From: Candidatus Lloydbacteria bacterium RIFCSPLOWO2_01_FULL_50_20
GTDB taxonomy: Bacteria; Patescibacteriota; Minisyncoccia; Phycocordibacterales; UBA6899
Direction of reading: 5' to 3'
Length of the DNA stretch: 37,572 bases
Assembly (NCBI GenBank): GCA_001821435.1
Contig: MHLP01000006.1
Coordinates: forward strand, 1-37,572
Below the pieces are notes generated by a model. That model did not search any database. It saw only the letters and a program-made list of their open reading frames with translations, and was not told the origin of the DNA. Positions 1 to 37,572 of this stretch are shown piece by piece. Numbering within the stretch: the stretch's first letter is position 1; each line of letters opens with the position of its first letter. A program made the position numbers and the translations under genes.

Positions 1-291
1 GGCGTTCATTCCGGACTTCCGCGCGCTCGGAAGTTAAAACTCATCACGTCATTGCTTGGAGTATCTGTCTAGCCTCACAAATTTACCATTAAGCCCAAAT
101 CCGTCAAGTCATTTACTTGACGGAACCAAGCTTCGCGCCTGCGGAGTCTCTGAAAAAAGAATCATCCTCGCTTGGGGGAAGCGGAGTAACGCCCATCCGC
201 AGCCACTCAAAAAGCGATATCTCGCTTCAAGGAAAGTGCTTTGCCTCAAAAATTTGCTCGTTAAATGAGGGTCGGTATACAATGAACATAC

Positions 292-489
292 ATGAGAAAA
301 CTTTATCGCCACCGCAAACAACACGGGACACCCATCGCGAGCGGGGTCTTCAGTGGTCTCGGAGAATGGATGGAAGTCTCACCGGGTATTTTGCGCCTTG
401 GCTATGTCGCTCTTGCTGTCCTTACCGGCATTCTTCCCGCCATCTTTCTCTACATCATCGCTCATTTTCTTATTCCGGAGAAAAAATGA
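292..489 (+). CDS. PspC-domain small membrane protein
   Basis: 65 aa; GVFSGLGEWMEVSPGILRLGYVALAVLTG... matches the PspC pattern; hydrophobic C-terminal helix; terminator follows. Confidence 0.8.
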   Translation: MRKLYRHRKQHGTPIASGVFSGLGEWMEVSPGILRLGYVALAVLTGILPAIFLYIIAHFLIPEKK

Positions 490-493
490 TCTT

Positions 494-528
494 ACAAAAA
501 AGACCCGCGTGAAGCAGGTCTTTTTTTT
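494..528. terminator. rho-independent terminator (convergent genes)
   Basis: AAAAAAGACC-cgcgtgaagca-GGTCTTTTTTT. Confidence 0.75.
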
Positions 529-536
529 AGTGGCAG

Positions 537-1259
537 TTATTTTATTTCCACCGACTTGATGGTGACTGCCGTCAGCGGCCGGTCGTCCGAATCTACCGGG
601 GCCGTTGCGATCGCATCAACGACGTCCTGCCCGGAAACCACTTCGCCGAAGATCGTATAAGAAGGCGGAAGCGGATAATCCTGATGCATGATGAAGAATT
701 GACTGCCGTTCGTATTGGGGCCTGCATTCGCCATCGCAAGCACGCCGCGTTTATACCCTTTTTTGTAGAGCGCACTCTCTGCTTTGATCTCGTCGGGGAA
801 CGTGTAGCCCGGACCGCCGCTTCCCCATCGGTCTGCCAGTGCGTCGTTCTTCGAGAGCGGGTCCCCCGCCTGGATCATAAAGTCCTTGATGACGCGATGA
901 AATTTTACTCCGTCATAAAATCCGGAACGAGCGAGTTTGACGAAGTTCTCTACAGTCTTTGGCGCATCACTTGATGCGAAGCGGAGCGTAATATCGCCTT
1001 TAGAAGTTTTGAGCACTGCTTCAGATGGAGCTGCCGCGGCCGATCCCGCGCTTTTTGCTCCGGGGACTGAAGCGTTGATCGCTTCAACCGCCGTTCCTGT
1101 CGCCGTTGGCGGAAGCGTCAATGTCTTGTTTTCGACCGAAACCGGTCCGGCCGATGTCGCCGCCATTTGGGGAAGCCCGTCGCCGCTAAACCAATACAGT
1201 AATACTGCGGCACCGACGATAACTAGGCCTCCGATGATGATCGCTGTTGTTTGTGACAT
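537..1259 (-). CDS. Cyclophilin-type peptidyl-prolyl cis-trans isomerase, membrane anchored
   Basis: N-terminal TM helix; VKFHRVIKDFMIQAGDP, ...NTNGSQFFIMHQD..., FGEVVSGQDVVDAI cyclophilin motifs. Confidence 0.93.
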   Translation of the reverse strand: MSQTTAIIIGGLVIVGAAVLLYWFSGDGLPQMAATSAGPVSVENKTLTLPPTATGTAVEAINASVPGAKSAGSAAAAPSEAVLKTSKGDITLRFASSDAPKTVENFVKLARSGFYDGVKFHRVIKDFMIQAGDPLSKNDALADRWGSGGPGYTFPDEIKAESALYKKGYKRGVLAMANAGPNTNGSQFFIMHQDYPLPPSYTIFGEVVSGQDVVDAIATAPVDSDDRPLTAVTIKSVEIK

Positions 1260-1328
1260 ATATGTTATGAATTGACCAAATAATGATGGGGTGCATTATA
1301 CACCGCAAATGAAAGCCCGCGCAAGAAT

Positions 1329-1793
1329 TTACGCGGCCACCTTTGCTCGTACCTCATCGCGAACTTCCATCCAAAGTTTTCCCAAGTGGTTTTCGCCGTC
1401 TTTATTTGGCCCCCACCCCCAGTAAGCATCACGCCATGAATCCTCAATAAGAACTCGGTCTCCCGATTCGAGCAGTTTTTTTCGTACATAGGGGTGCTGA
1501 GCCACTTTTGCATGAAGTATCTTTTTCATCACACCGAGCTTTATCTCATCCCACTCGGGTAAATACTTGTCTCTGTTTGCGTAAGCAAATTTCATTGCAT
1601 CGTGAGCTGAACGAGCTTTTCGAATCGCATCGTGCGAGACTTCATCGGTAAATTTTTCGGAATGATAGGCGTGTTCTGACGTCATCCAAAGCTCACCTTT
1701 CCACTCAAGGGCGAAGGAAGAAAAATTAGAGAACACGTAATATTCGTGTTCGTAAAAAAATATGGGCTTTTGTGTATCTGTCGGCATGATCAA
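1329..1793 (-). CDS. NADAR family protein (YbiA-like)
   Basis: FFYEHEYYVFSNFSSFALEWKGELWMTSEHAYHSEKF ... DSWRDAYWGWGPNKDGENHLGKLWMEVR, typical NADAR signature. Confidence 0.88.
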   Translation of the reverse strand: MIMPTDTQKPIFFYEHEYYVFSNFSSFALEWKGELWMTSEHAYHSEKFTDEVSHDAIRKARSAHDAMKFAYANRDKYLPEWDEIKLGVMKKILHAKVAQHPYVRKKLLESGDRVLIEDSWRDAYWGWGPNKDGENHLGKLWMEVRDEVRAKVAA

Positions 1794-1843
1794 AAATATT
1801 GTAGCACATCGAGACTATGCGCCACGGAGTCGCTATCCGATCT

Positions 1844-3241
1844 TTAGAAATGTTCCAAAAGTTTCGCGAGCAGCCGCACCGGAGCGCCGGCGGCGCCCTT
1901 GGCAAGCTGTTCCCCTTCTGCGGCGGTCATCCGCGAAGCGATATCGATATGCACCCATGGGTAGGCATCTTTTCCTCCCGCATCTTTAGTGAACTGATAG
2001 AGGAAGAGGGCGGCATTCGTTGCGCCGCCATAACGGCTTTTTCCGGTATTGGCCCAATCGCCGAACGTCCCCTTGATCTCCGACTCATATTCGTCCCACA
2101 GCGGCATCGGCCAGACATAGTCCCCCGTTTCCTCTCCCAATGCGCGAAACCGCTCTTCGAGATCATGGTCCCGCGTGAAAAGTCCCGATGCGTATGGGCC
2201 AAGAGCGACACAGATGGCGCCCGTCAGCGTGGCGACGTCAATCACAAGCCGCGGTTTGTATTGCTTCGCGTAATGGAGCGCATCGGCAAGGATGATCCTT
2301 CCTTCCGCATCAGTATTCAATACTTCGATCGTCTTTCCCGACATGCTCCGGAGCACGTCGCCCGGATGATAGCTTGAACCGCTCGGCATGTTCTCTACCG
2401 CCGGAACAAGTGCGACGATGTTCTTCTTTATTTTGAGTTTCGCCGCGGTGCAGAGCGCATGAATGACCGCCGCGCCACCCGACATATCCATATGCATCTC
2501 ATACATGTTCGTATCCGATTTCAGATTGAGCCCGCCGGTATCGAACGTCACGCCCTTTCCGATGAGTACGATGGGCTGTTCGTCGGGAGCCCCCGCCATG
2601 TATTCCATGACGATGAACTTCGGTTCCTCGTCAGAGCCGCGACCGACACCCAAGATCGCCCCCATGCCCAATTCTTCCATTTCGCGGACGCCAAGCGCGG
2701 TGACCGTGATCGGCAGTCCCTCGGCTTCATCGGTCGCCGTTTGAGCAAGTATTTGCGGGGTCATTTCTCCTCCGGGAGTATTGGCGAGCGAGCGCGTCTT
2801 ATTCACTTCTTCGCCGATGATCTTTCCTTTTTTGATCGCTTTTTCGACGCCGCTTCCTAATTTCCCGACAACGATCACTTCAGCAAGCGCGTTCCACCCC
2901 TCTTTCGGCTTTGACTTATACTTCACGAATTCGAAATTCGCCATTTCAAGATTGACGGAAAGCAGCTCGCCAATCTCCTGAGGGAGCATGTGGAGATGCG
3001 GAAATACCAGGTCGAAGAAATTCAGCGCAACCTTTTGTCTGTTTGCCGACTTCGCCAGCGATACCATTTTGCGGATCGTCGTCAATAATTTCCGCCGCGT
3101 CATCTCATCGCGCTTCCCCGTGCCGACCTCGATCACCGTTCCACCTTGAGCGGTGCGTACTATTGTGTCTTTCCCTTCGACAAAGGTGATGCGTGTAATA
3201 TCTTTTGCCGTAGGAAATCTGCCCGCGAATGTGTATTTCAT
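1844..3241 (-). CDS. pepA: Leucyl aminopeptidase, M17 family
   Basis: GKGVTFDTGGLNLK and NTDAEGRIILADAL metal/active-site motifs. Confidence 0.93.
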   Translation of the reverse strand: MKYTFAGRFPTAKDITRITFVEGKDTIVRTAQGGTVIEVGTGKRDEMTRRKLLTTIRKMVSLAKSANRQKVALNFFDLVFPHLHMLPQEIGELLSVNLEMANFEFVKYKSKPKEGWNALAEVIVVGKLGSGVEKAIKKGKIIGEEVNKTRSLANTPGGEMTPQILAQTATDEAEGLPITVTALGVREMEELGMGAILGVGRGSDEEPKFIVMEYMAGAPDEQPIVLIGKGVTFDTGGLNLKSDTNMYEMHMDMSGGAAVIHALCTAAKLKIKKNIVALVPAVENMPSGSSYHPGDVLRSMSGKTIEVLNTDAEGRIILADALHYAKQYKPRLVIDVATLTGAICVALGPYASGLFTRDHDLEERFRALGEETGDYVWPMPLWDEYESEIKGTFGDWANTGKSRYGGATNAALFLYQFTKDAGGKDAYPWVHIDIASRMTAAEGEQLAKGAAGAPVRLLAKLLEHF

Positions 3242-3271
3242 AGCGTTTAGTATTCTGCCGTTAATAAACTT

Positions 3272-3409
3272 GTCCGCCCGTCCAATCCCCGCGACAAATC
3301 AGCGGGATATTTGGCGGGCGGAACCATGGGTAAGTTTTTTGGTTAGGGATGGGGCCACCGCCCCATCTTTGCTATTCGCGCCCATTCATCCCCGGGGGGA
3401 TGAATGGGC
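3272..3409. repeat. Cluster of three palindromes in the pepA-pyrF intergenic region
   Basis: GTCCGCCCG..CGGGCGGAAC nested hairpin; GATGGGGC-cacc-GCCCCATC; GCCCATTCATCCCC-gg-GGGGATGAATGGGC (3380-3409). Confidence 0.8.
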
Positions 3410-3452
3410 TGTTCCAATAACAAAATTCATACTACTCTTCGGCTCTATTTTT

Positions 3453-4118
3453 TCAACATATGCCGATCTCAGCAAGGATATCCTTTGTAGCCCTCACCGG
3501 ATCTTTCGACATGGTGATCGGCCGGCCGACGACAAGAAGCCCGGCGCCCGCCTCCATTGCTGTTTTTGGAGTCGCGCTTCGGTGTTGATCGTCTTTTTTG
3601 GCATACCAGTCAGGTCGAATACCCGGGACTACAGCAAGAAATGTATTGCCTTTTTTCATGCCCCTGAGCAACGAAAGGTCGTGTGCGGAACAAACGACTC
3701 CGTCAAGGCGGGCGGCAACAGCATCGCTCATCAATCGTGAGACCGACCGCGCGATCTCGCGACGCCCTCCGGAAGATGAGGTGAGTACGGTCACCGCAAT
3801 GATCTTGCTCCGGCCTGCATGTTTTTTTGCCGCACGCATCATATCGATCCCGCCGGAAGCATGCACGGTGATGATGTCGGCTCCTGCTCCGGAAATTTTT
3901 TCGACACTATTCCCGACGGTATTGGGAATGTCGTGGAGTTTCGCATCAGCGAATACCTTTCCGAATTTTTTGAGTTTACGAATGATCGACGTTCCCTCAA
4001 ACAACAGATCGTTTATTTTAAATCCCCACGCGAGATCTTTGAGCGACGCGGCAAGTAAAAATGCCCGCTCCTCGGACATCCCGTCAAGCGCAACAATGAT
4101 CGGGCTCTCAAGCTTCAT
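3453..4118 (-). CDS. pyrF: Orotidine 5'-phosphate decarboxylase
   Basis: IIVALDGMSEERA, FADAKLHDIPNTV (DxKxxDI motif), VVPGIRPDWY. Confidence 0.9.
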   Translation of the reverse strand: MKLESPIIVALDGMSEERAFLLAASLKDLAWGFKINDLLFEGTSIIRKLKKFGKVFADAKLHDIPNTVGNSVEKISGAGADIITVHASGGIDMMRAAKKHAGRSKIIAVTVLTSSSGGRREIARSVSRLMSDAVAARLDGVVCSAHDLSLLRGMKKGNTFLAVVPGIRPDWYAKKDDQHRSATPKTAMEAGAGLLVVGRPITMSKDPVRATKDILAEIGIC

Positions 4119-5358
4119 GGGGTGCGGAATGCTTTTCTACGGAGCAAATACCGCAGTTATCGCAAATACTCGACCCGTTCTTAAATACTTTCCAGGCCTT
4201 GATCGGCGAAAGAATTCCGAGAAAAGACCGCAGATCGGCGAGACGGCGCAGCCACCAGCCGATCCGTCCGTAAAAACGTTTGTTGCCCCATAAGATGGCT
4301 GCCCATTGGGGACCTGCGGGGATCGCATTCATGGGCGGCGGCGGATCATAGACGGGCATGCTTTTTTGCTTCAGATCCGATTCGACCACCCTTTCAATAT
4401 GTTCCCCGTCGTATACGGCCGTTTGCGCCCATCCCGAATATTTTGTCGCGGCACCATCTCCGGCAATGAATACATCGGGATCGAAGTGAAGCCGCAGGTG
4501 TTCGTCAACCTCGACTTTCCCCTGTTTGTTGATCGGGAGTTTCCATCGCTCATATACAGCGTTCGCTTTTACGCCTGCGGTCCAGATCACCGTGCGCGCT
4601 TTCATGCTCATATCTCCCAGGTATATTCCCTCTATTTCTTCCCGCTCGATCATGCGGTTCAGAAATATATTCACTCCGAGCCCGCGCAAATGATGCTCAA
4701 TGCGATCGGTAAAACGTGCCGGTAGCGAGGGTATGATCTTACCCGCACCTTCGATAAGTTCAACGGAGACCAGTGCGGGATCGAGCCCGTGTTCTTTTGC
4801 GAGCTCTCTCGCATACACGATCAACTGGCCGGCCATCTCTACGCCCGTCGCGCCGGCGCCGATCACGACAAAATTCGCATTGCAAACCTGGTCGGTCTTG
4901 TTCGCATCATCGATCTTGCACGTAAGAAGTACGTCTGAAATATGTTCCTTGAGCCGAAGCGCCTCGGCTATCGATTTCATCCCGTAAGAATATTCTTTCA
5001 ACCCGGGAACGCCAAAATAGTTCGTCTCGCTCCCGAGCGCAAGAATGAGGTAATCATAGGAATAACGGACGCCGGAAGAACCAACGACGACTTTCCCGTC
5101 GCGATCAAGATCGGTGATACGATCTTCCACCACCTCGACATTCTTTCCTGCGAATATTTCATGGAGCGGGATACAAACCTCGGTTGACGAGCTTCCGGTC
5201 ACAAGGCGGTAGAGTGCGGCATGATATTCAAAATGGGGCGTGGCCGTTATCAACGTGATCGTAACATGTTTTACAAGCCGCTCTGCACATGCAAGCGCTG
5301 CGGCAATACCGGCGAAACCGCCTCCGACGATGACCATGTGTTTCTTATTCATGGACAC
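4108..5358 (-). CDS. NAD(P)H dehydrogenase (NDH-2-like FAD/NAD oxidoreductase) with Cys-rich C-terminal tail
   Basis: MVIVGGGFAGIAAALACAERL dinucleotide motif; VVIGAGATGVEMAGQL; VFIAGDGAA; C-terminal ICDNCGICS; overlaps pyrF start. Confidence 0.88.
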   Translation of the reverse strand: MSMNKKHMVIVGGGFAGIAAALACAERLVKHVTITLITATPHFEYHAALYRLVTGSSSTEVCIPLHEIFAGKNVEVVEDRITDLDRDGKVVVGSSGVRYSYDYLILALGSETNYFGVPGLKEYSYGMKSIAEALRLKEHISDVLLTCKIDDANKTDQVCNANFVVIGAGATGVEMAGQLIVYARELAKEHGLDPALVSVELIEGAGKIIPSLPARFTDRIEHHLRGLGVNIFLNRMIEREEIEGIYLGDMSMKARTVIWTAGVKANAVYERWKLPINKQGKVEVDEHLRLHFDPDVFIAGDGAATKYSGWAQTAVYDGEHIERVVESDLKQKSMPVYDPPPPMNAIPAGPQWAAILWGNKRFYGRIGWWLRRLADLRSFLGILSPIKAWKVFKNGSSICDNCGICSVEKHSAPHEA

Positions 5359-5371
5359 GCTTTCGATTATA

Positions 5372-5926
5372 TCATTGAATGTTTTTTGCGTAGCGGTTCC
5401 CTGCCCACATGACCACCAGAAGCAGGAGGAAGGCGTTGAGTGCGATCATCGGTATGGTGATATATCCCATTTCAAGCACATAGATCTTGTCGCACGAAGG
5501 AAGGCCTGCTACTGCAGGACACGGTGCGGTCGTATTGGAATAGACAAGCAGCATATCCTTCCCCCACTGATAGAGCGCAACGGCGGCGCCAAGGAGCGAA
5601 AGCAGGAACATATATGGGACGACCATTCGCTCTTTCCGCCATATCGCGAGACCGAACAGAAACATCTGCGGATACATGAACAACCGCTGGATCCAGCACA
5701 GAATGCATGCCGGATAGCCGACCACCTCGGAATAGATGAGGCTTCCTATCGTCGCCCCGGCGGAAATAAGAAAACCAATAGCGACCGCACGTTCTCCGAG
5801 CCAACCAATTATCCGGTCGAATATCGAACGGCGTACGATGAAAAACAGAAAGAGGCCGAGCAAGACGAGATTGCCGCCAAGCGTTGCCAACGCGAGTATT
5901 TTCGTAAAAAGAGTTCCGGGCTCCAT
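5372..5926 (-). CDS. dsbB: Disulfide bond formation protein DsbB-like
   Basis: Four predicted TM helices; YPACILCWIQRLFMYPQ (CxxC) and CPAVAGLPSC second Cys pair. Confidence 0.88.
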   Translation of the reverse strand: MEPGTLFTKILALATLGGNLVLLGLFLFFIVRRSIFDRIIGWLGERAVAIGFLISAGATIGSLIYSEVVGYPACILCWIQRLFMYPQMFLFGLAIWRKERMVVPYMFLLSLLGAAVALYQWGKDMLLVYSNTTAPCPAVAGLPSCDKIYVLEMGYITIPMIALNAFLLLLVVMWAGNRYAKNIQ

Positions 5927-5929
5927 AGG

Positions 5930-6355
5930 TTATTGTATGACGGGCACCGGGCAATTCGCCTTTTCACCCAGCTGGGCGAATGTCTGCTCTCCACCTAGGC
6001 GCGAACCGTCGAAAAATTCCCATGTCGGATAACCGCTGATATTTTTATCCTTGCAGATCGGTTTTTGTCCATTGCCGTCCGGCGTCGAGCATTCAACGTA
6101 AGGAAGCAATGCTTTTGCTTCGCCAAAAAGTGCGTTTTGCGCCTTACAGTGTGAACACCAAAATGCCCCGTAATATACGGCACCACTATCTTTAATACAC
6201 TGTGCAAATTGCGCAATCGGTGAGGACGATGCGGTGATGGTCGGAAGATTATCTTGTCCAAGCTCTCCCCCGCCGCCGAATACAAAGAGCGCGACTCCGA
6301 CAACGATAAGCAAGACAACGACACCAATAATGATATTCCTATCATTCATAAGCAA
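5930..6355 (-). CDS. Membrane-anchored thioredoxin-fold protein
   Basis: N-terminal TM; YYGAFWCSHCKAQNALFGEA CxxC active site; SGYPTWEFFDG cis-Pro loop. Confidence 0.88.
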   Translation of the reverse strand: MLMNDRNIIIGVVVLLIVVGVALFVFGGGGELGQDNLPTITASSSPIAQFAQCIKDSGAVYYGAFWCSHCKAQNALFGEAKALLPYVECSTPDGNGQKPICKDKNISGYPTWEFFDGSRLGGEQTFAQLGEKANCPVPVIQ

Positions 6356-6375
6356 TTATTGATTTACGTGGATAA

Positions 6376-7422
6376 CTAATCAAGCTTGTGCTTGAACCGC
6401 GGTACGTTTTTCTTCTCATTTTCGAGAAAAAGGAAAAACTGTCTCTCGTTCAAAAATGACCGATCGTAGTAGTATATCAGAAAAGGGCTTGCAGATTTAG
6501 AGGGATAGATGATCCAGGCTTCTTTGTTCGTCTCATGCGCCTCCCGAAGCTCGTTGATCACCCCCGGAGAAGAAACCTCTTTGGGAAAGAAAACGATGAT
6601 CCGTTTCGACTGATGGAGCAGTATATCAAGGTCGACTTTCACCATTTGATATGAGTTCGTGTAGTGCGCATGGTTCCTTTTTGAAAGTTCCTGAGAAACC
6701 TTCGGTATCTTTCCTTTGTTGATATTCGGCACGAACACGACAAAATACTGCTCGAGCTTTTTGATGAAGCGATCAACGCGAGCACGGTTCACTCCGTCCA
6801 TCATGTGCGTCATCGGCATCGAGATGTAAGTGGACTCCATCTCCGGCAAAAATACGAGCTTGAAGAGCGTGCACAGACGCTGGACGTTAAAAAACGCATA
6901 GTAAGGACAGCCGGAAAATTCCGCCCACGTGGCGATCACTTCGGTCTCGACATTCTGCCAGAGGGAGATCTCTTCCTCGCCAAGCCGTTCGCGCTTCCAT
7001 TGTTCGCGCGCGCTCAACGTTTCCCGAACATCAACCGGATCCCGCATGACCGTAATGAACAGGTCGGGTTTGAAGCGGGCGATGTAGTGATGATCGTACG
7101 AATGGTGAAAGGTCTTTTTCCAATAAAAGAACCCGTGAATGGAAACGACGATCAGGTCGTGTTTTTTATGATCTTCTTTAAAATTGCGGAGAATGCTCTC
7201 GTAAACCCCACTCCGTAGGGCCTGCATCGTATGGCGATTGGTATTCAAAATATTCTTCGGGGTAATATTAAGACCGTCACGTTTCGCGCGCTCGATCATC
7301 ATTTGCCCCACATGGTACACTTTTACTTTTTTTCCCAGTTTACCGGAATACTCGGCGAATCGATCGAGGTACTCTTTCCGACCCGAGCCGGAAATTCCCG
7401 TACAAATGATGACTTTCACCAT
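6376..7422 (-). CDS. P-loop NMP-kinase-like protein with additional C-terminal domain
   Basis: MVKVIICTGISGSGRKEY Walker-A-like; DLFITVMRDPVDVRETL; C-terminal IIVFFPKEVSSPGVINELREAHETNKEAWIIYP; start trimmed to MVKVII. Confidence 0.6.
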   Translation of the reverse strand: MVKVIICTGISGSGRKEYLDRFAEYSGKLGKKVKVYHVGQMMIERAKRDGLNITPKNILNTNRHTMQALRSGVYESILRNFKEDHKKHDLIVVSIHGFFYWKKTFHHSYDHHYIARFKPDLFITVMRDPVDVRETLSAREQWKRERLGEEEISLWQNVETEVIATWAEFSGCPYYAFFNVQRLCTLFKLVFLPEMESTYISMPMTHMMDGVNRARVDRFIKKLEQYFVVFVPNINKGKIPKVSQELSKRNHAHYTNSYQMVKVDLDILLHQSKRIIVFFPKEVSSPGVINELREAHETNKEAWIIYPSKSASPFLIYYYDRSFLNERQFFLFLENEKKNVPRFKHKLD

Positions 7423-7524
7423 ATTATCCAATCCTATACCCGCCACCAAGAAAGGTCAAAATGCGCACTTGTCCACTTTTCTTCCATCAAGACATATAAA
7501 TATGGCTCTGCTATACTTGTACGC

Positions 7525-7911
7525 ATGGAACAGAAAAAAATACTTCTTATCGAAGACAGCAAACCCCTCCGCACGGTTTTGACCGAACGATTACGCGAAG
7601 TCGGCTTTGAGGTGACGGAAGCAAACGGAGGAGAAGAAGGCCTCAAGCTTGCGCTTGAACAAAAACCCGACATGATCATTACCGATATTGTGATGTTCCC
7701 CGTTGACGGACTGGAACTGGCAAAACGCGTCAGGGAATCGGGAAATTGGGGCAACGACGTGCACATCGTCGCACTGACTAATCAAGACAGCACGCAGGAA
7801 AAATCACGGATCGAACCACTGCATCTGAGTGCATATTTTATTAAAACGGATACGCCCCTCGACGAGATCGTAAAGGACGTACAGAAGCTTTTTAAAGGAA
7901 AAAAAAGGTAA
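7525..7911 (+). CDS. CheY-like response regulator receiver
   Basis: KKILLIEDSKPLRTVLTERL...DMIITDIVMFPVDGLELAKRVRE; start trimmed to MEQKK. Confidence 0.93.
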   Translation: MEQKKILLIEDSKPLRTVLTERLREVGFEVTEANGGEEGLKLALEQKPDMIITDIVMFPVDGLELAKRVRESGNWGNDVHIVALTNQDSTQEKSRIEPLHLSAYFIKTDTPLDEIVKDVQKLFKGKKR

Positions 7912-7935
7912 GGTTCGCAAGGACAATTTATTATC

Positions 7936-8316
7936 ATGGCTACGGAAAAAAAATCTGTTTTGATCGTTGAAGACGACGCTGCGCTCCGAAAGGTGCTTAT
8001 CGACAAACTGACCAGCGAAGGTTTTGACGTGTTCGGAGCAGTCAACGGCGAAGAGGGGCTGAAGGTCGCCGAGGAGAAACATCCGTCGCTCGTCCTTCTT
8101 GATATTTTTATGCCGATCATGGACGGCGTGACCATGCTCTCAAAACTCCGCGGTTCTAACGCGTGGGGAAAACATGTGATCGTGCTCATTCTTACCAATT
8201 CCATCGATGCGCAGACGATCGCGAAAGTCTCCGGGCTCGGTGCTGCTGACTTCATGATCAAAAGTGAATGGTCGCTTGATGCGCTCGTCTCCCGTATTCG
8301 CGAGCGGCTCGTTTAA
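7936..8316 (+). CDS. CheY-like response regulator receiver
   Basis: KSVLIVEDDAALRKVL...LVLLDIFMPIMDGVTMLSKLR. Confidence 0.94.
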   Translation: MATEKKSVLIVEDDAALRKVLIDKLTSEGFDVFGAVNGEEGLKVAEEKHPSLVLLDIFMPIMDGVTMLSKLRGSNAWGKHVIVLILTNSIDAQTIAKVSGLGAADFMIKSEWSLDALVSRIRERLV

Positions 8317-8480
8317 AACTTTCCGGAAAAACGCTTTTGTTCCGAGGATCCGATTTTTCTCCACTGTGGAAATCTCGTTCACTTAAGGCTGGTTTCTCAA
8401 TGCGTGTAAAATGATCTCCCCAGATTGTCCACGGGTTTCTCCCCCATTGGACACTGCTTCACCGGAAATAAGTTCTAACA

Positions 8481-8912
8481 ATGATACAATTAACCCATAT
8501 GGTCAAGATTGCCGGTGGGATCGTGTGGAACCCAAAACTCGGCATCGTCGTGGTCAACCAGAACCACAACTCTTGGTCTTTGCCGAAGGGGCATGTCGAG
8601 CGAGGCGAAGCACTGCTTACCGCCGCAAAACGAGAGATCCGGGAAGAAACAGGCATTCCTGAAGAAAAACTTACTCTGGTGGGCAAACTTGGGACGTATG
8701 AACGCGACCGTATCTTGCACGATGCCGACGATACGCCTGAAATGCGCCAGATCACCCTTTTTCTCTTCAGAACAGACCATAAAAAACTCGCCCCAGAAGA
8801 TCCGATAAATCCCGAGGCGCGGTGGGTCGGGGTCAATGATGTTTCATCCCTCCTGACGCATCCAAAAGACAAGGAAATGTTCGAGTCGCTTAAAGAAAAG
8901 GTGCTCACCTGA
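8481..8912 (+). CDS. NUDIX hydrolase
   Basis: GHVERGEALLTAAKREIREETGIPEEKL Nudix box. Confidence 0.94.
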   Translation: MIQLTHMVKIAGGIVWNPKLGIVVVNQNHNSWSLPKGHVERGEALLTAAKREIREETGIPEEKLTLVGKLGTYERDRILHDADDTPEMRQITLFLFRTDHKKLAPEDPINPEARWVGVNDVSSLLTHPKDKEMFESLKEKVLT

Positions 8913-8926
8913 TTATCAATAGGATA

Positions 8927-8960
8927 AAAAAACCCCGCACGATGTGACCCGTGTGGGGTG
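8927..8960 (-). terminator. Terminator of M3 peptidase gene
   Basis: minus strand GAACACCCCACACGGG...CGTGCGGGGTTTTTT. Confidence 0.65.
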
Positions 8961-8961
8961 T

Positions 8962-10977
8962 TCATAACAACCGACTTTGCTCAAGGAGCGCCTTCGCCGA
9001 CGGAAGTTTCCGTCTGAAAAATGTGGTGAGGTTTTCCTTTGCGTCTCTGATGCGCGACTCCTCCATGAACTCGGTGCGGAACCGGCGGCTCACCATCGGA
9101 TTGACCGATTGACCCGTTTTCAAATGTTCCTGACGGATGGCAGCGGCAAATCTCCATGACCAGAGGTAGCTGTAGAATGACGCATCGTACCCGTCGCCGA
9201 AAATACACGGGAAATTATTCGGGAATCGGTCATGCTCGTACACAGGGAGCACACCGACTTCGGCCTGAATGCGGCGCACCACTCTTTGCACAAAACCGAC
9301 TCCTGGCGTCTTTGAATGCAGCGTGAGATCGATCAGACTCCGTTCAAGATATTCAAGCAGACTCCAGCGTCCGTAACTATCAACAACCGTACGCTGGCGA
9401 TGCATCGCGAGCAGCAGTTTGAACGGAGCAGGTTTTCCCTTTTTCCCGCGGGTCATTTCGACCAACGTCTCTATGTCCCATGCCCAGTTTTCCATAAGTA
9501 CGCTCGGGATCTCAATGACATCCCACTCGATGTTCATCGGACTCGTCGCGAGATATTCCGACTTGATGAGGACTTCCTGCAGCATATGACCGAACTCATG
9601 AAAAAGTCCAATCACGTCTTTATGTGAAAGACACTGCTCATCCCCTTCTCCCGAATTGGCCATGTTGAGATGAATGATGACCAATGGGAGGCGAATCTCT
9701 TTCCTTCCCAGTTTGAGCCTCGTCAAAACACTCTGCGTCCACAGACCTTCGGATTTCACGACTTCACCCACCCGTGCATACGGATCAAGATAGAAGCCGC
9801 CCAAGAGTTCCCCGCTGTGTTCATACACTTCAAAGAAGCGTACGTGCGGAAGCCAACCTTTGACATCCGGCCGCTCCCTGATCTTCACTCCATACATTTT
9901 CTCCGCGAGAGCAAAGAGCGTGCGGAGCACGCGGCGAAATGTGAGATATGGCTCAAGGTCGACGCCGGTAAAACCGAACTGCTTTTTGAGGAATCGATTC
10001 TTTGCGTATTCGACATCCCACGCTTCGAGCGCATATCCGAGTTCAACTTTTGAAAACCTTTTGAGCCTTCTCAATTCTTCTCTGGCGCTCTGACAGATCT
10101 TCCGGCGCATTGAGTCAAGGAACCGCACGGCTCTCCGCGGAGATTCGCCCATGAGATCCTCTGCGATGAATTCGGCGTGGCTCTTCTTCCCGAGCCGCCG
10201 CGCGACATGGTGACGCAAAAGCAACAAGCGTTCAGCCACATGGCGATTGTCAAGCGCGGCGCTGCCCGCTCCGATATCGGACGCAGCGGTAGCAAAAGCT
10301 TTGTAAACGGCTTCGCGGAGCGATCGATCATCGGCAAATTCCAAGATGGGGACGCGCATCGCATCTTTTGCAAAAATCGCCCAACCCTCGCCGCCTGCGA
10401 GCTTTGCAGCCTCACGCATCATCGCTTTTGTGCTCTTGGGAATTCCTGAAAGCCGAGACTCGTCGGTCACGAGCTCTACTTTGTTGTTGAGCGAGAGTCC
10501 GAGATTTTTCCTGAAACGTTGTTCGAGTTCCTCGATCTCCGCTTCAAGCTTGCGCAGTCTTGCTTTTCCTTTTGGCGTCAGCAACACTCCATATTGCTTA
10601 AAAGATTCGAATTGAATGCCGAAGGCGCTCTTTTCTTCTTTACCGAGCTTGCGATAAAGCTCAGTGTGGCGAAATGATCGATGCGCGCGAAAAAATCTTT
10701 GATCGGACCAGATCTCCGCATAAGAGCAGCGAAGCAGTTTCGTGACTTCTCGATATGCTTCTTCAACCGCGGGAGTGCGCATGGATGAATATAGATTATC
10801 GAGGGGTCCCTCGATCTGTGCGATACGATCTTCCACGGCCTCATAATCTTCAACCAATCGTCTGAACGTCGGCCGCTCATTCACGACCGCATCGACGAGC
10901 GTTCGAAGCTCTTGAGTAAGCGTGCGTACTTCTTCCACTGCTTTTTTCAGATCAAATGTTGACCAATCGGGAAGCAT
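8962..10977 (-). CDS. M3-family metallopeptidase (oligoendopeptidase-like)
   Basis: HEFGHMLQ zinc motif (HExxH); start assigned to MLPDWSTFDLKK, the upstream ORF part looks non-coding. Confidence 0.88.
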   Translation of the reverse strand: MLPDWSTFDLKKAVEEVRTLTQELRTLVDAVVNERPTFRRLVEDYEAVEDRIAQIEGPLDNLYSSMRTPAVEEAYREVTKLLRCSYAEIWSDQRFFRAHRSFRHTELYRKLGKEEKSAFGIQFESFKQYGVLLTPKGKARLRKLEAEIEELEQRFRKNLGLSLNNKVELVTDESRLSGIPKSTKAMMREAAKLAGGEGWAIFAKDAMRVPILEFADDRSLREAVYKAFATAASDIGAGSAALDNRHVAERLLLLRHHVARRLGKKSHAEFIAEDLMGESPRRAVRFLDSMRRKICQSAREELRRLKRFSKVELGYALEAWDVEYAKNRFLKKQFGFTGVDLEPYLTFRRVLRTLFALAEKMYGVKIRERPDVKGWLPHVRFFEVYEHSGELLGGFYLDPYARVGEVVKSEGLWTQSVLTRLKLGRKEIRLPLVIIHLNMANSGEGDEQCLSHKDVIGLFHEFGHMLQEVLIKSEYLATSPMNIEWDVIEIPSVLMENWAWDIETLVEMTRGKKGKPAPFKLLLAMHRQRTVVDSYGRWSLLEYLERSLIDLTLHSKTPGVGFVQRVVRRIQAEVGVLPVYEHDRFPNNFPCIFGDGYDASFYSYLWSWRFAAAIRQEHLKTGQSVNPMVSRRFRTEFMEESRIRDAKENLTTFFRRKLPSAKALLEQSRLL

Positions 10978-11124
10978 GAATATGCGCGCTTCCCCACCCT
11001 TCGTTTGTTTCTTTTCGATGAGGTAATTCACACATCCTCCACAAAAATGGCGAGGAACTTCTGCATTCATCCTAGCAACGAAGTATGGGGTGTCAACGTA
11101 TAATTTGCTATAAAACAGCTCGTA

Positions 11125-11152
11125 TTGACAAATTTTTAGAAAAGAGTACAAT
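11125..11152 (+). promoter_or_regulatory. Sigma70-like promoter for the intergenic RNA
   Basis: TTGACA-16 nt-TACAAT directly upstream of the structured region. Confidence 0.7.
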
Positions 11153-11159
11153 GTCTTCA

Positions 11160-11534
11160 GAGTAAGCCGTTGATCGTTAAGGGGGTAACTCCCTTTTCTC
11201 TCCACTCTTTGCTGTGGTTTGCTTCCGCGGGTGCTTCCGGATACAAACAGCATAGCAATGAGGCTTTCGACCCTCCACACAGACTACATAAACGTAGGAA
11301 GTGGGAACCACCGAAAACAGGTTCGGCTTACCACCGATCCGTGGGGCGATCAACGGCTGAATTCCCGACGAGTATCGGGAGTTGTCACTGACCCGGGGCG
11401 GGGAAAGTGAGATGTGACAGATTTTTTTAAAAGTCTGTCATTTCTCACCCCGCCCCGGCAAGGTGCCTCGCCTAGAGGCTACGGCCAAAGGCAAAATGTT
11501 TTGCAAACAAAAACTTGCTCCGGCAAGTTTTTTT
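11160..11534 (+). ncRNA. Candidate structured non-coding RNA of unknown family
   Basis: Promoter upstream; perfect 12-bp helix AGCCGTTGATCG (11164-11175) / CGATCAACGGCT (11347-11358); many local hairpins; large hairpin 11392-11458; terminator 11512-11534; no plausible coding content. Confidence 0.6.
11512..11534 (+). terminator. Rho-independent terminator
   Basis: AACTTGC-tccg-GCAAGTT followed by T-run. Confidence 0.8.
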
Positions 11535-11595
11535 TATGACCAAGGAACATTTCGCTCAAAAATAACAATGCGCGGTAAAACAAAACTGTTGCACA

Positions 11596-11632
11596 AAAAA
11601 CCCCGCAGCAGAGCAAGCGTGCTACGGGGTCA
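11596..11632 (-). terminator. Terminator of 956-aa gene
   Basis: minus strand GACCCCGTAGCACGCTTGCTCTGCTGCGGGGTTTTTT. Confidence 0.65.
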
Positions 11633-11640
11633 AAACAAAT

Positions 11641-14511
11641 TTAGACAGGATTCGGGAGGAAAGCCTCCCAATCAAACTTGAATCCGGCAAGCGCGAGCCT
11701 CGCGATCTGGTCATACCGGAGATACCTGAAGAGGAACGGAAGTTGCGGTCCCTCAGCCGGAATACCGATCCACGACACGCCCGAGTTATTCGGCGGAAAA
11801 CCGTGCTCACCATACCGGTCGGTATGGACGCCGGGGGCGCACATATGAAAGAGCTTTTGTGCGGTGATCCCCGTACCGAAGAAATGCTTATCGCCGAAAG
11901 TGGTGATGCAGTAGCGGCCTTCCATGATCCTCGTCGGGTTGCCCCGCAAAAGGTCATTAGAAATCGCACCGCCAACTGTGTCGCCCCAGCTTTTCATCCG
12001 GGTGGGTGAATCGCGGAGATCCATCCCCCACTCATAACCGCCATCAACGCGAACGGTACCCCACGCACAGAAAAAGTTCGAGTACATCGGATCCCGCACA
12101 AATTTCTGCACATACTCCCGATTCTTCTTCCAATAATTTTCCTGGAGAAGCATCGCACGCATGACCCGAGCGTACATGAAGCTTTCGGTGAGTCTTCGAT
12201 CGACAGTGCGCTCGAAGTGATTCCCTGTGCCCCAATTGATGATGCCGAGGTCGCGTCCGTCTTTCAGTTTGCCGTAATGCTCGGAGACCGGCTTAACGAC
12301 CACCCCGGACTCTTTGGCGCGACGCAAGATCGCGCTGTAGTAGTCCATATTGGGCTCCATGAAGCGATCGAGCATCTCTTCCACCTGAAGCTTCGGGTGG
12401 TCAAGGCCGAGAACATCCTGATGTTCAAGGCTAAACTGCTGATACTCATTGAAGAGCCGCAAACACTCGGCACCATTCGCTTTTTGCGCACGCTCATACA
12501 TCAAGCGGGAAATGTCCTCGACATCGGTCCGCGACAACTGCTGCGGATCGGGCTGGAAATGCCCTTCGAAGTGGTTTCCCTGGGTCGGGTCGTCGTTCGA
12601 GCTCCACACGTGGATCCCGAACTTTTTGCTTCCCAAGTATCCCGAAACGCGCATCGAGTGAATGACCGCCTCTGCCAGTCCCAGTCGCCTCCGCAATGCA
12701 TCGCACCAAACGTATTCTTTGGCGCGCGAGCCGATGTGCTTGTCAGTGTCGATCATGTACCAAGCATATCGAGCGGTTCCGAAGTCCGGGTACAAGACCT
12801 TGCTTTCATTAGCGCCTTTTTTCTTGAGAGCGATCAAGGAAAGCGGGCGCGTGAGCGGCCAAAAATCCTGAGCAACGATGTCTCCGTGATATCTGAAGAC
12901 GAGCGCGCCGGGCTTGAATTGATCGTTAAACACTGCCTGCTGGAGCGGATGCACCATACGGATCGTGCTCCGGAGTTCCCTGCGCAGATATTCATCATCG
13001 ATCAAGGTCGGCGCCACAAAGATCTGCACCGAATCCCGCTTGCCGTCATGATCCGCCTCACGCACCGTGTCGCGCTCTTGAAGAGCGAACGGGTGGCAGA
13101 TCACGGTCGTCTGCGCGATGTCCTTCCGCAGGATCTTGGGACCCGCCTTCCGCGCCGCAAAATCGGCAAGAAGGGCATCTGTCACCCGAATATGGGACGG
13201 GATATGGATCGCGATCGACGGTTTGTCGTTGATGCGCAAATGCGTCGAACCGAAGCCGACGATCTCGACGTTGGGCACGAGCTCCTGCAGCATCTTGAGA
13301 AAGAGCGAACGGAGTTTCGGCGCGAACCGATTGATCTCCTGCGCAGCAATAGCGGTCGTCACCGAGCGCGTATGCTGTTTCGTCTTCTTGTCGATCTCGT
13401 CTTCACAATGCTGATAGGTCTTCTTGTCGCCGTTCTTAAGGGCATGACGCTGAAGCACCAGCTGCGCTTGGATCTCTTGCTTCAAACGATTCTGTTTCCT
13501 GGTGCGCAAGTTGTTGATCGCATCGTACGTAAGCGTATTGATGAGGAGTTCGTCCATGTACCCAAGAACCATCACGATCTTCCCTGAATACTCGGGTTCG
13601 CTTTTTTTGCCCTCCTTATCGACGGGCTTGGTCATGACTTTGTAGAGCCCGGAGAACACGTTCGCCGCACGCTCGATCGGTGTCTCAAAAACGACTTCGT
13701 CATCAGGCCGCCTCTCGAGGATCAACTCCGCTTCTTTTCGATAATCCGGATCAAGGATCTCGGTGTTGATATCAAGCCCGGAAAGCCTTGCGCGATACAC
13801 TAAAAGTGCACCCGCGGCTTTTATGATCTGCAGCGCAAAGACATTCGTGAGCACGACAACGTCAACGCCGTGAGTTTCCGCCTCCGCAAGTTTCCGGCGG
13901 AGCGGGTTTAACTCGATGTCCGGGTTGTAACGCAAGCCCAAATTCGCACCGTTGAAGACCGCCCACTTCGGATCTTTCGCTTTAACGGAGATCCGGTGCG
14001 GCTCATTGAACGAGCTCTCGGGAAGCGTAATGTCCGGGATCTTGTCGAGCCACCCTTTTTCAAGATAGCCACCCATACCGGGAACCATGACAACGCTCGG
14101 CGTTTTGGATGAAACACCGCGGATCCATTTCGATCGCTCCTTCACCCACTCGAGCGGGATGTAGGAATGGATCTTTTGCCACTCTTCGATCGCGGCATTC
14201 CACTCACTCGGTGCCAGAGACCGCAGATAGTCTTTAAGAAGATCGTGGTTCTGTTTTGACCACACAACCCCCTTCACCAACTTCGTGAAGTGTCCGAGCG
14301 AAAGCGAAGATTTTTCTTTCGCAAGTTCATTCTTATGGGCCTCGATCACGCCCTTGTAGAGAGACTCGATGCCGCCCCTCGCGACCAGCGCGCCGCTTTC
14401 AACTTTCGTCATCACAAACTGACGCAATCCTTTGACTTCGGGAAAAGCCGCAAGCGCTGTCTTCCGTTTATTAATCATTATTCCCTCCTGGGGAGTGCTT
14501 TCAATGAACAA
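11641..14511 (-). CDS. Large (~950 aa) protein of unknown function; possible metallophosphoesterase-like C-terminal half
   Basis: Single long ORF; C-terminal motifs MIDTDKHIGS, SSNDDPTQGNHFE, TGNHFE, FGDKHF, GVHTDRYGEHG recall the calcineurin-like phosphoesterase motif order (weak). Confidence 0.55.
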   Translation of the reverse strand: MFIESTPQEGIMINKRKTALAAFPEVKGLRQFVMTKVESGALVARGGIESLYKGVIEAHKNELAKEKSSLSLGHFTKLVKGVVWSKQNHDLLKDYLRSLAPSEWNAAIEEWQKIHSYIPLEWVKERSKWIRGVSSKTPSVVMVPGMGGYLEKGWLDKIPDITLPESSFNEPHRISVKAKDPKWAVFNGANLGLRYNPDIELNPLRRKLAEAETHGVDVVVLTNVFALQIIKAAGALLVYRARLSGLDINTEILDPDYRKEAELILERRPDDEVVFETPIERAANVFSGLYKVMTKPVDKEGKKSEPEYSGKIVMVLGYMDELLINTLTYDAINNLRTRKQNRLKQEIQAQLVLQRHALKNGDKKTYQHCEDEIDKKTKQHTRSVTTAIAAQEINRFAPKLRSLFLKMLQELVPNVEIVGFGSTHLRINDKPSIAIHIPSHIRVTDALLADFAARKAGPKILRKDIAQTTVICHPFALQERDTVREADHDGKRDSVQIFVAPTLIDDEYLRRELRSTIRMVHPLQQAVFNDQFKPGALVFRYHGDIVAQDFWPLTRPLSLIALKKKGANESKVLYPDFGTARYAWYMIDTDKHIGSRAKEYVWCDALRRRLGLAEAVIHSMRVSGYLGSKKFGIHVWSSNDDPTQGNHFEGHFQPDPQQLSRTDVEDISRLMYERAQKANGAECLRLFNEYQQFSLEHQDVLGLDHPKLQVEEMLDRFMEPNMDYYSAILRRAKESGVVVKPVSEHYGKLKDGRDLGIINWGTGNHFERTVDRRLTESFMYARVMRAMLLQENYWKKNREYVQKFVRDPMYSNFFCAWGTVRVDGGYEWGMDLRDSPTRMKSWGDTVGGAISNDLLRGNPTRIMEGRYCITTFGDKHFFGTGITAQKLFHMCAPGVHTDRYGEHGFPPNNSGVSWIGIPAEGPQLPFLFRYLRYDQIARLALAGFKFDWEAFLPNPV

Positions 14512-14659
14512 AGCCTGAATTCATTCTATTGAGCTTTGTTAAAATAGACAGCTTGACATCGTAAAAAAATGCCGGTCGCGTGCGAACAGAAGCTGATTGA
14601 CACAACCCGCCGCGCACGTAACATTGACTCAGATAGTTTCTTGTTACGGAGAATGAAAC

Positions 14660-15820
14660 ATGCTCTTTATACAACGGATCTTTGCCCATCCGACGCTCGC
14701 GCAGATCCCGCGCCCAGCGATCGTCGTGTTCATGCTCATCCTTGGCACAATGTTTCCGGATATTCCGCTTAAGGCGAGTATCACGCTCATGGCGCTCGCG
14801 TTCGTGCAAAATGCGGCCTACTCCCTCCAAAGCCGCGCCGGTAATCGCACAAGCAATCTTTACCATTTCATTGCCGCGGTCTTTTCAAAGCTCGTCTTCT
14901 TCGTCACCCTGAGCTTTCTGGTGCACATCCAGGTCACGCTCAATGTGCTTCTCACGTACATTCTGGGTACGATGCTCGGGAGCGTCTACGGTACGCGGCT
15001 TTCCATTGTTATAGAGAAGATGCTCGGTGCGGTAGCCGATCTCGGCGAAGAAGTGAAGGGTCAAGCACTGCCGCTTTCTAGGGCCATGCTCGGGCTCACG
15101 ATATTACTTGTCCTTGAGCTCGCGGCTATCGGGTATTACGGCGTTCAATATGACCTCTACATGTTGGCGATCATTGCGCTTGCTGCGTATGTGTCAGATC
15201 TACTTTTTGCCATATTGCGTGTTGCCCGCAATACCGATGCGTACTGGTTTCACTTGAGCTTCGCGGTCATTCAGGCTGCGGCCGGATTCGCCGTCTTTTC
15301 CGTACTCGTCAAGATGAACGGTGACTGGTTTCTCTTCGCTCCGTATCTGACTGGTGCGGTGCTGGGAAGCCTTATGGGCGCTGAAGCAGGAAAACGCTTC
15401 GGAAAACACCTTAAGGCTTCCTGGAACGCGCAAGATCTGAAAAAAAACGTGGTACCGCTTCCGATCAAGCAAGGTATCGCCTGCGCTTTATTGCTTGTGC
15501 CGCACCTCCTCTACTTCGGTCTTGGGAGTCTGGCACAACAACTGCTCATCCTCGGCGCTGCATTGCTCCAAACGAGCGCTTTCACCGTCATATCAAGGGC
15601 GCGGCAGCGAAATCATGAACTCTATATTGAGTGGGCATCGATCTTTTCAAATGGTATTTGGTTCGTGACGTTCAATATCCTTGTCGTCAATGAGCTTGCA
15701 GGCTATCTGTTGATCCCGTTTCTGGTCGGTACCGGCATTGGGAGTCTCTGGGGACAAGCATTCGCCATGTCTATAGAAAAACAGATCGGTGCGTTCGTGA
15801 ATACCGAAGAAAAGAAATAA
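14660..15820 (+). CDS. Polytopic membrane protein with three internal repeats
   Basis: Repeats SRAGNRTSNLYHF..GTMLGSVYG..IEKMLGA / RVARNTDAYWFHL..GAVLGSLMG..GKHLKA / SRARQRNHELYIEW..GTGIGSLWG..IEKQIGA. Confidence 0.8.
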   Translation: MLFIQRIFAHPTLAQIPRPAIVVFMLILGTMFPDIPLKASITLMALAFVQNAAYSLQSRAGNRTSNLYHFIAAVFSKLVFFVTLSFLVHIQVTLNVLLTYILGTMLGSVYGTRLSIVIEKMLGAVADLGEEVKGQALPLSRAMLGLTILLVLELAAIGYYGVQYDLYMLAIIALAAYVSDLLFAILRVARNTDAYWFHLSFAVIQAAAGFAVFSVLVKMNGDWFLFAPYLTGAVLGSLMGAEAGKRFGKHLKASWNAQDLKKNVVPLPIKQGIACALLLVPHLLYFGLGSLAQQLLILGAALLQTSAFTVISRARQRNHELYIEWASIFSNGIWFVTFNILVVNELAGYLLIPFLVGTGIGSLWGQAFAMSIEKQIGAFVNTEEKK

Positions 15821-15837
15821 TTTCTGCACATAAAAAA

Positions 15838-15868
15838 CAAAGACCCTCGGGGAACCGGGGTCTTTTTT
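15838..15868 (+). terminator. Rho-independent terminator
   Basis: AAAGACCCtcggggaaccgGGGTCTTTTTTT. Confidence 0.8.
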
Positions 15869-15909
15869 TATTCTCCAAACGCGCAACAAGCAGATCGGCA
15901 GAAAACCGA

Positions 15910-16533
15910 TCATTTTATGCCAAGCAGGGCAAATAATTGCGCCCGTACCGCACTGACATTTTCTTTTTTTGTCGCGGAAAAAGGAACACAGGAAATATCG
16001 GGGAATTCCTGCAGAATATGGGCGAGCGCTTTTGTGCGCTCATTCTTGGTAAGCTTGTCGATCTTGTTCGCGAGGAGAAGCATCGGATGCCCTTCGGCGC
16101 GCGCGACATGGATAAGGTCGCGGTCATGATCCGTGACCCCTATCCGCGCATCAATGATAAGCACGAGAAGTTTCGGCTTCACTTCACCGCCCGACAGATA
16201 CCAGAGAATATGTTTCCGGATCTTTTCCCGTGCATCAGCGGGTATTTTTGCGTATCCATATCCGGGCAGGTCGACGAAATACCCCTTGCCGCCTACTTCA
16301 AAAAAGTTGATCTCCTGCGTTTTTCCCGGGGTCGCGCTCGTCCGCGCAAGCTTTGCATGTAAAAGCGCGTTTATGGTGGACGATTTACCGACATTCGACC
16401 GCCCGACGAATGCGACCTGCGGTTTTTTGTCATGGATGATCGGGTCGGACCCGCGGATACCGCGCGCAAAGACCGCACGGATATCGTGCGTATGATGAAA
16501 ATTGTTTTTCTTTTCTTTTTGGAGTTTCTTCAT
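15910..16533 (-). CDS. ysxC: Ribosome biogenesis GTP-binding protein YsxC/EngB
   Basis: VAFVGRSNVGKSSTINALL, TPGKTQEINFFEV, DLPGYGYAKI, NKIDKL. Confidence 0.95.
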   Translation of the reverse strand: MKKLQKEKKNNFHHTHDIRAVFARGIRGSDPIIHDKKPQVAFVGRSNVGKSSTINALLHAKLARTSATPGKTQEINFFEVGGKGYFVDLPGYGYAKIPADAREKIRKHILWYLSGGEVKPKLLVLIIDARIGVTDHDRDLIHVARAEGHPMLLLANKIDKLTKNERTKALAHILQEFPDISCVPFSATKKENVSAVRAQLFALLGIK

Positions 16534-16568
16534 AGTGAGATACTAACAGAATCGGCATGGACAAGAAA

Positions 16569-16673
16569 GCCCCGTAGTGAGCTCACGCTTGTCTGCGCCG
16601 CACTCGGTCAAAGAGCAAGCGAAACTTGTTCTTCTTCCTCGCTATCGCAGTAAAAGCAGCGCTACCACAGGGC
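16569..16673 (-). repeat. Long palindromic element, family A copy 1 (about 105 bp)
   Basis: Reverse complement aligns over most of its length with 35438-35546 (GCCCTGTRGTAGCGCT..AGCGAGG.AGA.GAACAAGT..CTTG..ACCGAG..CTACGGGGC). Confidence 0.75.
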
Positions 16674-16743
16674 TGGTCCCGCAAATAACGAACGGTCATT
16701 TGCGGGAGCATTGTTCTTCCTCCGTCGGTACTTTGTTTACTGG

Positions 16744-16888
16744 TGTGGGCCAGAATGCCATGGGCGTAAGCCCGTGGATGAATGGCCACAGTGATAAGTG
16801 CGCGCGGTGGCGCGCTCCTATTCCAGAAAAACAACCCTGAAGCCACCCGTGAAATATCCCGCCCGTAAGGGCGGGATAGACGGGTGGC
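16744..16888. repeat. Two nested palindromes (families C and B)
   Basis: TGTGGGCCA..CCATGGGC-gtaa-GCCCGTGG..TGGCCACA; GCCACCCGtgaaaTATCCCGCCC-gtaa-GGGCGGGATAgaCGGGTGGC. Confidence 0.75.
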
Positions 16889-16893
16889 ATGTT

Positions 16894-17079
16894 TTACTTT
16901 TTGTTGCAATCTCCGCACGACTGACCACCTTCGTTGTAATTCGCACCCCCCCGATAGCGATAAGGGTGATCGACATGCAGGGTTTTCAAAAACCCCATGT
17001 CGCGGAAACAGAGCACGCAAAACTCGTTGGGTTGCGCCACCGCGCGCTCGAATTGCTTCTGCCGGAGATCATTCGCCAT
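16894..17079 (-). CDS. Small Cys/His-rich (zinc-binding, HNH-like?) protein
   Basis: MANDLRQKQFERAVAQPNEFCVLCFRDMGFLKTLHVDHPYRYRGG...QSCGDCNKK; start trimmed; SD-like AAGGAA upstream. Confidence 0.6.
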   Translation of the reverse strand: MANDLRQKQFERAVAQPNEFCVLCFRDMGFLKTLHVDHPYRYRGGANYNEGGQSCGDCNKK

Positions 17080-17252
17080 CACAGTTCCTTTCTCGTTGGT
17101 GTGCGTTCCTGAATAAATAATTACCCAAAAATACGATTTTGTCAACACTACGCGACAGACAAAGAAAATCGTTTCCGCCCTACGCATGAAACGCGGGACA
17201 CGGAATGAGATGTGTTATACTTTCAAGCATCATTATCCGTTTCACATCGACC

Positions 17253-18011
17253 ATGGAAAACGAAACTCAACAAAAGAAAAAAAATGATCTCAGCATCCCG
17301 ATCGCTATCGTCATCGCCGGTGTCGTCATCGGAGGCGCGATAATCTTCTCGAATAACACAGAGCCTCTTGGCGCCCCAAGGCCGACGGGTATTACAGGAG
17401 TTTCGGGTCAGCAACTTGCAGACGCAGCGAGTGCGAAAGCGCCAGTCGCCGAGTTAACGCTTCGTCCGGATGATCATGTGTTCGGTAATCCCGCCGCCGA
17501 CGTACTCATCGTCGAATATTCCGATACTGAATGCCCATTCTGCAAAAGATTCCATGTCACCATGCTTGAGATCATGAATGAATATGAAAATACCAGCAAT
17601 GTCGCATGGGTGTATCGTTACTTCCCTCTTGATTCCATCCACCCGAAGGCGCGCAAGGAAGCGGAAGCATTGGAGTGCGCAAACGAACTCGGCGGCAACG
17701 ATGTTTTTTGGAAATATCTGGATAAAATATTCGAGATCACGCCGGCAAACAACGGGCTCGATGCCGCACAACTACCGATCATTGCGGCGGGACTAGGACT
17801 TGATGTCGCAAAATTCAACGCATGTCTTTCAAGCGGAAAATATGCCGAACGCGTACAAAAAGACTATGAAAGCGGCGGCAATGTCGGCGTAGGCGGTACG
17901 CCATATAGCGTCGTCTGGAACAGAAAGACCGGAAAACAAGAACCCATCGAAGGAGCATTGCCGTTCGCGGGAGTAAAAAATATTCTCGAAAAAGTGCTTT
18001 CAGCAAAATAA
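17253..18011 (+). CDS. DsbA/thioredoxin-fold disulfide oxidoreductase, membrane anchored
   Basis: N-terminal TM; VEYSDTECPFCKRFH CxxC; GVGGTPYSVV cis-Pro loop. Confidence 0.92.
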   Translation: MENETQQKKKNDLSIPIAIVIAGVVIGGAIIFSNNTEPLGAPRPTGITGVSGQQLADAASAKAPVAELTLRPDDHVFGNPAADVLIVEYSDTECPFCKRFHVTMLEIMNEYENTSNVAWVYRYFPLDSIHPKARKEAEALECANELGGNDVFWKYLDKIFEITPANNGLDAAQLPIIAAGLGLDVAKFNACLSSGKYAERVQKDYESGGNVGVGGTPYSVVWNRKTGKQEPIEGALPFAGVKNILEKVLSAK

Positions 18012-18072
18012 AAACAGGTCGCACGAGGGTCCCGCCCACAGGGGCATGGTATTCGCGGGTGACCTGTTTTTA
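18012..18072. terminator. Bidirectional terminator
   Basis: AAAACAGGTC ... GACCTGTTTTTA. Confidence 0.7.
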
Positions 18073-18402
18073 TTTCCCCTCCCTTCTCCTTTTATCGAGG
18101 ACTGCCTCATCCTCGGGTGATAACCCGAGCGCTATTCTCATGTCATCGCTCGGCGCCCATTCCGGTTCGAACGTGAGATCGACGCGGACCTCTACCCCGA
18201 ACTTTTTGAGTACGCCTTCGACTTTCTGAACAATCTCATCGCCGTACGGACAAAACGGCGTTGTCAGCGTCATCAGAATATCGATCCCGTTCTCTCCAAC
18301 CTTGATGTCATAGATAAGACCTAGAGTATACACATCAGCGTGGATCTCCGGATCGATGACCGTCTTCAGCGCTGCGATGATCTGTTCTTTAGTCGGCATC
18401 AT
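18070..18402 (-). CDS. MIP18/DUF59 family Fe-S assembly protein (SufT-like)
   Basis: VIDPEIHADVYTLGLIYDIKV...MTLTTPFCPYGDEI. Confidence 0.9.
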   Translation of the reverse strand: MMPTKEQIIAALKTVIDPEIHADVYTLGLIYDIKVGENGIDILMTLTTPFCPYGDEIVQKVEGVLKKFGVEVRVDLTFEPEWAPSDDMRIALGLSPEDEAVLDKRRREGK

Positions 18403-19136
18403 AATGAGGAAATGGCATCAAAACCGCCTTGTGATATCTGTTCGACCAATTCTTTTCCGCCCGTCGCGACGATATCTCCGTTCTTCATCACGGAAACTTG
18501 ATCAGGGTGAACATGCTCGAGCAATTTTGCATAATGTGACACAAGGAGGAACCCGACTCCTTTTTTGCGTAAGTGTTCTATGACCGCAAACACGTTCTTC
18601 AGCGCATCGACATCAACGCCCGAATCGATCTCGTCCAGGAGTGCGAACTTTGGCTCAAGCGCCAAAAGCTGGAGCACTTCGGACTGTTTCTTCTCCCCGC
18701 CGGAAAGTCCCGTGTTCAAATGTTTCTTCAGGAAACCGGGATCCATACCAAATTCTTTTGCGCGCGTTTCCATCATTTTATAAAAATCGAGCGGTGCTAT
18801 TTCACCTCCCTTTTGTGCGCGATACGCCTTGTGGAGAAAATTCGTAAGCGTCACGCCGGCGATCTCTGGAAGATGCTGAAGCGACAAAAAAATTCCCGCC
18901 TTCGCTTTTTTCTCCGTCGGCAAATGAGTGATGTCTTCGCCGTCGAGCACAATGCCGCCTTTCACAACGGCATATTTGGGATGCCCCATGATCGCATTTA
19001 AGAGCGAAGATTTTCCCGAACCGTTCGGTCCCATAAGGAGATGTATTTCACCGCCTTTAAGCGCAAAAGAGGCTTCAGTAACAACTGTTTTTTTGTCCGC
19101 GGCCACGGTCAGCCTTTGTATTGAAAGCTCGCTCAT
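18399..19136 (-). CDS. sufC: Fe-S assembly ATPase SufC
   Basis: MGPNGSGKSSLLNAIMGHPKY, LSGGEKKQSEVLQLLALEPKFALLDEIDSGVDVDALK. Confidence 0.95.
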   Translation of the reverse strand: MSELSIQRLTVAADKKTVVTEASFALKGGEIHLLMGPNGSGKSSLLNAIMGHPKYAVVKGGIVLDGEDITHLPTEKKAKAGIFLSLQHLPEIAGVTLTNFLHKAYRAQKGGEIAPLDFYKMMETRAKEFGMDPGFLKKHLNTGLSGGEKKQSEVLQLLALEPKFALLDEIDSGVDVDALKNVFAVIEHLRKKGVGFLLVSHYAKLLEHVHPDQVSVMKNGDIVATGGKELVEQISQGGFDAISSL

Positions 19137-19215
19137 GTGTGGCGCTTATTACACACTAAATTTGCAGATAATGCAAGAGCGCGATAAAAAAACACCTCCA
19201 AAAAGGAGATGTGCC

Positions 19216-20196
19216 TCACCATTCCAAACGAGGACGAGCGAAACGATCGGTCGCCTCGATCACATGGTGAGTGATCGAGGCTTCAACTCTTGAATGCCCT
19301 GCGTCATCCGCGACGCGCAGATATGCTCCTGGCCATGCACGATAGAGTTCCCACGCCGACTCGAACGGACAGATTATGTCGTAACGACCGTGCACGATCA
19401 CTCCCGGAATGTGGATGATCGAAGACATTGATCGCGATGAAAGGATGCCCTGCTCGGATTCGATAAAACAGCCGTTCAAATAATAGTGCGTCGAAATGCG
19501 CGCAAGCTGTTCAGTCGGTCCGATCTCGGAAAGTTCCCGTTCGAGTTCTGCTTTATCTCGAGGGAGGAGCGTGTCCGGCGGCCAGCGCAAGAGTTCCTTC
19601 GCCGCGTTCCACCGCGTCCAATTGTCCTGAGAGAGCAGTCGCTGGTAGTACCCGTCGAGCGGACAGCTGCGTTCGTCTTCCGAAAGATAGCTTAGTAAAC
19701 GCTCCCACGCTTCGGGAAAGAGCCTGCTCGCTCCCCCCTTCTCGTACATCCAGTCTATTTCTTTCCGTCGCCCAAGAAAAATGCTGTGCAGCACGCATCC
19801 GCGCACGCGACCGGGATGCGCCCTGGCGTATAAGAGTCCCAGGGTTGACCCCCATGATCCGCCCAAAATGAACCACGAAGAAATGCCGAGATGTTCCCGC
19901 AATGCTTCAATATCGGAAAGCAGATGCGCGGTCGTATTTTCTCTGAGCTCGGCATGGGGAACGCTTTTCCCCGATCCGCGCTGATCAAAAAGGATCATGT
20001 CATAACATAAAGGATCGCAGTATCTGCGAAGCAGCGGATAAGAGCCCGATCCGGGACCGCCATGAAGAATGAGGATCGGCGATCCCCCGCTCTTCCCGAC
20101 ACGTTCGTAATAGATGCGGTGGAGTGCTGACACTTGCAGATAACCCCACGCTCTCGGCTCGATCTCCGGGTAGAGCGTACGGAGTACTTGGCCCAT
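19216..20196 (-). CDS. Proline iminopeptidase-like alpha/beta hydrolase (copy 1)
   Basis: LILHGGPGSGSYPL, DQRGSGKS, GGSWGSTLGLLYA; start assigned to MGQVLR. Confidence 0.9.
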   Translation of the reverse strand: MGQVLRTLYPEIEPRAWGYLQVSALHRIYYERVGKSGGSPILILHGGPGSGSYPLLRRYCDPLCYDMILFDQRGSGKSVPHAELRENTTAHLLSDIEALREHLGISSWFILGGSWGSTLGLLYARAHPGRVRGCVLHSIFLGRRKEIDWMYEKGGASRLFPEAWERLLSYLSEDERSCPLDGYYQRLLSQDNWTRWNAAKELLRWPPDTLLPRDKAELERELSEIGPTEQLARISTHYYLNGCFIESEQGILSSRSMSSIIHIPGVIVHGRYDIICPFESAWELYRAWPGAYLRVADDAGHSRVEASITHHVIEATDRFARPRLEW

Positions 20197-20264
20197 ATTT
20201 TTCCCCGACAAAAATAGAACAAACTGAAGATATCCTATCGGAATTCGACCTAAATGCAAGAAAA
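20155..20264 (-). repeat. 110-bp leader/5'-coding repeat, copy 1
   Basis: Identical to 21260-21369 except one base (GAGCgTACGG vs GAGCaTACGG). Confidence 0.95.
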
Positions 20265-20299
20265 AAGACACAGCGATCTGCTGCGTCTTTCGATCTTAT

Positions 20300-21301
20300 T
20301 TATTTGCTCAGGAGATCACGAAATGCATCCGTCGCTTCGATGAGCCGATGCGTGATACCGGGCTCCGAGGATGCGTGCCCCGCGCCTTCGACGGTGTGAA
20401 ACGTGAAGGGTACGGAAGAAATGCCGGCGTGGTTCCTCTCGAACTCCCACTTCGAACGCAGCCGCCATGCCGCATGGTAAGGGCAAACCATATCGTATCG
20501 CCCCTGCACGATCGCCGCCGGGATCTCGGTGAGTTTCCACGCATTCCGAAGGAGCTGACCTTTTTTGAGAAAAGCATCGTTCCTGAAATAGTGGCATTCG
20601 ATACGCGCAAGCGCAATAGCAACCTCCGGATCGGCAAGTCCGGCGAGCGGTGCTTCGTCGGGAATGAGTTGTGAAGTAACGTCTTCCCACGCACTCCACG
20701 CGATAGCCGCTTTGGAACGCACCTCGGGGTCAGCATCTGAAAGACGTTTCCAGTATGCCTCAACCATATCGCCGCGCTCTTCCTCGGGAATAACGGCGCA
20801 ATAGCTCTGCCATTCCTCGGGAAAAAATCGCTGAGGAACTCCCGTCTGATAAAACCACTCGATCTCTTCCTTTTCGGCAAGATAGATCCCGCGAAGCACA
20901 AGTGCGCTCACGCATTCCGGATACGCTTCCGCATACGCAAGCGCAAGCGTGGAACCCCATGATCCGCCGAAGACCAGCCATCGTGTGACACCGAATATTT
21001 TGCGTACATACTCGACATCGGAAACCAGGTGCCCCGTCGTGTTCTCTTCGGTCGAGGCGTACGGCACACTTTGACCGCACCCGCGCTGATCGATAAGTAT
21101 GATCCGGTAAGCTTTTGGATCAAAAAAACGGCGATTGTTCGGAGTGCACCGATAGCCGGGACCGCCGTGAAGGAACACCGCGGGAATGCCGTCCGGATTT
21201 CCGCATTGTTCGACATAGATCTGATGGAGCGGTGAAACCCGGATCATTCCCGTCATGTACGGCTCGATCTCCGGGTAGAGCATACGGAGTACTTGGCCCA
21301 T
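20300..21301 (-). CDS. Proline iminopeptidase-like alpha/beta hydrolase (copy 2)
   Basis: FLHGGPGYRCTPNN, DQRGCGQS, GGSWGSTLALAYA. Confidence 0.92.
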   Translation of the reverse strand: MGQVLRMLYPEIEPYMTGMIRVSPLHQIYVEQCGNPDGIPAVFLHGGPGYRCTPNNRRFFDPKAYRIILIDQRGCGQSVPYASTEENTTGHLVSDVEYVRKIFGVTRWLVFGGSWGSTLALAYAEAYPECVSALVLRGIYLAEKEEIEWFYQTGVPQRFFPEEWQSYCAVIPEEERGDMVEAYWKRLSDADPEVRSKAAIAWSAWEDVTSQLIPDEAPLAGLADPEVAIALARIECHYFRNDAFLKKGQLLRNAWKLTEIPAAIVQGRYDMVCPYHAAWRLRSKWEFERNHAGISSVPFTFHTVEGAGHASSEPGITHRLIEATDAFRDLLSK

Positions 21302-21369
21302 ATTTTTCCCCGACAAAAATAGAACAAACTGAAGATATCCTATCGGAATTCGACCTAAATGCAAGAAAA
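21260..21369 (-). repeat. 110-bp leader/5'-coding repeat, copy 2
   Basis: See 20155-20264. Confidence 0.95.
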
Positions 21370-21441
21370 CCCCGTAGTAAGCGCTTTACACTACCACGGG
21401 GCTGTGTCCGACAATATGCCGGATTTGCTGCCAGATGACTT

Positions 21442-23043
21442 TCAATCCGATTTTCCGATATCTTCGAGGATCTCACGCGCGGCATTGTAGCCGGGCGCCC
21501 CGGTCACCCCGCCGCCGGGATGCGTGGACGCACCGCAGAGATAGAGCCCGCTGATCGGCGTTCGGTAGTCCGCAATGCCACGCGCGGGACGAAGCGAGAA
21601 CAGTTTCCCCAGAGAAAGCGCCCCGTGAAAAAGATTCCCGCCCGAGAGACCGAACTCGCTCTCCAGATCGTTCGGCGTGAAGATCTGCACATCGCAAATG
21701 ATATTGTCGATGTTGGTGATATACGACCGAAGCAGCGGAAGCACGTGATATTCCCAGTAGGCATACTTATTGAACGTTTCACCGTAAGGAAAGAACTGCG
21801 TAAAGACGTTCATCACCTGCATGCCCTTCGGAGCAAGTGTTGGGTCGAGGACCGACGGGATCGTAAGCTCAAGCATCGGCAAAGAAGAAAATCTACCGTC
21901 CGCCAATTCACGAAGCGCGCGAAGAATGTACTCGACCGACGGAGCGATGTGGATCGTTCCTCGATGCTGCGGACCGGGTACTGTCCCGGGACATGCCTGA
22001 AAATCAGGAAGACCGGAAAGCACCAGATTGATCTTCATCGATGCGCTTGAATAGTCGATCGCCTCGTTCGATTTCATAAGGCGATCTTTTTTCCGTTCAC
22101 GCTCACGGATCTTCGACAGCGTATTCTTCACATCCAGATTTGAAACAACCACATCCGCAAACATCGAACACGGCTTGTCATCGCCTTGTTTGAACTTTAC
22201 CAACAACTTATCCATGAACAAGGACTCGGTCCCTATTTCTATGACTTCCGCGTTGCAGCAGATATGCGCGCCATAGCTTAGTGCGACGCTCTTCAAGGCA
22301 TTCGCGATCCCGCCCATACCGCCTTTTTGATATGCCCATACTCCGCGCGCTCCGCCGGACTCACCCATCACATGATGGAGAAGTACGTAGCCGGAGAGTT
22401 TCGTCGCTCCGATCAACGCGTCAGTGAGCAGAGTCGCCTTGAGCACATCCGATTCGAACCACGAGTCGAGATATTTCACAGGGTCGGAAAAGATCAGGCG
22501 AAGGAGCGTAAAAATTTTGAGCGGAAACAGTTTGCGTGCATACCAGAGGACTTGAAAGAGGCGCACCCAGTTACGCAACGTTTTGGGCAGCCACACTTTC
22601 GTGAAGAAGTTGGGCGGCGTCATGGTCATGAGACCAGCCATCCATTTCGCGACACCAGAAAGTTTTTTTTCATACCAAGGATATGCTTTGACATCTTTCA
22701 GTGAAAATTTTGCGATCTCCGACTGGTTGAATGCCATGTCGGGGCCAAGCATGAGAAAACGACCGTCCGGCAACGGGGTAAACGATGACGGGTCGCGCGG
22801 AAAAACTTCATAGCCATGCTGCCGAAGCGAGAGATCTTCGACGATCTCCGGCAAAAAAAGACTGTTGAGATACGCGGCCGTCGAGATCGTAAATCCCGGA
22901 AACGTCGTCGTATCGCTTGATGCGCAGCCGCCGACCACTGAACGCTTCTCGAGAACGGTCACTTCATGACCCGCCTTCGCAAGATAGGCCGCAACAACAA
23001 GACCATTATGCCCCCCGCCAACAATAACAATATTCTTTTTCAC
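21442..23043 (-). CDS. Phytoene-dehydrogenase-like / PYROXD2-like FAD oxidoreductase
   Basis: NIVIVGGGHNGLVVAAYLAKAGHEVTVLEKRSVVGG; C-terminal LYLCGASTHPGGGVTGAPGYNAA. Confidence 0.9.
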   Translation of the reverse strand: MKKNIVIVGGGHNGLVVAAYLAKAGHEVTVLEKRSVVGGCASSDTTTFPGFTISTAAYLNSLFLPEIVEDLSLRQHGYEVFPRDPSSFTPLPDGRFLMLGPDMAFNQSEIAKFSLKDVKAYPWYEKKLSGVAKWMAGLMTMTPPNFFTKVWLPKTLRNWVRLFQVLWYARKLFPLKIFTLLRLIFSDPVKYLDSWFESDVLKATLLTDALIGATKLSGYVLLHHVMGESGGARGVWAYQKGGMGGIANALKSVALSYGAHICCNAEVIEIGTESLFMDKLLVKFKQGDDKPCSMFADVVVSNLDVKNTLSKIRERERKKDRLMKSNEAIDYSSASMKINLVLSGLPDFQACPGTVPGPQHRGTIHIAPSVEYILRALRELADGRFSSLPMLELTIPSVLDPTLAPKGMQVMNVFTQFFPYGETFNKYAYWEYHVLPLLRSYITNIDNIICDVQIFTPNDLESEFGLSGGNLFHGALSLGKLFSLRPARGIADYRTPISGLYLCGASTHPGGGVTGAPGYNAAREILEDIGKSD

Positions 23044-23142
23044 GAGGACCTCAGAGATGAGAAGTACGTCTATGCCAAAACTAGCACAATGCGCTAAAAA
23101 TGCGAGGAAATATTCCCGCCGACGTTCAGGGGAGAACCCGCA

Positions 23143-23535
23143 TTACTTCCCAAGCGCCTCTTTGAGCGTATGCAATGCTAAGAGCGCGCACTTTTCCCGT
23201 GCCGGAGAAATGGTCGTGCCGTACAGTGCGTACATGTCGGCAGGCTCGAATACGCGTATCGCTTCTTTGGTCATACCCTTCACCTTGTCGGAAAGCATTG
23301 AAGCCCCCGACTGCGAGATCGCACAGCCGAAACCTTCAAAAGCAATGTCCTTAAGTACCGTCCCTCTTTCCTGCGCCGAGCCTTCGGCAGGCAGGCCCCA
23401 CTTGAGATACAGCGTGAGATCATCGCCGCATGAGACATTCACTCCTTTATGCTTCACGTCAAAATCCTCTAGCCGTCCCCTGTTATGCGGATGCCGATAA
23501 TGTTCGAGAATGTGTTCTTGATAGAGCGGGTCCAT
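23143..23535 (-). CDS. sufU: SufU/NifU-like Fe-S scaffold
   Basis: LYQEHILEHYRHPHNRG, VSCGDDLTLYLKW, FEGFGCAISQSGASML. Confidence 0.92.
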   Translation of the reverse strand: MDPLYQEHILEHYRHPHNRGRLEDFDVKHKGVNVSCGDDLTLYLKWGLPAEGSAQERGTVLKDIAFEGFGCAISQSGASMLSDKVKGMTKEAIRVFEPADMYALYGTTISPAREKCALLALHTLKEALGK

Positions 23536-23537
23536 AG

Positions 23538-24779
23538 TTATTGAAATATTGCACGCGCTTTTTCGAGACTCGCGACCAATGCATCAACATCTTCTTTGGT
23601 GTTATAGAGGTGGAAACTCGCACGGGTGGTCGCTTTTACTTCGAGAGCAGCGTGGAGCACTTCCGCACAGTGGTGTCCCGGGCGCACGGCGACCCGATCC
23701 CGTGCCAGTATCTCGGCGACATCATGCGGATGAGCAAAATCACAGACGAAAGAGACCACGCCGGCATTCTTCTTGGCATCGTGTTCGGCGAGTACGGAGA
23801 CGCCGGGGATCGACTCGAGTTTTGTCATAGCGTAGGAAGCGATTTCGCTCACGTATTCATGTATGTTTTCAACACCGACTTCCTCCAGATGATCGATCGC
23901 CGCGCCAAGCCCGATCATTCCTCCGATGTTTTTTGTGCCCGCTTCGAAACGTTCGGGTATCGGCGCCCACTCTGCGCCGTCTTTTTCGACACTGGAGATC
24001 ATGTGCCCTCCGAACGAAGACGGTTCAAGCTTCTCAAGCAGGGGTTTCTTGACCCAAAGTATGCCCACGCCCGTCGGCGCCATCATCTTATGGCCGGAAA
24101 AATAGAGCGCATCGACATCAAGCTTTCGCACGTCTAACGGGACGTGTCCTGCCGCAGCGGTCGCATCGACCACGACGATTGCGCCCACCTTGTGTGCCAT
24201 GTCCGCGATCTTCTCCACATCGTTTATCGTTCCGGTCACATTCGATGCGAGTATCACTGAAACGAGAGCGGTCTTTTCGGTGATCAATTTCTCTGCCACA
24301 GCATAATCAAGACCGAAATCCTTGAGCGGAATATATTTCAATTCAAGTTTTGTCCGTTTCGCCAGCTGCTGAAGCGGAACAAGCGCGCTGTGGTGTTCCA
24401 TTTCTGTCGTGACAATGCTTGCCCGCTCTGTCATGACAGTCGGGTCTCCTCCTTCTTTCAAAACGCCCGACTCTTCGAGCGTCCGCACGAGTATATTGCT
24501 CGACTCGGTCGCACCCGAGGTAATGATGATCTCTTCGGCACTCTTTGCATGAATGAATTGCGCGGCTTTCCGACGCGCCTCTTCATACTTATCCGTCGCC
24601 GTGACCGCCTCACTGAAAAGCGCGCGGTGTACGTTCGCGCGATAATCGCGGTAATACTCATCGACCGCGTCAATGACCTTGGCGGGCGTGAGCGATGTTG
24701 CGGCGGAATCAAGGTAGTGATAGCCGTCACTCTTCAGCTGCGGAAAACAATTGCGGATTTTTTGTATGTCGAATGTCAT
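23538..24779 (-). CDS. sufS: Cysteine desulfurase SufS
   Basis: YLDSAATSLTP, VDATAAAGHVPLDV, YFSGHKMMAPTGVG, RPGHHCAEVLH. Confidence 0.95.
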   Translation of the reverse strand: MTFDIQKIRNCFPQLKSDGYHYLDSAATSLTPAKVIDAVDEYYRDYRANVHRALFSEAVTATDKYEEARRKAAQFIHAKSAEEIIITSGATESSNILVRTLEESGVLKEGGDPTVMTERASIVTTEMEHHSALVPLQQLAKRTKLELKYIPLKDFGLDYAVAEKLITEKTALVSVILASNVTGTINDVEKIADMAHKVGAIVVVDATAAAGHVPLDVRKLDVDALYFSGHKMMAPTGVGILWVKKPLLEKLEPSSFGGHMISSVEKDGAEWAPIPERFEAGTKNIGGMIGLGAAIDHLEEVGVENIHEYVSEIASYAMTKLESIPGVSVLAEHDAKKNAGVVSFVCDFAHPHDVAEILARDRVAVRPGHHCAEVLHAALEVKATTRASFHLYNTKEDVDALVASLEKARAIFQ

Positions 24780-24780
24780 A

Positions 24781-26052
24781 TCAAACAGGACGGATACCGG
24801 AAAGTGCGGTCCGAATATCGTTCATTATGGGCTCATTGTCTTCTCCGGGAAAGCCCTGTCTTGAGGACATTCGGCTGAGCCCTTCGGTGCTGAACTCAGG
24901 GTTGAAGCACTCAGTCGAAGCCCCTGTCGAAAAGACCTGCGCAAAGTGCCCTTCGAGAAAAAGCTGTTTGCTTTCCTCGTCGGAAAGACCGCGCAGCTTC
25001 GAATAAAAGGTGTCGGTGTCGCGGATATGCGAGATCGAAAGTTTGTGCGTTGAGAGCACATCTTTGCTGGCGATATCGAGTGACGGAATGGCATCGACTT
25101 CCGCTTTTGGAGAGAGCACGAGAAATCGCGCTTCCTGTCCGCCGTCGACAGCTCGGATGCCTTCCACCATGTCGATCAGTCCGCGATACACCGTCCTTGA
25201 GGTATCTGTGGCAAGCCCCGCCGCGCGGATGCGTGAATGCGTGTGATCCGCAAGATGTTTTGCGGAGGAAAAAACATCAAATTGCGCGGAACCGCCCCCG
25301 AGAATTCCTTCGCGTATCTCCCCTCTGGCCTCATCCCCGATGAGCATATTTTCCGTTCCCGACTTTACCGCGATCGCTCCGGCGAAAATGGCACTCCACG
25401 TTACGGATGAATGCGCCGCGGCTATCCCGCGAGAAGAAAAAAGCGCCGTCGCTCCGTTTGCCAATGTGTGTTTCTGCGTGATACGCACGTGCGCATCGCG
25501 TTCGGTGAGCACAATGACGGTTCTTGCAAAAACACTGGTTTGTTCCCCACCGGAGAGCGCACTCGTCAGCGAAAGTTTAGCGCCTTCTTTTGCGATGACC
25601 ACGACAATATCGGCAGAGCTTCCTTTGGGAACAAGCGTATCGAGATGCAGTGATTCTTCTCTGGGCGTACCGTCCTCCTCAAGCGAAGGCTGTACATACG
25701 CGACGATGCCGGAACGAAAGAGCGCCTGCGCGATGCCGGAAAAATGATCCGTCGCACTCGGAAAGAATTCGCTTTTCATGAGCCCCTCGAGTATCGGTAC
25801 GATCTCTTCCTGAGCGATCGCCTCTTTCCACGTATAGAGTTCAAGTCCTTTTGACGCATCAACATGATAGTCGGCGGTTTGATCGAACGGCACCTCATTT
25901 GGAGGCAATACCGCATGGATGCTGATGCCGTACTTTATCGCCGCGGGAAGCGTCTCGGCATGCCCGGCCTTTTCCGCGCGCCATGACAAAAGCCAAGTTG
26001 GTTCACTTAAACTTTGTGATATTTTTTTAATTTGTTCCGCTATTTTACTCAT
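24781..26052 (-). CDS. sufD: SufD-like Fe-S assembly protein
   Basis: C-terminal ALDIASKDVLSTHKLSISHIRDTDTFYSKLRGLSDEESKQLFLEGHFAQVF; operon position before sufS; start trimmed to MSKIAEQ. Confidence 0.85.
   Translation of the reverse strand: MSKIAEQIKKISQSLSEPTWLLSWRAEKAGHAETLPAAIKYGISIHAVLPPNEVPFDQTADYHVDASKGLELYTWKEAIAQEEIVPILEGLMKSEFFPSATDHFSGIAQALFRSGIVAYVQPSLEEDGTPREESLHLDTLVPKGSSADIVVVIAKEGAKLSLTSALSGGEQTSVFARTVIVLTERDAHVRITQKHTLANGATALFSSRGIAAAHSSVTWSAIFAGAIAVKSGTENMLIGDEARGEIREGILGGGSAQFDVFSSAKHLADHTHSRIRAAGLATDTSRTVYRGLIDMVEGIRAVDGGQEARFLVLSPKAEVDAIPSLDIASKDVLSTHKLSISHIRDTDTFYSKLRGLSDEESKQLFLEGHFAQVFSTGASTECFNPEFSTEGLSRMSSRQGFPGEDNEPIMNDIRTALSGIRPV
24870..24934. repeat. Palindromic repeat (family D) inside sufD
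   Basis: TTCGGCTGAG...GTGCT...AGCAC...CTCAGTCGAA; half-sites shared with the 34215-34382 repeats. Confidence 0.7.
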
Positions 26053-26149
26053 ATGTTTGTATTCCCTGGAGCACCATCGAAACGAGGTGCTCGGCAGGCC
26101 ACTCGAGTTCAACAAGTTCGTTCGACATTTTTTAGATTTTTTTCATAAT

Positions 26150-26180
26150 TGACAAAACGGGTAAACTTTAATATAGTTTT
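26150..26180 (+). promoter_or_regulatory. Sigma70-like promoter
   Basis: TTGACA-17 nt-TATAGT. Confidence 0.65.
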
Positions 26181-26229
26181 GATAGTTTGTACAGATATAC
26201 TGATATTTTAGAAATGAGGAACCTGACAG

Positions 26230-26475
26230 ATGATTACTGCCATAGAGTTTTTTAAACTTAAGGGAGAAATTCTTGAGGCGACAAAAGAGGGGCGTCTGCA
26301 GGATTGGAACGAACGCATTGGAGAGATCGCACAACTTGCAGAGTTCCAACTCGAAAAAATAAACTGGCAAGGCGCGCCTAACGAGTTGGCGGCGAGGCTT
26401 ATTCATTACGCCGATGTAAGGAGTACGATCGAAAAGTTGGCTCATGCATTGCAAAAATATCGATTCTCAAACTAG
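26230..26475 (+). CDS. Small hypothetical protein
   Basis: 81 aa ORF with own promoter; terminator at 26483-26510. Confidence 0.6.
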   Translation: MITAIEFFKLKGEILEATKEGRLQDWNERIGEIAQLAEFQLEKINWQGAPNELAARLIHYADVRSTIEKLAHALQKYRFSN

Positions 26476-26581
26476 TTTGTGCTCCTTCCGCCTGCCGTAG
26501 GCGGTTTTTTTATTTGACAAGGTTTAAAGAGTATAGTACGCTTTTCGTGAGCTGTAAATGCCTCTCAGAAAGGGAACGAAT

Positions 26582-26743
26582 ATGTTCGATGGACGAAAGA
26601 ATCGACTGCTTGGAGTGGCAATATCCGGCGCGTTTGGCACGTTGGGCGGTGTCATCGCCTCAATGCTTGCCGGACCGTTCATGGGCGTTGTCATTGGGGC
26701 CGCAGTGGTGATATTCGGCCTCTATGTCACAAGAAAGATGTAA
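26582..26743 (+). CDS. Small hydrophobic (Gly-rich) membrane protein
   Basis: MFDGRKNRLLGVAISGAFGTLGGVIASMLAGPFMGVVIGAAVVIFGLYVTRKM; TTGACA promoter; SD AGAAAGGGA; terminator after. Confidence 0.6.
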   Translation: MFDGRKNRLLGVAISGAFGTLGGVIASMLAGPFMGVVIGAAVVIFGLYVTRKM

Positions 26744-26778
26744 ACCATCGCCGGAACCGCCGGCGATTTTTCTATTAT

Positions 26779-28140
26779 CTATCCGACACTCCCGTCCATT
26801 TCAAGCTCGATCAATTTGTTCAACTCCACCGCATACTCGAGCGGAAGGGCTTGCACGATCGGCTCCATAAAACCGCCGACGATGAAGCGGAGCGCTTCTG
26901 ATTCGCTGTAGCCGCGTGATTTAAAATAGAACACTTCCTCCTCCCCTATTTTTCCCACGCGCGCTTCGTGCGAAATGTTTGAATGGCTGTTTTGATTTTT
27001 TATTGAAGGGTAGGTGTTGGAAACCGACTCGCCATCGAGAATAAGCGCATCACACGAAACGGACGACTGCGCATTTTCCGCGCCCGGAAGGATGCGTACG
27101 AAGCCGCGGTAATTTGACACGCCGCCCCCTTTCGAAACCGATTTCGAGTGGATAACGGAAACGGTGTCGGGAGCGATATGTATCGCCTTGGAACCGGTAT
27201 CCTGCACTTGTCCCGTATTCGCCATCACGATGCCGAGCGATTCGCTCCGCGCGCCGCGCTCAAGCAGAAGCGATGACGGATAGAGCATCGTCGTATGCGA
27301 ACCCATATTGCCGTTCACCCATTCCACGGTCGCGTCCTCGAAGACGAGCGCCTTTTTCGTATTGAGGTTGTAGGTATTCTTCGACCAGTTCTCGACACTG
27401 ATATATTTGATGCGCGCATTTTTCTTCACCCACAGCTCGACACATCCGGCATGAAGCGATGAGCCGGTGTATTGCGGCGCCGAACATCCTTCGATGTAGG
27501 TGATCTCGGCTCCCTCATCGGCAATGATGAGCGTGTGCTCGAATTGCGCCGAACGCGCTTTGTTCATGCGGAAATACGCCTGAAGCGGGAGCTCGACTGA
27601 AACTCCTTTCGGCACATAAATGAATGTTCCCCCGCTCCAGACCGCGCCATGAAGCATCGTGAATTTATGATCGGTGATCGGTACGCACTTCGTCATAAAA
27701 TGTTCTTTGACGAGCTCGGGATATTTTTGAAGTGCGACATCCATGTTCTCGAAGATCACTCCTTTCTTCGCGAGCGAATCCTGAATGCGGTGATAGACGA
27801 CACCCGAGTCGAATTGCGCGCCGGCACCCCCCAGGTAATCACGCTCGGCTTTTGGGATCCCGAGCTTTTCGAACGTGTCGGTAATTTCCTTTGGAAGTTC
27901 TTTCCAATCATCGGTTTCTTTCACGTTCGGATCGACATAGTAGGTCATACCTTCGAGATCGAGGCCTGAAAGATCCGGACCCCAATTCGGCATCGGTGTC
28001 GCTTGCCAAAGCGCGAGCGCTTTCAGACGCAGTTCGAGCATCCACTCGGGTTCTTTTTTTGTCGCAGAAATATGCCGCACGAGCATTTCATCCGGGCCGA
28101 CATTGTGTGGGTCTGATTTTTTTGATGATTTATCGGTCAT
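26779..28140 (-). CDS. sufB: Fe-S assembly protein SufB
   Basis: VPKGVSVELPLQAYFRMN, ITYIEGCSAPQY, SVSKGGGVSNYRGFV, FYFKSRGYSESEA. Confidence 0.95.
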   Translation of the reverse strand: MTDKSSKKSDPHNVGPDEMLVRHISATKKEPEWMLELRLKALALWQATPMPNWGPDLSGLDLEGMTYYVDPNVKETDDWKELPKEITDTFEKLGIPKAERDYLGGAGAQFDSGVVYHRIQDSLAKKGVIFENMDVALQKYPELVKEHFMTKCVPITDHKFTMLHGAVWSGGTFIYVPKGVSVELPLQAYFRMNKARSAQFEHTLIIADEGAEITYIEGCSAPQYTGSSLHAGCVELWVKKNARIKYISVENWSKNTYNLNTKKALVFEDATVEWVNGNMGSHTTMLYPSSLLLERGARSESLGIVMANTGQVQDTGSKAIHIAPDTVSVIHSKSVSKGGGVSNYRGFVRILPGAENAQSSVSCDALILDGESVSNTYPSIKNQNSHSNISHEARVGKIGEEEVFYFKSRGYSESEALRFIVGGFMEPIVQALPLEYAVELNKLIELEMDGSVG

Positions 28141-28152
28141 ATGGTACTCCTG

Positions 28153-28192
28153 ACCCGTAGCGATCCGTCAGCCGACGGATCTGCTACTGGGT
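28153..28192 (-). promoter_or_regulatory. Hairpin forming nearly the whole predicted sufB 5'UTR
   Basis: ACCCgTAGCgATCCGTC-agcc-GACGGATctGCTActGGGT; minus promoter TTGCAA-16-TATACT at 28224-28197; SD CAGGAG follows the hairpin. Confidence 0.55.
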
Positions 28193-28236
28193 TGACAGTA
28201 TACGGATATATTGTGTTTTTGCAACTCGGTGGATAG

Positions 28237-28776
28237 TTATCGTGAAAATCGTCGGAGGCGGAAATCGTTGAGAAAAGCGATCAAATATACGGTTCCGCCC
28301 AGAAGTGTGATGAGGAAAACCTCCAATGACAGATCGAACGCGAAGAGCGCACCGATCGCCCAGAGCCCAAGCGATGCCTGCACGACATAATAAAGCAGAT
28401 GGAATTTCCCGCTGAGCGATACTTTCCCGACGGAGGGAAAACTTGAGTCGGGACGATGACTATCGCATATACTATAAAAATAGAATGCTGAGGCGATGAT
28501 GATCCCCCCGACGGCAACAGTCGCAAGCATGGGCGTATCCCAGAACATCGTCAGTGTGGCCACTGCGCCGATGTCGATCAGCGTAAAACCGATATAATCC
28601 CCCCATGAGGCGGTTGACCAATCATGTAAATAAAGGAATCCATTCCCCTCTTCATCAATGCTTTTTCGCCCGGGAATAAAACCATGTTTTGCTTCGTAGC
28701 GTTCGGCAAGCCACATACTCCCCCAAAGGAGCACGTTCGCGAGAATGGCAATAAACACGATCGAATACAATGTCAT
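28237..28776 (-). CDS. Hypothetical polytopic membrane protein
   Basis: 179 aa with several hydrophobic segments. Confidence 0.65.
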   Translation of the reverse strand: MTLYSIVFIAILANVLLWGSMWLAERYEAKHGFIPGRKSIDEEGNGFLYLHDWSTASWGDYIGFTLIDIGAVATLTMFWDTPMLATVAVGGIIIASAFYFYSICDSHRPDSSFPSVGKVSLSGKFHLLYYVVQASLGLWAIGALFAFDLSLEVFLITLLGGTVYLIAFLNDFRLRRFSR

Positions 28777-28852
28777 GGATGACCATAATCATAACAAAAA
28801 AACCGGCCGTATGTGGTCATTTTGACTTCAACATACAAAACAGGGACTGCAT

Positions 28853-29236
28853 TTATCTCGCAAGTCCGAGATTTTTCTTGACCATTGCAACGACCGCGCC
28901 GATGTCGACATCGCTTTTCACCAGATATTCGAAAGTATCCTGTAGCAGTGCTTCGGCGACCTTCTTCGTATCAGAAACATTTGAAAGAATAATGACCTTT
29001 GCGCTTTTTCCCCACGGATCGAGACGCAGCTGATGCAGGAGGTCCATACCGTCCTTTTTCGGGAGAATGAGATCGAGCAAGATGAGGTCAGGATGCTCCG
29101 CTAATGCAACATCCAGTCCCTTCTCGCCATCCTCCGCCTGAAACGTCACAAAACTTTCGTGCTCGAGGTTGTCACGGAGCGCGTTCGAAAGCGGAACATC
29201 GTCTTCGATGATCAATACTTTTTTAATTGTTTTCAT
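28853..29236 (-). CDS. CheY-like response regulator receiver
   Basis: KKVLIIEDDVPLSNAL...DLILLDLILPKKDGMDLLHQLR. Confidence 0.94.
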   Translation of the reverse strand: MKTIKKVLIIEDDVPLSNALRDNLEHESFVTFQAEDGEKGLDVALAEHPDLILLDLILPKKDGMDLLHQLRLDPWGKSAKVIILSNVSDTKKVAEALLQDTFEYLVKSDVDIGAVVAMVKKNLGLAR

Positions 29237-29387
29237 GTGTTTCTACCCTGAAGAAATAGCTGTTAATTTTGTGATCTCATTTTATCACCATTTTATCACT
29301 TCATCTTATCAGTGTCGTGTATGGAGGTCAATTTCTTGGCCCCCGAAGGCGGCCATGTAACAAAACCCCGCCCGTGGGCGGGATCCA

Positions 29388-30044
29388 TCATTTCAGAAAT
29401 TCCTGATTTTTTTTCGAGAGTTCCGCGATAAGCCCGTCAATACCGGACTCCTTGACCTTTGCGCTGAATGTCTCTCTATATGTCGACACGAGACTCACGC
29501 CGTCAACGACAATGTTGTACACCTTCCATCCAGCGGAGGTTTTTTCCATAGAAACACCGAACTTGATCACCTGTGCTTTCTTTTTCAGCTCCAGACGAAC
29601 CGTGACATCGGTGTCTTTCGGTGTCATGCGAAACGGCTTAAATTCCGGAGTGTGGGCGCGCAAAATGATAAAAATTCCCGAATAGGTGTTGAGGAGAAGC
29701 GTGCGAAATTCTGCTGTCAGCTCTTCCTGCTGTTTCACTGTCGCCTTGCGCCAATGCACACCAAGAGCAAGTCGGGTCATGCGCGCGAAATCAAAATGGG
29801 GCTCGACGATGAGCTGAACATCTCTTATGAGTTTTTTGTGGTCTTTCAGTTCTCCCGTGGATTTCACGGTAGCTTCCACGGTCAGCCTCATGACCTCTTC
29901 GGTGATACTTCTGACCAGCGCGTCGGGCTGAACGTCTTTGACCGCTTCAGCAACCGGAGGCGACGCCCCCATCGTCGGTACTGAGACAGCAAACACGGCA
30001 AACAGGATGAAACAAAAGCGTCCAAGCGGGCGAACAAGTGGCAT
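29388..30044 (-). CDS. MlaC/Ttg2D-family ABC transporter auxiliary protein
   Basis: Signal-peptide-like N-terminus; PHFDFARMTRLALGVHWRKATVKQQEELTAEFRTLLLNTYSGIF. Confidence 0.88.
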   Translation of the reverse strand: MPLVRPLGRFCFILFAVFAVSVPTMGASPPVAEAVKDVQPDALVRSITEEVMRLTVEATVKSTGELKDHKKLIRDVQLIVEPHFDFARMTRLALGVHWRKATVKQQEELTAEFRTLLLNTYSGIFIILRAHTPEFKPFRMTPKDTDVTVRLELKKKAQVIKFGVSMEKTSAGWKVYNIVVDGVSLVSTYRETFSAKVKESGIDGLIAELSKKNQEFLK

Positions 30045-30229
30045 ACATTTTCCTTGAATGAGCGATCTTCATCAAGGGTAACCCCCGCGATTATTTCCCG
30101 CAAGCGGCAAAATGACAAAATGGCGTTCGGAGGATCGTATTTTTACGCATACTTGACAGAATCATATAAAAAAGATATTTTATCATCATAATTACGTAGC
30201 GTTCCTTTCAACAGCCCAGGAGACCGCCG

Positions 30230-30493
30230 ATGCCGGAGAAATATTTTCTTGAGATCGCCAACTGCCCCAAATGCATGACGCCGCTGCAGGTTGGTTCATA
30301 TCTCAAGCAATTTTGCCCGTCGTGTCAATGGACAAGTGACGGCGCACCCGCGCCTGAAAAAGTCCTGTGTTGCAGCAAATGCAAACATCCGCTCACGGTC
30401 ACCAGCCCGCGTTGGAGTGTTTATTGCCTCAGTTGCATTTTTACTCCGGCCAGGACGGACATCACCCTCGAACCCCGCAAAGCGGCGGCCTAG
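30230..30493 (+). CDS. Small zinc-ribbon protein
   Basis: NCPKC, FCPSC, CCSKC, YCLSC pairs; TTGACA-17-TATTTT promoter, SD CAGGAG, terminator 30505-30532. Confidence 0.7.
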   Translation: MPEKYFLEIANCPKCMTPLQVGSYLKQFCPSCQWTSDGAPAPEKVLCCSKCKHPLTVTSPRWSVYCLSCIFTPARTDITLEPRKAAA

Positions 30494-30605
30494 CCGACGC
30501 TCAGACCCCGCCGTGTGCGGGGCTTTTTTATTTCCAAGAATGTTTTTTCTTGACTCAAAAATGCCAAGGTGGGAGGATGCCGAAAGATGAACGAACGGAG
30601 CAAGC

Positions 30606-30866
30606 ATGGAATTCGCAGTTAGAGGAGACACGCTCCTCATTACCGAGAACGGAAAACTCATTGACCGGGTCAGGATCAGATTTGCCGAAGAAACAGGAAA
30701 CGGACGGATCCTTCACGTGTCGAGCATGATGCGCACCGAGAACAGATACTATGAGATCGGCGAAGTGAGCGATGAAACTTGGCAAGTGCTTTCCGACAGA
30801 TCGCTCGAAGCTGCGAGAGAAAACTACAGACCAGGCCAACCGACCCTCACGCTTGAGATCGAGTGA
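30606..30866 (+). CDS. Small hypothetical protein
   Basis: 86 aa ORF, terminator CCCCGCAATATGCGGAGCTTTTT after. Confidence 0.55.
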   Translation: MEFAVRGDTLLITENGKLIDRVRIRFAEETGNGRILHVSSMMRTENRYYEIGEVSDETWQVLSDRSLEAARENYRPGQPTLTLEIE

Positions 30867-30976
30867 CACATCGCCCCGCAATATGCGGAGCTTTTTATTT
30901 GATAATTTTTATATTAAATGATATAGTTCAACCCAGCCAATCTGTTTTTCGTCTCATTTCACCGAAAGGAGTCCTG

Positions 30977-31453
30977 ATGACATCACTCAAAACTCTTGCG
31001 TGGCGTGAACGCGATGCGAGCTATTTTTACTTCGACGAGACACGCCGGGTACTCATTCCCGCGCTCTGTGAGATCGCACACACGATCGCGCGCGGACGGA
31101 AGCCGAACTCCTGTTCGCTCCTCCCTGGAGTAAATTTGAGGGAATGGCTCACGATGGTCTTCCGCGATGAAAAAGACTTCTTGCGTGACCATGTGGATGA
31201 AAAGTGCTCATACGTCGTTAACCTCGAAAATACCCTCTGGGCATATGACGACCCAAACACGCAAGTGATCTTCCGTGCGATCAGTCTGTGCAGGAGAGTA
31301 CTTTACCCTCCGCGAATTCCAGGCGAGTTTCGCGGAGATTGTCAGTATCAAGAAGCGCACAAACAGACGAGCTTGAAACGTCGGCGGAGATGGCTTGCGG
31401 AAAGAAACGGTTCCTGCTATCACGGAGATTATTTCGATCCGTTTTACGGTTAG
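30977..31453 (+). CDS. Hypothetical protein (158 aa)
   Basis: SD AAAGGAG then ATG; TTGATA-17-TATAGT promoter; terminator after. Confidence 0.6.
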   Translation: MTSLKTLAWRERDASYFYFDETRRVLIPALCEIAHTIARGRKPNSCSLLPGVNLREWLTMVFRDEKDFLRDHVDEKCSYVVNLENTLWAYDDPNTQVIFRAISLCRRVLYPPRIPGEFRGDCQYQEAHKQTSLKRRRRWLAERNGSCYHGDYFDPFYG

Positions 31454-31523
31454 GGTCCTCTGCGGCACACACAAAGGCCCGCCACATAGGCGGTGCTTTT
31501 TTTATTTCCAACACATAAGTCGG

Positions 31524-31558
31524 ACCCCGGTAGTATCCGCCTCAGGCGGAACTACGGG
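31524..31558. repeat. CCCCGGTAGT...ACTACGGGG palindrome
   Basis: CCCCGgTAGTatCCGCC-tca-GGCGGaACTACGGGG. Confidence 0.7.
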
Positions 31559-31585
31559 GCAAGCTTATGGAATGGAATAAATTAC

Positions 31586-31690
31586 TTTTTCTCGACAACG
31601 ATCGTGCATTTGGCGACCAATGCCGCGATAGCACCGACCGCAGCGATGAGATCGAGTGATACGGCCCCGCAATATGCGGAGCTTTTTATC
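31586..31690. pseudogene. Chimeric duplicate: 3' end of DUF4342-like gene fused to 3' end/terminator of the 30606-30866 gene
   Basis: 31586-31646 matches 31950-32010 (1 mismatch); 31648-31690 matches the end of the 30606 gene and its terminator (30856-30898). Confidence 0.75.
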
Positions 31691-31692
31691 GC

Positions 31693-31860
31693 TTGACAGT
31701 TGCGAGGGAATTTGTTAAGCTCTTATTAGGCACGTTGGTTAAACGCAACTCTTTCGGGAGGTTGCGGCCAGCGTTAAAAGCAAAAAGTACAGCATACAAA
31801 TCACATGTGAAACGGGGCACGTTTCCCCTCGACTCGCAGAGACCCTGAAAGGGGTCTCTT
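31693..31860 (+). ncRNA. Candidate small RNA (promoter plus terminator, no obvious ORF)
   Basis: TTGACA-17-TAAGCT; terminator AGAGACCC-tgaaa-GGGGTCTCTTTATT; internal hairpins. Confidence 0.45.
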
Positions 31861-31945
31861 TATTATTTATAACCACAATTTTTATCTATAAGTAAGACAG
31901 GCCGCCCGTAAAATACAGAAGACCGACTTATGTATTATTGCGAGA

Positions 31946-32206
31946 TCATTTTTTCTCGACAACGATCGTGCATTTGGCGACCAATGCCGCGATAGCACCG
32001 ACCGTAGCGAGAGGAGGGACCAGGACTGCGCCGATCGCGCCTATCGTAAGCGGGATCTCGATGAACGTCTCCCCTTCCTCGTTCTTGATAATGATGCGCC
32101 GAGCATTCCCGGCTGCGATAAGCTCTTTCACTTTTTTGAGCAATTCCTCGCCGCTCACGCGAAACTCTTCTTTGCTTTGTGCTTTTTCGTCGGTCATGAG
32201 ATGCAT
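31946..32206 (-). CDS. DUF4342-like protein
   Basis: EELLKKVKELIAAGNARRIIIKNEEGETFIEIPLTIGAIGAVLVPPLATVGAIAALVAKCTIVVEKK. Confidence 0.75.
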   Translation of the reverse strand: MHLMTDEKAQSKEEFRVSGEELLKKVKELIAAGNARRIIIKNEEGETFIEIPLTIGAIGAVLVPPLATVGAIAALVAKCTIVVEKK

Positions 32207-32380
32207 TATAAACTTTTATAAATGAAAATAAAGTGAGTGGCACAATCCGCAAAGCGGCAATGCGGTGATCTTAATACGTTACGATGCTACGGATATCATG
32301 GGCGGAGTGACCGAAGTACTCGCCTATGGGACGGCGGTTGTGGCCGAAAAGATCAAGTGAGCAGATCTCGTTTGACCAAA

Positions 32381-32410
32381 AAAGCATAAAAGGTTACAGT
32401 ATACCTCCGC
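32381..32410 (+). promoter_or_regulatory. Sigma70-like promoter
   Basis: TTGACC-17-TACAGT. Confidence 0.55.
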
Positions 32411-32455
32411 ACGGGGGAAGAAGTTCTCCTACAACCAACCAACAAGGAGGTCCAC

Positions 32456-32914
32456 TTGGACATCACGGCAAAGGCCGTCTTCCCCGCTTCGGCACTCTCC
32501 AACTTTGAACCGTATGACTTCGTCTTTGACGGAGTGTTTTGCGCTTCGATGGAGGGGCTCATGCAAGCGTTCAAGATCGAAGACCACGAGCTTCAGAAGC
32601 AAGTCTGTCTCCTGATCGGCAAGGCAGCAAAGAAATTCGGGCAAGACTACAACGGCGTATGGAAATCGACACAAACGCTCTGGTGGAAAGGAAGGGCACA
32701 TCCACGGGAAAGCGGAGCATATCAGGAACTCGTTGACCGCGCATTCGATGCATTGGCAACGAACGAACGGTTCCAAAAGATACTCCTTTTCACCGGCACG
32801 GAGACACTTACCCATTCGATCGGCTCGCACGACCCGAAAGAAACGGTGCTCACGGAGGAAGAGTTCTGTTCTCGATTGATGAAGCTCAGAGCTCTTCTCG
32901 CACAAGGAAAATGA
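32456..32914 (+). CDS. NADAR-like protein (second in window)
   Basis: ALSNFEPYDFVFDGVFCASMEGLMQAFK...LTHSIGSHDPKETVLTEEEFCSRLMKLR; TTG start preceded by AAGGAGGT. Confidence 0.65.
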   Translation: MDITAKAVFPASALSNFEPYDFVFDGVFCASMEGLMQAFKIEDHELQKQVCLLIGKAAKKFGQDYNGVWKSTQTLWWKGRAHPRESGAYQELVDRAFDALATNERFQKILLFTGTETLTHSIGSHDPKETVLTEEEFCSRLMKLRALLAQGK

Positions 32915-33023
32915 TCGTAACTTTAGCCCCGCATACGTGCGGGGCTTTTTTGCCAAAAAAAGAGAACCATAATGATGCATCACGGTTCTCTGCTTCTCGT
33001 ATGGTGAAGAATCTCTTCCGGGG

Positions 33024-33413
33024 TCATTGCTTGTTTTTCTTTTTTGCCTCTCTGTATGGCGGCAGTCCATGCGGCGTTGGCTTGCCATTCTTATCGAGCA
33101 ATACGAAGACGATACGCTCGATGATCATCACCGGATCTCTGGAACCAAAAGAATCCACGCACACACGGAAGGTGACCGAAGTATTTCCGACTCCGGCGAC
33201 CTTCACGTGGATACGAACCAACGAACCGGAACGCACAGGACGCTTGAATTGCACATCGCTCATGGCGACGGTCACAATGTGCGGCGACCAGAGCTTTTTC
33301 ATTGCGGCGATAGCGGCCGCCTCGTCAACCCACGCCAAGAGGATCCCCCCGAAGATCGTATTCGCGCCGTTTAAGTGTTCCGGCCGCACCAAACGTTCCA
33401 CTACGTAAGACAT
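33024..33413 (-). CDS. Hotdog-fold acyl-CoA thioesterase
   Basis: VRPEHLNGANTIFGGILLAWVDEAAAIAAMK...VQFKRPVRSGSLVRIHVKVAGVGNTSV; start trimmed to MSYVV. Confidence 0.9.
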   Translation of the reverse strand: MSYVVERLVRPEHLNGANTIFGGILLAWVDEAAAIAAMKKLWSPHIVTVAMSDVQFKRPVRSGSLVRIHVKVAGVGNTSVTFRVCVDSFGSRDPVMIIERIVFVLLDKNGKPTPHGLPPYREAKKKNKQ

Positions 33414-33614
33414 GAAATATCCTCGAACAACGACTCTCCGCACATCCTTGCATACGCGAACACATGACGCAAATGAATCGTTCCATCGCCCCGTAACCGC
33501 CTCCTGCCTGCGCAGGCAGGCGTGGTTTTGGTGGACAACGAGAACAGAAAATGTTAGCATTTTGCAGGCCAAAAGCCGGATTTTTGTTCCACCCACGCAA
33601 CCCATGGAGGTCGC

Positions 33615-34154
33615 ATGCATTCTGTGTTCACTGAGTTTGCGATCAATTCCAAGGCAACCCGGCAAGATGTCGAACGCGCCGCGCACAAATTACTCTGCTG
33701 TCCCGGAGTCGAAGGTGTCGAGCTGTTCGGGAGCATCGCCAGGCAAGGTTACGGCAACGATGTCGACTTGATCCTCATCGTGTCTGATGATCTTGCGCAG
33801 GAATTCATTTTTCATGTGCACAGACTGCTGGAAACGAAGCGGTACCGGCATGATCAAGGAAAAGGGTTCTACGGCGCTAGAGCTTTGCGACGGGTCGCTG
33901 CGGCCGCAACGCTGGGGAGGAAGAAATTCAACAATATCTATGCCCACGCATCGAAATGGACGACCCCGCACCTGATCGAAGTTTTTCTTTTCCCCGCCGA
34001 CTGGCGCAAGCAACTCCACGAACTTCAGGCGATATATCCGCATCGTGATCCGGAGTTCATGAAAAAGATCGCGAAGGATGCGGTGGTGCTTCTCGATGGA
34101 AAAGATCGCCACCCTTCCGGCTGTGTGTGCGAGGTGTGCGGAGGTCTCGGATAA
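33615..34154 (+). CDS. Nucleotidyltransferase-domain protein
   Basis: VELFGSIARQGYGNDVDLILIVSDD (GSxxxG..ND[V]D motif); C-terminal CVCEVC. Confidence 0.75.
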   Translation: MHSVFTEFAINSKATRQDVERAAHKLLCCPGVEGVELFGSIARQGYGNDVDLILIVSDDLAQEFIFHVHRLLETKRYRHDQGKGFYGARALRRVAAAATLGRKKFNNIYAHASKWTTPHLIEVFLFPADWRKQLHELQAIYPHRDPEFMKKIAKDAVVLLDGKDRHPSGCVCEVCGGLG

Positions 34155-34206
34155 ATTTGTACAAATATCACATCGCCGCTACAGACGTGGCGGTTTTTTT
34201 ATTGTC

Positions 34207-34266
34207 GTGTAATACCTCGCGGCTGACTTCGGCTGAGCTCAGTCGAAGCCCTGCCGCGAGGATACA
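34207..34266. repeat. Family D nested palindrome
   Basis: GTGTA..CCTCGCGGC..ACTTCGGCTGAGCTCAGTCGAAG..GCCGCGAGG.TACAC. Confidence 0.8.
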
Positions 34267-34319
34267 CTGATATGAGTATCGACGGTGGCCGATACCTCTT
34301 CCAAAAAACCAGCCACGGC

Positions 34320-34395
34320 GTCGCGTGCCGAATACCCCGTCGGGACTTCGACCGAGCCTCAGTCGAGGTCCTTGCCGCGGGGTTTAACACGCGAC
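34320..34395. repeat. Family D nested palindrome, second copy
   Basis: GTCGCGTG..CCCCG..GACTTCGACCGAGCCTCAGTCGAGGTC..CGGGG..CACGCGAC. Confidence 0.8.
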
Positions 34396-34430
34396 CTGGT
34401 TTATTCGGCTAAAAATATGAGGGCGAATCC

Positions 34431-34898
34431 ATGCTGTTTCATCGATATCATGCTAGGATGCAAAAAGGAACAATTATTCGTCTCACTCGTTACACCATGA
34501 AGGAATCGGAAAATGAAAGCGGAGTGATTCAGACTTCCTTTGCCCTCACAAGGGAAAGTATGACCAAGGTGCTTGAGGCTTATCAGGAGGCAAAAAGATC
34601 AGGCGAGTATATGACGTCCATTGATCTCCACGACTTTCCGTCAATGATCGAGATCGTCCGGCAAGCGGAAAAAGAGAACATCGAAGGAGCGCTGAGTGGC
34701 GAAGAATTCAAAAGGATCGAAAATTCTCCTGAATTCATCGCATTGGCGAATAGTGCCGCAGGAGCAAAAGCAATAAAAAAAGCCCATATTTACAAAGTGC
34801 GCCAGCTTTTATTGGACGAATTCGAGCGAGAAGGCAAAGATGTTGCCGAACTCAAGCAAATGCTTGCCAGAGACGTCAAAGACAACCAGGATAAGTAG
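34431..34898 (+). CDS. Hypothetical protein
   Basis: Charged, coding-like 155-aa ORF; true start may be a downstream ATG. Confidence 0.55.
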   Translation: MLFHRYHARMQKGTIIRLTRYTMKESENESGVIQTSFALTRESMTKVLEAYQEAKRSGEYMTSIDLHDFPSMIEIVRQAEKENIEGALSGEEFKRIENSPEFIALANSAAGAKAIKKAHIYKVRQLLLDEFEREGKDVAELKQMLARDVKDNQDK

Positions 34899-34970
34899 GG
34901 TATAGAAAAGCTCCGCAATTCAGACCTGCGGAACCACAGGATTGTGCCGTACAAGATCTCGTGTTAGCCT

Positions 34971-35408
34971 TTGTGCGGACATACAAAGGAGATGGAAATG
35001 ACAAAACTCGCAGTGCTCAACCGTGAACTCGATGCATTGAAAGCGAAAGAAAAGCTGGTGCGCAAGGGAAAACTCGAGATCTTCAGGCGAAAACTGCTTT
35101 GTTGTTTGCATTGCAAAAAGACGAGACAGCTTTTGCGGTGGGATTTTGTCCAAGATCATTGGTATGAAAAACCTTGGAGTTGCAATGGAGGCGACACCTG
35201 GCACATGACCGAAACGAAGTGTTGCCACATTGTTTGCCCGGAATGCAATACGATGAACTATGTTTACAACCATCCCAAGATGGCCGTCATTGTCCTCGCG
35301 CGTGACACCGAACACTTCTCATCCGAGGAACTCTTTGCGCGCGTATTCGACCAACATGGAAACAGCTATCCGAAACTCCGAACGCCCGAAGAAGCGACCG
35401 AGTCCTAG
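34971..35408 (+). CDS. Cys-rich hypothetical protein
   Basis: CCLHCKKTRQ, CCHIVCPECNT motifs; downstream ATGs at 34987/34996 with SD AAAGGAG. Confidence 0.6.
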   Translation: MCGHTKEMEMTKLAVLNRELDALKAKEKLVRKGKLEIFRRKLLCCLHCKKTRQLLRWDFVQDHWYEKPWSCNGGDTWHMTETKCCHIVCPECNTMNYVYNHPKMAVIVLARDTEHFSSEELFARVFDQHGNSYPKLRTPEEATES

Positions 35409-35437
35409 TTTTCCCCCGCCCCGCAACTGCGAGGCAC

Positions 35438-35552
35438 GCCCTGTAGTAGCGCTTCGCTTACTGCATCTAGCGAGGGAGAGGAACAAGTGTTCTCACTTGT
35501 TCCTTAACCGAGCGACGATGCGGAAAAGGCCGCCTTACTACGGGGCTTTTTT
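35438..35552 (+). repeat. Long palindromic element, family A copy 2, ending as terminator
   Basis: GCCCTGTAGTA..GAGGAACAAGTG-ttct-CACTTGTTCCTT..TACTACGGGGCTTTTTT. Confidence 0.75.
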
Positions 35553-35670
35553 ATTTCTAAAAATCGTTTGCCTTGCGTATGGGTTTCCATGAGGTAATAT
35601 TCTCAGCAGACGTTTCTGGCTGGCAGATCGTGTGCTGGTCATACACAACAGTAACTTGAAAGGAATAGTC

Positions 35671-36417
35671 GTGGAAAAAAAAGTGGAGCTTGCTGGACGG
35701 ATACCCTTGATCGAAAAAAGCGTCTCCTTTATGGCACCCCACCTGCCTCAAGGGACGTCATTCCAAGACCTCAGGGACTGGATTGTTGCCAATGATCACG
35801 GGCGAAGCGGACACTACTACGCTCTCGCTGCAACCGGCTGGAAACACCAGGTACCTTTTTACACGGGGAACGCAAAAGCGTGCGCGGAACGATTCAAGAG
35901 ATACACCCACGTCGTTCCAAACACGGACGAGATCGATCGTGTGTGCGGCATGAAGCTGATGCATGGGTTTTTCTGTTGCGGCGAACCGGGAAATAACTCC
36001 TACTCGACGATCATCGATGAAGACTTCAAAGAAAGCCGCCGATTGTCGGATAGTGCATACGGAAAAATTTGCAAAAAAACCGCCGGAGTGAAGTATTATT
36101 TCTTCCGACCGAAGGCCGGGCGCATCGTGAACAACAATGTGTGGTACGGAGATCTGGTTGTCGTATCGCTGTCGTTACGAGTCAACGATCGAAACAAGAT
36201 CGTGTGTCTTCCGCTTCAGGTAAGGACAAACCTCTATTTCGCTGGCGGACATGGAGCCGCGACTTACTACGATGCGACCTATCGGAAATACACCAAACGC
36301 CTTGGCTGGGATAGCAAACCGTGGTCCGACGATGATTTCCGTATCTCCCCCGATCCCATAGCGGAGCAAATGTTCCATGTAGAGATTCTTGAAGGCCTGC
36401 TTCAAGCGATTTGCTAG
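35671..36417 (+). CDS. Hypothetical protein (GTG start)
   Basis: Long ORF; SD GAAAGGAATAGTC then GTG; terminator 36426-36455. Confidence 0.6.
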   Translation: MEKKVELAGRIPLIEKSVSFMAPHLPQGTSFQDLRDWIVANDHGRSGHYYALAATGWKHQVPFYTGNAKACAERFKRYTHVVPNTDEIDRVCGMKLMHGFFCCGEPGNNSYSTIIDEDFKESRRLSDSAYGKICKKTAGVKYYFFRPKAGRIVNNNVWYGDLVVVSLSLRVNDRNKIVCLPLQVRTNLYFAGGHGAATYYDATYRKYTKRLGWDSKPWSDDDFRISPDPIAEQMFHVEILEGLLQAIC

Positions 36418-36486
36418 GTTGAACACCCGTCCCGCACACTACGGGATTTTTTTTATTTCAGCGAATACATAAGACCGACTCAAGTG

Positions 36487-36654
36487 TTACGTGAATCGGA
36501 CGAAGCGGGCGTGATATTTGTTTTGCCAATCGGCCTTGGCGATCGTGCGCTCGCTGTAGATGCCGTCACGGGGCCAGTTGGCTTCCGAGATGTTTATCGA
36601 GCCATCGGAGAACACCTTTTCAATAAACGCGACGTGACCGTATCCTTTGTGAAC
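36487..36654 (-). pseudogene. CHAP-domain (amidase/peptidase) C-terminal remnant
   Basis: minus strand reads VHKGYGHVAFIEKVFSDGSINISEANWPRDGIYSERTIAKADWQNKYHARFVRFT*; in-frame stop just upstream. Confidence 0.65.
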
Positions 36655-36786
36655 TCACTTCCGGTATCCTCGCACATTCATATCAGTGAGGCAAACGGTA
36701 AAAAAAATCACGACCATTTCATCAAACAGCGATAAAATATCATTATGTTTAAGAGAATATTATTCGCTATTTAACGCAGCACATTC

Positions 36787-36986
36787 ATGCCGGCAAAATC
36801 ACAACAGCAACAGAAAGCCGCGGGAGCAGCGCTCGCCGCAAAGAGAGGGAAAAAGCAAGAGCCTCGCTCAAGGGGGCGTCAAAGAGCATGTATGAATCGA
36901 TGGACGAGGCGGAATTACGAAGAATGGCTTCGACAAAACGCAAAGGCAAATCCAAGCGCGTAAGGAGGCAGAAAAAGAAAAATTGA
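36787..36986 (+). pseudogene. DUF3008-like small basic protein with -1 frameshift in an A-run
   Basis: Frame 1 MPAKSQQQQKAAGAALAAKRGK then other frame KARASLKGASKSMYESMDEAELRRMASTKRKGKSKRVRRQKKKN*; GGGAAAAAGC lacks one A. Confidence 0.7.
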
Positions 36987-37011
36987 CAAATATTTAATCG
37001 CGTGATAATGT
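36983..37011 (+). promoter_or_regulatory. Sigma70-like promoter
   Basis: TTGACA-17-TAATGT. Confidence 0.65.
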
Positions 37012-37038
37012 TTCTGCGGACAACAAGGAGAAGCCTCT

Positions 37039-37290
37039 ATGAAAAGCGTGCGGATCGAACCTGTGAATGCCGCAGGTAAGACGTTGTTCGCGATTGATGT
37101 CGTCTGCGACTGCGGAAGGAACGGTCTCGAAAAAGTAGAGACGGGTGATATGAGTTTTCGCCACCTCGCCGGTGTCGGCGCATCACACACCGCGCCGTAC
37201 ACCCTGAGATGTACCTGTGGACGAACATATCAGGTCGCCTCTCAGGTGAACCATATTCACGTTCACCAGCTCGACCATACTGGTCGTTAA
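37039..37290 (+). CDS. Small Cys-motif (zinc-ribbon-like) protein
   Basis: VVCDCGRNG, LRCTCGRTY; SD AAGGAG; terminator CCCTGCAACTGCGGGGCTTTTTT. Confidence 0.65.
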   Translation: MKSVRIEPVNAAGKTLFAIDVVCDCGRNGLEKVETGDMSFRHLAGVGASHTAPYTLRCTCGRTYQVASQVNHIHVHQLDHTGR

Positions 37291-37441
37291 GGATCATTGA
37301 ATGATACGCCCTGCAACTGCGGGGCTTTTTTATTGCACGTATATTGCACGCACAAAAAGTCTGCGCGGAGTTGACAACAGGTGATTATTCTGTTAGTTTT
37401 ACTTCAAGAAGTCCCACCCCCTTACAAACGGAGAAAGAAAG

Positions 37442-37572
37442 ATGATCAAGCGAGTCGCGGCGAATCTCGCGTTAACGGTGCTGGCATTTATTGTATGCGG
37501 TATTCCCGCATGGATCTGGCTGGGATTCCGAGCACTCGCATCCCCCGAAGGATTCGGCTTAATGGTAAATTT
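37442..37572 (+). CDS. Hydrophobic protein, truncated by window end
   Basis: TTGACA-17-TAGTTT promoter, GGAGAAAGAAAG SD, MIKRVAANLALTVLAFIVCGIPAWIWLGFRALASPEGFGLMVN... Confidence 0.55.
   Translation, partial: MIKRVAANLALTVLAFIVCGIPAWIWLGFRALASPEGFGLMVN

Follow-up and report, generated by a model that had tools for sequence, protein, structure and literature searches.

The window analysed here comprises positions 1 to 37,572 of contig MHLP01000006.1 of Candidatus Lloydbacteria bacterium RIFCSPLOWO2_01_FULL_50_20, and all coordinates refer to it unless another locus is named. The region of interest lies between a divergent gene for an M3 peptidase and a convergent gene for a 956-aa protein (11641-14511, - strand). 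On the + strand, a sigma-70-type promoter precedes a segment rich in hairpins, which ends in a terminator-like structure. On the - strand, a promoter-like TTGACA-16-TAGGAT at 11069-11096 is directed at the M3-peptidase gene. The features of the + strand are the following.

11125-11152, + strand: sigma-70-type promoter TTGACA-16-TACAAT, matching the consensus at 11 of 12 positions.
11159-11461, + strand: conserved core of the predicted transcript, drawn from a 20-nt identity profile; 75% identity over 280 aligned bases with the ortholog (L025:1483-1768).
11165-11176, + strand: 5' strand of helix P1, perfectly paired in the window (with 11347-11358), but 4 of the 12 pairs are lost in the ortholog.
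11179-11195, + strand: hairpin A (AAGGGGG/CUCCCUU), 7 pairs kept, one G-C changed to G-U.
11194-11203, + strand: C/U-rich stretch UUUUCUCUCC, invariant in both sequences, largely unpaired in the window and about half paired in the ortholog.
11205-11262, + strand: hairpin B, the best-supported helix, with 6 double and 3 one-sided changes and no pair broken in the ortholog.
11231-11241, + strand: top of hairpin B, GUGCUUCCGGA, invariant.
11275-11304, + strand: hairpin C, with an invariant CCAC/GUGG base and an arm of variable length, 16 nt shorter in the ortholog.
11311-11326, + strand: hairpin E (CCGAA/UUCGG), weak: of three pairs tested, the ortholog has lost one.
11331-11344, + strand: hairpin F (CCAC/GUGG), overlapping the invariant UCCGUGGGGCGA; 4 pairs, one one-sided change.
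11347-11358, + strand: 3' strand of helix P1, perfect in the window and degraded in the ortholog.
11363-11380, + strand: hairpin G (UCCCGA/UCGGGA), pairs invariant, loop variable.
11393-11458, + strand: hairpin H, long, with a GC-rich base that is invariant or kept and a diverged upper stem.
11509-11535, + strand: intrinsic-terminator-like hairpin and U-run.

The promoter is present as the original prediction had described it, and both hexamers and the 16-nt spacing recur in the ortholog (TTGACA-16-TACAAC). The predicted terminator held in part: the hairpin AAAAACTTGC-TCCG-GCAAGTTTTT folds at 11509-11532, but it is absent from the list returned by a simple terminator scan. The ortholog ends differently, in an unrelated terminator-like hairpin with a run of seven T behind it at L025:1893. 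Measured against dinucleotide shuffles, folding reaches z -8.3 for the whole transcript and z -4.3 for the domain within the 12-bp repeat formed by P1, while the core scores z -8.1 in the window and z -5.2 in the ortholog. Good folding is likewise seen for the opposite strand (z -6.9 and -5.2), and the strand assignment therefore rests on the promoter, the terminator and the G-U pairs.

One homolog of the region was found when 98 related genomes were searched. It is located on G004:C14, which appears to be MHLS01000014 of Candidatus Lloydbacteria bacterium RIFCSPLOWO2_02_FULL_54_12, a member of the same genus. The downstream gene order is common to both loci and comprises the convergent 956/969-aa gene followed by EngB, a DsbA-like protein and DUF59, with one extra gene in the window. 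The upstream flank differs, being the divergent M3 peptidase in the window and a co-directional 222-aa ORF in the ortholog. For the same species pair, tmRNA is 80% identical, and the neighbouring proteins EngB, DUF59 and the adjacent 956-aa protein are 76%, 79% and 27% identical in amino acids, respectively. Along the alignment, the 20-nt profile gives 90% identity directly past the predicted start; where the core ends, after the long hairpin, it drops to about 30-45%. The RNA core thus appears to be conserved at close to the level of tmRNA. The promoter and the terminator-like end belong to the element itself, and its structure is kept in the ortholog (two sequences), as in a stand-alone structured ncRNA.

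The local stems and the long hairpin that had been predicted from the window are part of the fold. In hairpin H, one double change falls in the GC-rich base and several in the upper stem. Hairpins A, C, F and G are preserved, but being nearly invariant they are of little informative value. When the structure is shifted by one or two columns, pairing falls from 96% to 39-52%; the covariation rests on two sequences, and the shuffle control was weak (55/500). Covariation was seen, in one ortholog, for hairpin B and parts of hairpin H, but not for the 12-bp helix, and the fold can be considered partly established. Among the invariant segments, UUUUCUCUCC has a mean unpaired probability of 0.68 in the window and 0.41 in the ortholog, and an ACAGGUU lies in and beside the loop of hairpin E. 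An alternative pairing, AACUCCC/GGGAGUU, joins 11187-11193 with 11377-11383, between hairpins A and G. The ortholog shows one compensatory change (C-G to U-A) and one lost pair in it, and this pairing could represent a switch or chance.

The original prediction had placed most weight on P1. The repeat is indeed perfect in the window, where it starts at 11165 rather than 11164 and has a pairing probability near 1, but its occurrence is not notable, since first-order random sequence is expected to contain about 1.03 such 12-mer repeats (spacing 100-400) in every 37.5 kb. Among random sequences of the size of the region, 14 of 5000 carried such a repeat. A second and longer perfect inverted repeat (14 bp) is found at 16800/17036 in the window, with a spacing of 200-odd bp. 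In the ortholog, 8 pairs of P1 are unchanged, 4 are broken and none shows a compensatory change, and forcing the helix costs about 6 kcal/mol relative to the free fold. The proposed long-range closure of the domain is therefore not supported. As P1 is partly broken in the ortholog yet almost fully paired in the window, it would be a peculiarity of the window's species or else have been added by chance.

In both species, a single + strand frame (76 and 71 codons) stays open over the core and has a shared stop. Its reading as a protein gene was rejected: amino-acid identity is 42% against 75% for the DNA, 94 of 214 aligned columns fall in shifted frames, and substitutions are flat over the codon positions (10/11/12). 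Nothing about the locus points to a protein gene, and it is apparently non-coding.

With Rfam 15, no match at the gathering threshold was obtained in the window or in the ortholog locus. A permissive search returned chance-type matches only, mostly of microRNA models on hairpin H. The region has no match to the models for RNase P RNA (RF00010) or SRP RNA (RF00169, RF01854), and ARAGORN found neither tRNA nor tmRNA in the window, the tmRNA of the genome being on C33; the hallmarks of these three RNAs had already been reported as missing. SRP cannot serve as a positive control, because the SRP models found nothing in this genome. The total length of the transcript is near the 350-400 nt of RNase P RNA, from which it differs in having no model match; in the genome that carries the ortholog, a separate RNase P RNA is encoded on G004:C65. 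The window's own genome (G000) gave no RF00010 match, and all four genus mates have an RNase P RNA. This absence may reflect an assembly gap (96.9% complete, 44 contigs).

A covariance model built from the two sequences recovered only the window and G004 copies among 297 relatives. No further believable copy was present among 387 genomes of the class, a set searched with the covariance model and partly overlapping the earlier one. The one weak full-length match, in G452 (19.9 bits), was discarded, as it falls within a long protein-coding ORF and is antisense to it. Pattern matches were also obtained in Mediterraneibacter and Opitutales, none of them backed by a believable match to the model, and phage records, plasmid records and viral contigs yielded no match. 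Within the genus, five species were sampled, and no copy was detected in three of them (G001-G003); a DNA search of this kind found tmRNA in G002 and G003, and not in G001 (81% complete). In G005 and G007, which belong to the same family, a homolog of the 956-aa protein is present and a DJ-1/PfpI-like gene takes the place of the RNA. The RNA gene looks accessory and lineage-restricted, a distribution that argues against 6S, SRP or RNase P.

The interpretation that we consider moderately probable is a stand-alone ncRNA gene of about 375 nt on the + strand, bounded by a sigma-70 promoter and a terminator that both belong to it, with an RNA that would be transcribed and act in trans. The original prediction, that the segment from promoter to terminator may encode an undescribed ncRNA, has gained from the ortholog, which is conserved near the tmRNA level in the same gene order and shows covariation, and from the lack of an Rfam match. 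The RNA is probably a real, undescribed member of a known general kind, the orphan structured RNAs of bacteria. Classes of the OLE, ROOL, GOLLD and raiA type are structured, act as RNA, are intergenic and were found by genome comparison. OLE, ROOL, GOLLD and the raiA-motif RNA have been described as orphan stand-alone structured bacterial ncRNAs (PMC12286853, PMC11706538). Compared with OLE, ROOL and GOLLD, the RNA of the window is smaller; it is known from two species only and has no Rfam covariance match. In the open-access library searched, no paper combined Patescibacteria with structured RNA.

The RNA and the convergent 956-aa protein might also form one functional unit, in which the RNA binds, guides or regulates the protein. 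Both loci that bear the RNA carry the 956-aa gene convergently alongside, and the three genus mates that are devoid of the RNA are also devoid of a detected homolog of the protein. This co-occurrence rests on one shared locus, however. Each of the two genes has a terminator of its own, there is no overlap between them, and the RNA is missing from G005 and G007, which do have the protein; a joint unit is considered unlikely. The protein itself is an orphan and fast-evolving, has no match in Pfam, PADLOC or PDB, and its AlphaFold model (pLDDT 45) is too poor for use. By eye, metallophosphoesterase-like motifs (DLH, GNGNH, GDxH) were noted in the C-terminal half of its homologs. A further elaboration, a new RNA class of the CPR lineage that would form a ribonucleoprotein with the 956-aa family, the RNA staying near constant while the protein diverges fast, is a long shot.

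A conserved intergenic relic, or conservation acting on the DNA itself through hairpins or protein-binding sites and yielding no functional transcript, would be in line with the good folding of both strands. It agrees poorly with a conservation near that of tmRNA and bounded by the promoter and the core ends, and with compensatory changes and strand-specific G-U pairs, and we regard it as quite improbable.

A 6S-like RNA had been put forward on the basis of the size of the closed domain. In its present form, the proposal is of a highly divergent 6S RNA binding RNA polymerase. In its favour, the fold of the window has a closing helix around a domain of comparable size, and RF00013 has no match elsewhere in the genome. 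The region itself gives no match to RF00013 even at E up to 5, though, the ortholog does not retain the closing helix, and the interior consists of separate hairpins instead of one rod with a central bubble. Moreover, three genus mates have no copy, though tmRNA was easily found in two of them. The 6S proposal was therefore abandoned as very unlikely.

A cis-acting leader or riboswitch of a neighbouring gene could likewise be strongly structured and have alternative pairings, as here between AACUCCC and GGGAGUU, but the arrangement of the locus makes this reading highly improbable. The terminator-like hairpin at 11509-11535 intervenes, and one has to go 3.1 kb further, to 14660, for the start of another substantial gene on the + strand. 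Of the two flanking genes, that for the M3 peptidase is divergent and is missing from this position in the ortholog locus, and that for the 956-aa protein is convergent. If the 12-bp repeat is taken for a1/a2 ends, a retron-like msr-msd RNA would explain a terminal inverted repeat around a hairpin-rich RNA, but with no reverse transcriptase among the scanned neighbouring proteins and the repeat degraded in the ortholog it can practically be set aside.

As a stand-alone ncRNA gene, the locus would be transcribed from its own promoter, from about 11159 to about 11535, and the product would act in trans, as RNA or as an RNA-protein particle. The covarying hairpins would provide a scaffold, and the invariant and at least partly unpaired segments, namely UUUUCUCUCC, ACAGGUU and the top of hairpin B, may be the contact sites. 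One suggestion, and no more than that, is that target mRNAs might be bound at their purine-rich ribosome-binding sites through pairing with the C/U-rich UUUUCUCUCC.

P1 illustrates that, within such an RNA, a long and perfect inverted repeat may be conserved less than any other part. For the organism, the locus represents a candidate lineage-specific ncRNA of Lloydbacteria, a lineage of the Candidate Phyla Radiation, in a reduced genome of roughly 1 Mb.
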